Origin: Candidatus Roseilinea sp.
GTDB lineage: Bacteria > Chloroflexota > Anaerolineae > J036 > Brachytrichaceae
DNA: 64,000 bases
Direction: 5' to 3'
Assembly (NCBI GenBank): GCA_026003755.1
Contig: BPHV01000002.1
Coordinates: 1-64,000, forward strand
Below, piece by piece: positions 1 through 64,000 of the stretch (positions are counted from its first letter, which is position 1; the number at the start of each line of letters is the position of its first letter). The notes below the pieces were generated by a model, which saw only the letters and a list, made by a program, of their open reading frames with translations, did no database searches and was not told the DNA's origin. The position numbers and the translations under genes are program-made.

Positions 1-1591
1 GGACGCGGCCGGGACCGATCTCCGCACCAGCGGGGAAGCAGACGCGGGAGGTGGAGGCCGGAGCATCGTCAAGGCACCAGCCGGCGAGAGTGGCGGTGTA
101 TGAGCCGAGGTTGACCAGGGCGGCTGCTTCGCCGCTCCCAGAGTAATTGACAGGGGCCAGCGCATAGAGGCGGACGGCAGGAAGGACGGGCGCGCTCCAG
201 GAGGCGGTTGCGATCCCGCCGCTCGACTCGGTTGCAGTTGCGACGAGGGCCGGCGTGCCGGAGAGGGCTGCCCCAGCCCGCAGCGCGACCGTGATGAGGA
301 TGGACGCGCCAGGTGGGAGGTCGCCCACATCCCAGCGGAGGAGGCCTGGCGCGGGCCGGCTGAAGGGTAAAGGCGCGGTCTGTGTGATGAAATCTACTTC
401 TGCCGGCAGCGCGTCGGTGAGGACAACAGCGGAAGCGGTCAGGTCGCCCGTGTTGCCCAGGGTGAGGACAGCGCTGAAGGCCGCGCCGGCCAGGATGACC
501 GGCGGGCCGCTGCGGGCCAGCGTCAGCGCCGGCGCCGCGGGCTGAATTTGGGTGACGGCCCAGGCGATGTTGTTGGTTGTTGTCACCTCCGGCGTGGCGG
601 TGGTAGCCTCGGCAGTATTGGTGATGACCGCTGTCCCTGGCGTCTCCGTGACCTGCGCGGTGATGGTGATGAGGGCGGCAGTCGCGGCAGGGGGGAGGTT
701 GCCCACCTCCCAGACCAGCGTGGCGAGGCCGGGCTGAGTGAAAGTGTAGGGTGAGGTCTGAGCCACGAAGGCCAGTTCTGCCGGAAGCGTGTCGGTGAGG
801 CGGACAGCGGCAGCGGTGAGCGAGTCAGCGTTCCGCACCAGCAGGGTGTAGGTCACCAGTCCGCCGGGGCGGGCTGTCGCAGGCGCGGATTTCTCCACCA
901 CCAGGTCGGCACGGGAGGCGGAGTTGCGGGCTTTCGGCGTCCCGTTGATAGGGTTACCCATGGCGTCCAGGCCGTTGCGGGTAAGGCCGTCGTTGGAGGC
1001 CCAGTTGGCGTCGGTATCAGGTGCGGCGGGGTCTATGCGCTCCATGGAGCGATAGCCTGCTCCGCCAGAGCCGGCGGGCCATGCGCCCCCGTTGCTATTG
1101 GCGATGTCTATGACCTGGCCCAGAGGAGTGGTGAGGGTGAGGATTTCGCCAGAGTTGCTCAGGCCGGAGCCGAAATTGCCGACCCAATCGGCAGGTGTGT
1201 CGGAGATGACCTGGTCGGTGCCCCGTTCGATGAGGTAGTAGCCGAAGACCGGGATGGTCCCGCTGAGGGTGATGCTGGGCCCACCGTCGGAGGAGACAAG
1301 CTGCCAGCCGTCCAGGGAGATGGGCTGGTCGGTGGTGTTGTAGAGTTCAATCCACTCGTGGGCAGCGTTGGCAGCAGTGCCGCCCCAGGCCACTTCGCTG
1401 ATGACGACGGCGCCCGCGGAGGTGTGAGCGCCGGCTCTCCCAAGCTGGGAGCCCGAGGGCCTAGGAAGCTGAAGCAGCGCTTCTTCCTCTTGTCCTTCAG
1501 CCTGGCCAAGGGTGAGGAGAATTAAAGCCAAGAAGACCAAGTTCAGGCAAAGGGCGAGGGAGATTGTGTGATGCGATCGGATAGTGATCAT
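1..1591 (-). CDS. Secreted lamin-tail / DUF11-repeat surface protein (3' end outside window)
   Basis: Partial: 530 codons are visible and the C-terminus lies beyond base 1. The start ATG at 1591 is preceded by AGGAGG six bases upstream. Residues 1-35 form a signal peptide (basic start, then a Leu-rich core ending near GQAEG). Next is a lamin-tail (LTD) domain beginning VVISEVAWGGTAANAAHEWI, then two DUF11-type repeats (one with LVVEKSAPATARPGGLVTYT and LTDTLPAELAF) and the start of what looks like a second LTD-like fold (ALVNLGSYTATLAGWCLDD). LTD and DUF11 are extracellular beta-sandwich modules of secreted or cell-wall proteins; the ligand is unknown. Domain order and the signal peptide are read directly; a structural or adhesive role is inference. 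Confidence 0.85.
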   Translation of the reverse strand, partial: MITIRSHHTISLALCLNLVFLALILLTLGQAEGQEEEALLQLPRPSGSQLGRAGAHTSAGAVVISEVAWGGTAANAAHEWIELYNTTDQPISLDGWQLVSSDGGPSITLSGTIPVFGYYLIERGTDQVISDTPADWVGNFGSGLSNSGEILTLTTPLGQVIDIANSNGGAWPAGSGGAGYRSMERIDPAAPDTDANWASNDGLTRNGLDAMGNPINGTPKARNSASRADLVVEKSAPATARPGGLVTYTLLVRNADSLTAAAVRLTDTLPAELAFVAQTSPYTFTQPGLATLVWEVGNLPPAATAALITITAQVTETPGTAVITNTAEATTATPEVTTTNNIAWAVTQIQPAAPALTLARSGPPVILAGAAFSAVLTLGNTGDLTASAVVLTDALPAEVDFITQTAPLPFSRPAPGLLRWDVGDLPPGASILITVALRAGAALSGTPALVATATESSGGIATASWSAPVLPAVRLYALAPVNYSGSGEAAALVNLGSYTATLAGWCLDDAPASTSRVCFPAGAEIGPGRV

Positions 1592-1880
1592 CCATTGCCT
1601 CCTGAAAAGCCGCGCCTGCAACGACTTTGTCCTTCACGGCTTCACGCATTCAACCCCATCCCCGCCAGGCGCTTGACCCGGGGTTTACGCGTCAGAAATT
1701 GTAAGGTGTTACGCGGCGCAAGCCAAGACCGTGAGCAGGAAGCCATCGCTGCGTGCTGTGCGCAGGCGTCACACACTCGCCCCTGCGCCTCCGGCGTTGG
1801 CGCGCGTTTCGCGCATCGGGGCCGCCCACGACGGCGATGACTGTCCCGCTCATGCGCTTTTCAGCCGGCAGGCGCGGCGC
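1592..1880. other. Intergenic region between divergent genes
   Basis: About 290 bases with no credible coding frame. Apparent open frames here are Arg/Pro-rich and lack ribosome sites. It holds the putative promoter of the surface protein (1698-1726) and, at its right edge, the -10 element of the amidohydrolase. I see no RNA gene or repeat. Confidence 0.5.
1698..1726 (-). promoter_or_regulatory. Putative sigma70-type promoter for the LTD/DUF11 protein
   Basis: On the minus strand TTGGCT (1726-1721), a 17-base spacer and TACAAT (1703-1698). Transcription would start about 100 bases before the ATG at 1591, leaving a leader that contains the AGGAGG ribosome site. Confidence 0.45.
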
Positions 1881-1886
1881 TAGAAT
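1881..1886 (+). promoter_or_regulatory. -10 element TAGAAT, leaderless-type
   Basis: TAGAAT ends 7 bases before ATG 1894, so transcription would begin at or just before the start codon. The same geometry recurs at many other genes in the window. Confidence 0.5.
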
Positions 1887-1893
1887 GTTTGCC

Positions 1894-3142
1894 ATGAGCG
1901 CTCTCGACCCTAAACGCACCATCCAAGAATTGCAGGAGCTGCGCGCGTTGACCAGCGATCCCAACACCGGCGGCGCGATGCGCGTGGCGTGGACCGACAC
2001 CTGGTTGAAAGCGCGCGATTGGCTGCGCGAAAAGGCCAGCGGAATGCCCCTCGAAATTCACAACGACGAAGCCGGCAACACCTGGTACACCTTGCCCGGC
2101 AAAAGCAAAAAAGCGCTGCTGATCGGTGGGCACATGGACAGCGTGCCGAACGGCGGTTGGCTGGACGGCTGCCTGAATGTGCTGGCCGGCCTAGAGGTGC
2201 TGCGCCGCATCAACGACCAGTATCAGGGTAAGCCACCGGTCACTGTGCGGCTGGTGGACTGGGCCGATGAAGAGGGGGCACGCTTTGGACGGAGCCTGCT
2301 CGGCTCCAGCGCCTGCAGCGGCCACGCTACTCCCAACGAAGACCGCAACCGCACCGACAAAGACGGCATCCGGCTCGAAGACGCCCTGCGGCGCTGCGGC
2401 GTGGACATTGACCAAATGGGCAAGAGCCGCAAGGAACTGAAGAACGCCGCAGCCTACCTCGAGCTGCACATCGAGCAAGGGCCGGTGCTGGAAAGCCTCA
2501 AGCTCCCCTTGGGCGCCGTGCTCGGCACGTTCGGCGTCGAGCGCCACGCCATCAAGTTCATCGGCCAGGCCGCGCACTCCGGCAGCACGCCGATGGACAA
2601 GCGACGCGACGCGCTGGCTGCCGCTGCCAAGCTGGCGCTGGAGATCCGGCCAATTGCCAACAAATACGGCGGCGTGTGCACCGTCGGCAGTTGCATCACC
2701 AAGCCCGGCATCGTCACCGCCGTCGTCGGCGAATGCGACATCACCTTGGACCAGCGCAACCTGAGCGCCGGCAAGCTGGCGCGCATGTACAACGATGCCG
2801 TCAAAGCCAGCAAGCGCTTTGCCAAAGAAGAGAAGTGCGAGGTGCACTGGAGCCGCATCTGGAACATCGAGCCGATCCTTTTCAACAAGGACCTGATCAA
2901 GATGTGCTACGACAGTTGCGTCGAAGTGGCCGGCAAGGCGCACAAGCTTCCCAGCGGCCCCCTGCACGATGCCGCCGAGGTCGCGCGCGCCGGTGTGCCC
3001 ACTGTGATGATGTTCGTGCAGAGCTTGCGCGGCATCCTCCCACAACCCCATCGAGGACACCAAGATCGAGCATGTCGAGATGAGCGTGCGCGCGCTGGAC
3101 CGGCTGGCCGACAAGGCCATGGCGTGGATTCAGCGCGGGTGA
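1894..3142 (+). CDS. M20-type hydantoinase/carbamoylase amidohydrolase (frameshifted near 3037)
   Basis: Zn-dependent amidase of the N-carbamoyl-amino-acid hydrolase / allantoate amidohydrolase family, about 415 residues once the frame is repaired. Visible motifs: GGHMDSVPNGGWLDG (metal ligands), DEEGARFGRSLLGS, LELHIEQGPVLE, GQAAHSGSTPMDKRRDA and PSGPLHDAAEVA. The reading frame breaks in the conserved GISHNP motif: one extra C at 3036-3037 gives GILPQP instead of GISHNPIEDTKIEHVEM, and removing it restores a normal C-terminus ending at TGA 3140-3142. ATG 1885 is an alternative start; 1894 is preferred because TAGAAT lies 7 bases before it. Substrate is not determinable. Converges on asnS. 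Confidence 0.82.
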
Positions 3143-3238
3143 TCGGCACACACGGTAAACAGCGCACGAAGCCCGCAGGCCGCTGGGATGGCTATCCTCG
3201 GCGGCCTGCGCGTTTGGCGCGACCAGCCTCCGGCCCGC

Positions 3239-4621
<1,383 letters not shown>

Positions 4622-4628
4622 AGCCGCG

Positions 4629-4634
4629 ATTCTA
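4629..4634 (-). promoter_or_regulatory. -10 element TAGAAT of asnS, leaderless-type
   Basis: Minus-strand TAGAAT separated by exactly 7 bases from the asnS ATG at 4621. No Shine-Dalgarno sequence is present. Confidence 0.55.
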
Positions 4635-4722
4635 TACGTGCGCGAGTTCGGCGCAGACCGCCTGACCGAGCGGGGCGCTTACCCGCCGGCAGGTGTGCCT
4701 TTTGCGGGCCTGGCGCGCCTAC

Positions 4723-7296
4723 TCACACCACCCGCGCAACGCTACCCCGCGGGGTCTTGCGCACTTCGATCTGCGCGGGGAAGGCGTCCTTCAGCTCGTC
4801 AATGTGGGTGATGACGAAGATGCGCTCGAAGTCATCCTCGATCGCTCTGATGGCTTCGATCAGTCGCTCGCGCCCTTGGGCGTCCTGGGTGCCGAAGCCT
4901 TCGTCTATGAACAGCGTCTGCAGCCGGGCGTTGGCGCGGTGGGCCAGCAGCCGGCTCAGCGCAATGCGAATGGCAAAGTTCACCCGAAAGGCCTCGCCGC
5001 CGCTGAACATCTCGTAGGCGCGCTCGCCCAGTTCGTCGCTAATGCGAATTTCGAGCGTCTCGCTGGTCTCGCCTTTTTGCGTCAGCCGCTGCGTCTCGAA
5101 GCGCACATTCATCCGGCCATTGGTCATGCGGCCCAGCAGGGCATTGGCCGCAGCCTCCAGCTCCGGCAGCACGCTCTCGATGATCATGGCCGGCACGCCG
5201 TTCTTGCCAAAAGCGGCGCGCAGTTCCTCAAAGAGGGCTTGTTGCTTCTTGCAAGCGGCCAGTTCGGCGGCCAGCCGGTCGCGCACGCCGCGCATGGCCC
5301 GCGCCGACTGCACGCGCTGATTGGCTTCGCCCACCCTGCGTTGCGCGCGTAAGAAATCGTCGCGGGCACGCTCCAACGTCGCCCGCGCCTGTGGTTCGCG
5401 TTGTAGCGCGCGCTCGCAATCGGCAAGCGCGGTTTGCAGTTCTGCGCGCGCTTTCTCTTCCCCGGCGCGTTGTTCCCGCAGCGTGGCCTCGCGTAGGTCG
5501 AGCGCGCTCAGGGCGCGCTGCTCGCTTTCGATGGCGATCTCGGCGCGGTCGAGCTGCGCCTTGCGCTCGGCATAGGGCGCCAGGCGCGTCTGAATCTCTT
5601 GGCGCAACCGGTTGTGCGCCGCAGCGTCGTAGCCCAACTCGGCAAGCTCCTGCGTCACTTCCGCCAAGGCGCGATGCGCGTCGCGCGCGTAGTCGCGCTG
5701 CTCCAGCCGCGCGGTCAGCTCATCTACGTTTGCTTGGGCCGCCGGCAGTTGCGCCTCCGCTTCTCGGGCGCGCGCGATGCGATCGGCTAACGCGGCGTGC
5801 TCGCGCTGGAGGGCCGGAAGTTCACGCAGCGCGTGGTCCAGCGCGGCAATCTGCGCTTCGAGTTCGGCGCGTTGCTCGTTGAGCTGCTTGACCAGCGATT
5901 CGTTGGCGCGGTAGGCATCGCCGCGTTCCTTGCCGCGCGCTTGCCACTCCGCCAGCAGGCGCGCGCGATCTTCCTCAGACAGCTCGCGTCCACAAGTCGG
6001 ACAGATCGCCCCCACCTGGCTGAGCGCGTCAATGCGCGCCTTGAGTTCGCGCATTTCTTGGCGCAGGGTTTCGTTCTGCGCCCGCGCGGCGCCCTGACGC
6101 TCGCGCGCCTCGCTCAGTTGAATCTGGCGTTCTTCGCGCTCGCGTTGGTGGGCCATCAGGCGATCCAGTTGTTCACTCACTGCGCGCTGCTTCGCCTCCA
6201 GCGACGGGTCGGCGGCCAATTCGCGCAGCTCGTTCAGCCGCCGACGCGCATCGGCCAGTTCGCGTTCGAGGGCATGGCGCGCCTCGGCGATGCGGCGTTC
6301 GGCGGCGTATTTGCGCTCGTTCAGCCCGGCCATGCTGGCCAGCTTCAGGTTGAGCGCCTCGTTCAGCGCGCGCGCCTGCTCCAGCTCGGCGAAACCGCGC
6401 TCAATCGCTTCGCGCTGGCTCAGCGCGCTCTGATACTGCTGGATCAGCCCTTGATGCCGATCGCGCTCGGCGCGCAGTTTGTCGCATTCGGCCTGCAGGC
6501 CGCGCAGGCGGGCCTCGACCTGCGCCTGCTGCGCGCGCAGCGTCCGAGCGCGTTCGCGCTGGCGCTCGATCTCGGTCATGTCCGCCTCGGCCTGCTGCAG
6601 GACGCGTTCCGCCTCTTGCGCGACGGTCTGCGCTTCGCGCAGCGCGCGCTCGTATTCGGGCAGTCGGGCGATCTCGGCCTCGGCCTGGTCGAGTTCGGCC
6701 TTGAGCTTGAGTTGCTCGCCTTCTAACGCGGCGAGGCGATCCCTGGCGCGCGCCTCGTAGGCTTGCCAAATGTCCAGGTTGAGAATTTCACTCAACACGG
6801 CTTTGCGCTGGGCCGGCGGCTTCAGCGTAAATTCGTCGGCGCGCCCCTGCTTGAGGTACGCCGAGTTGATGAACGTCTCGTACGTCAGATTGAGCGTGCG
6901 GATGATCTTCTCTTGCGTGTCGGCGATGCGCGCTTCGGTGAGCATGGTCCAGCCGTTATCGGCAGTCTTCACAAAGAAGTCCAGCGTGCCGCTAGAGGTC
7001 GGCGCTTTGCCTCTGGCGGCTTTGCCGATCTTGCGCGTGCGCACCACCTGGTAGACATGCCGGCCCTCGCTGAAGGTGAGGGCGACGCGCATCTCGGTCG
7101 CGCCCTGGTGGATCAGCTCATCGTCGCGCTTGGCGCGGGCCTGGCCCCAGAGCGCCCAGGTGATCGCATCGAGCAGCGTGCTCTTGCCGGCGCCATTCTC
7201 GCCGGTGAGCACTGCGACGTGCAACCCGCTGAAGTCCAGCGGCTCCATGTCGCGGTAGGCCATGAAGTTCTTCAGTTCGAGTTTGAGCGGGATCAT
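4723..7296 (-). CDS. SbcC/Rad50-family ATPase with zinc hook
   Basis: SMC-like DNA double-strand-break repair ATPase, 857 residues. Walker A GENGAGKST at 32-40; two long coiled-coil arms rich in Arg/Glu/Ala/Leu; a zinc hook CPTC (Cys432 and Cys435) at the apex; an ABC signature within EMFSGGEAFRVNFAIRIALS; Walker B in LQTLFIDEGFGTQD. This is the usual Rad50/SbcC order. Its ATG overlaps the stop of the upstream phosphodiesterase by 4 bases (ATGA), so the two are translationally coupled. In known systems the ATPase works with an Mre11/SbcD nuclease; here the partner position holds a small YfcE/MJ0936-like phosphodiesterase instead. Confidence 0.92.
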   Translation of the reverse strand: MIPLKLELKNFMAYRDMEPLDFSGLHVAVLTGENGAGKSTLLDAITWALWGQARAKRDDELIHQGATEMRVALTFSEGRHVYQVVRTRKIGKAARGKAPTSSGTLDFFVKTADNGWTMLTEARIADTQEKIIRTLNLTYETFINSAYLKQGRADEFTLKPPAQRKAVLSEILNLDIWQAYEARARDRLAALEGEQLKLKAELDQAEAEIARLPEYERALREAQTVAQEAERVLQQAEADMTEIERQRERARTLRAQQAQVEARLRGLQAECDKLRAERDRHQGLIQQYQSALSQREAIERGFAELEQARALNEALNLKLASMAGLNERKYAAERRIAEARHALERELADARRRLNELRELAADPSLEAKQRAVSEQLDRLMAHQREREERQIQLSEARERQGAARAQNETLRQEMRELKARIDALSQVGAICPTCGRELSEEDRARLLAEWQARGKERGDAYRANESLVKQLNEQRAELEAQIAALDHALRELPALQREHAALADRIARAREAEAQLPAAQANVDELTARLEQRDYARDAHRALAEVTQELAELGYDAAAHNRLRQEIQTRLAPYAERKAQLDRAEIAIESEQRALSALDLREATLREQRAGEEKARAELQTALADCERALQREPQARATLERARDDFLRAQRRVGEANQRVQSARAMRGVRDRLAAELAACKKQQALFEELRAAFGKNGVPAMIIESVLPELEAAANALLGRMTNGRMNVRFETQRLTQKGETSETLEIRISDELGERAYEMFSGGEAFRVNFAIRIALSRLLAHRANARLQTLFIDEGFGTQDAQGRERLIEAIRAIEDDFERIFVITHIDELKDAFPAQIEVRKTPRGSVARVV

Positions 7297-7958
7297 GGCA
7301 AATTCCGCATCGGTTCCTCAGCGTCAGGCGTTGTGAGCGCGTCGAGCGCCTGCCATTCGTAGTCCACGCGCCCATCCTCGTGCAAGGTCAGCCGTCCGAT
7401 GCGCGGCGACTCTTTGGAGCGCAGCTCCGCCGAGGCAGAGATGGCGCCGGGGTTGAAATATAACGCGCCGCCCCGCTGCACGGCGCAGCTCATATGCGAG
7501 TGTCCGAACACGACCACGGTCGCTTCGGGGGGCTTCAGGCGCGCCAGCCGGGCGATCAATTTTTGGTTGATGTGGGCGAGCGCGTGTCGTCCACCGATGC
7601 CGGTTAATTTGTCGAGCACGGAGTGGGCGAAGCTGATGTGGCCATGCGTCATCCAGATGACGTGCCGACCCGCGCGCAGCATCACGCACAGCGGCAGGTC
7701 TTGGTCGTGCAGGCCGGTGCTGAACTGCCAGTGCAAGTTGCCGCGCACGGCGTACGTGGGCGCGATGGCTTGCAGCGGCGGCAGGATATCCGGCGTCTCC
7801 AGATCGCCCGCATGCAAGATGACATCGCTGCCGCGCAGCAGCTCATACACCTGCGGCGGCATTGCGTTCAACCGGTGTGGGATGTGCGTATCGGCCAATA
7901 TGCCAATGCGCCGGCAACCATTCAGCTCGATCGGTGGCGGACGAAGTGCATCGTTCAC
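7293..7958 (-). CDS. YfcE/MJ0936-like metallophosphoesterase
   Basis: Calcineurin-like phosphoesterase, about 221 residues from GTG 7958; an earlier TTG at 8009 is also in frame. All metal-binding blocks are visible: LADTHIP, HAGDLE, RGNLHWQ, WMTHGHISF and GHSHMS, ending in NPGAISASAE. Size and motifs match small YfcE-type phosphodiesterases rather than the longer SbcD/Mre11 nucleases with a capping domain. It precedes the SbcC-like ATPase with an ATGA overlap, which suggests a joint function. Divergent from trpC. The start is uncertain because there is no clear ribosome site. Family assignment is secure; a nuclease role is inference. Confidence 0.85.
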   Translation of the reverse strand: MNDALRPPPIELNGCRRIGILADTHIPHRLNAMPPQVYELLRGSDVILHAGDLETPDILPPLQAIAPTYAVRGNLHWQFSTGLHDQDLPLCVMLRAGRHVIWMTHGHISFAHSVLDKLTGIGGRHALAHINQKLIARLARLKPPEATVVVFGHSHMSCAVQRGGALYFNPGAISASAELRSKESPRIGRLTLHEDGRVDYEWQALDALTTPDAEEPMRNLP

Positions 7959-8011
7959 GGTTCGACGCGCGATGTTACCATTGCCGACATATCGCCCGTT
8001 CAGACGCAATC

Positions 8012-8875
8012 ATGATGCATCGCGACAATCGCTCGATCCTGGAGACCATCATCGAACACAAGCGGAATGACGAACTGCCTCAACGCAAACGTCAGATGCC
8101 GCTGGCCGAAGTGCGTCGCCTAGCCGAAACCGCCGGCGCGCCCACGCGCGACTTCGCCGCGGCGCTGCGCCGAGCCGATGGGCGGGTCGCGCTCATCGCC
8201 GAGATCAAACGCGCTTCGCCTTCCAAAGGGGAACTGGCGCGAGGCGCGTTTCGGCCAGAGGCGCTGGCGCGCATCTATGCCACCCACGGCGCATCGGCCA
8301 TCAGTGTGTTGACCGATGAACGCTTCTTCAAAGGGTCGCTGGATCATCTGCGGGAGGTGCGCGCTGTGGTCAATGTGCCGCTGTTGCGTAAAGACTTCAT
8401 CCTCGATCCCTATCAGGTCTATGAGGCGCGCGCAGCCGGCGCCGATGCGGTGCTGTTGATCGCTGCCGCGCTCGATGACGCTGCGCTGCGCGACCTGTTC
8501 GCGCTCGCGTGCGAACTCGGCTTGACGCCGCTGGTCGAAGTGCATGACGAGCATGAGACCGACCGCGCGCTGGCCGTCGGCGCGCGCGCGATCGGCGTCA
8601 ACAACCGCGACCTGCGCACCTTCGCCACCGACATTGAGACCACGGCGCGATGTGCGGCGCGCATCCTCGGCGCCGGCCCGCAAGCGGACGGTTGCACAAT
8701 TGTCTCCGAGAGCGGCATCTTCACCGCCGACGACGTTGCGCGCGTCGCCGCCCTGGGCGCACAGGCGATCCTGGTCGGCGAATCCATCATCACGTCGGAC
8801 GATGTGGCGGCGCAGGTGCAGATGCTGTCGGGCGTGGTCAGACCGGCCGCCCGGCACGGCGACCGGCCCGCTTAA
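8012..8875 (+). CDS. trpC: Indole-3-glycerol phosphate synthase
   Basis: Fourth step of tryptophan synthesis from chorismate: CdRP to indole-3-glycerol phosphate. 287-residue TIM barrel. Diagnostic segments: IAEIKRASPSKGELA (catalytic Lys and phosphate binding), ISVLTDERFFKGSL, VPLLRKDFILDPYQVYEARA, ADAVLLIAAAL, LVEVHDEHE, IGVNNRDLRTF, SESGIFTADDV and AILVGESII. Two adjacent ATGs (8012 and 8015) are possible starts. No other trp gene is in the window. Its stop lies 3 bases from the end of the convergent mscL. Confidence 0.95.
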   Translation: MMHRDNRSILETIIEHKRNDELPQRKRQMPLAEVRRLAETAGAPTRDFAAALRRADGRVALIAEIKRASPSKGELARGAFRPEALARIYATHGASAISVLTDERFFKGSLDHLREVRAVVNVPLLRKDFILDPYQVYEARAAGADAVLLIAAALDDAALRDLFALACELGLTPLVEVHDEHETDRALAVGARAIGVNNRDLRTFATDIETTARCAARILGAGPQADGCTIVSESGIFTADDVARVAALGAQAILVGESIITSDDVAAQVQMLSGVVRPAARHGDRPA

Positions 8876-8878
8876 GGC

Positions 8879-9286
8879 TCACTCCTTCTTGAGCAGGTCG
8901 CGAATTTCGGTGAGCAGCTTGACTTCCGCCGGCGGCTCGGCAGGCGGCGGGGCCGGCCGCTTGTAAATCTTGTTCGCTGCGCGCACGAGAAAGAACATCG
9001 CAACGGCGATGACCAGGAAGTTGATCACCGTCTGGAGAAAGCGTCCCCAGGCGATCACCGGCGCGTCGGCCGCCTGCGCAGCGGCTAGCGAGACGTACTG
9101 CTTCCCATCGAGCGCAATGAACAAATTGGAGAAGTTGACGCCCCCCAGGATGAGGCCGATGGGGGGCATGAAGATGTCGTTGACGAGTGAGTTCACAATC
9201 GCCCCGAACGCAGCCCCCATGACCAAACCGACGGCCAAATCCACAACGTTGCCGCGGGCGATAAACTCTCGGAACTCTTTCCACAC
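8879..9286 (-). CDS. mscL: Large-conductance mechanosensitive channel MscL
   Basis: Homopentameric membrane channel that opens under membrane tension during osmotic downshock. 135 residues. N-terminal amphipathic helix (WKEFREFIARGNVVDLAVG), TM1 GLVMGAAFGAIVNSLVNDIF, a periplasmic loop, TM2 VINFLVIAVAMFFLVRAANK and a cytoplasmic C-terminal helix ending LLTEIRDLLKKE. The start is GTG 9286, with AGGAGGGGAAG upstream. The periplasmic loop contains an Ala-rich stretch (SLAAAQAADAP). Convergent with trpC. Confidence 0.95.
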   Translation of the reverse strand: MWKEFREFIARGNVVDLAVGLVMGAAFGAIVNSLVNDIFMPPIGLILGGVNFSNLFIALDGKQYVSLAAAQAADAPVIAWGRFLQTVINFLVIAVAMFFLVRAANKIYKRPAPPPAEPPAEVKLLTEIRDLLKKE

Positions 9287-9342
9287 AGTGCGCCTTCCCC
9301 TCCTGGTTCAATGTCGTCTGCACGCTCACCGAATCCGGGCGT

Positions 9343-9348
9343 GTTATA
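9343..9348 (-). promoter_or_regulatory. Putative -10 element TATAAC of mscL
   Basis: Minus-strand TATAAC about 57 bases before the mscL GTG; the resulting leader contains the AGGAGGGG ribosome site. No good -35 is visible. Confidence 0.35.
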
Positions 9349-9414
9349 CCATTGCCAGGCGGTTGGAACGGGCCGCGTGGCGCGGTCCGAGGCTTTGCAC
9401 CTCTCGCGCTGTTC

Positions 9415-9420
9415 TATAAT
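9415..9420 (+). promoter_or_regulatory. -10 element TATAAT upstream of dnaN
   Basis: A consensus TATAAT 51 bases before the dnaN ATG. The predicted transcription start (about 9427) falls immediately before the palindrome at 9431-9446. Confidence 0.5.
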
Positions 9421-9430
9421 TTTGTGCTTG

Positions 9431-9446
9431 CACCTGCATGCAGGTG
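9431..9446. promoter_or_regulatory. Perfect 16-bp palindrome in the dnaN leader
   Basis: CACCTGCATGCAGGTG is its own reverse complement and sits at about +4 to +20 relative to the predicted dnaN transcription start, ahead of the ribosome site AAGGA (9460-9464). The position suits a repressor operator or a leader hairpin. The binding factor is unknown. Confidence 0.45.
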
Positions 9447-9471
9447 TGCATCCCTACACAAGGAAGCATGA

Positions 9472-10611
9472 ATGAAAATCTCGTGCCTGCAGGAAAACCT
9501 CGCGCGTGGGTTGAGCATCGTCAGCCGCGCCGTCGCCTCACGAACGGCCACGCTACCTGTGCTTACGCACATCTTGCTCGCCACCGACCACGGGCGCCTG
9601 AAGATCGCAGCCACCAACCTCGAGCTGGGGATGAGCTGTTGGATCGGCGCGAAGGTGGAGGATGAGGGAGCGATCACCGTGCCGGCGCGTACGTTCACCG
9701 ACCTGGTCGCCCTGCTGCCTGCCGATCGGGTAGACCTCGAGCTGAACATCCGCACGCAGACGCTGCGCGTGCACAGCGGCCGCACCGACGCCAACATCAA
9801 GGGCATTGACGCGCAGGAGTTCCCGATCATCCCCACCTTTCAAGATGGCGCTGCCGCACACATCGAACCGGCTGTGCTGAAGAAGATGATCGCCCAAGTG
9901 GTGTTCGCGGCCGCCACCGACGAGAGCCGCCCAACGCTGACCGGCGTGCTCACCAAGCTGGAAGGCGACAAGATCACCATGGCGGCGACGGATGGGTTTC
10001 GCCTGAGCGTGCGCTCCGACCGATTGAAGGAGCCCGTGGGCGAACCGCGCACGATCCTCATTCCGGCCAAGGCGCTGGTGGAAGTTGGGCGCGTCATGGG
10101 CAACCAGGAAGAGCCGGTGGCGATCAGCATCACGCCCTCGCACGGCCAGGTGCTCTTCCACATGAAAGACGTGGACGTAGTCGCGCAGTTGATAGATCAG
10201 AAGTTCCCCGACTACGAGCCGATCATTCCGAAGCGTTATGACACGCGCACGATCGTGAACACCGCCGAGATGCTGAAAGCGTGCCGGCAGGCCAGCATCT
10301 TCGCCCGCGATTCGCTAGATACGGTGCGCATGGTCGTCAAGCCGGCCGAAGAACTTGAACCAGGCAAAGTGACCATCGTCGCTCGCGCCGACGAGACCGG
10401 CGATAACCAGAGCGAGCTAGAGGCGACCGTCGTCGGCAGCGAGATCGAGATCGGCTTCAACGTCAAGTATCTGATCGAAGCCTTCTCTGCGGTGGATACG
10501 CCGCAGACGGCGATCGAGACCACGCAGCCGCGCAGCCCGGCGGTCATCCGCGCCCTCGGCGATGACCACTTCTTTCACCTGGTGATGCCGATGCATTTGC
10601 CGAAGGGATGA
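9472..10611 (+). CDS. dnaN: DNA polymerase III beta subunit (sliding clamp)
   Basis: Ring-shaped clamp that tethers DNA polymerase III to DNA; 379 residues, standard length, with three repeated clamp domains. Recognisable segments: MKISCLQENLARGLSIVSRA, LPVLTHILLAT, GVLTKLEGDKITMAATDGFRLS, and the conserved end HLVMPMHLPKG. ATG 9472 follows AAGGA by 7 bases. Unlike the common dnaA-dnaN arrangement it stands alone between the mscL promoter region and a convergent peptidase gene. The only visible control element is the palindrome in its leader. Confidence 0.96.
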   Translation: MKISCLQENLARGLSIVSRAVASRTATLPVLTHILLATDHGRLKIAATNLELGMSCWIGAKVEDEGAITVPARTFTDLVALLPADRVDLELNIRTQTLRVHSGRTDANIKGIDAQEFPIIPTFQDGAAAHIEPAVLKKMIAQVVFAAATDESRPTLTGVLTKLEGDKITMAATDGFRLSVRSDRLKEPVGEPRTILIPAKALVEVGRVMGNQEEPVAISITPSHGQVLFHMKDVDVVAQLIDQKFPDYEPIIPKRYDTRTIVNTAEMLKACRQASIFARDSLDTVRMVVKPAEELEPGKVTIVARADETGDNQSELEATVVGSEIEIGFNVKYLIEAFSAVDTPQTAIETTQPRSPAVIRALGDDHFFHLVMPMHLPKG

Positions 10612-10647
10612 GCTGTGAGCGGGTGGCTGCGCCTTGAGCCGACCACA

Positions 10648-10668
10648 GATTCGCGCCCGCGGCGAATC
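10648..10668. terminator. Hairpin between convergent dnaN and M16 peptidase
   Basis: GATTCGC (10648-10654), loop of 7, GCGAATC (10662-10668). It lies in the short gap between two convergent genes but lacks a T-tract, so its role as terminator is tentative. Confidence 0.35.
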
Positions 10669-10678
10669 ACCCATAGGC

Positions 10679-13601
10679 CTATAGCACCCTGCTGACGCGC
10701 AGCCAGGCATCGCCCCTCTCGGCGTTGGCGCTTTCGATGTTCTGCGGCGCGCCCATCACCACAACGCGGCCGCGCGCGCTCACATCGTCCAGGATGTCGG
10801 CGAAACGCACGAAATCCTGCGGCGTGGTGCCAAGCACCTCATCGCGGATGCGCTGGCGCGCTTCCTCGGTATCGCCGGCCAGGTAACGCACCATCGAAGT
10901 GAAGCCCTTGGCGTCGGGCAGCATGTAATCGTCCATATCGCCGATCACGCCAATGATGGTGCGCGTCACCTCCTCTTCGCTGGGTGGGTGTTGACGCAGG
11001 AAAGCGGCGGCGCCGTCGTAGGTGCGGATCGTGCCGAGCAGGTTGGGGTCGCGATACGAGAGGAAGGTCCATGCGCCGCTGCGCATGTCGAAGGTGCAGA
11101 AGCCGCCGTAGGCGCCGCCCTGCATGCGCACGCGCTCCCACAAGTAGCCGGTGCGCAGGTAGTTCTGCACCGGCAGCCATGTCCCACTGAGCCGATGGCC
11201 GAGGGCATAGAGGTCTGCACCTTTGCCCACATAGTTGACCTGCGCTGGGATGGTCAGACCTTCGTTGCCGGCTTCGCCGCCGTCGGGCCAGTCGGAGGGT
11301 GAATGATGGATGCTTGGGAGTTGCGCGATGAACGCGCGCAGCTTCGGCTGTAGTGCCTCCCAGTTCTTTGTGTCGAGCGTGACGTTTGCGACCATGCCCT
11401 GGCGCGTGATCAGCCGGTCGCGCACCCGCATCAGCCGGGCCAGCACCCCGTCCCAATCGCGCTCCACTTGTTCGGCCAGCCGGCGCAAGAAGAAGAGCTG
11501 GCTCACGCCGCCGATCTGCTCGGCAGCCCAGTCGGACCGGCTAAAAGCCGACCGCAGGCGAACGTTGACGAACGCATGGCCGTTGGGGACGAGGCTGCTC
11601 TCCATGCTGGCCTTGTTCTCCAACACGATCTGTTTGAAGCGTTCGCGGTTGTCGAGTCGGGCGTGCAGCAGCACGTCGCGCAGGATGTCGAGCAGGCCGT
11701 CGAACTGGGCGACGGTGCTCTTGGCGCGCAGGAAGAAGCGTCCGACAGCTTGGCGGCTCTCGCGCGAGATGGTGTTCAACGTGCTGGAGCTGATGCCGCC
11801 GGTCTTGCGCCCAATGCGCTGCAGCAGTTTGACGAAGTCCTCTCTGTCGGTGCCCATTTGCAGCAGGACGCGGCCCATCAGCGCGGCGTAGGGCACATCT
11901 TCATCAGGCAAGGCGCGCAGATCGAAGCCAAGATCCAGGTAGACGATGCCGTTGGTGAAGAGATCGTGATACAGGACGGTCGCGCCGTCGGCCTCCGTGA
12001 AGACCTCGATAGGGATCACTTTGTTCTTCCGATCCAGGTCGCCGAGCTTGAGCGATGGAATAGCGGCCAGCGCCTCAGGCGGGTCGGGGGTGAGCTGCAT
12101 CGCCTTGAGCGTCTGAGTGTCGGCGAGGATGCGCTGAAGGTCGGCGTCGCTCATTTGCGCGCGCGCCGCATCCAGGCGGGCGCGCTCTTTGGCGGCCAGT
12201 TCCTGGCGGACGGTTGCGTCGGGGACCAGGATCACCGTAGTGCGGTGCGGGTTATCGAGGAAGTATTTTCGGATCAAGTCGGTGAAGACCGGTTCGCCGC
12301 GCCCCAGGCGCTCCTTGATGGACTGCAGCGGCCGCTCGAAGGCCAACAGCGCAAACGGATCGCCGCCATAGAGCCAGGTTTGCAGCGCCATGGTCATGAA
12401 GACGATACCGCGCGGGAAGCTGCCGAAGTTGCTCTCACGCAGCCGGAACTCAACGGTATTGACCGAGGCCTCAACCTGATCCGGCTCGAACCCGTCGCGG
12501 GCCAGCTTGGCCAAGGTGTCGAGCACGAGTTGCTCCAGCTTATCGGCGTCGGCAGGATTCATGCCTTTCAATCCGACGGAGAACGTGGACTGGCGCAGCT
12601 CATCATCGTAGCCGCTGCTGGTCAAGTTCTCGCCAAGCCCGCTGTCGATCAGCGCCTTGCGCAAGGGCGAGGCCGGCGTGCCCACCAACATATGCGACAG
12701 AATGTTGAGGGCGAGCGTCATCTCTGGGTCCCTTTCGTCGGTCAGCAGCCAATTGATCGAGACCATGCCGCGCTTAGTCTGCGGCTCATCGCCGGCATCG
12801 TAGCGCTCGACGATGCGCCGCGGCGCCTGCCAGCGCGGCTGTAAGGCGATCTCGGGCTTCACCTCGATGCGGTCAAACGCGCTCAACCAGGTATCCAGAT
12901 AGCGCAGCCGCTCTTCCGGGTCGTCGTTGCCGTAGAAGACGATGCGCGCGTTGGAGGGGGTGATAGTACGTCTCGTGGAACTTCTTGAACTGCGCGTAGG
13001 TCAGGTCGGGAATGACGGCCGGGTCGCCGCCGGAGTCGAACCGATAGACGGTGTCGGGGAAGAGCGTGTGCTGGATCGTGCGGGCAAGCACGTTGTCGGG
13101 CGATGAGTAGGCCCCCTTCATCTCGTTGAAGACGACGCCCTTGAACTGCAACGGCTGGTCGGGGGCTTCTAGCTCGTAGTGCCAACCCTCCTGCATGAGC
13201 GTCCATGGCGTGATGCGCGGGTAGAACACCGCATCGAGGTACACGTCTATCAGATTGTAGAGGTCTTTGACGTTCTGGCTGGCGACCGGGTAAATGGTGC
13301 GATCGGGATATGTCATCGCGTTCAGGAAGGTGTTCAGCGACCCTTTGGCCAGCTCGATGAACGGCTCCTTGACCGGATACTTGCGCGAGCCGCACAGCAC
13401 GCTGTGTTCGAGGATGTGGGGGAGGCCGGTCGAATCCTGCGGCGGCGTGGCGAACGCGATGCCGAAGACTTTGTTCTCGTCGTCGTTAATCAGCGAAAGC
13501 AACTGTGCGCCGGTCTTGACGTGGCGATAAAGTCGCGCCGTCGAGTTGATTTCAGGGATGGTCGCTTCGCGGACCAGCTCGAAGCCATGGGTGACGCTCA
13601 T
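10679..13601 (-). CDS. PreP/Cym1-like M16C zinc metallopeptidase (frameshifted near 12956)
   Basis: Large inverzincin-type peptidase of the presequence-protease group; about 973 residues after frame repair, the normal size. The N-terminal part carries the inverted zinc motif HILEH in STGLPHILEHSVLCGSRKY, followed by PFIELAKGSLNTFLNAMTYP and GVVFNEMKGAYSSPDN. The frame breaks at a run of five C on the coding strand (12956-12960): FHETYYHP should continue SNARIVFYGNDDPEERLRYL, which is intact one frame over and leads into the remaining roughly 735 residues. No codon other than the extra base is damaged. The start ATG 13601 lies 7 bases after TATCCT. Family members degrade peptides; substrate here unknown. 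Confidence 0.85.
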
Positions 13602-13608
13602 GAAGAAG

Positions 13609-13614
13609 AGGATA
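13609..13614 (-). promoter_or_regulatory. -10 element TATCCT of the M16C peptidase, leaderless-type
   Basis: Minus-strand TATCCT separated by 7 bases from ATG 13601; no ribosome site between them. Confidence 0.4.
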
Positions 13615-13672
13615 CCACCGATGGCGAAGCGAGGGCGATTGCCCCCAGCGCTTTCGAGTTCGCTTTCGCGGC

Positions 13673-13678
13673 TACAAT
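13673..13678 (+). promoter_or_regulatory. -10 element TACAAT of rel
   Basis: TACAAT directly abuts an in-frame ATG at 13679. That ATG would lie upstream of the transcription start (about 13685), which argues for the start at 13712 that follows AGGCGGG. Confidence 0.45.
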
Positions 13679-13711
13679 ATGGGGAAAAAGCAGGCGGGGC
13701 GTCTAGGCGGG

Positions 13712-16156
13712 ATGGAGGAGCACCGTACGGTTAAGTCCCTTGATGAGCTGCTCAGGCTGATGGCGCCACGGAGCAGCAGCGCAGACCTTGCGCTCATCGA
13801 TCGCGCCTACCGCTTAGCCGAAGCCGCGCATATTGACCAGAAGCGCTCGACCGGCGAGCCTTACATCACGCACCCACTAGCCGTGGCGGGCATCCTCGCC
13901 CAGACCAAGCTCGATCCTCCAACGGTTGCGGCGGCGCTGCTGCACGACGTGGCGGAAGATACGCCGGTCACGGTGGACGACATCCGCGCCCAGTTTGGCG
14001 ATGAGATCGCCAAGCTCGTGGACGCTGTGACGAAGCTCAGCAAGCGCGAAGGCATCAAGCGCGAGTTCACCGCCGGCGACGGCGCAAAAGATGAAGCGCC
14101 GCAGACGTTCAACTACCGCACCGAGCGCGACGCTGAGAGTTTGCGCAAGATGATGCTGGGGTTGGCCGAGGACGTGCGCGTGGTGCTGATCAAGCTGGCC
14201 GACCGGTTGCACAACATGTATACGCTGGACGCGCTGCCGCCAGAGAGGCAGCGCCGCATCGCGCGTGAGACGCTGGACATCTACGCGCCGCTGGCCAACC
14301 GGCTGGGCATCTGGGAGTGGAAGACGCAGCTCGAAGACTTGGGCTTCCGCTACGCCGACCCCGAGCAGTATGCCTTCCTCTCGCGCATGGTCGAAGCCGG
14401 CGCCGAGGAACGCGAACGACGGGTTCGCCGCTACATTCTGGCGCTGCGCGACGCGCTGGCCGAGGCCGGCATCTACCATGTCGAAATCACCGGCCGCGCC
14501 AAACAAATTTACAGCATCTGGCGCAAGATGCAGCGCAAGAACGTCTCGTTCGACCAGATCAACGACACACAAGCCATCCGCGTCATCGTCGAAGATGGCA
14601 GCGACGAAGCGCCTGAGGCGGAACCATCGCCCAGCGCGCCGGCGGACGACGAGGGCAGCGAAGTGAACGTGGATGCAATCGTCAACGAGCTGCAGAAAGA
14701 GGCGCAGCAGGATCGCGCTGCGAAGCGCCGCGAACGCAAGCTGGCGGAGCAAGCGCAATTGATGGCCCAGCCGGCCGTGCAGACCTGCTACATCGTGCTC
14801 GGCATCGTGCATCGCCTGTGGAAGCCCATCCCCGGCGAGTTCGACGACTACATCGCCGTGCCGAAGGACAACCGCTACCAGAGCCTGCACACCGCGGTGA
14901 TCACCGAGGACGGCAAAACGCTGGAGGTGCAAATCCGCACGCGGGCGATGCACCGGGCGGCCGAGTACGGCGTGGCCGCCCACTGGCTCTACAAAGACGA
15001 CGCGCAGATCAGCGGCGCATACCAAAAACACATCGAGCAACTGCGCGAGGCCATCAAGTCCATCGGCAGCGAGGCGGAAGACGCCGCGTCGTTCGTGGAC
15101 GCGCTGAAGACCGACCAGTTCAAGGACACCGTCTTCTGCTTCACCCCCAAAGGCAAGCTGATCGAACTGCCCGCCGGCTCGACCATCATTGACTTTGCCT
15201 ATCGCATCCATACCGAGATCGGCGACCATTGCCGAGGCGCAAAGGTCAACGGGCGCATGGAGCCGCTGACCTACAAGCTCAAGAACGGCGACCAGGTCGA
15301 GGTGATCACCCGGCCGAACGCCCAGCCCAGCCGCGACTGGCTGCACGACCCGTCTTATATCGCGACTTCGGCGGCGCGAAACAAGGTGCGCCAGTGGTTC
15401 CGCAGACAAGATCGCGCGCAAAACATCGCCGCCGGCCGCGAGATGATCGAGCGCGAGCTCAAGCGCATGGGCGTGTCGGACTGGATGAAGTTGGCCGACG
15501 TGTATCGCCTGTTCAAGGTCGAGCCCGGCAAAGAGGATGACTTCCTGGAGAAGGTGGGCTACGGCTCCATCACGTTGATGAGCGTGTCGTCGCGCGTGCT
15601 GGAGGAGGAACGCCGCCGGCAGAAGCAGCGCGAGGAATGGCTCGCCGGCCTGACCAACCTGATCCGACCCAGGCGCAACAGCAACACCCCGACAAAGGGC
15701 GGTCAGTTCATCGTCGCCGGCGTACACGGCATGTATTGCACGCCGGCGCAGTGCTGCAACCCGCTGCCCGGCGATGAGGTGATCGGCTACGTCACGCGCG
15801 GTCAGGGCGTCAAGGTGCACAGGCGCGACTGCAAGAACATCCTGAATGCCGAGCAAGAGCGCCTGATCGAAGTCGTCTACGTCGGCAATCCCGACGAGAC
15901 GTATCCTGTGCAGTTCATGGTCACCGCTGCCGAGCGCACCGGCCTGTTGGCCGAGCTGACCCACGTGCTGGCCGAGAACAGGATCAACATCACCGACGTG
16001 AGCATCGCCAAGCGCGACTTACAGCACGGCGAAGTGCAGGTGTGGCTCAAGGCCGAGCTGGCCAGCGCCGATCAGGTCGCGCCGGTGATGAACAAGCTCA
16101 AGCAGGTCAGGCACGTCTTCGAGGTCAACCGCGTGTTCGGCGGGCGCGGCCGGTGA
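13712..16156 (+). CDS. rel: Bifunctional (p)ppGpp synthetase/hydrolase Rel
   Basis: Stringent-response enzyme, about 814 residues from ATG 13712. Domains in order: HD hydrolase (THPLAVAGILA, ALLHDVAEDTP, IKLADRLHNMYTLD, all catalytic residues present); synthetase (YSIWRKMQRKNVSFDQI, GEFDDYIAVPKDNRYQSLHT, LEVQIRTRAMHRAAEYGVA with the catalytic Glu); TGS (VFCFTPKGKLIELPAGSTI); a helical and zinc-finger region with TPAQCCNPLPGDEVIGYVT; and C-terminal ACT (FMVTAAERTGLLAELTHVL). Both activities should be active. Odd: residues about 295-355 are a charged, Ala/Glu-rich insertion inside the synthetase domain between INDTQAIRVIV and CYIVLGIVHRLW. An earlier ATG (13679) probably lies outside the transcript. 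Confidence 0.94.
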   Translation: MEEHRTVKSLDELLRLMAPRSSSADLALIDRAYRLAEAAHIDQKRSTGEPYITHPLAVAGILAQTKLDPPTVAAALLHDVAEDTPVTVDDIRAQFGDEIAKLVDAVTKLSKREGIKREFTAGDGAKDEAPQTFNYRTERDAESLRKMMLGLAEDVRVVLIKLADRLHNMYTLDALPPERQRRIARETLDIYAPLANRLGIWEWKTQLEDLGFRYADPEQYAFLSRMVEAGAEERERRVRRYILALRDALAEAGIYHVEITGRAKQIYSIWRKMQRKNVSFDQINDTQAIRVIVEDGSDEAPEAEPSPSAPADDEGSEVNVDAIVNELQKEAQQDRAAKRRERKLAEQAQLMAQPAVQTCYIVLGIVHRLWKPIPGEFDDYIAVPKDNRYQSLHTAVITEDGKTLEVQIRTRAMHRAAEYGVAAHWLYKDDAQISGAYQKHIEQLREAIKSIGSEAEDAASFVDALKTDQFKDTVFCFTPKGKLIELPAGSTIIDFAYRIHTEIGDHCRGAKVNGRMEPLTYKLKNGDQVEVITRPNAQPSRDWLHDPSYIATSAARNKVRQWFRRQDRAQNIAAGREMIERELKRMGVSDWMKLADVYRLFKVEPGKEDDFLEKVGYGSITLMSVSSRVLEEERRRQKQREEWLAGLTNLIRPRRNSNTPTKGGQFIVAGVHGMYCTPAQCCNPLPGDEVIGYVTRGQGVKVHRRDCKNILNAEQERLIEVVYVGNPDETYPVQFMVTAAERTGLLAELTHVLAENRINITDVSIAKRDLQHGEVQVWLKAELASADQVAPVMNKLKQVRHVFEVNRVFGGRGR

Positions 16157-16161
16157 GATGT

Positions 16162-17589
16162 TCAGATCAGCGCCTTCCCTTGCATGTGCCCGGGCACCGA
16201 CAGGCCCAACGCGCGGAGCAGGGTAGGCGCGATGTCCATCAATTGCGCGCCCTCGACCTTGCGACCGTTGCCGAGACGGCGCGGGTCGCGCCAGATGAAC
16301 AGCCCGTTCTGCGCATGGTTGCAATCGTCCGGCCCGGTGTCGTTCTCGAAGGTGTAGATGCGGCCGTGGCCCAGCGAGCCGACCGAGCGCCACAACAAAT
16401 CGCCGAAATACACGATGAGGTCCGGCGCAATGCCGTTGACCTGCTGGTAGATCTCCTGCGGTTTGAAGACGCGCGTGCCGATGGCCTCACCGCGATGATT
16501 TGGGATGGCCGCGAGTTTCTCCGCCAATTCGTCGCGCAGGGCCTCATACTCGGCGAGGGCAACCACGCCTTGCGGTTCGCGGCCTTGCACGTTGAGGAAG
16601 ACGCGCCCATAGTAGCCGCCGCTGCCCCAGGCCCGCGTGCGTGACCAGTCCACCGCGTCGCGCTCGATCAGTTGCTCCAGCGAGACGATCTTGCCCGGCC
16701 GCGGCGCTTCCTTCAGCACCAGATATCCTTCGCGCCACAGCCACTCGTTCAGGCAGATGCCGCCGTCCAGACGCTTCGCGCCGTGGTCGGACACCACCAG
16801 CACGATGGCATCCTCAGGGATCATCTCTAGCCACGCGCCGATCTTGGCGTCCAGATAGACGTAGTAATCGTGAATGGCGCGCTCATAGGGGTTGCCGGCT
16901 TGGTAACGCCAGTGGCGCGGATCATGATAGCGCCAGAAGCCGTGATGAATGCGATCCACACCGATCTCCATCACCATGAAGAAGTCCCACGGCTCGCTCG
17001 TCAGCAGCGCGTCCACCACTTTGAAGCGCGCTTCGGTCATCGCGTAGATCTGCCGGAGCAGCCAATCTTTGTCCTCGGTGCGGAACTCGTTGACGTCGAA
17101 CGCGTAGTCCGGCGCGATGCGCAGCACCTCGTCTTTCAGGCGGGGGGGATAGGCGAACGGGCTGTGCCGGCCCGGCGTCAGGAAGTCCGAGATCAGACAG
17201 CCGTTGAGCGGCTTCACCGGAAAGGTCTGCGGAACGCCGATGATCACGCTGCGCTTGCCGGCCGCGGTCAGGTAATCCCACACGCGCTTCTCTTTGACGT
17301 GCTCCGCGTTCGCCGTGGTCATGCGCCCATAGGACGTGTCGGCGCGATTACGAAAGCCGTAGATGCCGAGCACACCGGGATCGCGCGAGGAGAGCATCGA
17401 ACTCCACGCCGGCACGGTGATCGCCGGGATGCACGACTGCAGCTCGCCCCATACGCCGCCGGCGGCCAGGCGCGAGAGATTCGGCAAATCGTCGCGCCAG
17501 CGGTCGAACACCAACTCGGGCGCGGCGCAGTCCAGCCCCACAACAAAGACGCGCGGGGGCGAACGCCGGAAGAAGGCTGGCAGCTTCAC
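16162..17589 (-). CDS. Alkaline-phosphatase-superfamily phosphodiesterase/nucleotide pyrophosphatase-like protein
   Basis: About 475 residues, cytoplasmic (no signal peptide). The N-terminus has RVFVVGLDCAAPELVFDRW with the first metal Asp; the nucleophile region is IPAITVPAWSSMLSSRDPG (Thr/Ser near PAW); later metal sites are VMEIGVDRIHHGFW and LVVSDHGAKRLDGG; the C-terminal HAQNGLFIWRDP and MDIAPTLLRALG are typical of this group. Start GTG 17589 is chosen because TAGAAT lies 8 bases before it; an in-frame ATG at 17637 lies upstream of that -10. It is divergent from another member of the same superfamily (17790-19331). Substrate unknown; such proteins hydrolyse phosphodiesters or nucleotides. 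Confidence 0.82.
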   Translation of the reverse strand: MKLPAFFRRSPPRVFVVGLDCAAPELVFDRWRDDLPNLSRLAAGGVWGELQSCIPAITVPAWSSMLSSRDPGVLGIYGFRNRADTSYGRMTTANAEHVKEKRVWDYLTAAGKRSVIIGVPQTFPVKPLNGCLISDFLTPGRHSPFAYPPRLKDEVLRIAPDYAFDVNEFRTEDKDWLLRQIYAMTEARFKVVDALLTSEPWDFFMVMEIGVDRIHHGFWRYHDPRHWRYQAGNPYERAIHDYYVYLDAKIGAWLEMIPEDAIVLVVSDHGAKRLDGGICLNEWLWREGYLVLKEAPRPGKIVSLEQLIERDAVDWSRTRAWGSGGYYGRVFLNVQGREPQGVVALAEYEALRDELAEKLAAIPNHRGEAIGTRVFKPQEIYQQVNGIAPDLIVYFGDLLWRSVGSLGHGRIYTFENDTGPDDCNHAQNGLFIWRDPRRLGNGRKVEGAQLMDIAPTLLRALGLSVPGHMQGKALI

Positions 17590-17597
17590 GCCGGCGA

Positions 17598-17603
17598 ATT
17601 CTA
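17598..17603 (-). promoter_or_regulatory. -10 element TAGAAT, leaderless GTG start
   Basis: Minus-strand TAGAAT, 8 bases before GTG 17589, inside the longer open frame that begins at ATG 17637. Confidence 0.45.
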
Positions 17604-17774
17604 TATCCTCCCGCCGCCGGCGGATTAGAGGGTGCATTCAGGGGGGAGACGCATTCGCGAGGGCGCGCGCAGCCCCATGCGCGGCACATCGAGGCGCGGG
17701 CACGGAGTCCGCGCCCGACCGTGCGCCTGCTGCCCCGACGCACTCACATTAAATCCGCTTTAACACAACACCCC

Positions 17775-17780
17775 TATACT
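17775..17780 (+). promoter_or_regulatory. -10 element TATACT of the sulfatase-like gene
   Basis: TATACT, 9 bases before ATG 17790, with no ribosome site; leaderless geometry. Confidence 0.5.
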
Positions 17781-17789
17781 TCCCGTCGC

Positions 17790-19331
17790 ATGGCGCGTCG
17801 CCCACCCGATATTGTGCTGCTCGTGCTCGACACGCGCAGGGTAGATCGTTTCGCTTGCTTCGGCGCCCCTACCCGCACCTCGCCGAACCTCGACGCATTC
17901 GCCCGTGAATGCACGCGCTTCGCATGGGCTATCGCGCCTGCGCAATGGAGCATTCCGGCGCACGCCTCGCTCTTCACGGGCGAGTATCCGTCCGTCCACG
18001 GCATGTTCCAGACGACCAGCGTGCTCGCCGATGCGCTGCCCACCCTGGCCGAGCGCCTGCGTGACGGTGGCTATTTCACGGCCGCCTTTTGCAACAACCC
18101 GCTCGTCGGCGTGGTGAACAACGGATTGCGCCGCGGCTTTCAAAGCTTCCTCAACTACGTCGGCCTGATCACCACCCATCCCAATCAGGCCGGCCCGCAG
18201 TCCGGGCTGCTGGACAAATACCGGCAATGGTTCAAGCGTAAATTCGCCGAGTTCGTCTCCAGCGCGCAGGGCGTCGTTGCAAATTCGGAGCGGCTGACCG
18301 AGCTGTCGTTCACGCCGCTCTTCTTCCCAATCTGGCAGGCGGCGCTGAGCTTGAAGGGTAATTCGGCGCGTTCACTCAGCGACGCTGCCCGCCTGCTCAT
18401 CCGGCGCGAGGGGCTTTCGCCGCGCCAGCCGGTCTTTTGCTTTATCAACCTCATGGACACGCACATGCCGTATCACGCACCGCGCCGGCTGGTGGAGCGC
18501 TTCGCCCCGCAGTTCTTCCGCAATCGTGAGCTGCAAGCATATTTGCGCCGCTTCAACAGCGACGCTTTCGGATGGCTCGCGCCGCTGGAAGACGAGATTG
18601 CGCCGGAGCACAAAGCGCTGTTGGACGGCATGTACGACGCGCAGGCGGCGTGGCAGGATGAAATGGTCGGCGCGTTCTTCGACCGACTGCGCGCAAGTGG
18701 CGCGCTCGAGCGCGCGCTGTTCATCGTCACGTCCGACCACGGCGAGCACCTGGGCGAGCGGCAACTGGTCGGCCATACCATCTCGCTCTACAACGAATTG
18801 ATCCATGTGCCGCTGCTCGTGCGTGACCCGACGGGCGAATTTGCGCCTGGGACATGCGTGAATCATTTCGTATCGTCTCGACGGTTGTTCCACACGGCGC
18901 TCGCCGCTGCTGGCATCGCCTCTCCGGTAGAGCGGGCGCTCTCGCTGGTGAACGTCGGTGCAAACGATCCGGAGCAGGGCGAGGCGTTTTCCGAAGCCGT
19001 CTTGCCACTGAACGTACAGCACATGCTCATACGCCGCAAGCCGGAGCTGGCCCGCCGGCGCGGTGCGGATCGGCGGCGCATCGCGGTATGCAGCGAGCGC
19101 TACAAGCTCATCCAGACCGGCGCGGATCACTTCGAACTGTATGACCTGTCGCGCGATCCCGGCGAGACGGAGAACCTGTGCGACCAACTGCCGGCACGGG
19201 TTGAGGCGCTGCGAGAGCGCCTGCGCGCGTTCGCGCTGCAGCAGTCGGGACGCCAAGCGACAGAACAAGCCGTGACGAGCGACGACCCACTCGTGCTGAA
19301 CCGCCTGAGGGATTTGGGTTATCTGGAGTGA
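17790..19331 (+). CDS. Sulfatase-family protein with a Ser-x-Pro-Ala-His nucleophile site
   Basis: About 513 residues, no signal peptide. Sulfatase-fold landmarks: PDIVLLVLDTRRVDRFACFG, the nucleophile region QWSIPAHASLFTGEYPSVHG, INLMDTHMPYHAP, VTSDHGEHLGERQLVGHT, and a C-terminal LYDLSRDPGETENL typical of sulfatases. The classical C/S-x-P-x-R formylglycine signature is not kept: Ser occupies the nucleophile position but Arg is replaced by His (SIPAH). It may be a phosphodiesterase or transferase rather than a sulfatase. The stop overlaps the lgt start (GTGA), so they form one operon, which suggests a cell-envelope role (inference). Confidence 0.82.
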   Translation: MARRPPDIVLLVLDTRRVDRFACFGAPTRTSPNLDAFARECTRFAWAIAPAQWSIPAHASLFTGEYPSVHGMFQTTSVLADALPTLAERLRDGGYFTAAFCNNPLVGVVNNGLRRGFQSFLNYVGLITTHPNQAGPQSGLLDKYRQWFKRKFAEFVSSAQGVVANSERLTELSFTPLFFPIWQAALSLKGNSARSLSDAARLLIRREGLSPRQPVFCFINLMDTHMPYHAPRRLVERFAPQFFRNRELQAYLRRFNSDAFGWLAPLEDEIAPEHKALLDGMYDAQAAWQDEMVGAFFDRLRASGALERALFIVTSDHGEHLGERQLVGHTISLYNELIHVPLLVRDPTGEFAPGTCVNHFVSSRRLFHTALAAAGIASPVERALSLVNVGANDPEQGEAFSEAVLPLNVQHMLIRRKPELARRRGADRRRIAVCSERYKLIQTGADHFELYDLSRDPGETENLCDQLPARVEALRERLRAFALQQSGRQATEQAVTSDDPLVLNRLRDLGYLE

Positions 19332-20182
19332 ATGCGATGTATCCGCCGGTTGGCCCTGTGTTGATTGAGATCGGCCCGTTGGCCTTGCGTTGGTATGGCG
19401 TGCTGATGGTGACTGCGTTCATCGTCGCTGCGGCGATCGCTGCACGCTATGTGGAGCGCAAAGGACAGGACGGCAGCAACGTGTGGGACGGGCTGCTCTG
19501 GGTATTGGTCGGCGCGGTGATCGGCGCGCGGCTGTATTATGTGTTCATCCAGTCACCGCGCGGGCCGAACGGCATCGAGCGTTACCTCACCCACCCGCTC
19601 GAAATCCTCAACGTGATGGGCGGCGGGCTGCATATCTTCGGCGGGTTCATCGGCGGCGCGGCTGCGCTGCTGCTTTACACGCGCCGGCGGAACTTGCCGG
19701 CGGCGATTTACCTCGACGGCGCTGCGTTGGGCATGCCGCTCGGCCAAGCCATCGCCCGGCTGGGCAACTTCATCAACCAGGAACTCTACGGGCCGCCCAC
19801 AACGCTGCCGTGGGGCCTGCGGATTGACCCGCCCCATCGCATCCCGCCGTTCGACGATCTAGCGCGCTACCCGGAGAATACACGCTTTCACCCGCTGTTC
19901 CTGTACGAAATGATCTGGAGCCTAGCCGGTTTCGCGCTACTCCACGCCGTCTCGCGCCGATTCGAGAAACAACTGCGCGATGGCGATCTGATCCTCGGCT
20001 ACGCCATCTGGTATCCGTTAGGACGCTTCTTCCTCGAATTCCTACGCACCGACTCGTGGTTCTTCCCCAGCACGCCGTTCAACGTCGTGCATGTGCTGTC
20101 ATTCCTGGCGATCTGCGTCGCGGCGGCGTTGCTGGTGACGCGTCACCGCGCTCCAAGGGAAGCAGTTTCGGCGCAGGCATAA
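19328..20182 (+). CDS. lgt: Prolipoprotein diacylglyceryl transferase
   Basis: Integral membrane enzyme that attaches diacylglycerol to the lipobox Cys of prolipoproteins; 284 residues, multiple TM helices. The Lgt signature is present: NVMGGGLHIFGGFIGGAAA, LGQAIARLGNFINQELYGPP, TRFHPLFLYEMIWS and WYPLGRFFLEFLRTD. The start GTG 19328 overlaps the upstream stop by 4 bases; ATG 19337 is an alternative. Several lipoproteins in this window (39123, 40983, 43998, 44164) would be substrates. A strong bidirectional hairpin follows. Confidence 0.95.
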   Translation: MNAMYPPVGPVLIEIGPLALRWYGVLMVTAFIVAAAIAARYVERKGQDGSNVWDGLLWVLVGAVIGARLYYVFIQSPRGPNGIERYLTHPLEILNVMGGGLHIFGGFIGGAAALLLYTRRRNLPAAIYLDGAALGMPLGQAIARLGNFINQELYGPPTTLPWGLRIDPPHRIPPFDDLARYPENTRFHPLFLYEMIWSLAGFALLHAVSRRFEKQLRDGDLILGYAIWYPLGRFFLEFLRTDSWFFPSTPFNVVHVLSFLAICVAAALLVTRHRAPREAVSAQA

Positions 20183-20222
20183 TCAGCGTCGGGATTAGTT
20201 ACTTTCAAGTCCCGACGCTGAT
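20182..20222. terminator. Bidirectional hairpin terminator between lgt and the convergent membrane gene
   Basis: A perfect 13-bp stem, ATCAGCGTCGGGA (20182-20194) with TCCCGACGCTGAT (20210-20222), and a 15-base loop, between two convergent stops. No long T-tract on either side. Confidence 0.6.
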
Positions 20223-20240
20223 CGCGCGAGTCGAAAATTG

Positions 20241-20606
20241 TTACTCGGCGGCTGCCGCGCGCATCTTCCGAGCGTCTACGAACGACTTCACGCACAAAGC
20301 GAAGAACGCGCCGCTAATCAGGAACATCGCCACGTTCGACCAGAACGCGATGCCCAGCTCGCCGCCGGCGGTCAGGCCGGGGATGATGCGCGATAGCGGC
20401 GCCAACGTCCCAATTAGGCCGACAACCGCCGCGATGTGCATGGCGGTCTTTTCGTTGCCCCGCCCAGCCCACCAGCCCAATCCGACCAACGCCAAGCCAA
20501 ATAGCGCGGGGATCAGCGCGGTGAAGCTGGATGCGCCGCCCAGCAGGTATCCGCCCAAACCGGCGACGATCAATGCGATACCGAAGCCTATCGTTGTGCG
20601 AGACAT
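20241..20606 (-). CDS. Small four-helix membrane protein, conserved hypothetical
   Basis: 121 residues beginning MSRTTIGFGIALIVAGLGGY; ATG 20606 is set by AGGAGGTGG upstream. Four hydrophobic segments: TIGFGIALIVAGLGGYLLGG, ALIPALFGLALVGLGWWAG, HIAAVVGLIGTLAPLSRIIP and NVAMFLISGAFFALCVKSFV, with a short basic tail. This resembles a conserved hypothetical membrane family found in several phyla; no function is known to me. Transcribed alone, convergent with lgt and divergent from the ABC exporter. Confidence 0.75.
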   Translation of the reverse strand: MSRTTIGFGIALIVAGLGGYLLGGASSFTALIPALFGLALVGLGWWAGRGNEKTAMHIAAVVGLIGTLAPLSRIIPGLTAGGELGIAFWSNVAMFLISGAFFALCVKSFVDARKMRAAAAE

Positions 20607-20745
20607 TTTTAGCCACCTCCTGAATCTCAACGTGTTCCGCCGGTCCTCCATCTGCATCCGGAGCATGCGTTGGACGGGCTGGCGCCTATGATATGCAGCA
20701 AGCTGAGTATTGCGTTAACCCCTGGCAGATTCCGCGCATCCTCCC

Positions 20746-20751
20746 TATAAT
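20746..20751 (+). promoter_or_regulatory. -10 element TATAAT of the ABC exporter operon
   Basis: A consensus TATAAT 28 bases before ATG 20780; the leader contains GAGGTGG (20763-20769). Confidence 0.5.
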
Positions 20752-20779
20752 CGCCGGCGTTCGAGGTGGATATCCCCCT

Positions 20780-22555
20780 ATGCTCCGGCTGCTCGCCTTC
20801 CTAAAACCGCATCGGAAGCTTGTCATCGCCCTGGTTCTCGTCAACTTCTTCCTCTCTGCGATGCTGACCGTCGCGCCGCTGGTCATCAAGGCCATTGTGG
20901 ACGATGTGATCGGCGCGCAGCGACTCGATCTGTTGTTGCCCTATTTGGCCTTGCTGTTGCTCGTCACCGGCGCGCGCGCAGCGGCGACCTATTTCTATTC
21001 GTATGGGCAGAACAAACTCGGCCAACTGGTGATGACCGACGTACGCGCGGCGCTGTACCGCAAGCTGCTCGCGCTTCCCTACAGCTTCTACGACAAGGAG
21101 CAGACCGGCCGGCTGATGAGCCGGGTGAGCAGCGACGTGGAGAGCACGCGCATCTTCCTATCTCAAATCCTGGTCGAGTCGCTCAATCACGCGACGACGA
21201 TCGCGCTGGCGACGGTCGCTCTGGTTGAGCAGAGCGTGATTTTGGCGCTGCTTGCTGCAGGGCCGATGATCGCCTCTGGCCTCGCCATGTATGCGGCGCA
21301 TCGCCGCTTAAGTGAACCCTGGGCGCTTCAGCATCAACGCTTCGCCAAGATGTCGGCGACCTTGCAGGATAGCTTGGCCGGCGTGAAGGTGGTCAAAGCG
21401 TTTGCGCAAGAGGCGCAGGAAGAACACAAGTTCATGGCGACCGTGGCCGAGGTGCGCGCCGGCAGCCTACTCATCAACGACCTGTGGAACAGGCGCTGGG
21501 CCGTGATCGGCAGCATCGGTCGCTTTATGCAACTCTTGATGATCGGGGTGGGCGGGTACATGGTGATGGCCGGCAGCCTGAGCCTGGGCGCGCTGGTCGC
21601 GGCGATCAGCTTGAGCCTGTTGCTGCTCGGCGCGGTGAATGCGCTCGGCACGCAGCTCAACACCTTCAGCCAAACGGCGACGGCGTCGGTGCGCATCTTC
21701 GAGCTGCTCGATGAGCCGGTGACGATCCGCAGCCCGACGCGCCCGCAGCGCCTGAGCGGTGAACTGCGCGGAGAGATCGAATTCGAGCAGGTGAGCTTCA
21801 GCTATCCCACGTCGCGGGCGAATGCCCTGCAAGATATCAACCTGCGCATCCCGGCCGGCTCGTCGCTTGCCGTGGTGGGCGCCACCGGCAGCGGCAAGAG
21901 CACGTTGGTGCACCTGATCGGGCGTTTCTACGACCCGACAGTGGGCCGGGTGCTGGTGGACGGGCGCGACGTGCGGACGCTCGATCTGGCCGAGCTGCGC
22001 CGGCAGATCGGTATGGTGGCGCAGGATGCGCTGTTGTTCTCGGCCACAATTGCCGAGAACATCGCCTTTGGCCGACCCGACGCGCCGCGCGAAGCGATTG
22101 AACGCGCCGCAAAACTGGCGCAGGCGCACGATTTCATCATCCAGTTGCCGGATGGCTATGACACCAAGATCGGCGAGCGCGGCATCGGGTTGTCCGGCGG
22201 GCAACGCCAGCGTATTGCGATTGCCCGCGCCATCCTGCTGGACCCGCGCATTTTGATCCTGGACGACTCGATGTCGGCGGTGGACGCCGAGACGGAGAAG
22301 CTGCTGCAAGCCGCCATCCGCACGGTCATGCAGGGCCGGACGACCATCCTCATCGCCCACCGGCTGTCTACGGTGGAACAAGCGGATCACATCATCGTGC
22401 TGCGCGGCGGCCGAATCGTCGAGCAGGGCACGCATGCCGAGCTGGCGCGCAGCGGCGGCTACTATTGCCGCGTGCTGGAGATGCAGCGCATGAGCGCCGC
22501 CGAGGCCATGAGTGAGACACTCCCCATCGCCCCACAGATGGTGGGCGTTTGTTAA
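20780..22555 (+). CDS. ABC exporter half-transporter A (degenerate Walker B partner)
   Basis: About 591 residues: six-helix transmembrane domain (residues about 1-310) fused to a nucleotide-binding domain. Walker A GATGSGKST, Q-loop MVAQDALLFSATIAENI, signature LSGGQRQRIAIARA, Walker B LILDDSMSAVD, switch LIAHRLSTVEQ. The catalytic Glu after Walker B is Asp (DDSMS), as in the non-hydrolysing subunit of asymmetric heterodimeric exporters (TM287/288 and BmrC/BmrD types). The next gene starts 7 bases downstream and encodes the complementary half. Substrate (drug, lipid or peptide) is not predictable. ATG 20780 follows GAGGTGG. Confidence 0.92.
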   Translation: MLRLLAFLKPHRKLVIALVLVNFFLSAMLTVAPLVIKAIVDDVIGAQRLDLLLPYLALLLLVTGARAAATYFYSYGQNKLGQLVMTDVRAALYRKLLALPYSFYDKEQTGRLMSRVSSDVESTRIFLSQILVESLNHATTIALATVALVEQSVILALLAAGPMIASGLAMYAAHRRLSEPWALQHQRFAKMSATLQDSLAGVKVVKAFAQEAQEEHKFMATVAEVRAGSLLINDLWNRRWAVIGSIGRFMQLLMIGVGGYMVMAGSLSLGALVAAISLSLLLLGAVNALGTQLNTFSQTATASVRIFELLDEPVTIRSPTRPQRLSGELRGEIEFEQVSFSYPTSRANALQDINLRIPAGSSLAVVGATGSGKSTLVHLIGRFYDPTVGRVLVDGRDVRTLDLAELRRQIGMVAQDALLFSATIAENIAFGRPDAPREAIERAAKLAQAHDFIIQLPDGYDTKIGERGIGLSGGQRQRIAIARAILLDPRILILDDSMSAVDAETEKLLQAAIRTVMQGRTTILIAHRLSTVEQADHIIVLRGGRIVEQGTHAELARSGGYYCRVLEMQRMSAAEAMSETLPIAPQMVGVC

Positions 22556-22562
22556 GATCGCG

Positions 22563-24383
22563 ATGCTCCGCAGTTTGGTCAAACCCCTCGCACGCGCCGA
22601 CCAGGACGAACCGCCCTCTTCGCCGCCGCGTCGCACGCTGAGCCGGCTGTTCTCATACCTGCGGCCCTATCGCCTCCGCATGCTGGTCACCCTGGGCATC
22701 TACGTCGTGTGTGTCACGCTGGCGCAGCTCTACCCCTTCGTTGACCGCAAGTTGATTGATGAGCACATCGCCGTCGGCAACCCGGATGGCTTTTTGCCGC
22801 TGCTGTTCCTGGCGGTGGTGATGCACGCCGTGAACTGGGGCGGGGTGTATGTGCGGTCGCAACTGATCCAGCGCATTAGCTGGGACATTCTGGTTAACCT
22901 GCGCCGGCAGCTCTTCCGCCACGTCGCCGGTCTGTCCTTCAAGTTTCACGAGAACGAGCCGGTCGGCAAGACGATGACGCGCTTCATCAGCGACGCCAGC
23001 ACGCTGAACGACTTCCTCACCAACCAAGTGGCCAACGTGGTCAACGACGTGATGTCCGGCCTGATTGTGATCGTGCTGATGTTCGCCATCAACCCGACGC
23101 TCACGCTGATTGCGCTGTGCATGTTGCCGGTGCTCACCGCAATCGGCTTGTATATGCGCCCACGGCTATACGAGGGGTGGGAGCGCGTGCGCGAGAACAT
23201 GACGCGCTTCAACATCTTCCTCGCCGAGAACATCGCCGGCATGCGCGTCATCCAGGCGTTCGTCCGCGAGAACGTCAACCTCGGACAATTTCAGGTGGCC
23301 AACCAGCGCGTGGTGACCGAGTGGATGAAGGTGATCGGATTGCAATCGTGGTTCTCGCCGCTGGTGGAAATCACGCGCTCGGTGGCGCTGGTCATCGTGC
23401 TGTTCATCGCGGCCAACCGGCTGGGCGTCGGCGGCGAAGCGCTCACCGTCGGCACCCTGGTCGCCTTCACGGCCTACATCAACAACCTGTGGGCGCCGAT
23501 CAGCACGCTCACCAACATGTATGTGGTGCTGCAGGCCACGTTGGCCTCGGCCGACAAGGTGTTCCAGTTGCTGGACACCCAGCCGACGATCACCGATGCG
23601 CCCAACGCCGTCACCCTGCCGCCCATCAAAGGCGAGATCGTCTTCGACCATGTGTATTTTGGCTACGACGAATCGCGCAACGCCCTGGAGGATGTTTCGC
23701 TGCGTATTGAGCCGGGGCAACTGGTCGCCCTGGTCGGGCAAACCGGCTCCGGCAAGACAACGCTGGCCAGCCTGGTGTGCCGCTTCTACGACGTGACCGG
23801 CGGGCGCATCACGGTGGATGGTTACGACGTGCGCGCGGTCACGCAGCAATCGCTCCGTTCGCAGATCGGCGTGGTGTTGCAAGAGCCGTTCATCTTTAGC
23901 GACACCATCGCCAACAACATCCGCTACGGTCGTCCCGACGCCACGATGGAAGAAGTGATCGCCGCGGCCAAGCAAGCAAACTGTCATGACTTCATCATGC
24001 AACTGAGCGACGGCTACGAGACGGTGGCGCATGAACGCGGCTCGCAGTTCTCCGTCGGCCAGCGCCAGCTCCTCTCGATTGCGCGGGCCATCCTGGCCAA
24101 CCCGCGCGTGATCGTGCTCGACGAAGCGACCTCCGCAGTGGATACCGAGACCGAACGGCTGATTCAGGATGCGTTTGAAAAGCTGATGGCAGCCGCGGAT
24201 TCGCCGCACGGCCGGCGGACGGCCATCGTGATTGCCCATCGCCTCTCGACCATCCGCAAGGCCGATCAAATCGTGGTGCTCAAGCACGGCCGCATCGTCG
24301 AATTGGGCAACCACCAGACGCTGGTGAACAAGCCGGGAGGCTACTACGCCGCGCTTGTGCGGGCGCAGGCGAGCGGTCACTGA
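22563..24383 (+). CDS. ABC exporter half-transporter B (catalytic Walker B, degenerate signature)
   Basis: About 606 residues: six TM helices (YLRPYRLRMLVTLGIYVVCV onward) and a nucleotide-binding domain with Walker A GQTGSGKTT, Q-loop VVLQEPFIFSDTI, a divergent signature FSVGQRQLLSIARA instead of LSGGQ, Walker B VIVLDEATSAVD with the normal Glu, and switch VIAHRLSTIRKAD. The altered signature here and the Asp in its partner would sit in the same ATP site, giving one degenerate and one active site. Start ATG 22563, 7 bases after the partner's stop. Its 3' end overlaps the convergent Mrr-like gene by 7 bases. Confidence 0.92.
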   Translation: MLRSLVKPLARADQDEPPSSPPRRTLSRLFSYLRPYRLRMLVTLGIYVVCVTLAQLYPFVDRKLIDEHIAVGNPDGFLPLLFLAVVMHAVNWGGVYVRSQLIQRISWDILVNLRRQLFRHVAGLSFKFHENEPVGKTMTRFISDASTLNDFLTNQVANVVNDVMSGLIVIVLMFAINPTLTLIALCMLPVLTAIGLYMRPRLYEGWERVRENMTRFNIFLAENIAGMRVIQAFVRENVNLGQFQVANQRVVTEWMKVIGLQSWFSPLVEITRSVALVIVLFIAANRLGVGGEALTVGTLVAFTAYINNLWAPISTLTNMYVVLQATLASADKVFQLLDTQPTITDAPNAVTLPPIKGEIVFDHVYFGYDESRNALEDVSLRIEPGQLVALVGQTGSGKTTLASLVCRFYDVTGGRITVDGYDVRAVTQQSLRSQIGVVLQEPFIFSDTIANNIRYGRPDATMEEVIAAAKQANCHDFIMQLSDGYETVAHERGSQFSVGQRQLLSIARAILANPRVIVLDEATSAVDTETERLIQDAFEKLMAAADSPHGRRTAIVIAHRLSTIRKADQIVVLKHGRIVELGNHQTLVNKPGGYYAALVRAQASGH

Positions 24384-24916
24384 GCCTCCTCCCCCGCGAC
24401 CCAGCCGGCTAGCTCCGCGCGGCCGACCAGGGCGCAGCCGGTCTCCTGGGCCAACTTGCGCGCGTCCGCGCCAAAGGCGCTGTTGGTGATCACCATCGCC
24501 GCACCGCAAGCGTAGCGCGCCCGGCAGTCGTTGGCATAGCGGATCGTTCCGGGCGAGAGGGGCTTGTTGTAGCGCACGGCGCAGACGACATACGACGCCC
24601 GGTCTTTGACGGCGATTAACTCCAGCCCAGAGTCCTGCCCGGCCTCGCCGTGGCCCGACGACGGCAGGCGCACAGTGTAGCCCTGCTTCTGCAACAGGCC
24701 GGCCACAAACTGGCGAAATTCGGCCTGGGACATCCGATCCACGCCGAACGTCGCCAGCGCCGCCTCCGTGCGGTTTTGCTGCGCCCGCGCGTCGGCCTGG
24801 TCCTTGATGAACGCGACGGCCACATAGCCCAGGAAGGCGAACAGCGCCAGGATGGGCACGCTCAAGCAGAGCGAGGCCGGATTCGTGAGCGGATCGAAGT
24901 TGAAATTCAAGCTCAT
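24377..24916 (-). CDS. Membrane-anchored Mrr-like restriction-endonuclease-fold protein, catalytic residues altered
   Basis: 179 residues. One N-terminal TM segment (LCLSVPILALFAFLGYVAVAF) is followed by an Mrr_cat-like domain from about residue 60 (MSQAEFRQFVAGLLQKQGY, then AGQDSGLELIAVKDRASYVVC). Active Mrr-type nucleases have D...(E/Q)xK, usually DLI...QCK; here the positions read ELI and CAV, so the Lys and Gln are lost and cleavage is unlikely. The ATG overlaps the methyltransferase stop (ATGA), so they are coupled. Fold assignment is moderate; function may be DNA binding or vestigial. Confidence 0.65.
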   Translation of the reverse strand: MSLNFNFDPLTNPASLCLSVPILALFAFLGYVAVAFIKDQADARAQQNRTEAALATFGVDRMSQAEFRQFVAGLLQKQGYTVRLPSSGHGEAGQDSGLELIAVKDRASYVVCAVRYNKPLSPGTIRYANDCRARYACGAAMVITNSAFGADARKLAQETGCALVGRAELAGWVAGEEAQ

Positions 24917-25686
24917 CGTGAGCAGCGATGCGCGGTGAGCCGCGAGCTATGGGGCGTGAGCTGCGAGCCGTGAGCGGTGCGCTTGACTCCGGCTTCTGGG
25001 TTCTGACCTCTGACTTCTGGGTTCTGGCTTCTGGGTTCTGACCTCTGGCTTCTGAGATCCGACCTCGGAACAAACTTCAACGTGTAGCACAGTAGGTTCG
25101 ACGTATGCGCACGCAGCGTGAATCCGGCGCTTTCGGCCCAGCGCATCACCGTGCGCCAACCGACATATTCCGGCTCGATCCACTCTTCGCCGACGATGAG
25201 GACACCGCCCGGCTTGAGCACGCGCCACGCTTCGTTCAGCGCGGCGCTGCGGTCGTGCAGCATTGGCAGGACGGAGATCATCAGCACCGCGTCGAAGGTG
25301 TGCGCCTCGAACGGCAGTCGGGCGGCCGGCGCAACATGCGCGACGACATTCTCGAGGCCCGCCTGGCGCAGGCGGCGGCGCAAGGCCGCCACCATCGCCG
25401 GCTGCACGTCCACCGCGTGGATGCGGTGCACATAGCGCGCGAGCGGCAGCGCGAACGCGCCGTTGCCGCAGCCCAGGTCGAGCACCGTCCAGTCCGGCTT
25501 CGGGTCGAGGAAGCGCAAGAGTCGCGATGGCGCGCGATAGGCCATGCGCAGCGGGCTGAGCAACAGGGGCGCAAAAACCGGCGGCGTGATGAGCGCAGCG
25601 CGGCGCGTGACCCAGCGCACGGCCAGCGTTGCGCCGGTGGCCAGGCCAAGCATGAAGAGCGCCGAACGAACAATCCGCGCGCGCAT
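24913..25686 (-). CDS. Class I SAM-dependent methyltransferase with a repeat-encoded tail
   Basis: 257 residues. An N-terminal hydrophobic helix (SALFMLGLATGATLAVRWV) suggests membrane association. The methyltransferase core has motif I VLDLGCGNGAFALPLA, the acidic residue in IHAVDVQPAM, and post-motif segments FDAVLMISVLPML and EAWRVLKPGGVLIVGEEW. The natural domain ends around LCYTLKFVP; the remaining 50 or so residues are encoded by the 7-bp repeat tract. ATG 25686 lies 11 bases after TACAAT. Coupled by ATGA to the Mrr-like gene. Substrate unknown. Confidence 0.8.
   Translation of the reverse strand: MRARIVRSALFMLGLATGATLAVRWVTRRAALITPPVFAPLLLSPLRMAYRAPSRLLRFLDPKPDWTVLDLGCGNGAFALPLARYVHRIHAVDVQPAMVAALRRRLRQAGLENVVAHVAPAARLPFEAHTFDAVLMISVLPMLHDRSAALNEAWRVLKPGGVLIVGEEWIEPEYVGWRTVMRWAESAGFTLRAHTSNLLCYTLKFVPRSDLRSQRSEPRSQNPEVRGQNPEAGVKRTAHGSQLTPHSSRLTAHRCSR
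24918..25069. repeat. Degenerate 7-bp-period tandem repeat tract at the methyltransferase 3' end
   Basis: Two adjoining blocks read in 7-base steps. Block 1 (24918-24983) uses words such as GTGAGCC, GCGAGCT, GTGAGCT, GCGAGCC, GTGAGCG. Block 2 (24993-25069) has eleven words: CTTCTGG, GTTCTGA, CCTCTGA, CTTCTGG, GTTCTGG, CTTCTGG, GTTCTGA, CCTCTGG, CTTCTGA, GATCCGA, CCTCGGA. The tract is translated as the last 50 or so residues of the methyltransferase (a Ser/Arg/Glu/Pro-rich tail) and ends at the overlapping start of the Mrr-like gene. Confidence 0.85.
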
Positions 25687-25782
25687 CCCCAGCCTCGATT
25701 GTAACGGCGCGCGAGGGGATGCCCCTGACCACTTGTCGTAGCATGTTAGGCGGCGCGCCGCCAGCCCGCCCAAGTGAGCCGG

Positions 25783-27138
25783 TCACTCCACCAGCGCGCG
25801 TTCGATCCACGCGCCAACACGCAGCGCCCGTTCATCTTCGCCGAAGGGGGTGATCACCTGGACGCCGACCGGCAACCCGTCGCACTGTGCGAACGGCAGC
25901 GACAGCGCCGGCACGCCGGCAAAGGCCGCCGGCGCGGTCAGGTGCAGGATCGCCTGGCGCAGGTTCTTCGCGCCAGATTCCAGGCGGATCTCGACCGTGC
26001 CGCGCAGCGGGGCGACGCACGGCGCTGACGGCATCAGCAGGGCATCGGCGCCTCGCAGCGCACGGTGGATCGCCGCGCGCATTTCCCCCTGGCGCTGTTT
26101 GGCCTCCAGGTATTGCACTGCGCTGAACTCATAGCCGCGCATCAGCGCTTCGCGCACGCCGGGCGCGAACGCCTCCGGCTGCGTCTCCAGCGTGCGACGA
26201 TGCACCATCACCGACTCCGCGCGCAAGGGTAGGAAAGCCTCGCCGGCGTTGCCGATGTCCAGCGCGACATCGGCGACCGACGCGCCGGCGGCCTTCAGGC
26301 GCGCGACAAACGCCTCGAATGCGGCGCGCACATCGGGCGTCAGCGCACCCTCCAGATAGATGCGCGGAACGACGAAGCGCGGCGCGCCATCGCCGAAGTC
26401 CCACAGCGCCGGCGGAGCGCTGCGGCGAGCCGCCAGGACCGCGAACATCGCCGCGGCATCGGCCACCGTGCGGGTGATCGGCCCGGCGTGATCGCAACTG
26501 GGGATCAGCGCGAGCGCACCTTCGAGCGAGACTGCGCCAAACGATGGCTTGAAACCCACCACGCCACAAAACGAGGCCGGCAAGCGGATCGAGCCGGCGG
26601 TGTCGCTGCCCAAAGAGCCATAGCCAATGCCGATCGCCGTCGCAGCCGCCGAGCCGGACGACGAACCGCCTGCTTGTCGCGCCGGATCGTGCGGGTTCTT
26701 CACGTCGCCGGTCCACGGGTTCTCGCCGTTCAGCCCCAGCGCGATTTCCTGCATGTTGGTCTTGGCCAAGATGACTGCCCCCGCTTCGCGCAGCTTCGCT
26801 ACGGCTACTGCTTCATCCGGCTCGATCGGCGGCAGCGGCGCATGCGTGCCGGCTTTCGTGGGCGTGCCGCGCGCGTTGAACAGATCCTTGACCGTGATCG
26901 GCACGCCGTGCAGCGGACCACGGATATGCCCATGCCGCGCTTCTCGTTCAAGCACGCGCGCTTCGGCCAGGGCGCGGTCGGCGTCGAGGAAGGCAATCGT
27001 GTTCCAGTCTTGGAAACGCGCGGCGCGCGCGAGGGCATCTTCGACCAGGGCGACCGGTGAGCAGGCGCCGGCGCGCACAGCAGCAGCCGCAGCGACGAGC
27101 GTCGGGGGGATGATCGGGCTATCGCGTTCGGTCGGCAT
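25783..27138 (-). CDS. Amidase-signature family hydrolase
   Basis: 451 residues. Ser-cisSer-Lys triad: Lys in GVPITVKDLFNARG, the glycine/serine stretch ARQAGGSSSGSAAATAIGIG, and the nucleophile Ser in GSDTAGSIRLPASFCGVVGF. The C-terminal SLPFAQCDGLPVGVQVITPF is typical of the family. Substrates range from amides to ureido compounds; not predictable here. It lies 40 bases downstream of the molybdenum hydroxylase large subunit on the same strand, which suggests a shared catabolic pathway (for example N-heterocycle breakdown, inference). ATG 27138 chosen because upstream sequence in the same frame is Arg/Ser-rich and belongs to the neighbouring gene's shadow. Confidence 0.88.
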   Translation of the reverse strand: MPTERDSPIIPPTLVAAAAAVRAGACSPVALVEDALARAARFQDWNTIAFLDADRALAEARVLEREARHGHIRGPLHGVPITVKDLFNARGTPTKAGTHAPLPPIEPDEAVAVAKLREAGAVILAKTNMQEIALGLNGENPWTGDVKNPHDPARQAGGSSSGSAAATAIGIGYGSLGSDTAGSIRLPASFCGVVGFKPSFGAVSLEGALALIPSCDHAGPITRTVADAAAMFAVLAARRSAPPALWDFGDGAPRFVVPRIYLEGALTPDVRAAFEAFVARLKAAGASVADVALDIGNAGEAFLPLRAESVMVHRRTLETQPEAFAPGVREALMRGYEFSAVQYLEAKQRQGEMRAAIHRALRGADALLMPSAPCVAPLRGTVEIRLESGAKNLRQAILHLTAPAAFAGVPALSLPFAQCDGLPVGVQVITPFGEDERALRVGAWIERALVE

Positions 27139-27178
27139 CTGTGGCTGGCAGGGGAGTGGCGCAGAGCGGCGTTGCGCG

Positions 27179-29428
<2,250 letters not shown>

Positions 29429-29563
29429 AAACGTCACTTGGGTTTGCTCATGTTTGAGTCAGGGATGATAGCAGAGCGCAGGTCAGCGGGGGCGACGCGC
29501 TGCCCAGCCGCTGAGGCAATGGCCGCGCCAGGATGCTCAGCCGCGCGCTGAGAGGCGCGGCGC

Positions 29564-30232
29564 TTATTCGCAGCGTTTCTCGAACCGAAAGCCGTGGCCG
29601 CGCACGGTGACGATGTATTCGTGGTCGGGGTCGTACTCGGCGATGCGGGCACGCAGGCGTCGCACCAGCGCGTCAATGGCCTGCTCGCTCACGCCGCAGA
29701 CGCTGTCGCTCTCCCACACACGCTCAGCGATGTCCTGACGGGAGACCAAACCACCGTTTGCGTCCATGAGCAGCTCCAGCAGGCGATACTGCTGCAACGA
29801 GAGTGGCGGCTCAAGCTCCTGCTCGGCGACAAAAACGCGGTGGCTCTCTTTGTCAATGTGGATGCCGCGCCCTGCCGGCTGCATCGCCCTGCTCATCGAG
29901 TGGGCGTTGAGCGGCGCGGTTGCGTCGCTGCCGACGAAGATGATCTTGACGCACAGCGCGATCTGAATCTCGTCGCCATCCTGGAGCAACTTGGGCTCCT
30001 TCACCTCTTTGCCGTTCAGGAAAGTGCCGTTCTTGCTATTCAGGTCGGTCAGCACAAATCCTTGCGGGGTGCGTTCGATCTTGGCGTGGCGACGCGACAC
30101 CTGGCGCTCGGGCAGCATCAAGTCAACAACGCCCACTTCGCGACCGATGATCAACACATCGCTGGCGATGAGCCAGCGATGGCCGGCTAACTGGCCGCTT
30201 TCAATGATGAGCATGGGCGCGTCCTGCTCCAT
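29564..30232 (-). CDS. FHA domain plus OmpR-type winged-helix regulator
   Basis: 222 residues. The FHA domain (residues about 8-100) has the phosphothreonine-binding landmarks IGREVG, PERQVSRRHAKIE and LTDLNSKNGTFLNGK. After a linker (SMSRAMQPAGRGIHIDK), a C-terminal winged-helix DNA-binding domain has LSLQQYRLLELLMDANGGLV, RVWESDSVCGVSEQAIDAL and EYIVTVRGHGFRFE. It likely couples Thr phosphorylation of a partner to transcription (inference). No Ser/Thr kinase is in the window. TACAAT lies 12 bases before ATG 30232. Confidence 0.9.
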   Translation of the reverse strand: MEQDAPMLIIESGQLAGHRWLIASDVLIIGREVGVVDLMLPERQVSRRHAKIERTPQGFVLTDLNSKNGTFLNGKEVKEPKLLQDGDEIQIALCVKIIFVGSDATAPLNAHSMSRAMQPAGRGIHIDKESHRVFVAEQELEPPLSLQQYRLLELLMDANGGLVSRQDIAERVWESDSVCGVSEQAIDALVRRLRARIAEYDPDHEYIVTVRGHGFRFEKRCE

Positions 30233-30329
30233 TGCGTGCTGGCAATTGTATCAATCCCGCGTCGTCTGGCGTCCCCCCCGCACGCTTGTGAGAAGCGGCC
30301 TCGCCATGTGTTCGCCGATGCGCCGATGT

Positions 30330-31043
30330 TCACACCTCGTCTGCACAGTCGTCGGCGGCGCGGATCAGGCGCATGACCTCGTCCAGGTCATCGGTCAGGT
30401 GCAGCAGCACAGGGTCATCTGGGCCGATCAACCGGCGCGCCGCCAGCGCGCCGGTGATCCAGTCCAGCAGCGGCTGCCAGAATTCGCGGCCGACAAGGAT
30501 GATCGGCACAGCGCCGTTGGATTTGCCGGTCTGCACTAGGGTCAGGATGGTGAAGAGCTCGTCCAACGTGCCGTAGCCGCCTGGGAAGAACACGTAGGCC
30601 AAGGCTGAGTAGTCCAACATGAACTTGCGGCTGAAGAAGTACTGGAAGCCCATGCCCTCCTTGACATAGGGGTTGAGTTTCTGCTCCGTGGGCAGTTGAA
30701 TATTCAACCCGACGGAGTGGCCGCCGGCCTCTGTTGCGCCGCGATTGCCGGCTTCCATGATGCCCGGGCCGCCGCCAGTCACGACCGTGTAGTGGGCCTG
30801 GGCCAGCCGCCGGCCGAGCTCCTGCGCCAGCCCGTAGTAAAAGTCCTTTTCGGTGAGGCGCGCCGAGCCGAAGATCGTCACCGTGCGCTCCAGGTTGGAG
30901 AGGAACTCGAACCCTTGCACAAACTCGGCGGCGATGCGCAGCACTTCCCAGGCGAGGCCGGCGTGGTGGTCGGCAAAAGCAAGTTGCATGCGCTGAATCG
31001 GCGATTTGCGCTCTTGGCGGGGGATGGATTTGGCGCTGTTCAT
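30330..31043 (-). CDS. LOG/TIGR00730-family protein (nucleoside-monophosphate phosphoribohydrolase-like)
   Basis: 237 residues. Rossmann-like fold with the family motifs VTIFGSARLTEKD, VTGGGPGIMEAGNRGATE and the PGGxGTxxE box in FFPGGYGTLDELFTILTLVQ. Plant and bacterial LOG proteins release free cytokinin-type bases from nucleotides; many bacterial homologues act on AMP or other nucleotides. Longer than the minimal 180-190-residue LOG proteins because of an N-terminal helical extension (residues 1-45). Lies 34 bases after the site-2 protease on the same strand. Confidence 0.87.
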   Translation of the reverse strand: MNSAKSIPRQERKSPIQRMQLAFADHHAGLAWEVLRIAAEFVQGFEFLSNLERTVTIFGSARLTEKDFYYGLAQELGRRLAQAHYTVVTGGGPGIMEAGNRGATEAGGHSVGLNIQLPTEQKLNPYVKEGMGFQYFFSRKFMLDYSALAYVFFPGGYGTLDELFTILTLVQTGKSNGAVPIILVGREFWQPLLDWITGALAARRLIGPDDPVLLHLTDDLDEVMRLIRAADDCADEV

Positions 31044-31077
31044 CAACTGAAGTGAGCGCCCAATGTGGCGCAGTGTT

Positions 31078-32214
31078 TCAAAGCGTCGCGTTGCCCTGCC
31101 AACGCAGCCCGTTTTGACGGCGGACGAAGGTAAGCACGGTGAATGCCTCGCTAATGTCATCGAGGCTGATCAAGCCCAAGTAGCGCGAGCCGTCGAACAC
31201 GGCGGCCAACTGTGCGCCGCTTTCCATCAAGATTTCGCGCACCTCGTCCAGCGATCTGTGCGCTTCGACGCGCAGGAAGTCACGCTGCATAATCTCGGTC
31301 ACGTAGCGGTCAATGCTGTCGGTGGCCAGCGTGCGCAGCACATCGTTGCGGGTGATCACGCCGATGATTTGGTTGCCTTGCATGACGGCGAAATCGGGCT
31401 GGTAGCTGGTGAGGATGTATTCCACGACAGTGCTTACGCGATCGCCGATCTGCAAACTCAGGGCGTGTTTATTGTAAGCGTCCCCGACGCGCAGCGTGTT
31501 CAACACAGTCCGCGCCTCGGTTAAGCCGCGCTCCTGTCCGGCGCTGAAGAAGATGAACAGCGCGATCAACGTGAGCAAGAGCTGGCCGTTGGCGATGCCG
31601 AGGATGCCGAGGAGCACGGCGGAAATTTGGCCGACGGTCGAAGCGATGCGCGTGGCGCGCGTGTTGCCCAGGCCCATGGCCAACACGGCGCGCAAGATGC
31701 GCCCGCCATCGAGCGGAAAAGCCGGGATCAGGTTGAACACCACGAGGCTGATGTTGGCAAACAACAGCCAGATCAGCATGGTGATGAGCGATGGCTCGCG
31801 CAGCGTCACCAATAGCGCGTTCACATCTAGATTGACGCCGATGCCGCCGGTCGCGAGGAACAACAGGGCGGCGATGAGTACGTTCACCGCCGGCCCGGCT
31901 GCGGCAATCAGCAGTTCGTGCCATGGCTTCTCCGGGCTTTTGGCGATCAGCGCCACGCCGCCCAGCGGCAGCAGCACGATCTCGCGCACCGGTATATTGA
32001 AGAGTTGGGCGACGATGCTGTGGCCGAGTTCGTGCAGCGTGACGCAGGTGAAGAGCAAGATCATGAGCATCACGCCGAACAGCGCGCCCTCGAGAGGGTT
32101 GTCGGGCACGCTGCCGGCCCACTGTAGCGCGCCGAAGATCAGGATGAGGAAGAAGGTGGCGTGAACCTTGATGTCGATGCTGCGCACGCGCGCAATTTTG
32201 AATGACCAGCCCAT
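31078..32214 (-). CDS. Site-2 protease family (M50) membrane metalloprotease with C-terminal CBS pair
   Basis: 378 residues. N-terminal TM helices carry the zinc motif HELGH in LLFTCVTLHELGHSIVAQ and the second metal site NLIPAFPLDGGRILRAVLA. The C-terminal third (residues about 245-365) is a pair of CBS domains (VVEYILTSYQPDFAVMQ, IGVITRNDVLRTLA, LAAVFDGSRYLGLISLDD) that may bind adenine nucleotides. This architecture is known in SpoIVFB-like/M50 proteases; the substrate, perhaps an anti-sigma factor, is not evident. ATG 32214. Between hflX and the LOG gene in a same-strand run. Confidence 0.92.
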   Translation of the reverse strand: MGWSFKIARVRSIDIKVHATFFLILIFGALQWAGSVPDNPLEGALFGVMLMILLFTCVTLHELGHSIVAQLFNIPVREIVLLPLGGVALIAKSPEKPWHELLIAAAGPAVNVLIAALLFLATGGIGVNLDVNALLVTLREPSLITMLIWLLFANISLVVFNLIPAFPLDGGRILRAVLAMGLGNTRATRIASTVGQISAVLLGILGIANGQLLLTLIALFIFFSAGQERGLTEARTVLNTLRVGDAYNKHALSLQIGDRVSTVVEYILTSYQPDFAVMQGNQIIGVITRNDVLRTLATDSIDRYVTEIMQRDFLRVEAHRSLDEVREILMESGAQLAAVFDGSRYLGLISLDDISEAFTVLTFVRRQNGLRWQGNATL

Positions 32215-32337
32215 AGAACTTGCTAGATGTTATCCTCCTTTCCTTGACCCAGGATATCCCCGTAGGTGGGCGAGGACGGATGAGCTTGTTGTTACGCTCG
32301 GCGAGCGATGCACGGATGGGAAATCGCGCGGAAGCAT

Positions 32338-33687
<1,350 letters not shown>

Positions 33688-33693
33688 GTTTCT

Positions 33694-33973
33694 CTATGAC
33701 GCCAGGTCAGCCCTTGCGTTCTGCTTTGTCTCCTCACCGGCGCGCGTGTGGGCGGTGATCTGGCCATGGGCGAGTAAGCGCATATGCAGGTCGCCCGCCG
33801 GCGCGTCGGGGCGTCCCTTTGGCCGCCCTGTCCGCAATGGTCGCAACCGGTGCGTTGTCCAGTTGCGGCCCCAACGCCGCGCCGGACGGCCAATTGCTGA
33901 TGACCTGCATTGCGCGCGCGAAGGAGATGCCGGCGCGCCGCTGGGCGATCGTCCTCGCTTGGTGCAAACTCAT
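33694..33973 (-). CDS. Possible small protein, likely frameshifted near 33815
   Basis: Tentative. ATG 33973 overlaps the aminotransferase stop (ATGA), and the frame ends 6 bases before hflX. As given, the first frame breaks down into Arg/Pro-rich sequence; removing one G from the GGG run near 33814-33816 joins two coherent halves (MSLHQARTIAQRRAGIS... and PAGDLHMRLLAHGQITAH...) into about 92 residues ending at TAG 33694-33696. The same kind of single-base excess affects other genes here. I do not recognise the product. Confidence 0.4.
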
Positions 33974-35143
33974 CCAGGCGTCAACGTCTGAATGATAATC
34001 TCAATTCCGCGTTTGAGCATCTCCGGCTCAACAAGGCAGGAGATCAAGAGATGCGCGCCATCCTCACAGCCGTAGAAGAAGCCGGGGTGGACCAGCACAC
34101 CGCGTTCGAGCAAATGCAAGACTAATGCCTCTTCGTCGTCCCAGCCCTGCGCGCGCGCGAAGAGATAGTACCCCCCCGTCGGGGGGCTGAGCGCGCAGGG
34201 CCGAGCAGCCGGCCAGCATCGCCAGCGCCATGTCCAATGATGCGCGAATGCGCCGGCGCATGGCGGCGGTGAACTCCGCGCCGTTGGCAAAGAGCGCCGG
34301 CAGCATCGCCTGGGTGAGCGAGTTCGCGCCCAAGTAGAGATCGTTGAGGATCTCCAGGCGCGCGCCAAACATCGCGGCGGCCGGTGCGTTCATGGCAATC
34401 CAGCCCAGCTTCAGATCGGGCAGGGCGAACATCTTGGAGATGCCGTTGAGCGTGAAGACCGGCAGCGCCGGGTGCAGCGTTGCAAACGGCGGCGTGTACG
34501 GCGCGCGGTAGGTGAAATCGGCGAACACCTCATCGCAGATCACCGGCAGGCCGAGCTGGTCGAGCGCGACGATCGGGCGTTGCACGATCATGCCGGTGGG
34601 GTTGTGCGGCGAGACGATTAACACGGCGCGAGTGCGTGAGTCGGCTTGCGCCAGCAGCGACGCTTCGTCTATCTGCCAGCCGCGCGATTCGTCCAGGCGA
34701 TAGGCGCGCAGGGCGACGTGATGCGCAGCGGCCAGGTGCTCGAAGAGCGGATAGGTCACATCGGGCGCCAGCAAGTTATCGCCCGGATCGGCCAGCAGCG
34801 TGAACAGCAGGCTATAGGCTTCGCTGGTGCTGGCGGTGATGACGACCTGGTCTGGCTGCAAGCGGAGCGGGGGAATGCGGCCGAGGTAATAGCGGGCGAT
34901 CGCCTCGCGCGCGGCGGGGAGGCCAAGCGGGTCGGGATCGTAACGCCGCGTCGCCCAGTAAGGCTCGGCGGCAGTGCGCAGCACCTGCGGCGGGAAGATC
35001 AAGCCGTGGTGCGTGGGGTTGCCGCTGGTCAGGTCGAGGTAACCGGACGACGCCCGGCGCGCGCGTTCGATGGCATTGGCGCTGAGGTCGGCGCCGGCGA
35101 GAAAGCCGGCGGCGGGGGGCCGAAGATAGCATATCGGATTCAT
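33970..35143 (-). CDS. Fold-type I PLP-dependent aminotransferase (frameshifted at a 7-base C/G run)
   Basis: About 390 residues after repair. N-terminal LDLTSGNPTHHGLIFPP, PLP-phosphate site ITASTSEAYSLLFTLLADPG, IVSPHNPTGMIV, PVICDEVFADFTY and the Schiff-base Lys in LNGISKMFALPDLKLGWIAM: class I/II aminotransferase (aspartate/alanine type). At 34171-34177 the coding strand has seven G where six are needed: AQPPDGG should continue YYLFARAQGWDDEEALVLHL, intact in the next frame through to TGA at 33970. Substrate not predictable. TAGAAT (35171-35176) lies 27 bases upstream of the ATG. First gene of the aminotransferase-hflX-protease run. Confidence 0.82.
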
Positions 35144-35609
35144 GCGGTTCGGGGCGCCGCTTTCGGCAACATTCTACGTCCACGTCGCGCGCCGTTCCGC
35201 GGGCGCACCACGCTGCGCCGGTCGTCGGCGATGCAACGCGCCGCTGGGATGCGGCCGGTGCCGGGCTGCGCGGCGTAGGTCGATGCGTCGGTGTCGCGCC
35301 GCTGGTCAGCGCCACGGGGGCGCAGCGATTGGCGCCGGGGGCTGTTTCAAGACGCTGAACGCGCGGTGCTCCACAGGCTGCCGGTCGCCAATAGCGGCGT
35401 TGACAATGCCAACATTTCCGGCGTTCGCATCGTCAACGCCGCTGGCGTGGGGATGGCGGGTTTTGCCGCTATGGGCGGAGACGCCCAGACTCGCCGCGGT
35501 GGCGCAGCGCTTATGCCTGCCGCAGGGCTCGCCGGCCGCTGGGGAGCGCGCACAAACGCCTCCGCCGGAGCGCCCGCGACATCACACCGTTGGGCGGCTG
35601 TCAGCCTGA
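35144..35609. other. Intergenic region with a long imperfect hairpin
   Basis: 466 bases with no credible gene; the open frames here are Arg/Ala-rich and lack start signals. It contains the -10 element of the aminotransferase (35171-35176) and the inverted repeat at 35393-35443. Confidence 0.45.
35393..35443. repeat. 12-bp perfect inverted repeat forming an extended hairpin
   Basis: AGCGGCGTTGAC (35393-35404) pairs with GTCAACGCCGCT (35432-35443). After one mismatch the stem extends inward by ATGC/GCAT, leaving a 17-base loop. No T-tract, so not an obvious terminator; it could be an RNA structure or a remnant of a mobile element. Confidence 0.5.
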
Positions 35610-36713
35610 TCAGCGAATTGCCTTCTCCGTCTGTTTGTCGAAGATGTGCATGTTGTCGAGGTTGAAAGCCATGCCCATTGTGTTGCCGACGCGGGCCTTG
35701 GTGCGCGGATCCACGCGGGCCAGGAAGGGCTTGTTGTTCGACGTCATCAGATAGACGATGACCTCGTTGCCCATCAACTCGGTGACATCCACCTTCGACT
35801 CCACGATGGCCTGGTGGATGCCGGGCGGCGCATACTCTGGGTCGTGGATGTCCTCGGGGCGGATGCCGAAGATCACCTGCTTGCCCACATGCGCCCGATA
35901 TGGCCCCACCTTGTTCTCGGGCACCTTGACGCGGAAGGCGCCGGTATCCACGTAGAGGTCGTCGCCGCTGGACGTGAGCGTGGCGTCGAAGAAGTTCATC
36001 GAGGGGCTGCCGATGAAGCCAGCCACGAACACGTTGTCGGGGCGATCGTACAGCACCTGTGGCGTGTCAATCTGCTGCAACACGCCGTCCTTCATCACGG
36101 CGATGCGCGTGCCCATCGTCATCGCCTCGACCTGGTCATGCGTCACGTAGATGAAGGTGGTGCCGAGTTGCATATGCAGCTTGCTGATCTCCGCGCGCGC
36201 TTGCACGCGCAGCTTGGCGTCCAGGTTCGATAGCGGCTCGTCCATCAAGAATACGGCCGGGTTGCGCACGATGGCGCGGCCCACGGCCACGCGCTGGCGC
36301 TGGCCGCCGGAGAGCTGCTTCGGTTTGCGGTCGAGCAGGGCCTCGATGCCCAGGCGGCGCGCCGCCTCTCTCACGCGCTGATCAATCTCCGCTTTGGGCA
36401 CTCGGCGCAGCTTGAGGCCGAACGCCATGTTGTCGTATACCGACATGTGCGGATACAACGCATACGACTGAAAGACCATGGCGATGTCGCGATCTTTGGG
36501 CGGCACGTCGTTGACGATGCGGTCGCCGATGTAGATATTGCCTTCGGTGACTTCTTCCAGGCCGGCCAGCATGCGCAGCGAGGTCGTCTTGCCGCAGCCC
36601 GAAGGGCCGACGAATACGAGAAATTCGCGGTCCGCTATGGAGATGTTCAGATCGTTCACCGCGACGACATCGCCAAAGCGTTTGGTTACATGTTCATAGG
36701 TCACACTTGCCAT
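35610..36713 (-). CDS. ABC transporter ATP-binding protein, MsmX/UgpC/MalK type
   Basis: 367 residues. ATPase of a carbohydrate-type importer: Walker A GPSGCGKTT, Q-loop MVFQSYALYPHMSVYDNMAF, signature LSGGQRQRVAVGRA, Walker B AVFLMDEPLSNLDAKLR, switch IYVTHDQVEAMTM. The C-terminal 120 residues are the TOBE/OB regulatory domain (IFGIRPEDIHDP, VDVTELMGNEVIVYL). No permease or binding protein is nearby, consistent with a shared ATPase serving several sugar importers, as known for MsmX. ATG 36713 follows GGGAGG; a well-formed promoter lies just upstream. Confidence 0.93.
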   Translation of the reverse strand: MASVTYEHVTKRFGDVVAVNDLNISIADREFLVFVGPSGCGKTTSLRMLAGLEEVTEGNIYIGDRIVNDVPPKDRDIAMVFQSYALYPHMSVYDNMAFGLKLRRVPKAEIDQRVREAARRLGIEALLDRKPKQLSGGQRQRVAVGRAIVRNPAVFLMDEPLSNLDAKLRVQARAEISKLHMQLGTTFIYVTHDQVEAMTMGTRIAVMKDGVLQQIDTPQVLYDRPDNVFVAGFIGSPSMNFFDATLTSSGDDLYVDTGAFRVKVPENKVGPYRAHVGKQVIFGIRPEDIHDPEYAPPGIHQAIVESKVDVTELMGNEVIVYLMTSNNKPFLARVDPRTKARVGNTMGMAFNLDNMHIFDKQTEKAIR

Positions 36714-36755
36714 GCAGCAATCCTCCCGGGAGCAAAAGCTACAAACACAGGCGAG

Positions 36756-36784
36756 ATTGTATCTACGCCTGGTGCACGCGTCAA
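36756..36784 (-). promoter_or_regulatory. Sigma70-type promoter of the MsmX-type ATPase
   Basis: Minus-strand TTGACG (36784-36779), a spacer of exactly 17 bases, and TACAAT (36761-36756). The -35 hexamer overlaps the thrB stop codon. Unlike the leaderless genes, this transcript has a leader of about 35 bases with a GGGAGG ribosome site. Confidence 0.6.
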
Positions 36785-37743
36785 ACAAAGAGCTGCGCGC
36801 CGGATGAGGCCACGTCGAGCACCCAGTAACGCGCGGGCAATCCGCCGGCGGTTGCGAACGCCGACTGCATCGCTTGGCCGATCGCGTCGTGATCTTCCCG
36901 CGCAAAGGCCAGGATGCCCGGCCCGGCGCCGCTTAAGGTGACGGCCAGCGCGCCGTGCGCCAGGGCCGCGCGCTTGGCTTCGATGGCGCCCGGGATAGCC
37001 GGCAGGCGATACGGCTCATGAATCCGGTCATCCATCGCCCGCGACAGCAGCGACGCATCGCCGTTGCGCAATGCCTCGACGACCAGCATGGCTCGTCCGA
37101 CGTTGAACACCGCGTCGCTGCGCGAATAGTGCAGCGGGAGCACCGATCGCGCGTGCGAAGTCATAAAGTGGAAGCGCGGCACGCACACCACCACGCGGGT
37201 GGGCGGCAGCGTGATGCGATGCGCGATCACCTCGCCGTCTCGGCCGACGACGATCACCAGGCCGCCGAGCAGCGCCGGCGCAACGTTGTCGCCGTGCCCC
37301 TCAATCTCGAAGGCACGGTTGAGGATGCGCGCCGACCCGGCTGGGCCGTGAAAGCCTTGCGGATCGAGCACGGCATGGGCGAAGATCAACCCGGCCAACA
37401 CCGCGGTCGAGCTGGACCCGAGGCCGCTCCCACACGGCACCGCGTTGCGGCAAACGATGTGGTAAGCATGGCGATCCGGGTTGAACGGGATGAAGGTGGT
37501 CAGCTCTTCGATCATCGTGCGCACCACCAGATGGCTCTTGTCTTTGGGCAGGACGTCTTCGCCTTCGCCGTGCGATTCAACGGTGATGCCCGCGCCGTTA
37601 CCCCGGTGCAACTCGAACGTGTTCCACAGGTCGAGCGCGAGGCCCATGCAATCGAACCCGGGGCCGAGGTTGGCGCTGGTCGCAGGAATGCGGACGGTCA
37701 ACAGTTTTGTCATCGGGGCATCGTCGGCGCTTGCCGCTTTCAT
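36781..37743 (-). CDS. thrB: Homoserine kinase
   Basis: GHMP-family kinase phosphorylating L-homoserine, penultimate step of threonine synthesis. About 310-320 residues. N-terminal VRIPATSANLGPGFDCMGLA, the ATP-binding loop VPCGSGLGSSSTAVLAGLI, and C-terminal LAVTLSGAGPGILAFAR. ATG 37743 begins the longest frame; ATG 37713 (MTKLLTVRIPATS) matches the usual N-terminus better. Follows thrC by 45 bases. Confidence 0.95.
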   Translation of the reverse strand: MKAASADDAPMTKLLTVRIPATSANLGPGFDCMGLALDLWNTFELHRGNGAGITVESHGEGEDVLPKDKSHLVVRTMIEELTTFIPFNPDRHAYHIVCRNAVPCGSGLGSSSTAVLAGLIFAHAVLDPQGFHGPAGSARILNRAFEIEGHGDNVAPALLGGLVIVVGRDGEVIAHRITLPPTRVVVCVPRFHFMTSHARSVLPLHYSRSDAVFNVGRAMLVVEALRNGDASLLSRAMDDRIHEPYRLPAIPGAIEAKRAALAHGALAVTLSGAGPGILAFAREDHDAIGQAMQSAFATAGGLPARYWVLDVASSGAQLFV

Positions 37744-37788
37744 CAGTCGCTGACGACAACAGACGCGCGCGAGATAGCCGGCGTATCC

Positions 37789-38880
37789 CTAGGCGATCAC
37801 CTCGAGCAGCGTCTCGATCTGCGGCTCGATCGTCAGCGGCGCAGGGCTGCCTTTGATCGCCGTATCGGGATCTTTTAAGCCATGGCCGGTCAGCACGCAC
37901 ACGATGCGTTTATCGCGCGCATCCAGCCAGCCCTCGCGCAGGCCCTTGGCCAGGCCGGCTAGGCCGGCAGCAGACGACGGCTCACAAAACACGCCTTCGG
38001 CCCTGGCGACCAGGCGGTATGCTTCCAAAATCTCGTCGTCACCCACTGCCGTGATGTGGCCGTCCGATTCGTCGAGCGCCGCGACCGCTTCGCGCCATCG
38101 AGCGGGGTTGCCGATGCGGATAGCCGTAGCGACCGTCTCGGGGCGTTCCACGACCCTGCCCAGCACAATGGGCGCGGCGCCGGCGGCCTGCGCGCCCAGC
38201 AAGCGCGGCCGCTTCGACGTCAGGCCGTCGCGGAAGTACTCGGCGAAACCCATCCAGTAGGAAGTGATGTTGCCGGCGTTGCCGACGGGCAAACATAACC
38301 AGTCTGGCGCATCGCCGAGGACGTCGCACACCTCGAAGGCAGCCGTCTTCTGACCCTGCAAGCGCGCCGGGTTTATGGAATTGACCAGGGCGATGGGAGC
38401 GCGCCGGGTCGCCTCGCGCACCATGCGCAGGCCGTCATCGAAGTTGCCGTTGATCGCGATCACCTGCGCGCCGTAGCTCAGCGCACCGGCCAGCTTGCCG
38501 GCGGCGATCTTGCCATCGGGCACAAGCACCACACACTTAAGCCCGGCGCGCGCAGCATACGCGGCGGCGCTGGCAGCAGTGTTGCCGGTGCTAGCGCAGA
38601 TGACGGCCCTGGCGCCCTCGGCCACCGCTTGCGTCATCGCCGCCGTCATGCCGCGATCTTTGAACGAGCCGGTGGGGTTGGCGGCTTCGTATTTCAGATA
38701 TAGCTCAAAGCCGCCGCCCAGCGCGCGCGCCAAACGTGGCGCCGGGATGAGCGGCGTATTGCCTTCTAGCAGCGTCACCGGGGGAACTTCCCGCGTGATC
38801 TCGAGTCGAGCGCGATAGTGTTCAATCACGCCAGGCCATGCGGTAGCGAGGCGCGCGCCAGGCGGCGACTGTAGGGCCAT
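37789..38880 (-). CDS. thrC: Threonine synthase
   Basis: PLP enzyme converting O-phosphohomoserine to threonine; 363 residues. The PLP Lys is in [18 protein letters not shown]; the other family segments are [58 protein letters not shown] and [16 protein letters not shown]. The short form lacks the long N-terminal domain of E. coli ThrC. First gene of a thrC-thrB operon; TAGAAT lies 9 bases before the ATG. Confidence 0.95.
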
Positions 38881-38889
38881 AGCGACGCG

Positions 38890-38895
38890 ATTCTA
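38890..38895 (-). promoter_or_regulatory. -10 element TAGAAT of thrC-thrB, leaderless-type
   Basis: Minus-strand TAGAAT, 9 bases before ATG 38880; no ribosome site. Confidence 0.5.
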
Positions 38896-39122
38896 ACATT
38901 CACATCGCCGAAGCGTGTGACGCGCAACGCCCTTTCTGCGTCGCGCCCTGCCACCGAACGTCCCGATGCGCCGATGGCCGCGCTTCGCCGTTGACCCCGA
39001 GAGGGCATTGCCCCGCCGCTCTACAGCAGCCAGGCTTGGGCCGCTTGTCGCCCATGCGCCCGGATGAAGCGTTGGCCTGCTCTTCTCAACGCGCGTTCAG
39101 CGACATGTGCGACAGTTGCGGC

Positions 39123-39722
39123 ATGAAGATCGCCTTGATGGGAGGCGCATTGGCAGCCATGCTGTTGCTCGGCGCGTGCGCTGCTTTTGCGCCCGCACCA
39201 ACACCGGAGCCCACCTTCCCGCCGCGCGCCATTCGTGTTGACTATCCGATCACGCCGCCCGATGTGCCCATGTTGGACCAAGACGGGCGCCCGGCCAAAT
39301 TGAGCAATTTTCGAGGCCGGCTAGTGCTGATTTTCTTCAGCAACATCCGCTGTCGTGAATCCTGTGTCAACGCGCTGCCCCAATTCCAGGCGATTAAGCG
39401 GATGCTCGGACCGCGCAGCGCCGATTTGACCTTCGTCATGGTGGGTGTCGATCGCATTGCCGATGAGCCAAGCGCCCTCAAGCAGCATCTCAGCCGCTAC
39501 GACCCAACGTTCGTCGGGCTGACAGCCGAGCGCAGCGACATGCGCCAGCTCGCGCTGCGTTTCGGCATTCACATGTACGAGAACCGCGATGGCGTGCTCG
39601 CTCCCCACGCGCCGTTCATCTACTTGCTCGACCGGCAAGGCCGCCTGCTCTACTTCGTACAGGACGGCGTGGCGATACCTGAGATTGTCCGAATTGTGAC
39701 CCAGTTGCTCGACGAGAGCTAA
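39123..39722 (+). CDS. SCO1/SenC-family lipoprotein (CRESC variant)
   Basis: 199 residues. Lipoprotein signal peptide with lipobox LLLGAC near residues 13-18. Thioredoxin-like SCO domain: LSNFRGRLVLIFFSNIRCRESCVNAL, TFVMVGVDRIADEPSALKQH, and the copper-binding His in LAPHAPFIYLLD. The Cys pair is CRESC instead of the canonical CPDVC, but the CxxxC spacing is kept. SCO proteins deliver Cu to the CuA site of cytochrome oxidase or act as thiol reductases. Convergent with a second, canonical SCO gene. Confidence 0.85.
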   Translation: MKIALMGGALAAMLLLGACAAFAPAPTPEPTFPPRAIRVDYPITPPDVPMLDQDGRPAKLSNFRGRLVLIFFSNIRCRESCVNALPQFQAIKRMLGPRSADLTFVMVGVDRIADEPSALKQHLSRYDPTFVGLTAERSDMRQLALRFGIHMYENRDGVLAPHAPFIYLLDRQGRLLYFVQDGVAIPEIVRIVTQLLDES

Positions 39723-39741
39723 CACGGGATCGCTCCGTGTT
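39721..39741. terminator. Hairpin shared by the convergent SCO genes
   Basis: AACACGG (39721-39727), 7-base loop, CCGTGTT (39735-39741), spanning both stop codons and followed on the plus strand by ATAACGTTT. Possible bidirectional terminator. Confidence 0.5.
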
Positions 39742-40390
39742 ATAACGTTTCGCGCAACATCGCTTGCACGTCTTGAGCGATGACCTCGACGGGGGTGCCA
39801 AAAGAGTACTTCATCCGCCACTTGCCCTGAGCATCGAGCAGGTAGATGAAGCTGGTATGGGCGACCAGGTAGCTTTCCGGATTGTTGCTCTGCGGCGGCT
39901 GCTTCTCGAATAACCCATCGAACTCGTAGATCAGCTTCTTCAGCATGGCTTCGTCGCCCGTGAGGCCGATGAACGCCGGATCGAAAGCCGTCACGTAGCG
40001 GCGGATGACCTCCGGTGTGTCGCGCTGGGGATCCACTGAGATAAAGACGAAATTGACCTGTTCGCCCGCTTCGCCCAACGCGCGTTTCACCCGGCGCAAG
40101 TCCGCCATGGTCAACGGACAGACGTCCGGGCAGAAGGTGTAGCCAAAGGCGATGAGCGTGGGCTTGCCGCGCAACGCGCTAAGCGGCATTGGCTGATTGT
40201 CCTGATTCGTAAGCACAACGTTGGAAATCGTGCGGTATTGGCCGATAGCAATGCCGCCGGGCGTCGGCGTCGGGATTGGGCCGGTGGCCAGTTGCGGCGC
40301 GTAGCTAAGCAGCAAACCGAAGATGACGATGGCAGCCACGCTGCCCAGCACGCCCAGCAACACCTTAAAACCATCACTGCGGGTGTCCAT
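39740..40390 (-). CDS. SCO1/SenC-family copper chaperone, canonical CPDVC
   Basis: 216 residues. N-terminal membrane anchor VLLGVLGSVAAIVIFGLLLS, then a SCO domain: LIAFGYTFCPDVCPLTMADL (Cu ligands Cys-x3-Cys), FVFISVDPQRDTPEVIRRYV and the His ligand in LVAHTSFIYLLDAQGKWR. ATG 40390 begins MDTRSDGFKVLLG. Lies 74 bases downstream of the PCu(A)C gene on the same strand; known SCO and PCu(A)C proteins cooperate in assembling the CuA centre of cytochrome c oxidase. Confidence 0.93.
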   Translation of the reverse strand: MDTRSDGFKVLLGVLGSVAAIVIFGLLLSYAPQLATGPIPTPTPGGIAIGQYRTISNVVLTNQDNQPMPLSALRGKPTLIAFGYTFCPDVCPLTMADLRRVKRALGEAGEQVNFVFISVDPQRDTPEVIRRYVTAFDPAFIGLTGDEAMLKKLIYEFDGLFEKQPPQSNNPESYLVAHTSFIYLLDAQGKWRMKYSFGTPVEVIAQDVQAMLRETL

Positions 40391-40464
40391 ACGATGCGGA
40401 TATCTTTGCACAAGGAGATGAGAGCGGCGCGAGAGGTCGGTCAACCCCTCGCGCCGCGATGCGC

Positions 40465-40983
40465 TCAGGGTTCGCGCACGGCCACGTCAACGGAGACGGT
40501 CTTGCCCGATTGGAAGGTGAGCGTGAGCTGGAACGCGTCGCCTGGCTTCAGCTCGCGCTTGACGCCCATCAGCATGATGTGATAGCCGGCCGGCCGCAAC
40601 TCCACGCTGCCGTTGGCGGGGATTTCCAAGCCGCCGGCGACTTCTTCCATCATCATCATGCCATCCTTCTCTTTGGTCTGGTGCACCTGGATCATGTCGG
40701 CAATGTCGCCGGATGCCCTGAGCAACTTGTCGGGCGCGTTCCCCTTGTTTTCGATCACCATGTAGGCAGCGCTGTTCACGCCGCTCTTGGCGGTGTCAGT
40801 CTTATCCGAGCTGCCGTGCGAGTGGCCTTCGCCGGCGCTCACCATCCCCATAGTTGGACGCGCCCAGGCGTCTCGAATCGCAATGTCGCTTTGCCCACTT
40901 GTGTTTGGGGCGGGCGTGGCCGGCGCAGCGCAAGCGACGAGCAAGAGCGCCGCAGCGACCGCAAAAATCATCTTCCTGATCAT
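40465..40983 (-). CDS. PCu(A)C periplasmic copper chaperone, lipoprotein
   Basis: 172 residues. Lipoprotein signal peptide (MIRKMIFAVAAALLLVACAA). The PCu(A)C domain keeps the copper motif H-x(10)-M...HxM: IQVHQTKEKDGMMMMEEVAG and PAGYHIMLMGVKRELKPG. An insertion rich in His/Ser/Asp (GEGHSHGSSDKTDTAK) may add metal-binding capacity. ATG 40983 follows AGGAGG by 8 bases. Forms an operon with the SCO gene downstream. Confidence 0.93.
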   Translation of the reverse strand: MIRKMIFAVAAALLLVACAAPATPAPNTSGQSDIAIRDAWARPTMGMVSAGEGHSHGSSDKTDTAKSGVNSAAYMVIENKGNAPDKLLRASGDIADMIQVHQTKEKDGMMMMEEVAGGLEIPANGSVELRPAGYHIMLMGVKRELKPGDAFQLTLTFQSGKTVSVDVAVREP

Positions 40984-41095
40984 CGTTCCATCCTCCTGAA
41001 AGCGCAGCCCATGTTCTGTGTGCAGGCGCGCGAGACGGCTGCGCAACGACACGCGCACCTGAGCCTTTGATTCGAAAGCAACGGTGAACCGGAGC

Positions 41096-41479
41096 TTAGG
41101 CAGCGCGACGAGGAGGCGGCTTGGGGGGTTGCTGCCCTAGGCAGATCGGGGGTGAGACCTTGATAAGCGTCAGGCTTGCCAGGATGCTCAATGCGGCGAG
41201 CCCTGACGACGACGATGGGATGCATTCCGTCACAGCACGGATCAACTGCTGCAGGTCGTCGAGCGGCGCGCCTCCGTCATCAGGTGAAGCACGCTGATGA
41301 TGCAGCGAAGGTGGGTCGCAACGAAAGGGGGTTGCCAGCGCGCGATGATGAACGACATCTACAATCTGGCAGAAGGCGATGCACATCAGCGGCGCTAGCG
41401 CTAACAACGATGCGATGCTCAAGCGCGTCAGCGCAACCCACCCATCGAAGTCAACCTGCGCAGGTGTCCGTTTGATCAT
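41096..41479 (-). CDS. Small two-helix membrane protein of the copper cluster
   Basis: 127 residues. Two hydrophobic segments (LSIASLLALAPLMCIAFCQIV and GLAALSILASLTLIKVS) flank a His-containing loop (VVHHRALATPFRC, SLHHQR); the first ends in a Cys/His-rich stretch CIAFCQIVDVVHH and the tail is PPKPPPRRAA. Not a named family that I recognise; Cys/His content and position upstream of the PCu(A)C gene suggest a metal-related role. The start ATG 41479 lies 38 bases from the edge of the insertion sequence, which may have replaced its promoter. Confidence 0.6.
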   Translation of the reverse strand: MIKRTPAQVDFDGWVALTRLSIASLLALAPLMCIAFCQIVDVVHHRALATPFRCDPPSLHHQRASPDDGGAPLDDLQQLIRAVTECIPSSSSGLAALSILASLTLIKVSPPICLGQQPPKPPPRRAA

Positions 41480-41509
41480 ACGATCCGTGCACGTGCAAAG
41501 CAATTATCC

Positions 41510-41517
41510 CACCCACA
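41510..41517. repeat. Target site duplication, left copy
   Basis: CACCCACA directly outside the left inverted repeat; identical 8 bases follow the right end at 43100-43107. Confidence 0.85.
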
Positions 41518-41539
41518 GGGTGCATTTCAGTTTTGGGGC
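41518..41539 (+). repeat. Left terminal inverted repeat of the IS
   Basis: Begins GGGTGCATTTCAG and ends GGGGC; pairs with 43078-43099 with three mismatches over 22 positions. Confidence 0.85.
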
Positions 41540-41700
41540 AGGAGCGCACTCAAAAAGCGCGCAGATTGACCTCGCCCGCGTGAACATCCGAAGATCACGG
41601 ACGTCGTCGTGGATTGACAGACCGGCATCTCAGCGAGGGACGACAAGCCGCAGGCCGCTGCGGGCATAATGCGAGGACAGTTATATCCGGGAGGTGTGCC

Positions 41701-43090
41701 ATGAAAGAGACCAGGGCGACGACACAGCGCAAGTCAGCGTCTTCGCCACGGCGAGGCGAGATGAAAGCGGTGCTGATGCGAGAAGCGGAGGCCGTGATCG
41801 ATGAATTGCTGGACTGGAATGAACAGGCCGGCCAGCCGACGCTGACGCAGATCGAGGAGGTGATCCTGAAGCTGCGCAAGCGGATGAGCGAGGCGATGGC
41901 GGTCACCGTGATCGAGGCGCAAGAGGCGAGCCGCCCGGTGCCGGGGCCGGTCTGTCCGCAGTGCGGGCGGGAGATGCACTCCAAAGGCCGCAAGCGGAAC
42001 ACGGTCGAGAGCCGCGTGGGCAGCCTGTCCGTGCAGCGAGGATACTACTACTGTGAAGCCTGCCGCGTCGGGCTTTTCCCCCCTCGATCGGCAGCTGGCG
42101 GTGTGGGACAAGCACTGGAGCGAACAGGTGGCCAAGCAGGCGGTGTGGCTGAGCGGGCTGGTGACGTTTGAGGAAGCGGAGCGCATCCTGGGACAGGTGG
42201 GCGGGCTGGTCATGTCCGACAGCAGTGTGTGGCGGCGGGTGGCGGTATGGGGAGAGCGCTTTCGGGGGGTAGAAGCCACACAACGCGCCCTGGCGGACGG
42301 CGGCGGGCGCACCGCCGAGGCGGCGACCGTGCCGGGCAAGATGGGTGTCGCCCTGGACGGAGCAACGGTTCATGTGCGTGGCGAAGGCTGGAAGGAACTC
42401 AAGGTGGGGTGCGTGTTCGATGTCGTGCTACAGCCGACTTGGGATCGCCAGAGCGAGGAGTGGGTTGACACGGCCCACGCCGTCCGCGCCGGCTACGTCG
42501 CCCATCTGGGCGGGCCGGAACGGTTCGGCCAGGTGTTGTGGACGGCCGCCCAACGTCGCGGCTGGACGCAGGCACGTGACACCATCGCCTTGGGCGATGG
42601 CGCCGCGTGGATTTGGAATCTGCTCAGCGAGCACTTCTACGACAGCCGACAAGCCGTGGACTGGTATCACGCCAGCCAGCATCTGTGGCAGGTTGCTCAC
42701 GGCCTGCACGCAGCAGGCAGCCCGGCGGCCCAGGCTTGGTATCGTGCCCACGAAACCCTCTTGTTCCAGGGCCATGCCGACCGGATTGCGGCTCGACTCC
42801 GTCAGGCCGCCCATACCCATCCCCAGCACGCCGAGATGCTACGGCGTGAAGCGGGCTACTTCGGGAACAACCGGCGACGCATGCAATACCAGAGCCTGCG
42901 CGAAGATGGCTGGCCGATCGGCAGCGGCGTGGTCGAGAGCGCCTGCAAGCAATTCCGTCATCGCTTCGCCGGTAGCGGGATGCGCTGGAGCCGTCCCGGC
43001 ATCGAGCGTCTGCTCCCGATTCGGGCGGCCGTCATGGGTCACGCCTTTGACGCGATGTGGTCTGCTGCCTATTCTTCGCCCCCAAACTGA
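41701..43090 (+). CDS. ISKra4-family transposase (frameshifted at a C run, 42078-42083)
   Basis: About 462 residues after repair. The N-terminal part has a helical region and zinc-binding pairs (VCPQCGREMHSKGRKRNT and YYYCEACRVGL). The catalytic part has the DDE-type core: first Asp in MGVALDGATVHVRGEGWKEL, second in DTIALGDGAAWIWNLLSEHF / AVDWYHASQHLW, and Glu in GSGVVESACKQFRHRF. The two frames join at TTTT followed by six C; with five C the protein reads GLFPLDRQLAVWDKHW without a break. Either an indel or, as proposed for some ISKra4 members, programmed frameshifting. ATG 41701 follows GGGAGGTG; CATAAT at 41665-41670 is a possible -10. Confidence 0.88.
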
Positions 43091-43099
43091 AATAGACCC
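43078..43099 (-). repeat. Right terminal inverted repeat of the IS
   Basis: GCCCCCAAACTGAAATAGAC and the following CC; the reverse complement matches the left end. The transposase stop codon lies inside it. Confidence 0.85.
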
Positions 43100-43107
43100 C
43101 ACCCACA
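43100..43107. repeat. Target site duplication, right copy
   Basis: CACCCACA, identical to 41510-41517. Confidence 0.85.
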
Positions 43108-43518
43108 TCGGCGAGCGGTCGTTTGAGGTGCATTTCAAGCTGGGGATGGTAGGCCTGCCGGAAGCGACTGCGGGGGCCAAGATCGGCGCAGCGTGCCGGT
43201 ATCGTGGATGTTCCTCCGAACAATCCGGTCTATCTCGACGGCGAGCCGCGCAAGTGCTGCTACCTGTGCCGCCACATGACCGACGAGCCGACATGGACGC
43301 TGCGTTCCTCGGGGGTGCGCTTGTCCCGCAATTGCTCGGCTTGCCAATCCTCGAAGGTGCGATAGGCGCGCGGTTGAGCGGGGTTCAGCTACACGAATGC
43401 ACCCGGCGGGTCCGCGTGCCCGCTCGCATTTGGCGAGCATGGTTGGGGCGCATGGCTTAGCTACAGAAGGCAAGCACGTGGCGGCCCTTACCCAGGCGCG
43501 CGTCGGTGCCCGTGCTCT
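43108..43518. other. Mostly non-coding region right of the IS
   Basis: About 410 bases between the IS and the Tat lipoprotein gene. It holds only the doubtful 53-residue Cys-rich frame at 43204-43365. Before IS insertion it was continuous with 41480-41509. I see no RNA gene or hairpin here. Confidence 0.4.
43204..43365 (+). CDS. Doubtful small Cys-rich (zinc-ribbon-like) ORF
   Basis: 53 residues from GTG 43204. It has two Cys pairs, CYLCRHM and NCSACQ, about 22 residues apart, as in zinc ribbons, preceded by VPPNNPVYLDGEPRK. There is no good ribosome site. Could be a fragment of a larger gene or chance. Confidence 0.25.
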   Translation: MDVPPNNPVYLDGEPRKCCYLCRHMTDEPTWTLRSSGVRLSRNCSACQSSKVR

Positions 43519-43998
43519 CTATGTTCCAGGCGGGGGCTGCACAAAGAAAGTGACGCTCACCGGCGCCGGTATGGGTAGTTTGGCATGCAGGCCGTCGGCC
43601 ATCACCGCTGTGATGGTGTGGACGCCGGGCGAAAGCGTGAGCGTGCGCGTGGCAAACGGCGGCGCGCCCATGTGCACGTATTTGTCGGTTTGATCGAGCG
43701 GGATGATTTGGCCATCGGCAATCGCGCTGGCCGGCACGTCAATAAACAGGTGGAGATGACCTTCGCCCGGTCGGGGCGGGCCCGGCCGCACGAGCCGGAA
43801 GTTGCGCACTTCTACCTGAATCGGCACCTTCGCTTCAGGCACACGCACGCCTGGCTGGGGATATACGATGCGCATGCTGGGCTCGCGCGAAGCCGGCGCG
43901 CATGCCGCCAGCACACCGCCCACGCCAATGCTCAGGGTGATGCTTGCTGCGCGAATGAACCTACGTCGAGATAAGGTCAAACTTCGTTCAAACTTCAT
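43519..43998 (-). CDS. Tat-exported lipoprotein, DUF4399-like
   Basis: 159 residues. N-terminal twin-arginine signal (LTLSRRRFIRAASITL) followed by a lipobox (GVLAAC), so exported folded and lipid-anchored. The mature part has VRVPEAKVPIQVEVRNFRLV, GEGHLHLFIDVP, KYVHMGAPPFATRTLTLSPG and VHTITAVMADGLHAKL, a beta-sandwich pattern like DUF4399. His residues (GHLHLF, YVHMG) could bind metal. ATG 43998 follows GGGAGGA by 7 bases. Divergent from the thioredoxin-like gene. Confidence 0.72.
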   Translation of the reverse strand: MKFERSLTLSRRRFIRAASITLSIGVGGVLAACAPASREPSMRIVYPQPGVRVPEAKVPIQVEVRNFRLVRPGPPRPGEGHLHLFIDVPASAIADGQIIPLDQTDKYVHMGAPPFATRTLTLSPGVHTITAVMADGLHAKLPIPAPVSVTFFVQPPPGT

Positions 43999-44163
43999 GG
44001 TCAATCCTCCCATCCGGTATGTCGAACTCACCTCACGGCCGTTTTGTGCGCAGCGATGCAGGGGAATTATAGAGGCATGCTTTTGCCGACGCATTCTCAG
44101 CGAGTTGTAATCCTCACGCCCTACGATCCAGCGTATATTTTGGTGAGGAGAATTTCAGAAACG

Positions 44164-44601
44164 ATGATACCAACGTCCCGTATGATGGCCGCAGCGGTCA
44201 TGGCGGCTGCGATGATCACGCTGACGGCATGTGGCTCGCCCCGAGCGACGCCGACAGCAACGCCGGTTGCTTCAACTGCCGCCCCCGTCGTAGCGCCAAT
44301 CGAACCAATCGAAATTGATCGTCCGCTGTTCATTGACTTCTACGCGCCGTGGTGAGGATCATGTATGTCCATGAAGCCTGTCGTGAACAGGCTCGAAAAG
44401 GAATTCGGCGAGCGGGTGGAATTCAGATCGCTGAACATTGACGAAGCCAGCTCCAAAGAGGCGATGGCGAAATACAAGTTCGTCGGTCAACCCCAGTTCG
44501 TCATCGTCGCCCCGAATGGCGAGGTGGTAGCTTCGCGCAACGGCATTCAGACCTACGACCGATTGAAAGCCGATATCGAAGCCGCTTTAGCCAAGCGATA
44601 A
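44164..44601 (+). CDS. Thioredoxin-like lipoprotein with in-frame TGA at the redox Cys: candidate selenoprotein (UxxC)
   Basis: 145 residues if TGA 44353-44355 is read through. Signal peptide with lipobox (AMITLTAC, Cys near 20), an Ala/Pro/Thr linker, then a thioredoxin fold: RPLFIDFYAPW, TGA, GSCMSMKPVVNRLEKEF, VEFRSLNIDE, YKFVGQPQFVIVAPNGEVV (cis-Pro region). Thioredoxins have WCxxC here, so TGA replaces the first redox Cys (residue 64), with the second Cys kept at 67. Nothing else disturbs the frame. A 7-bp hairpin starts 19 bases after the TGA. Alternatives: nonsense mutation, a sequence error, or two separate ORFs (a GAGGA lies before ATG 44365, but that product would lack the active site). 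No sel genes are in the window. GAGGAG precedes ATG 44164; TATATT (44134-44139) is a possible -10. Confidence 0.7.
44375..44393 (+). promoter_or_regulatory. Candidate bacterial SECIS hairpin
   Basis: AGCCTGT (44375-44381), loop CGTGA, ACAGGCT (44387-44393): a perfect 7-bp stem. The apical loop begins 26 bases after the TGA and has G among its first two bases, in line with published bacterial SECIS rules (loop 16-37 bases downstream, short stem, G near the loop start). Confidence 0.55.
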
Positions 44602-44614
44602 GCGCAGCAAAATC

Positions 44615-44654
44615 AATCGCCCTCTGTTCCCCTTCGATGCAGCAGAGGGCGATT
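44615..44654. terminator. Bidirectional terminator between thioredoxin-like gene and Uma2 gene
   Basis: A perfect 12-bp stem AATCGCCCTCTG (44615-44626) / CAGAGGGCGATT (44643-44654), 16-base loop, followed by TCATTCC on the plus strand and GATTTTG on the minus strand. Confidence 0.7.
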
Positions 44655-45191
44655 TCATTCCTCGGTCTCCACGATTCCCCACCACTCCATGAGCTTGAGC
44701 AAGCCTGGTTGTTTGTGAAACCACTCTACCGGGAAGGCTAACTGCACAATGGCTGCAGAGTAGTGTAGGCCGCCTTTGTCTGGCGGGATCAGATCGTAGT
44801 GCCAATTCGCATCGGCCTGATAGCAAAATCCGCGCCCCTTGTCGGCCTCGATCTGCCAGTATTCCAGCACATGCGCAGCAGCGTAGCGTCGCCGGAGCAT
44901 GGCGCGCTCATCCTCGCTCACGCCGCTGTGCAGCACGTCTATGGCCAGTGCCGGGGGGCCGTAGATCGCATCGGCCTTGACGGATTTGCGCTCGCTGTTC
45001 GGCACGTAAAGCACGTCCGGCATCAGCACTTCGTCGCCCACGACGACGCGCGCGCCTTTACCTATCACTGCACCCAATTCGTACGCCTCGACAACGACGG
45101 TGAGCAAGGTGACCAGCCATGCTTGCAGCTTGGCTTGCAGGACGCTGTAGGGTGAGGAGGACACGGGTGTAAAACGTGCAACGTAAATCAT
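44655..45191 (-). CDS. Uma2-family (DUF820) endonuclease-fold protein
   Basis: 178 residues. The PD-(D/E)XK-like core pattern of Uma2 is visible: VLMPDVLYVPNSER, YGPPALAIDVLHSGVSEDER, RRRYAAAHVLEYWQIEAD. These proteins are numerous in Chloroflexota and Cyanobacteria and their role is unknown. ATG 45191 sits directly after a 7-bp repeat tract that fills the gap to the upstream gene. Downstream is a strong bidirectional terminator. Confidence 0.78.
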   Translation of the reverse strand: MIYVARFTPVSSSPYSVLQAKLQAWLVTLLTVVVEAYELGAVIGKGARVVVGDEVLMPDVLYVPNSERKSVKADAIYGPPALAIDVLHSGVSEDERAMLRRRYAAAHVLEYWQIEADKGRGFCYQADANWHYDLIPPDKGGLHYSAAIVQLAFPVEWFHKQPGLLKLMEWWGIVETEE

Positions 45192-45204
45192 GGATCGTGG
45201 CCTT

Positions 45205-45232
45205 CCGATCCACGATGCACGATCTACGATCA
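45205..45232. repeat. 7-bp-period tandem repeat between two minus-strand genes
   Basis: Four consecutive 7-base words CCGATCC, ACGATGC, ACGATCT, ACGATCA. The tract begins at the stop codon of the 45230-46117 gene and leads to the Uma2 start; ATCGTGG (45194-45200) forms an inverted match to CCACGAT (45210-45216). Confidence 0.7.
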
Positions 45233-46117
45233 ACAGCCCACAACCGTGACCGGCCGGCCGCCGATCTCATGCAGCGCGCGCCAGCGCACGGGAACGTAGT
45301 AAATCTCGAACTCGAGCAAACCGCGATCTATCGTGCTCACATAGGCGCGCATGGATTTGCCGCCGTAATGCGCATAGCCCAGGCATGCCGTATAGCCTTG
45401 CTCCGGCTCTAAAGCCCAGCCCAGATCGCTGCGCACGCGTGTCATGGTCCGCCATACTAGACCAAAGCCGCGCACCGGCGCGAACCTGCCAGAGGGCGGC
45501 TCGGCGGGGAGCGGCGGCTCAGGACTGCCCTCGACAAATGCATCATCGTACCGTTCGAGCAACGCTGAATCGCCGAAGCGCGGCGCGTCGTAGAGCACGT
45601 AGATCGAATCCATCGCAGCGAGCCAGATCATCGCTCCATGCTCAAAGCGCTGGACGGCCGCCGGCGTGGCCTGCACAGGCGCGAACGGGCATCCTTCCAC
45701 CCGCGGGGTGAAAAACCACGGGTGATCGCAGGTCAGCATGAGGCGCTGCGTGGCGAGCTGCCGGCCGTCCACGTCCAGCGTCAGTATGAGCGGGCTGAGC
45801 ATCCAGGCTGCTGTGGGCACGGTGAACGAGATCACCCCGGCCATGCGCGAAGGCGCGCTGCGCACCCGTTGCGACAAACGAAATCCCGGTGGCGCAACGC
45901 CTAAGGTCAAGGCTACCAACCTCACGCGGCGCGCAGGACGATCAAGCCGATAGGTCGCAACGACAGTTTCGCCTCTGGCTGCCTCCTGTTTATCAAGCGT
46001 GAACGAGAGGACACTCGGCGCCTGTGGCGTGGGCGGCTGCGCAACGGCCGGAGGCGCTGGTACTCCCAACACCAGCGCAATTGCGCCTGCTATGATCAGG
46101 CGATGCGGCGTTCGCAT
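45230..46117 (-). CDS. Secreted protein of unknown function
   Basis: 295 residues. Signal peptide MRTPHRLIIAGAIALVLGVP, cleavage near AVAQ. The first half (SVLSFTLDKQEAARGETVVA, then FRLSQRVRSAPSRMAGVISF) is a beta-rich domain; the second half contains MIWLAAMDSIYVLYDAPRFG, LLERYDDAFVEGSPEP and RFAPVRGFGLVWR, a pattern I have seen in hypothetical Chloroflexota secreted proteins but cannot name. ATG 46117 lies 8 bases after TACAAT. Divergent from the GNAT gene with only 15 bases between start codons. Confidence 0.7.
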   Translation of the reverse strand: MRTPHRLIIAGAIALVLGVPAPPAVAQPPTPQAPSVLSFTLDKQEAARGETVVATYRLDRPARRVRLVALTLGVAPPGFRLSQRVRSAPSRMAGVISFTVPTAAWMLSPLILTLDVDGRQLATQRLMLTCDHPWFFTPRVEGCPFAPVQATPAAVQRFEHGAMIWLAAMDSIYVLYDAPRFGDSALLERYDDAFVEGSPEPPLPAEPPSGRFAPVRGFGLVWRTMTRVRSDLGWALEPEQGYTACLGYAHYGGKSMRAYVSTIDRGLLEFEIYYVPVRWRALHEIGGRPVTVVGC

Positions 46118-46125
46118 ACACAAGT

Positions 46126-46131
46126 ATTGTA
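46126..46131 (-). promoter_or_regulatory. -10 element TACAAT, leaderless-type
   Basis: Minus-strand TACAAT, 8 bases before ATG 46117, inside the 15-base divergent gap with the GNAT gene. Confidence 0.5.
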
Positions 46132-46132
46132 A

Positions 46133-46579
46133 ATGAGCGAGCTCATCATTGCGCGCTTCACACCGGCGGATCAGCCGGCAGCGCGGACGCTCATCCTGGC
46201 CGGATTGCAGGAGCGCTGGGGCGTGCTTGACCCATCGCTCAACCCAGATTTGGATGACATCGCCGTCAGTTACGCCGAAGGCGTTTTCGTCGTCGCGCGG
46301 TTGGCCGGGCAGCTCGTCGGGACCGGCGCGCTGCTGCCGGAGGGCGAGAGGATAGGACGAATTGTGCGCATGTCGGTCGCTCGGCGCCATCGCCGCTGCG
46401 GGATCGGCGCGCGCATCCTGCAGGCGCTGCTCGACGAAGCGCGGGCGCGCGGGTGTCGCACGATCGTGCTAGAGACGACCGAGACGTGGGAGGACGCGAT
46501 CGCGTTCTACCTGAAGCACGACTTTCGCATCGTCGCGCGCCGCGATGGGGAGGTGCACTTCGCGCTGACGTTGGCCTGA
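46133..46579 (+). CDS. GNAT-family N-acetyltransferase
   Basis: 148 residues, single GNAT domain. Acetyl-CoA binding motif A: IGRIVRMSVARRHRRCGIGARILQ contains the R/Q-x-x-G-x-G/A loop (RRCGIGA), followed by LLDEARARGCRTIVLETTET and AIAFYLKHDFRIV. Substrate unknown. Convergent with a second GNAT gene. Confidence 0.85.
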   Translation: MSELIIARFTPADQPAARTLILAGLQERWGVLDPSLNPDLDDIAVSYAEGVFVVARLAGQLVGTGALLPEGERIGRIVRMSVARRHRRCGIGARILQALLDEARARGCRTIVLETTETWEDAIAFYLKHDFRIVARRDGEVHFALTLA

Positions 46580-46591
46580 AGCGCGACGAGG

Positions 46592-47191
46592 TCACAGCCG
46601 CAGCCCATATATGAGGGCGCGTTGATCGTCTCGAAGGCGTTGAAAGCCCATGCGTTCATAGAAGGCGATCGCGTTGAGGTTGCGCGCGCCCACGCCCAAA
46701 TGCACCGCCGGCGCGCCCAGCTCGCGCAGCCGCGCCAAGAAGGTCTCCATCAACCGGCGTCCCCAACCCTGCTTCTGAGCGATCGGCAGGATGTCTATGT
46801 GCAAATGCGCCGGATACGCGCGCGCGATCTCATCTACTGCAATGCCGGCATGGATGGCGCGGATCATCTGCGCGTCGGGCGAGTGATCGTCGGGCGACGG
46901 CAGGGGATAACGCGCGCGCAGCGCGGGGAACCACTCGCGCTCGCAACGCGCGGCGAATGCGGCGGTGTCGCGCGCGCCGAGAATATAGCCGCATGGTTCA
47001 TCATGCTCATCAACCAGGACGAACGACGTCTCCGGCGCGAGCACACCGTAGGGTGCCGCGAAGTAATGACCTAGGAGATCCGGATCACGAAATCGCGCAG
47101 TCGCATCAGCGCCGCTGTCGCCGGTTTTCAGGCAGATGGCGTAGAGCGCGCGCAAGTCGCGCGGTTGATAGGGCCGAATCGCAAAGCGCAT
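46592..47191 (-). CDS. GNAT-family N-acetyltransferase
   Basis: 199 residues. The N-terminal half ([36 protein letters not shown]) and C-terminal [20 protein letters not shown] with the acetyl-CoA loop QKQGWGR, then [20 protein letters not shown]. Resembles the GNAT domain linked to glycosidases and to spermidine/aminoglycoside-type acetyltransferases; substrate unknown. TAAATT lies 6 bases before ATG 47191. Not closely related in sequence to the adjacent convergent GNAT. Confidence 0.85.
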
Positions 47192-47200
47192 GGGACGAAT

Positions 47201-47281
47201 TTAAGTCTGGCGACGCACCACCGACTCAATGTGCTCGAAGTGGCCGCCGTAGTCGCGCGCGGCGTCGCGCGCGTAGCTCAT
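47201..47281 (-). CDS. 26-residue ORF coupled to the glycosyltransferase
   Basis: ATG 47281 overlaps the glycosyltransferase stop (ATGA) and the frame ends at TAA 47201-47203. The peptide starts [20 protein letters not shown]. It may be a remnant of a truncated downstream gene or a chance frame. Confidence 0.3.
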   Translation of the reverse strand: MSYARDAARDYGGHFEHIESVVRRQT

Positions 47282-48432
47282 TTTACGGCGTCGAGATAAC
47301 ATGCCACCGTCCGCTCGGCCGTCTGTTGCCAGGTGAACTGGGCTGCGCGCGCCAGCGACTTCGCACGCAGTGCAGCGCGCAACGCATCGTCGCTCAGCAC
47401 GCGATGCAGCGCCTCGGCGAGCGCGCGAACGTCGGTGGGGTCCACCGTGATGCCGGCTTCGCCGACGACCTCCGGCAGCGACGTGACGTTCGACGTGACG
47501 ACCGGCGCGCCGCACGCCATGGCCTCCAACGGCGGTAAACCGAAGCCTTCATACAACGACGGATAGGCCATGACGGCGCATGCGCTATACCATCTCGGCA
47601 GGTCGGCCTCGCTCACGCGACCGATCAGCCGGACGCGATCCTGGAGGCCGAATTGCCGGATGCGCGCGAACACTTCGTCGTACTTCCAGGCCAAGCTCCC
47701 GCCCACGAACAACTGGAGATGGGAGAACGACGATTGCGCATTCAGGACGGAGAAAGCTTCGATCAGGCGGGGGAGGTTTTTGCGCGGCTCTAGGCTGCCC
47801 AGGTAGAAGATGGCGTGATCGCCGATGCCGTGCTGCGCCTTGAAGGCCGCCACGGCCTCCGGCGGCTGGGGCTTGAAGAGGTCGTGGTCCACGCCGAGCG
47901 GGATGGCGATGACCTTCTCCGGCGCAACGCCAAAGTGCTGCGCCACGTCGCGCTTGGTCCACTCGCTGATGGCGATCACGCGGGCGGCGCGCCGGCACGA
48001 CCAGCGCGTGAACAGCGATAGGTAGAGGCGGTTCGCACGCTTGTGCGCTTGCGGCTGCGTGATGAAGCTCAGATCGAAGACGGTGACCACCGCGGGGCAC
48101 GGCGCGCGCAGCGGCGCGACGAAGCCCAGGCCGTGGTACAAGTCGGCTCTGCGTTCGCGCAGCACGCGGGGCGTCTCGGTTTGCTCGACGAGGATACGGC
48201 TGAGCGGACGTTCGGTGCTACGCGAGGCGGGGAGGAACGTCAGTCGCGCATCGGTCGTTGACAGGCCCTGAGGCGCAACCGTGGGGCTGATGAGCGCCGT
48301 GAAGCGCACCTCCGGATGACGCGCAGCGACGCTGGCAATTCCCCGTAAGAGATGCTGCGCATACCGATGCACGCCGGCCTGTCGGTAGCCGGGCGCGCCG
48401 CTGAGCAGATACGCGCCGAGGACGATGTGCAT
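47278..48432 (-). CDS. GT4-family glycosyltransferase
   Basis: 384 residues, GT-B fold. N-terminal acceptor domain with [16 protein letters not shown]-terminal nucleotide-sugar domain with [39 protein letters not shown] and the E-x7-E motif in [20 protein letters not shown]. Such mannosyl/glucosyl transferases build cell-surface or exopolysaccharide glycans. No other glycan gene is adjacent. Confidence 0.92.
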
Positions 48433-48456
48433 CTCAACAACGTCGGCCTGCGTGCT

Positions 48457-49662
48457 TCAACGAAAGGCAGCGATCACCTGCTTCAGGGTCGGCTTGCTGC
48501 CGGATAACAGCGCCTGAGCGCGGAAGGCGCGCGCACTGGCTTGGATCGCCAGATAGACCAGGCCGGCCAGCAACGCTAGGCTGATCGCCACTTCCAACGG
48601 CGGCACGCTCGTTCCAAATAAGCGCATCGGCATCACCAGCGGCGAGGTGAAAGGGATCAGGCTGAGTGCGACGGCCAGCGGCCCGCTCGGTTCGGCGGCG
48701 ATGGCGGTGTTCAGGTAGATCGGCACGAAGAGCGGGAGCAACACCAGGAACGTGTACTGCGCCGCCTCGCGCGAGCCGGGCATCAACGCACCCAGGCCGG
48801 CCAGCAGGCTGGCATAGACGAAGTAGCCCAACATGAAGAACAGCGCCGTCAGCAGCACGGCCGCAGGCGAAATAGGCCCGATCACTGCGCTGAGGACGGG
48901 GAGGCGCGTGAGCGCCAGGATGGCCGAACCGAACCACAGCACCAGTTGGGTCAGGCCGACCAAGCTCAGCCCGAGGATCTTGCCGGCCAGCAAATCGGCG
49001 GGTGAGACCGACGACATGAGGATCTCGATCACGCGGTTCTCCTTCTCCGTCGTCACCGATTGCATCAGATACGCCGACGCCGTCATCAGCATGATGAAGA
49101 AGAGCAAGGCTACGCCATATACCCGCGGCGAGAACCCGCCGAACGACGGCCCAGTTCGTGTCCGCACCGGGGCAACCGATGCGCTCTGGGTGATGTTCAC
49201 CTGTCGGTCGAGTTGCGTCCACAACGCCTCGTCGTCCAGCAGGTTGCGGTTCACCATGCGCTGAAAGGCGCTTATCCTCCGGCGTGGACCGAGTGGGCTA
49301 TCGTCCAGCGCTTTCATCACCATGCGCACCCGGCCGGTCTGCACGTAGTCGGCAGGGATGACGTAGAACGCCTCGATCACGCCAGATCGGAGCGCCCGTT
49401 CGGCTTCCGGCTCGCCCGCGAATTGCTCGAAGCCGTCGTCGGCCTGGCGAACGATGTCGGCGTAATCCACGAACCCGTGCGGCAGGTTCAACTGGCTCGT
49501 GCGCTGCGCCACGACCGCCACTGTCGCAACGCCGCTGATGAGGCCGATGACGACGATCACCGCGCCTATGATGATCGGCAGGCCGATGATGCCGAACCAG
49601 AAGCTCGGCTTGCAGACGATGGTCAGGAACTCGTGCTTCAGAACGACCCAGGTCTTGGACAT
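48457..49662 (-). CDS. ABC-2 type exporter permease (NatB-like), second copy
   Basis: About 401 residues. One N-terminal TM (FWFGIIGLPIIIGAVIVVIG), a large extracytoplasmic domain, then at least five TM helices with the family segments SAYLMQSVTTEKENRVIEIL and PADLLAGKILGLSLVGLTQL. Paralogue of the adjacent permease. The last gene of a four-gene operon (52080 to 48457) with the ATPase; together they likely form a Na+ or drug exporter (inference from NatAB similarity). ATG 49662 gives MSKTWVVLKHEF. Confidence 0.9.
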   Translation of the reverse strand: MSKTWVVLKHEFLTIVCKPSFWFGIIGLPIIIGAVIVVIGLISGVATVAVVAQRTSQLNLPHGFVDYADIVRQADDGFEQFAGEPEAERALRSGVIEAFYVIPADYVQTGRVRMVMKALDDSPLGPRRRISAFQRMVNRNLLDDEALWTQLDRQVNITQSASVAPVRTRTGPSFGGFSPRVYGVALLFFIMLMTASAYLMQSVTTEKENRVIEILMSSVSPADLLAGKILGLSLVGLTQLVLWFGSAILALTRLPVLSAVIGPISPAAVLLTALFFMLGYFVYASLLAGLGALMPGSREAAQYTFLVLLPLFVPIYLNTAIAAEPSGPLAVALSLIPFTSPLVMPMRLFGTSVPPLEVAISLALLAGLVYLAIQASARAFRAQALLSGSKPTLKQVIAAFR

Positions 49663-49731
49663 GTGTTCACCCTTACTCCCCACTTTCGACTTGTCCTTGA
49701 GGGCGAAGTGAGGGGCGAGCGTCGGAAATGG

Positions 49732-50931
49732 TCAGAACCGAATGCTCGATGCCAGCTCGCTCCATTTCACGCCCTTGTCGAAGCGCAGTATGCCGATGCG
49801 GAAGATGCGCCCGGCCAGCCAGATCGCGCCGGCGGCGCCGGCCGCAAGCAGCACCAACGCGAGGACGATCTGCCATGCCGGCACGCTCACCATGCCATAG
49901 CGCATCAACAGCGTAAGTGGCGAGGTGAGCGGGATCAGGCTCAGGATCACCGCAAAGGCGCCGTTCGGGTCGAACCAGATCACCACAAGGAAGAAGAGCG
50001 GGATCGCGGCGATCAGCATGATGGGCGAAGCGTAGTTCTGCCCCTGCTTGGCGTCCACGACCATCGAGCCGATGGCGGCCAGGAAGGCGCCGAGCATCAC
50101 GTAGTACAGCGCGAACAGCACCAAGGCGAGCACGATGAACCCCGGTTCAAGCGAGATGCTGTACAGAAAGGGCAGTTGCGGGCGCAGCACCGATAGCGCG
50201 ACGAATGCAGCGATAGACCAGATCGCCACCTGCAGCAGGCCGACCGCACTTAGGCCGAACACCTTGCCGGCCATCAGTTGCGTGGGCGTCACCGAGGTGA
50301 TCACCACCTCCATCGTGCGGTTCTCCTTTTCATCCAGCACTGCCTGCATGAAGTACTGCGAGCTGCCGAAGGCTGCCGTGATGAAGAGTAGGGTGAACAC
50401 CAGGGGGAGCAAGAAAGAAGGGAGGGCGTCGTCGCGCATCATGGGGGCGCGATCCAGCGTCTCGAAGGAGAAGCGCGATCCTTCCAGCACGCGCTGGGCA
50501 ACGGATGCGGGTTGGCCGGCGAGCAGTTGCGCGTTGCGATAGCGCTCGAACGCCCGAACCAATTCATCGCTGCTCGGCTCGTCCTCCCAGTAGATCAGTC
50601 GCACATCGCCGCTGCTGAGGAAGTTCGGCGCGAGCACCAGATAGGCGGTGATATCTCCGCGCTTCAGCGCAGCGCGTGCGCTTGCTTCGTCGTCGAAGCG
50701 CGTAAAGGTAAACGCGGCGTCCGGCGGATTCGTCACCTGCCGGAGCGCGCCGTCCGGATCAACGTAGCCGATCGCGCCGCTCTCGAAGCGCGCCGCTGCC
50801 GACGCGCTGATGAAGCCGCTCACCATTGCGATCACCAGGATGATCAACGGCATCAGCAGTATGCCGATGAAGCGCCGCCGAAGGACATGGCGCTTAAACT
50901 CGTGCCAGGCGATCAACTGAATCTTTGACAT
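49732..50931 (-). CDS. ABC-2 type exporter permease (NatB-like), first copy
   Basis: 399 residues. N-terminal TM (IGILLMPLIILVIAMVSGFI), a periplasmic domain with FTRFDDEASARAALKRGDIT, then TM helices including SQYFMQAVLDEKENRTMEVV and PTQLMAGKVFGLSAVGLLQV, the NatB/ABC2_membrane_3 signature. Starts 34 bases after the ATPase gene. Its pairing with the second permease suggests a heterodimeric membrane part. Confidence 0.92.
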   Translation of the reverse strand: MSKIQLIAWHEFKRHVLRRRFIGILLMPLIILVIAMVSGFISASAAARFESGAIGYVDPDGALRQVTNPPDAAFTFTRFDDEASARAALKRGDITAYLVLAPNFLSSGDVRLIYWEDEPSSDELVRAFERYRNAQLLAGQPASVAQRVLEGSRFSFETLDRAPMMRDDALPSFLLPLVFTLLFITAAFGSSQYFMQAVLDEKENRTMEVVITSVTPTQLMAGKVFGLSAVGLLQVAIWSIAAFVALSVLRPQLPFLYSISLEPGFIVLALVLFALYYVMLGAFLAAIGSMVVDAKQGQNYASPIMLIAAIPLFFLVVIWFDPNGAFAVILSLIPLTSPLTLLMRYGMVSVPAWQIVLALVLLAAGAAGAIWLAGRIFRIGILRFDKGVKWSELASSIRF

Positions 50932-50964
50932 GATGGCGCTGTAGGTGACGTATTGCGTTTGCGT

Positions 50965-51879
50965 CTACGTGCGTTTCCCCGACACCACCCGCACGAAGAT
51001 GTCGTCCATCGTGGGGAGGGCCAGCTCGAACGCCTCGATCTTCAAGCCCGGCGCGGTCGCCAACTGCGCCAACAGCGCTTGGGGGTCCATGTCGCTGGGC
51101 AGAGAGAGGGTATGCGTGTTGCCCTTGCGACTGGTCTCCACCACGCCGGGGAGGTGTGGCAGTTCGCCGCGTGCCGTGACCCGCACGGCGTTGTCTGCGT
51201 ACTGCCGGCGAATCTCGTCCACGCTGCCGTAGAGCACCGACGTGCCCTTGTCAATCAGCACGATGCGGTCGCACATTGCCTCGACCTGGTGCATCTGGTG
51301 TGTGGAAATGATGATCGTCGTGCCTTTGCGATGCTCTTCGAGCAGGAGGTCCTGCACCAGCCGTGTATTGACCGGGTCGAGGCCGCTGAACGGTTCGTCA
51401 ATGATGATGAGTTCCGGCGCGTGAATCAGCGCCGTGATGATCTGCACCTTTTGTTGCATGCCTTTGCTGAACTCGCTCACTTTCTTACGTTTCTCGGCGG
51501 CCAAGCCCAATCGCTCGAAGCAGGCATCGGCACGCCGGCGGGCTTCCTGGCGCGAGAGACCCTTCAGCTCGGCCAGATACAGCACGCACTCTTCGACGCG
51601 CAAATCTTTGTAGAGGCCGCGCTCCTCCGGCAAGTAGCCAATACGCGCCTTCTTGGCTTCGGTCATCGGCCCGCCGAGCACATTGATCTCGCCGCGGTCG
51701 GGCTTGTAGATGTCGAGGATCATGCGGAGCGTGGTGGTCTTGCCGGCGCCGTTCGGGCCGAGCAAGCCGAAGATTTCGCCACGATGCACATCGAAGCTCA
51801 CATCGCGCACGGCCTGCGCCTGCCCGAACGCCTTGGCCAGGCCGGAGACCGAGACGGCCGCGCCGTTCATCGTCGTCAT
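50965..51879 (-). CDS. ABC transporter ATPase (NatA-like) with C-terminal DUF4162
   Basis: About 304 residues. Walker A GPNGAGKTT, Q-loop region RIGYLPEERGLYKDLRVEE, signature FSKGMQQKVQIITA, Walker B PELIIIDEPFSGLDPVN, switch IISTHQMHQVEAMCD; the C-terminal 90 residues (YGSVDEIRRQYADNAVRVT, LPTMDDIFVRVV) are DUF4162. ATG 51879 follows GGGAGG by 6 bases. Drives the two ABC-2 permeases downstream. Confidence 0.94.
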   Translation of the reverse strand: MTTMNGAAVSVSGLAKAFGQAQAVRDVSFDVHRGEIFGLLGPNGAGKTTTLRMILDIYKPDRGEINVLGGPMTEAKKARIGYLPEERGLYKDLRVEECVLYLAELKGLSRQEARRRADACFERLGLAAEKRKKVSEFSKGMQQKVQIITALIHAPELIIIDEPFSGLDPVNTRLVQDLLLEEHRKGTTIIISTHQMHQVEAMCDRIVLIDKGTSVLYGSVDEIRRQYADNAVRVTARGELPHLPGVVETSRKGNTHTLSLPSDMDPQALLAQLATAPGLKIEAFELALPTMDDIFVRVVSGKRT

Positions 51880-51891
51880 ATTCACCTCCCC

Positions 51892-52080
51892 TCAGTCCGG
51901 CGGCTTGCGCAGCAGCAACCAAGCGCCCAGCAGCATTGGCGCGGAGAAAATCGCCGCGCTGAGGAGCAGCGCGCTAAGCTGGCCGGTGATGCCGAGCACG
52001 ATCATGCCGGCCAGCAATGGCCCGCCAACCAACAGGCCGCCGAAAAGACGACGCCACTTCGCGTCGCGCGGATCATTCAT
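51892..52080 (-). CDS. Small two-helix membrane protein, first gene of the ABC-2 operon
   Basis: 62 residues starting MNDPRDAKWRRLFGG. Two TM segments (LLVGGPLLAGMIVLGITGQ and LLLSAAIFSAPMLLGAWLLL), ending RKPPD. ATG 52080 lies 8 bases after TACGAT. It precedes the ATPase gene by 12 bases and may be an accessory subunit of the exporter (inference). Confidence 0.6.
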   Translation of the reverse strand: MNDPRDAKWRRLFGGLLVGGPLLAGMIVLGITGQLSALLLSAAIFSAPMLLGAWLLLRKPPD

Positions 52081-52088
52081 GAGAGACA

Positions 52089-52094
52089 ATCGTA
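52089..52094 (-). promoter_or_regulatory. -10 element TACGAT of the ABC-2 operon, leaderless-type
   Basis: Minus-strand TACGAT, 8 bases before ATG 52080. Confidence 0.4.
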
Positions 52095-52173
52095 TCGCGC
52101 GCCATGCGCCACACACGCCCGTTTTTGTGCCGCGCGCGTGCATCCCCCGGCGCGACATCGCTCTGCGCGTCGC

Positions 52174-53643
52174 CTATGCATCGCCATCACCGATGCGCCG
52201 GAGCGCAGTCCGGGCCAGATCACGCGCGCGCTGCGGTGCGTCCCCCACGTAGTCGCTGGCATCGAGTAGCGCGCGCGCCGCTTCGGGACTGATGTAGCGC
52301 GTGATCTGGGCGTCGGCGCACAGCGAAGCGACCAGCGGATTCGGCGCGCCCGCGCTCACCTTGGCCCACGCTGCAAGCGCATGTTCCCGGATGCGCTCGT
52401 GCATCTCCTGACGATTCGCCCCCGCCTTGGTGACCGCCATGAGCAATCGCTCGGTAGCAGCAAACGGCCCATAGATGCGCATCGCGCATGCGATCTGCGC
52501 TTCGTTCACGCACAGGTCTCGGATGATCCGCAGGGCAACGGCAAGCATTTCGTCCACAGCCAGGAAGGCTTCTGGCAGCATCGCGCGCCGGTTGGCCGAA
52601 TCGTCCAGCGTGCGCTCCAGCAACGAATGAGCCGCGTTATCCCATGCCACGCGCGGCAGCGCAGCAACCAGCCGGGCCAACGAATCTATCTTCTCGGCGT
52701 TGATCGGATTGCGCTTGAACGGCATCGCCGACGAGCCGACCTGCTTCGCGCCAAACGGTTCGCTCCATTCGCCGATCGGCGGCGACTGCAAAATGCGCAG
52801 ATCGAAGGCGAATTTGTAGAGCGACTGCGCTATGCCGGCCAGCGCGTTCATCACGCGCCAGTCCTGCTTACGTGGATAGGTCTGGGTAGTCACCGGGAAA
52901 GCAGCGAGGCCGAGTTTGGCGAGCACACGTTGTTCGAGAGATTGGAGACCGGAAGATAAATCTCCAATCTCCGATCTCCCAATCTCCGATCTCCCAATCT
53001 CCGATCTCCCCGCGCTCGGTTCCAACAGCTCCGCATACGACGCCGATGTGCCCACGGCGCCTTTGAACCCTTTGCCCTTGATGTCATCCCGGACGCGTTC
53101 GACCTCATCGAGGTCTATGAGCAGGTCCTGCAGATACTGCGCCAGGCGATAGCCGACGGTGGTCGGTTCGGCCGGCTGCAGGTGGGTGAAGGCCATGGCC
53201 GGCAAATCGGCATATTGCAGCACCTTGCCGGCCAGCGTTCGGATCAGCTCGATCAGCGAAGCGTGCACCCGGTTCATCGCTTCGCGCAGGCGCAACGCAT
53301 CGGCGTTGTCTTCGATGTCCATCGAAGTCGCACCGAGGTGGATGATGCCGCCGCCGACCGGGCACTGCTCGGCGTAAGCGCGCACTTCGGCCATCAAGTC
53401 GTGGTGGATCTCGCGCTCGATCGCGAGCGCGCGGGCGATGCTGGCTTCGGTCACCTCCTCCATATGCGCGCGCAGGTCATCCGCTTGCTCACGTGAGACG
53501 ATGCCCAGCTCGCACTGGGCCTCGGCCAGCGCCACCCAGATTCGGCGCCAGAGCCGCCGCTTGTAATGTTCGCTCCAGATCGCGCGCATAGCCTCGCTCC
53601 CGTAGCGTTGGGAGAAAGGCGAAGTAAATGTCTCGACGGTCAT
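52174..53643 (-). CDS. purB: Adenylosuccinate lyase with repeat-encoded insertion
   Basis: 489 residues, fumarase/aspartase superfamily; acts twice in purine synthesis (SAICAR and adenylosuccinate cleavage). Segments: SMDIEDNADALRLREA, FTHLQPAEPTTVGYRLAQY and the signature GSSAMPFKRNPINAEKID. Residues about 211-238 contain three in-frame copies of GRSEI encoded by 15-bp repeats, between GTSASYAELL and VLAKLGLAAFPVTTQTYPRK, where family members have a short loop; this may account for part of the length over the usual 430-450 residues. The ATG overlaps the stop of the upstream gene (ATGA). Confidence 0.94.
   Translation of the reverse strand: MTVETFTSPFSQRYGSEAMRAIWSEHYKRRLWRRIWVALAEAQCELGIVSREQADDLRAHMEEVTEASIARALAIEREIHHDLMAEVRAYAEQCPVGGGIIHLGATSMDIEDNADALRLREAMNRVHASLIELIRTLAGKVLQYADLPAMAFTHLQPAEPTTVGYRLAQYLQDLLIDLDEVERVRDDIKGKGFKGAVGTSASYAELLEPSAGRSEIGRSEIGRSEIGDLSSGLQSLEQRVLAKLGLAAFPVTTQTYPRKQDWRVMNALAGIAQSLYKFAFDLRILQSPPIGEWSEPFGAKQVGSSAMPFKRNPINAEKIDSLARLVAALPRVAWDNAAHSLLERTLDDSANRRAMLPEAFLAVDEMLAVALRIIRDLCVNEAQIACAMRIYGPFAATERLLMAVTKAGANRQEMHERIREHALAAWAKVSAGAPNPLVASLCADAQITRYISPEAARALLDASDYVGDAPQRARDLARTALRRIGDGDA
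52938..53010. repeat. Tandem repeat tract inside purB
   Basis: Three perfect copies of the 15-base unit AATCTCCGATCTCCC (52966-53010), each made of a 7- and an 8-base word, next to an 11-bp inverted repeat GAGATTGGAGA (52938-52948) / TCTCCAATCTC (52961-52971). Translated in frame within purB. Confidence 0.9.
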
Positions 53644-54458
53644 CGTTGCCCCTCGCGGACTTCGAAGTTGGCGACGAATTGTGGCACGCCGCCGAGCGCG
53701 ACGCGCACCTCATAGAGTCCGGGCTGGAATCCACCCGGCGGCGACCAGGAGATATACGCCGTGCCCTGGCCATTCTTCCCCAGTCGGCTGGAGCGAAAGA
53801 ATACGCTGCCGCCGCCGCGGAACCAAGAATGCCGCAACAGCGCGCTGGGCGGCGCGTCGCGGAAGTCGAAGAAGATATAAATCGTCTCGACACCCGGCGT
53901 GAACGTCGTGCTGATGCCAACAGGCGCGCCATTAGCATCTATGCCGCTGGCGATTGCGTTGAGCGTCAGGCGCTTGTCCGGGGCAACTTGCGCTGCGCTG
54001 GGGCGCGTGGGCATGTCCGCCGGCGTCGCCAACGCACCGATCAGCGTAGATGTTGGCTCTGCGATGGGCGTTGCCCGGGGCGTTGGCGGCGGCGCAGCGG
54101 CGACGGCCGATTGCGTCAGCGTAGGGGTAGCTGGCGGTGTAGCTTTGAACACCGCGGCGGCCGATGCGATAGTTTCGCCGGCCTCCGCGCGAGCGACGTT
54201 GGCATCGGCCGGTGGTAGGGATCGCGCAGCTTCATCCGGCAAGGCCCGGCTTATCACCATCAGCGCGCCCGCCAGCACAAAGGTCGAGAGCGAGAGGGTG
54301 AGCCTTCGATGGGCAATGCGCTGTGCGTTGCGGCGCACACTGTAGTAAGCAGCTCGCTGCGCCCGGCGAGCGACCCAGATCGCGTTGAGAAAGATGAGCA
54401 GCGCGATGAAAGCGATGAGGCCTGCGGTGATGCCGAGCAGACTTGACGCAGGAATCAC
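53640..54458 (-). CDS. Membrane-anchored protein with C-terminal beta-sandwich domain
   Basis: About 272 residues from GTG 54458. N-terminal TM (LLGITAGLIAFIALLIFLNA), a basic cytoplasmic stretch, a second TM (LSLSTFVLAGALMVISRAL), a Pro/Ala/Thr linker of about 100 residues (TPPATPTLTQSAVAAAPPP), and an extracytoplasmic domain with FTPGVETIYIFFDFRDAP, YISWSPPGGFQPGLYEVRVA. The C-terminal fold is like those found in many Chloroflexota hypothetical proteins; function unknown. Start chosen because TATAAT lies 9 bases before the GTG. Coupled to purB by a 4-base overlap. Confidence 0.75.
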   Translation of the reverse strand: MIPASSLLGITAGLIAFIALLIFLNAIWVARRAQRAAYYSVRRNAQRIAHRRLTLSLSTFVLAGALMVISRALPDEAARSLPPADANVARAEAGETIASAAAVFKATPPATPTLTQSAVAAAPPPTPRATPIAEPTSTLIGALATPADMPTRPSAAQVAPDKRLTLNAIASGIDANGAPVGISTTFTPGVETIYIFFDFRDAPPSALLRHSWFRGGGSVFFRSSRLGKNGQGTAYISWSPPGGFQPGLYEVRVALGGVPQFVANFEVREGQR

Positions 54459-54467
54459 AACGCCGAA

Positions 54468-54473
54468 ATTATA
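54468..54473 (-). promoter_or_regulatory. -10 element TATAAT, leaderless GTG start
   Basis: Minus-strand consensus TATAAT, 9 bases before GTG 54458. Confidence 0.5.
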
Positions 54474-54627
54474 CGGATGCCACAGCCTCGGGCGATCCCC
54501 GCCGAGGTCAGACCGCGCAGCGACCGGCAAGTGCGGACAACCGGCGATGAGGATTCAGCGCGCAGATGCGGTGAGGGGCGCCCGACGCCGTGCTTACTCT
54601 CACCTAATCATCAGGATTGCTCGTTAA

Positions 54628-54633
54628 TAATAT
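54628..54633 (+). promoter_or_regulatory. -10 element TAATAT of the two-component operon, leaderless GTG start
   Basis: TAATAT, 8 bases before GTG 54642; no ribosome site. Confidence 0.5.
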
Positions 54634-54641
54634 AGGCGACG

Positions 54642-56114
54642 GTGGTTGACCAGCTTAAAGTCTTCTTCACGATCAACGACTCGATCGTGCAATTCGTGCA
54701 CGGCCAGGTCTTCTTCTCGCTGGCGGTGATGATGGGCGTGCAATGGTTTATGCAGCGCAGCCGGCTCGAACTCGCCCGCGCCCTGCCCTGGCTAGCGGCG
54801 TTCGGCGCGCTGGAGGCGGTTGCCGTGTGGGGCAACGCTTTCATCCCATTGCAAGAACGCCTGTTGCCGCCGGATACCATCCAGAACTTGCGCTTCCTGC
54901 AATTGTTGGTGCACCTATTGACCTTTGCCACATTGCTCGGCTTCGGCCTGCGACTGAGCGAACCGGCCGTGCCTTCCTGGGCTGCAGTGTATGTGCCACT
55001 GGTGGTGGTGCTGGTCGCGACGGCCATCCTGGCCACGAACCGCGCGTTGACCCGCGGCGTGGACATGGTCAACAACGCCACGGTCGAAGCGCTGCTGCGC
55101 TATGCGCTGTGTTTGCCATCGGCGCTGCTGGTCGCCTATGGCTTGCGCTTGCAAGCCGGCCGCCTGGTCGGCCCGCTTAAGAATCAGCGCTTAATCAGCG
55201 TGCTGCGCGTGGCCGGCTTCGGTTTCATCTTCTACGCGCTGGTGGAGGGCGTGTTTGCGCCGGCGGCGCCGATCTTCCCCGCCAACGTCATCAACAGTGC
55301 GCAGATCTTCCAGATCACCGGTGTGCCAATCGGCATCTACCGCAGCATCGTTGGCGCCGTCATTGCGCTGTTTCTGTTCCTGTCGCTAGACGCCTTCCGG
55401 ATCGAGGCTGACCGGCTGAACGAGAAGCTGCAGCAGCAGCAATTTTTGATGACCGAGCGCGAACGCATCAGCCGCGATCTGCACGATGGCACAATTCAGT
55501 CCATTTACGCTGCCGGGCTGATGGTGGACGATGCGCGACACACGATTGAACAACTGGCTGCGCAATCCGACAATGGCGCCGGCCCGCTGGTCGAACGCGC
55601 GCGAGAACAGTTAGGCGCCGTATTGGCGGTGCTGAACAAGACCAATGAGGAGATACGCAGCTACATTTACGATCTGCGCCGCTCGGTGGCTGGAGATGAA
55701 GACTTGGCGCGCGGCTTGCTCGACATCGTGACCGAGTTCCGGATTCGCACCGCGATCCCGACCGACTGGAACGTCGAGGGATGCGGCACAGTCTACTTCT
55801 CCCCTGAGCAGCGTCAACACATATACCAGATCGTGCGTGAAGCGCTGAGCAATATCGCACGGCACGCCTCGGCCACGCACGCGCAAGTGGAGCTGCGATA
55901 CGACCCCTGCCATAATCACGCCGGCGCACAAGTCGTGCGGGTGCAAATTCGCGATAATGGGCGGGGGATTGTCCAACCGGTCATACGCACCGGGCGCGGG
56001 CTGTTGAACATGCGCGAGCGCGCCGCGCTCCTGAACGCGGACTTCAACCTGGAAAGCGAACCAGGCAAAGGCACGACGGTGACTCTGGTGATCCCACAGG
56101 TGGGAGGTAAGTGA
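54642..56114 (+). CDS. Membrane sensor histidine kinase, NarL-partner type (HisKA_3)
   Basis: 490 residues starting at GTG 54642. N-terminal sensor of about seven TM helices (residues about 15-250, e.g. [20 protein letters not shown]) with few polar loops. Dimerisation/phosphoacceptor region [20 protein letters not shown] with His281, followed by [17 protein letters not shown]. The ATPase domain has [18 protein letters not shown] (N box), RDNGRGI (G1) and [14 protein letters not shown] / PGKGTTVTL. Signal unknown. It precedes the response regulator by one base. Confidence 0.93.
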
Positions 56115-56115
56115 T

Positions 56116-56769
56116 ATGTCGAGGCTGCGCTTGATCTTAGTGGATGACCACGAAGTTGTGCGGATCGGGCTGCGCACGTTACTGGCGCGCCACCCCGACT
56201 TCGAGGTCGTGGACGAAGCAGCGACCGGCCAGGAGGCCGTGCGCAAAGCGCTGATGCACCGGCCGGACATCGTTATCATGGACGTCCGGCTGAGCGGCAT
56301 GAGCGGCATCGAGGCCTGCCGCGAGATCACCCAAGCCGCGCCGAATATCAAGGTCATCATGCTCACGTCCTACGGCGACGACGACACGTTATTCGAGAGC
56401 ATCGCCGCCGGGGCGTCAGGCTATGTGCTCAAGCAGATCGGCAGCGACGAGCTGATCCGCTCGATCGAGAACGTGGGCCGGGGCGAAGCGTCGCTGGACC
56501 CGACGACGACATCGCGGGTGTTCGCCCGCATGCGCGAGATCGCCCGCAAGCGCGAAGAGAGCGCGTTTGCGTTGCTCACCGAGCAAGAGCTGCGCGTGCT
56601 GGCGCATCTGGCCGAGGGCCGCACCAACCGCGAGATCGCCGACCTCCTGGTGTTGGGCGAGGGCACGGTGCGCAACTACGTCAGCAGCATCTTTGCCAAG
56701 CTGCACGTGAACAACCGCGCGGAGGCGGCGGCTTACGCCGCAGCGCACAACATTCGAGATTACCTGTAG
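56116..56769 (+). CDS. NarL/FixJ-family response regulator
   Basis: 217 residues. Receiver domain: [18 protein letters not shown], phosphoacceptor Asp56 in [14 protein letters not shown], Thr/Ser in IMLTSYGD, Lys in [13 protein letters not shown]-terminal LuxR-type [23 protein letters not shown] and [25 protein letters not shown] upstream lies within the kinase 3' end. Cognate of the preceding kinase; a strong hairpin follows. Confidence 0.95.
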
Positions 56770-56771
56770 CT

Positions 56772-56798
56772 GCGAAACGCGCCCGGCGCGCGTTTCGC
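56772..56798 (+). terminator. Hairpin after the two-component operon
   Basis: A perfect 11-bp GC-rich stem GCGAAACGCGC (56772-56782) / GCGCGTTTCGC (56788-56798) with a 5-base loop, between response regulator and aldehyde dehydrogenase. Followed by CCCTTAATCT rather than a T-run. Confidence 0.55.
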
Positions 56799-56811
56799 CC
56801 CTTAATCTGTC

Positions 56812-58269
56812 ATGGAGAAACTGCATTACATTAACGGTCAATTTACCCGAGGCGCCAGCACAGAGGTCATCGCCATAGACAACCCGGCCAATGGCCAGAT
56901 CATCGGCCACGTGCCGCTGGGCACGGCAGAAGATGTGGACGCCGCCGTGCGCGCGGCCAAAGATGCGTTCGACGCCTGGAAGCGCGTCAGCGCGAGCGAG
57001 AAAGCCGAACTGCTGCACGAGGCCAGCCGCAAGATGCGCGCTCATGCCCACGAGCTCATCGAGCTGCTCACGCGCGAGGAGGGCAAACCCCTCAGCGAAA
57101 ACGAGGAGGAGGTCGTCTGGACATACTCCACCTTCGACTACTACGCCGAACTGGGCCGGCATTCGCGCGGCCGCGTGCTGCCGAGCACCGAGGACGGCGT
57201 GCTGAACATGGTGATCAAGGAGCCGTACGGCGTGGTGGGTTGCATCGTGCCGTGGAACTATCCGCTGCTGTTGCTGGCTTGGAAGGTCGCGCCGGCGCTG
57301 GCCGCCGGCAACACCGTCGTCATCAAGCCCAGCGAGATGACGCCGCTCACTGCGCTGCAACTGTGTGAGATTGCCTTCGATCATCTGCCCCCCGGCGTAG
57401 TCAACGTCGTGACGGGCGATGGACGCACCGGCGAGGCGCTGGTGCGTCATCCGGATGTGCCGATGATCGCCTTCACCGGCTCGCTGAGCACCGGTCAAAA
57501 GATCGCCAGCATCGCTGCGCCGATGATGAAGAAGACGCACTTCGAGCTGGGGGGCAAGGACGCCTTCGTGATTGCCGATGACGCCGACCCCGAGCTGGCC
57601 GCGCGCGCCGTGGCTTACGCCGCGCTGATCAACGCCGGCCAGGTATGCACCAGCACCGAGCGCGTCTACGTGCCCCAGCGCCTGGCAGCGCGCTTCACCG
57701 ATCAACTGGTGGACCTGGTGAAATCACTCCGCTTAGGCGACGGCATGGATGCCGACACCGACATTGGCCCGATGATCGGCGACAAGTATCGGCAGAAAGT
57801 CATGGATCACATCGCCGATGCCCAAGCCAAGGGCGCCCGCGTGTTGACCGGTGGGCGCGCGCCGGATCGCCCCGGCTATTTTCACGAGCCGACGGTGCTG
57901 GTGGACGTCAACCACAGCATGAAGATCATGACCGAGGAGACGTTCGGGCCGGCCATCCCGCTGATGACCTATGACAGCTTCGATGAGGCGATTCGACTGG
58001 CCAACGACAGCATCTACGGCCTGGGCGCCTGCCTCTACACCAGCGACGCCAAGAAGGCGCGCCGCTTCTTCGAGGATGTGAAAGCCGGCACGATTTGGAT
58101 CAACGACCCGCTGACCGACAACTACGCCGGCCCGTTCGGCGGGATGAAATACACCGGCGGCGGGCGCGAGCTGGGCGAAGAGGGACTGGACGAGTTCCGC
58201 GAGACCAAGCACGTGCACTGGGACATCGAGGCGCGTCCCAAGCCGTGGTGGCTGCCGTATCACAAATAG
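56812..58269 (+). CDS. NAD(P)-dependent aldehyde dehydrogenase
   Basis: 485 residues, ALDH superfamily. Catalytic Cys279 in [12 protein letters not shown], general base Glu245 in [11 protein letters not shown], oxyanion Asn in [14 protein letters not shown], cofactor loop [12 protein letters not shown], and [13 protein letters not shown]. Overall closest in pattern to betaine/lactaldehyde/succinate-semialdehyde dehydrogenases; substrate not resolvable. Separated from the response regulator by a hairpin, and followed by an RbsD/FucU protein, which hints at sugar metabolism. Confidence 0.93.
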
Positions 58270-58367
58270 GTGCGTCCCTGAGCGACGCGCGGCAATGACG
58301 CAGTCCCGTGTGATATGCAGCGCCTTGAGCCTTTGCGGCTTCTCGTGGTAAAAACACAGACACAACA

Positions 58368-58787
58368 ATGTTGAAGTACAACCTGCTCCACCCCGAAATT
58401 CTCGAAGCGCTTGGCGGAGCCGGCCACGGCTCCAAAATCCTCATTGCCGACGGCAACTACCCGTTCAGCACGCGAGCTTATCCGGCGGCGCGGCGCGTGT
58501 ACCTTAACCTGGCGCCGGGCTTGGTGAACGCTGTGGAGGTGCTGCGCGTGTTGGTGGGGGCCATCCCCATCGAGGCCGCCGACATCATGCTCACGGCTGA
58601 GGGGACGGAGGCGCCGATCATCGCCGAGTTTCGGGCGCTCTTGCCGAAGGATGTGCCGGTGCGCGGTCACGAACGCTTTGCGTTCTATGATCTTTGCCGC
58701 GACCCCGACACGGCGCTGGTCATCGCCACCGGCGAACAGCGCGTCTACGCCAACATCCTGCTCACAGTCGGCGTAGTGAAGCCGTGA
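58368..58787 (+). CDS. RbsD/FucU family sugar mutarotase
   Basis: 139 residues. Family pattern LLHPEILEALGGAGHGSKIL with the catalytic His, IADGNYPFSTRAYPAARRVY, and the C-terminal ALVIATGEQRVYANILLTVG. RbsD and FucU interconvert anomers of ribose or fucose. The GHG-centred start and the length fit FucU slightly better; not certain. Stands 98 bases after the aldehyde dehydrogenase. A bidirectional hairpin follows. Confidence 0.9.
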   Translation: MLKYNLLHPEILEALGGAGHGSKILIADGNYPFSTRAYPAARRVYLNLAPGLVNAVEVLRVLVGAIPIEAADIMLTAEGTEAPIIAEFRALLPKDVPVRGHERFAFYDLCRDPDTALVIATGEQRVYANILLTVGVVKP

Positions 58788-58789
58788 GC

Positions 58790-58826
58790 GAAGGCGCTCG
58801 GCGCGTTACACATGTCGAGCGCCTTC
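58790..58826. terminator. Bidirectional hairpin between RbsD/FucU and ccmE
   Basis: A perfect 11-bp stem GAAGGCGCTCG (58790-58800) / CGAGCGCCTTC (58816-58826), 15-base loop, between convergent genes. Confidence 0.6.
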
Positions 58827-58831
58827 ACTGC

Positions 58832-59281
58832 CTACTTGCTGGCCTCTTTGGCCGTGTTCTCGTACTTGGTCGGGCACTGCAGCAGCAACGCATCGGGCGA
58901 GTTGCCGGCGTAGAACTTGCCGTCGCCGTTCACCTTGCCGGTGACAATCGCACGCGCTTCGTGCATCAGCGTATCGGGCTTCACACCGCGGTATACCACA
59001 CGAACGCGCTGCGCATTTGGCAGATTGTCGAAGAGGTCTTCGCGCGAGTGCACAACGTCGAACTCCAAGTGCAGCGAGTTCGGGTCATACACGATGCTGT
59101 CGCCGACCACCCAGCCGATCAGCTTGAGCGACCGATCCGGCGCAATCTGGCCCGCCTGTCGTTTGGCGATCAGGTCATTGACCTGAACCTCCATGCTGCT
59201 GTTGCCGATGATGGTGAAGACCATCACAGCGACCACCGCCACGCCGATCAAGCCGATGCCAAACACAAATTTAGGTTTCAT
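58832..59281 (-). CDS. ccmE: Cytochrome c maturation heme chaperone CcmE, C-type (CxxxY)
   Basis: 149 residues. N-terminal membrane anchor (FVFGIGLIGVAVVAVMVFTI) and an OB-fold periplasmic domain (VNDLIAKRQAGQIAPDRSLK, LEFDVVHSREDL, VRVVYRGVKPDTLMHEARAI, VTGKVNGDGKFYAG). The heme-binding site near the C-terminus reads LLQCPTKYEN: Cys takes the place of the classical His of HxxxY, giving the CxxxY form known from archaea and Desulfovibrio. ATG 59281 follows AGAGGTGG. Other ccm genes are not in the window. Confidence 0.9.
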   Translation of the reverse strand: MKPKFVFGIGLIGVAVVAVMVFTIIGNSSMEVQVNDLIAKRQAGQIAPDRSLKLIGWVVGDSIVYDPNSLHLEFDVVHSREDLFDNLPNAQRVRVVYRGVKPDTLMHEARAIVTGKVNGDGKFYAGNSPDALLLQCPTKYENTAKEASK

Positions 59282-59384
59282 CTGCCACCTCTTGTGCAAT
59301 CACCATTGTATGCAATCCCGCTGAGACGCAAGTGAGTTTCGTCACGCCCTCGGCAGAACGTTCGATAGGTTCTCCCAGTCGGAC

Positions 59385-60698
59385 TCATGGCCGCCAGAGC
59401 GTGCCATCCGGCAGCCGGCTCTGCGTCCAGTAGATCACACCGCCCTTGAACTGTCCCACATCGCCGTGGATGGGATATTTCGCAGCTCTTTTCTCGTCAA
59501 CGTCAATGCCCAGGCCAGGTTTATCGTTTGCGTAGAGATAGCCATTGCGCAGCTCAGGGCAGCCGGGGAACACCTCCGGCAGCGGGTCGGGGAAGCCGCT
59601 GAACTCTTGGATGCCGAAGTTGTGCAGGTGCAGGTCGAGATGCACATTGGCGGCATGGCCGACCGGCGACACATCCCCCGGCCCGTGCCAGGCCGTGCGC
59701 ACGCCGAAGGCCTCGCACAGCGCCGCCAGCTTGCGCGCCGGCGTGATTCCACCGATGTTGCTGATGTGTACGCGGATGAAGTCAATCAGTTGCTCCACGA
59801 TCAACGGCTTCCACTCCAGCGGATGGGTGAACAACTCGCCCATGGCCAGCGGCACGGCAGCGTGCTGCCGGATTCGCCGGAACCACTCGATATCCTCCGG
59901 CGCCAGGGCATCTTCTAGGAAGAAGAGCCGATAAGGCTCCAACCGCTTCGCGAAGCGCACCGCCTCGATCGGCGGCAAGCGTTCGTGCACGTCGTGCAGC
60001 AGCGGCGTCTCGAACCCGATCTTGCTACGGATGTAGTCGAACATCCTCTCGACCGACAGCACGTATACGTCGGGGTCATAGTATTCGCCCGGCAGCGCGC
60101 CTTCAGGGCTGCGCGCCTGACCCTTGATGCCGCCGTATACGCCGACGTTGTTGTAGGGTCTCTCCTTCTTGCGCGCCGTGCGCTTCGCACGACTGCCGAG
60201 GGCGTTGTCCTGCTTGGCCAGCCCGCCGTAGCCGCCGAGCTGGCAACGGATGTACATGACGCCCTGCTCCTTGAGGCGATAGACGTTGTCCAACACCTCC
60301 TGCGGGTCGCGCCCGTCGGCATGGCGATAGACGGCCACGCCATCCCGGCTTTTGCCGCCCAGCAGGTCATAGAGCGGCATGTTTGCCAGTTTGCCCTTGA
60401 TGTCCCACAGCGCCTGATCTACGCCGCTGATGGCGTTGTTCAGCGCCGGCCCATTGCGCCAGTAACTATTCTGATAGCACAGTTGCCAGATGTCCTCGAT
60501 GCGCGAGACGTCGCGCCCGATCAGCAGCGGCCGAAGATAATCCTCTACCGCGGCCTTGACCAGCGTGAGGCGCTGGGTGAAGGTGGCGCACCCGACGCCA
60601 TAGAGTCCGGCGTCGGAGGTTTCGACTTTGACCACGGCCAGGCCGATGCCGGCCGGCGCGGTCAGGATGCACTTGATGTTCGTGATCGTAATCGGCAT
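59385..60698 (-). CDS. Enolase-superfamily (mandelate racemase/RspA-like) sugar-acid dehydratase
   Basis: 437 residues. The N-terminal capping domain includes YWRNGPALNNAISGVDQALW; the barrel carries LLHDVHERLPPIEAVRF, FFLEDALAPEDIEW, PLAMGELFTHPLEW, ISNIGGITPARKLAAL and RTAWHGPGDVSPVGHA. These match the mannonate-dehydratase/RspA subgroup (Asp, Glu, Glu metal ligands and catalytic His). The Arg/Lys-rich loop around SRAKRTARKKERP is unusual. Probably D-mannonate or D-gluconate dehydration; not certain. Confidence 0.88.
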   Translation of the reverse strand: MPITITNIKCILTAPAGIGLAVVKVETSDAGLYGVGCATFTQRLTLVKAAVEDYLRPLLIGRDVSRIEDIWQLCYQNSYWRNGPALNNAISGVDQALWDIKGKLANMPLYDLLGGKSRDGVAVYRHADGRDPQEVLDNVYRLKEQGVMYIRCQLGGYGGLAKQDNALGSRAKRTARKKERPYNNVGVYGGIKGQARSPEGALPGEYYDPDVYVLSVERMFDYIRSKIGFETPLLHDVHERLPPIEAVRFAKRLEPYRLFFLEDALAPEDIEWFRRIRQHAAVPLAMGELFTHPLEWKPLIVEQLIDFIRVHISNIGGITPARKLAALCEAFGVRTAWHGPGDVSPVGHAANVHLDLHLHNFGIQEFSGFPDPLPEVFPGCPELRNGYLYANDKPGLGIDVDEKRAAKYPIHGDVGQFKGGVIYWTQSRLPDGTLWRP

Positions 60699-60743
60699 GG
60701 CGAAATCAACCCCAGTGGGATTAAACGCTATGCCTGCCGAAAA

Positions 60744-60777
60744 GCAACAGCGGGGGTGTGGACACCCCCGCTGTTGC
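60744..60777 (-). terminator. Rho-independent terminator of the sulfur operon
   Basis: A perfect 15-bp stem GCAACAGCGGGGGTG (60744-60758) / CACCCCCGCTGTTGC (60763-60777) with a 4-base loop; on the minus strand it is followed by TTTT. Lies just after the DsrE-like stop. Confidence 0.8.
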
Positions 60778-60785
60778 CCTGCGCA

Positions 60786-61289
60786 TCAAATGAAGATGAT
60801 CTGCGCGCCCTCGGTCATGTCAATGAAGTCAGCCGCGGTCACGATGTCCAGCACGCCGTCTACGAAGTCCTCTTTCTTTAGCCCCATCATGTCCACCGAG
60901 AGCTTGCAGGCGTAGAGCTTGGCGCCGCCGTCCACCAGCATTTGCAGATACTCACTTACCGGCGGCACACCCAGCGCCTTCATTTTGTCTTTCATCAACT
61001 TGGTGGCCAGCGCAGTCATGCCGGGCAACACGCCGATCGCGTTGGGGATGCCGGCGTTGTCGGCGTGAATGCCCATCATGCTCATCTTCATGCTCGTGTT
61101 GCCCACCGGCGCGATCTCCAGGTGGTCTTGGCGCGACTTGCGGATGATGTCCAGTCCCCAAAACGTGAAGAAGATCGTCACGTCTATGCCGTTGCCCAGC
61201 GCCGCCCAACCCATCACCAGGGCCGGATAGGCCATGTCGAGCGTGCCCTTCGAGCAAATGAAGGCCATCTTGCGTGTTTCGTCGGTCAT
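60786..61289 (-). CDS. DsrE/DsrF-family (DsrE2-like) sulfur-transfer protein
   Basis: 167 residues. Family features: KMAFICSKGTLDMAYPALVM with Cys12, NGIDVTIFFTFWGLDIIRKS, MKALGVPPVSEYLQMLVDGG and LYACKLSVDMMGLKKEDFVD with a second Cys, typical of DsrE2 persulfide carriers. Last gene of SQR-DUF1641-DsrC-DsrE. GGGAGG precedes ATG 61289. Expected to receive sulfane sulfur from the SQR/DsrC-like partners (inference from known dsr/tus/hdr-like systems). Confidence 0.9.
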   Translation of the reverse strand: MTDETRKMAFICSKGTLDMAYPALVMGWAALGNGIDVTIFFTFWGLDIIRKSRQDHLEIAPVGNTSMKMSMMGIHADNAGIPNAIGVLPGMTALATKLMKDKMKALGVPPVSEYLQMLVDGGAKLYACKLSVDMMGLKKEDFVDGVLDIVTAADFIDMTEGAQIIFI

Positions 61290-61302
61290 TGCACGCCTCC
61301 CG

Positions 61303-61617
61303 CTATACGCACCCTTCCGGCTTGCCCAGCCCGGCGATGTGCGCCACCTTCTTCGCGGGGCCTTTGGGGAAGAGCGCGAACATTTCCTTGGTGCTGATGC
61401 CGGTGCCGGCGGTGATCTGTCGCAGCGTCGGCGAGCGCCCGTTCACGGCGTTCTGGCGGCACCACTCGATCACCTTCCAGTGCTGCGGCGTCAGCTCCGG
61501 GATGCCCTCTTCTTTCGCTATCTCGATGGCGATCTCTTTGGTCCATTCGTCCGGCGAGAGGAGAAAGCCCTCCTCGTTCACCTGAACGGTCTTGCCTGAA
61601 ATCACTCGCGTCGTCAT
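61303..61617 (-). CDS. DsrC/TusE-family sulfur carrier with a single C-terminal Cys
   Basis: 104 residues. DsrC fold pattern: VISGKTVQVNEEGFLLSPDE, LTPQHWKVIEWCRQNAVNGR, SPTLRQITAGTGISTKEMFA, LFPKGPAKKVAHIAGLGKPE. The penultimate Cys (GCV end) is present, but the second conserved Cys about 11 residues upstream (usually ACxIAGL) is Ala here (VAHIAGL). True DsrC needs both; single-Cys forms are TusE-like carriers. ATG 61617, 14 bases from the DsrE-like start. Confidence 0.9.
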   Translation of the reverse strand: MTTRVISGKTVQVNEEGFLLSPDEWTKEIAIEIAKEEGIPELTPQHWKVIEWCRQNAVNGRSPTLRQITAGTGISTKEMFALFPKGPAKKVAHIAGLGKPEGCV

Positions 61618-61641
61618 ATCTACCTCCTCAGCAGGTGCCAC

Positions 61642-61669
61642 TTGCAACCTGTAACTGGTAACGCGTAAC
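61642..61669. repeat. 7-bp-period tandem repeat between DUF1641 and DsrC-like genes
   Basis: Four consecutive 7-base words TTGCAAC, CTGTAAC, TGGTAAC, GCGTAAC, lying directly after the DUF1641 stop codon (61672-61674) and before the DsrC-like ribosome site. Confidence 0.75.
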
Positions 61670-61671
61670 GG

Positions 61672-62401
61672 TCATCGCGAATCTGCCGTCGCCTGTGCGC
61701 CTATATTGCTGAGCATGCGCATGGTGAGCGCCAAACCGCGCCGCACGTTCGGGTCGCGCATCTGCGCCAACAGCGCGCGGTACGAAATGTCCACCGGCGC
61801 GCTCGCCTCCTGCTCGGTCAGCGTGACGGTATTGCGCAGGAAGTTCATCACCTCCGGCTGGGTCATCTCTTTGACCGTGCGCAGAATGAGCACGATGTTG
61901 TCGCCGAGCTGTTTGACATCCTCCTCGGTGAACGAGGTGACGATGTTGTCCACGATGCGCAGGCCGCCTTTCAGGAAGGCGAAGTAGCCCTTTTGCTCCA
62001 TCTCCGCCAACACTTGCGATAGCCCGGTTGAATGCATCTTTGCCGATGGGTGTAACGGCGTCGGTCAGATCGCTCACGCTTTCGAGCGAGTCGAGCAACC
62101 GTTCGATGTTCCGGCCATTGCGCAGCAGCCGCTTGAGCAGGCGCAGCAGGTCGGCCCGATCCACCTCGTTGTGCACCGCCTCGAGTTGCGCAGCGGAAAG
62201 GCGAAACACATCGTTGAGGATGGGCGTGAGATCGTGCATCAGCTCGTCGCGCGCCTGACGTTCGCGCTCCGCGATTTGCGCCTGCTCGGTCAGGTATTGC
62301 ACCTGCGCAGCCAGCGCGTCTATCTTTCGGCTGAGTTCAGCCACGGTTGCTGCGCCGTCGGCCGCAGTCGCGCCGTTGGGGCGGATCAACTCGGTCTCCA
62401 T
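61672..62401 (-). CDS. DUF1641-family protein (frameshifted near 62011)
   Basis: About 242 residues after repair. Coiled-coil N-terminus (VAELSRKIDALAAQVQYLTE, AQIAERERQARDELMHDLTP), then the DUF1641 core split by one extra base: the first frame ends in AFNRAIAS and should continue LAEMEQKGYFAFLKGG, intact in the next frame (ending ALTMRMLSNIGAQATADSR). DUF1641 proteins often accompany SQR or formate-dehydrogenase genes; role unknown. ATG 62401 follows GAGGAGGG. Lies 10 bases downstream of the SQR gene. Confidence 0.82.
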
Positions 62402-62411
62402 GGCGCCCTCC

Positions 62412-63650
62412 TCAATTCAGGCGCTGCTTGCCGGCCATGCTCATCAGCGCCGGCAGCGGCAGCTCCTTGCCCTTCAACAGGATGTGCCAGTACATCCAGC
62501 GGAACAGCAGCTTGCCCCAATGGTTCGCTTCCGATTCTTCCAGCAGCGTGAACGGCCCGACGCCAGGCAGGGGATAGCGGCCGGGCAATGGCTCCACGTC
62601 GTAGTTGAAGTCAATCAGCAGCCCCTTGCCAAAACCGGACTCGATGAAGCAGTTGGCGTGGCCGTCGAACTTGTGCGGCATCTCCAGGCCATCCGCGTAA
62701 TGCACGAAGTTCTCGGCGAAGCATTCCACCGCGAAGTGCGCCACCGAGCCAGCCTTCGAGGTGGGCACGGCGGCCGCGTCACCCAGCGCGAACACGTTGG
62801 GATACGTCGGCGAGACGAAGGTGTGCTTATCCACCGGCACGTAGTTCAGCGCGTCGCCCAGGCCGGAGCGCGCGATGACCTCGTCGCCCATGTTCAACGG
62901 CACACTCACCAACAAATCGTAGGCCACCTCCTGCTCGTCGTAGGAGATGATCTGCTTCGCGTCCGGCTCGACGCGCTCGATCATGAAGTCGGGCACGACC
63001 TGGATGCCCTTCTCCTCCAGCAGCCCGCCCAGGAGCTTGGAAGCGATTGGCCTGGTGAACGCGCCGGAGAGCGGCGTAGCGTAGATCAGCTCGACGCGGT
63101 CGCGCATACCGCGCTCGCGGAAGAACCAATCGGCCAGCATCAAGAACTCCAGCGGGGCTACCGGACACTTGATCGGGTTATCCACCACGTTCACCACTAA
63201 CCGGCCACCCGGCCACGTGCGCAGGTGCTGCGCCAGGGCCAGCGCACCTTCCAGCGTGTAAAAGTCATGGATGGATCGGCGCCACGCGTGCTCGGCCAAG
63301 CCGGGCGTCTGATCGGGGCGAATGTGCGCACCTGTGGCGATCACCAGGAAGTCGTAGTCGAGATAACGACCATCCTTGGCCAGCCGCACGCGGTTGCGCT
63401 CCGTTTCGATCATTTCCACCGGCGAGATGATCAGTTCGACGCCGGGTGGGATGAAGTCGCGTCGCGGCTTCACCACGTCGTGCTTTTTGTAGATGCCGAA
63501 CGGGATGAAGAGGAAGCCGGGCTGATAGTAATGTGTCTCGCTCTGGTCAACGACGGTGATCTTCCATTCGTCGTCTTCCAACATGCGGCGGAGCCGGTTG
63601 GCCACCATGGTGCCGGCGGTACCGGCGCCCAAAATCAACAGCTTCTTCAT
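62412..63650 (-). CDS. sqr: Sulfide:quinone oxidoreductase-like flavoprotein
   Basis: 412 residues, FAD-dependent pyridine nucleotide-disulfide oxidoreductase family. N-terminal FAD site ILGAGTAGTMVANRL, YYQPGFLFIPFGIYK, FLVIATGAHIRPDQTPGL, second dinucleotide region and VFALGDAAAVPTSKAGSV. Redox Cys candidates are Cys162 (DNPIKCPVAPLEF) and Cys334 (DGHANCFIESGFGKG), the spacing seen in SQR. C-terminal amphipathic part FRWMYWHILLKGKELPLP may contact the membrane. Heads the operon SQR-DUF1641-DsrC-DsrE, consistent with sulfide oxidation feeding a sulfur-carrier relay. Confidence 0.9.
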   Translation of the reverse strand: MKKLLILGAGTAGTMVANRLRRMLEDDEWKITVVDQSETHYYQPGFLFIPFGIYKKHDVVKPRRDFIPPGVELIISPVEMIETERNRVRLAKDGRYLDYDFLVIATGAHIRPDQTPGLAEHAWRRSIHDFYTLEGALALAQHLRTWPGGRLVVNVVDNPIKCPVAPLEFLMLADWFFRERGMRDRVELIYATPLSGAFTRPIASKLLGGLLEEKGIQVVPDFMIERVEPDAKQIISYDEQEVAYDLLVSVPLNMGDEVIARSGLGDALNYVPVDKHTFVSPTYPNVFALGDAAAVPTSKAGSVAHFAVECFAENFVHYADGLEMPHKFDGHANCFIESGFGKGLLIDFNYDVEPLPGRYPLPGVGPFTLLEESEANHWGKLLFRWMYWHILLKGKELPLPALMSMAGKQRLN

Positions 63651-63655
63651 GTCGC

Positions 63656-63895
63656 TTACTCCCTAGGCAGCGGCGTCCCGCTGCTCCCCTGTCGAATTAA
63701 GGCGATGTGTGAAAAGATGTCGGCCACGCGCTGCACCGCGCGCAACGCCTTGGCTTGTTGCTCGCCGTCCAGCCGATACACACCGTGCGCATTGGCCCGA
63801 ACGCGAGCTTCATCGGCGCCGAACATCTGCGCCAACGCGCGCAGCCGGCTGTCGTCGGGTGGCCAACGCTCCGGCGCGATGCCGCCGATGACCAC
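63656..63895 (-). CDS. Small protein of unknown function upstream of sqr
   Basis: 79 residues from GTG 63895, whose codon overlaps the upstream stop by one base (TAGTG). The sequence (VIGGIAPERWPPDDSRLRAL, AHGVYRLDGEQQAKALRAVQ) looks like a compact helical protein; not a family I recognise. Six bases separate its stop from the sqr start, so it is likely in the same transcript. Confidence 0.5.
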   Translation of the reverse strand: MVIGGIAPERWPPDDSRLRALAQMFGADEARVRANAHGVYRLDGEQQAKALRAVQRVADIFSHIALIRQGSSGTPLPRE

Positions 63896-64000
63896 TATGC
63901 CCTTTCAGTTCGCTGCCCACCGCGGATCAGGCCGCGCGCGCACAGCAGCCCGATCTCGCTGGGCGATAGTCGCGGCTCGATAGCGGGCGCGGCGGCGAGC
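63895..64000 (-). CDS. C-terminal end of an upstream gene (5' part outside window)
   Basis: Partial frame of 34 residues ending EIGLLCARGLIRGGQRTERA before TAG 63897-63895. Too short to identify. Confidence 0.45.
   Translation of the reverse strand, partial: LAAAPAIEPRLSPSEIGLLCARGLIRGGQRTERA

Follow-up and report, generated by a model that had tools for sequence, protein, structure and literature searches.

An in-frame UGA in a thioredoxin-fold lipoprotein gene of a Candidatus Roseilinea relative as a probable selenocysteine codon

The stretch of DNA analyzed here (the window, 64,000 nucleotides, G000:C2:1-64000) carries a gene that very probably encodes an exported thioredoxin-fold lipoprotein with a UxxC active site, in which UGA would be decoded as selenocysteine (Sec) by SelB and tRNA-Sec(UCA) by means of a downstream hairpin. 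From sequence comparison, the probability of this reading is estimated at about 95%. The genome, G000 (3.34 Mb, 95% complete), is closest among named organisms to Ca. Roseilinea (Chloroflexota, Anaerolineae; loci L051 and L055). Features of the gene are listed below.

44164..44601, + strand: candidate Sec-thioredoxin lipoprotein gene with TGA taken as Sec, 145 codons plus stop
44164..44232, + strand: signal peptide with lipobox LTA-C, Cys23 codon at 44230-44232, read by eye
44353..44355, + strand: putative Sec codon UGA, opening the UxxC motif (U64-G-S-C67), from alignment
44362..44364, + strand: predicted resolving Cys67 of UxxC, a Cys that is invariant in alignment A1
44375..44393, + strand: predicted bacterial SECIS hairpin with 7-bp stem and CGUGA loop, from folding and conservation
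44491..44493, + strand: Pro110 at the predicted thioredoxin cis-Pro position, invariant in the alignment

The frame from 44164 to 44601 contains a single internal stop, the TGA at 44353-44355, which stands at the first Cys of the thioredoxin WCxxC motif (APW-U-GSC). Translated with this codon read through, the protein has 145 residues, MIPTSRMMAAAVMAAAMITLTAC...FYAPW-U-GSCMSMKPVVNRL... The claim of the earlier sequence-only reading that this TGA is the sole break in the frame and falls on the first redox Cys is borne out, with the thioredoxin frame intact downstream. Pfam assigns residues 52-139 to PF00085 Thioredoxin (E=1.8e-15; 57.2 bits against a gathering score of 23.5), and PF13098 barely passes its cut-off (29.3 bits against 27); in an NCBIfam search of the protein no model exceeded its cut-off. 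The AlphaFold2 model shows a thioredoxin fold with high confidence from about residue 55 onward, in which UxxC opens the first active-site helix (residues 65-69), and the solved structures that ranked best against this model are thioredoxins. Residues 1-50 have low pLDDT. By eye, LTAC at residues 20-23 satisfies the lipobox rule [LVI][ASTVI][GAS]C, and a similar LxAC is present in many of the aligned orthologues; a disordered, low-complexity linker rich in Pro, Thr and Ala follows Cys23.

The sequence-only reading had proposed searching the genome for selA, selB, selC (tRNA-Sec) and selD, and all are present, so that G000 encodes a complete Sec set. Profile searches gave 322 bits for selB (cut-off 242), 515 bits for selA and 364 bits for selD, and the tRNA-Sec scored 73.1 bits against 47, with anticodon tca (UCA). 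The selD gene (L019 1501-2436; G000:C2:624452-625387) may itself encode a selenoprotein, since an in-frame TGA lies close to its N-terminus in a CAGU context.

We searched 99 related genomes; the family counts 28 genomes. All nine members of the genus that were searched have TGA at the equivalent codon, and the column at codon 64 holds TGA or Cys, and no third residue, among the family orthologues, as the selenoprotein proposal had implied. Eighteen family genomes carry TGA (G000-G009, G011, G012, G015, G016, G018, G021, G024 and G025). Both tRNA-Sec and selB are found in 18/18 of them; selA was not found in G021, and in G018 (67% complete) selA and selB are present as fragments only. The orthologue has Cys in four family genomes (G010, G013, G020 and G022), and selA, selB and tRNA-Sec are all missing from these four despite a completeness of 92-97%. 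The resulting 2x2 table (18:0 / 0:4) gives a Fisher p of 1/7315, approximately 1.4e-4, for genomes that are related rather than independent. On the protein tree three changes of the Sec/Cys label are required, and well-supported branches force at least two. The family provides a clean natural experiment, in which the switch from Sec to Cys coincides with the loss of the whole Sec machinery. Two further genomes, G019 and G023, possess selB and tRNA-Sec alongside a Cys homologue of only 39% identity, which we treated as a paralogue or a diverged lineage. Were these true orthologues, the rule would soften to TGA only with Sec machinery, and Cys mostly without it.

The hairpin consists of a stem AGCCTGT/ACAGGCT at 44375-44381 and 44387-44393 and a loop CGTGA at 44382-44386. 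Its stem is a perfect 7 bp, it begins 19 nt past the TGA with the loop at 26 nt, and its folding energy is -9.2 kcal/mol, the geometry matching what the sequence-only reading had described. Published rules for bacterial SECIS elements call for a loop of 3-9 nt, a stem of 4-16 bp, an MFE of at most -7.5, a G within the first two loop positions and a distance of 16-37 nt from the UGA (PMC13188914), and the hairpin passes all of them. The earlier description placed G in both of the first two loop positions; only the second is G (C-G-U-G-A), which still satisfies the rule. An Rfam scan of 43500-45000 gave no match to any SECIS family. Of the 1,854 TGA trinucleotides in the window, 130 (7%) precede a rule-meeting hairpin with a stem of at least 7 bp. 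Because such hairpins arise this often by chance, the hairpin alone is weak evidence, and it was rejected as proof by itself.

Comparison across the class is more informative. Searching 396 genomes yielded 70 distinct TGA-bearing genes, 55 with UxxC and 15 with UxxU, after exclusion of three mis-hits of the automatic motif calls (L114, L127 and L129) and of L119, a duplicate of L048. At one fixed offset, at least 6 of the 7 pairs form in 66/70 genes. The mean over the 70 genes is 6.40 pairs, against 4.64 +/- 0.11 under synonymous recoding, a null that corrects only roughly for conservation imposed by the protein, and slid registers give means of 1.1-4.4 pairs. The stem coincides with conserved codons (MKPVVxRL), so its conservation is partly protein-driven. 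Covariation is seen at two positions. The wobble base of the Pro codon, which the protein leaves free, pairs with position 1 of the codon four further on (T-A 23, C-G 40, G-C 4), with mismatches in 0/67. Pair 6 joins codon 10 (GTC/ATC, with the TGA numbered codon 1) to the third base of codon 12, and the two covary: G-C in 29, A-T in 38 and G-T in 1 of 68 genes. This comparative test strongly supports the assignment of the hairpin as a putative SECIS; the SECIS-like element first proposed from the window sequence obeys the bacterial rules and shows covarying conservation across the class.

Among the Cys versions, 4/9 retain at least 6 pairs. The stem is broken in the Cys orthologues L031 and L035 and the loop is altered in L033. 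Since the Cys paralogues L045 and L070 keep 5-6 pairs, the hairpin alone cannot define Sec genes. A near-complete SECIS hairpin is still there in L032, the Cys orthologue of G020, which is without selA, selB and tRNA-Sec; because its sister species G015 and G024 carry TGA, this hairpin is likely to be a relic of recent Sec loss.

Taken together, these observations suggest how the protein would be made and used. SelB and tRNA-Sec(UCA) would decode the UGA at 44353 as selenocysteine, directed by the hairpin at 44375-44393, which lies inside the coding sequence just 3' of the UGA. The lipoprotein signal peptide would lead to export and Cys23 would serve as the lipid anchor; going by the lipobox, the protein would sit outside the cytoplasmic membrane. 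As fold, motif and lipobox suggest, the thioredoxin domain would be held at the outer face of that membrane, where Sec64 may attack disulfides or oxidized thiols and Cys67 may resolve the selenenylsulfide. Electrons would probably be supplied by a membrane thiol transporter of the DsbD/CcdA type, and a DsbD_TM gene (CcdA-like) is present in G000 (C1:722049-722576). The copper-delivery proteins of heme-copper oxidases, SCO1 and PCuAC, are possible partners, since their genes are neighbors in the genus, but this link is weak.

The neighborhood bears on whether the main role of the selenoprotein would be to handle copper, or to help SCO1/PCuAC assemble heme-copper oxidases, instead of general envelope thiol reduction; we consider such a copper role rather unlikely. 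Two SCO1/SenC genes and one PCuAC gene occupy 38991-41058 of the window, in an order common to several genus genomes. The full order in the genus is two SCO1-like genes, PCuAC, a small ORF (41096-41503 in the window), DUF4399, the Sec-thioredoxin gene, Uma2 and two ORFs labeled GNAT-like by eye. PCuAC stays near the Sec-thioredoxin gene, within contig reach, in G001, G002, G003, G006 and G007. This retained order, together with the possession of heme-copper O2 reductases by Roseilinea (PMC8446752), favors a copper role. On the other hand, no copper genes were found near the thioredoxin gene in G004, and none of the other genera examined in the family keeps any of these neighbors; the copper genes of the window also lie on the opposite strand. 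With no such neighborhood found in G004 or in the other genera examined, the copper link was given no weight, and copper-cluster synteny was rejected as a functional clue since its conservation is confined to the genus. The sequence-only reading had placed the gene next to copper-chaperone genes: PCuAC and SCO1 genes do lie upstream, but approximately 3-5 kb away, with a transposase and the DUF4399 gene intervening.

Between PCuAC and the DUF4399 gene, positions 41614-43090 hold transposase-like ORFs that overlap in two frames, with a weak UPF0236 match for the second, and that are likely an insertion element. The PCuAC-DUF4399 spacing is approximately 2.0 kb in the window and approximately 1.25 kb in G007. 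A survey of neighbors in other genera revealed no constant partner gene. By eye, a CcdA-like protein is encoded near the Sec-thioredoxin gene at L149, while in G012, G015 and G016 the gene is followed by one for a Tat-type exported protein.

Other readings concern the codon itself. Ordinary-code ORF calling breaks the gene into ORFs 44044-44355 and 44365-44601, and the TGA could accordingly be a true stop, leaving either a pseudogene or a truncated lipoprotein followed by a C-terminal ORF re-initiated at ATG 44365. This is very improbable: neither half contains a complete active site, the TGA is kept at the exact codon in the 9 genus members and 18 family genomes with the downstream frame conserved, and it alternates with Cys alone, the Cys coinciding with loss of the Sec machinery. 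Decoding of UGA as another residue, through a reassignment like that of codes 4/25 or through Trp or Gly read-through, found no supporting evidence and is contradicted by the full Sec machinery of G000, by the Cys of TGA-less orthologues and by the SECIS covariation, which makes it exceedingly improbable. A sequencing or assembly error, with TGC or TGT misread as TGA, can be practically dismissed, given the same TGA in other assemblies, including the single-contig G007. The selenoprotein proposal is supported, each observation looked for that could have told against it having failed to do so.

The class search also revealed relatives in which both redox Cys are replaced by in-frame TGA (UxxU). 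These thioredoxin-like proteins occur in 15 Anaerolineae genomes, four of them of this genus (loci L059-L065, L120-L126 and L128; L061 is G007:C1:3359403-3359780), and were not found in G000. Several have a lipobox, and Pfam assigned PF00085 in 2/2 tested. Their two UGAs lie nine bases apart and are followed by a single SECIS-like hairpin whose loop is 26 and 17 nt away, both distances falling within the permitted 16-37 nt; the four Roseilinea-genus copies have a mismatch or bulge in the stem. It is reasonably likely that the Anaerolineae harbor a widespread clade of exported Sec-thioredoxins, with UxxU in many lineages and one SECIS for two UGAs, of which the window gene would be the UxxC form. 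The 2026 inventory of 119 families gives UxxU for other families only and not for PF00085 thioredoxin (PMC13188914). These cousins offer a test of whether one bacterial SECIS serves two UGAs nine bases apart. In L068 (G025:C153) and L069 (G009:C408), an open frame of approximately 550 residues ends in a C-terminal WUEAC thioredoxin domain with a SECIS-like hairpin, likely a fusion selenoprotein.

The sequence-only reading had called an exported, lipid-anchored UxxC thioredoxin beside copper-chaperone genes unusual. This needs tempering, as selenoproteins of the UxxC thioredoxin type already form an established family and the copper neighborhood is limited to the genus. "Thioredoxin, PF00085, UxxC" is listed as an experimentally verified selenoprotein family (PMC13188914, Table 1), and the same inventory contains several further UxxC thioredoxin-fold selenoproteins and cites experiments on the reduction of disulfides by UxxC thioredoxins, in which Sec makes the attack. 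The terms "lipoprotein" and "Chloroflexota" are unmentioned in this inventory and in a 2022 review, "Chloroflexi" is also absent from the latter, and the paper on the Roseilinea genome says nothing of selenoproteins (PMC8446752). A 2006 survey, in the portion of its text available, reports three selenoproteins in Chloroflexi and does not tie thioredoxin to them. The present candidate would place an exported selenoprotein of thioredoxin type in a lineage of Chloroflexota that the literature searched does not describe as using Sec.

The window protein resembles the verified PF00085 UxxC family in its domain, in Sec at the first redox position, in a SECIS directly downstream and in the Cys homologues of Sec-less species, and differs from it in the lipoprotein signal peptide and linker ahead of the domain. 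From canonical thioredoxin it is set apart by a score well under the equivalog cut-off (TIGR01068; 59.3 bits, far below 96.8). Thioredoxin-fold proteins of the PF13098, cd02966 and DsbG-like classes often work outside the cytoplasm. With the predicted UxxC redoxins of these classes (PF13098 thiol:disulfide interchange, cd02966 isomerase-like and DsbG-like) the protein shares the UxxC motif but not the subfamily, its best Pfam match being PF00085. Like the ResA/TlpA/DsbE thioredoxins, it would be a membrane-anchored fold outside the cytoplasm with a possible CcdA/DsbD electron supply; its match to them is weak (E 2e-5 to 2e-3, far under the cut-offs), its anchor would be a lipid instead of a transmembrane helix, and Sec would replace Cys. 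UxxC thioredoxin selenoproteins are already known, and the product of the window gene would join them as a predicted exported lipoprotein.
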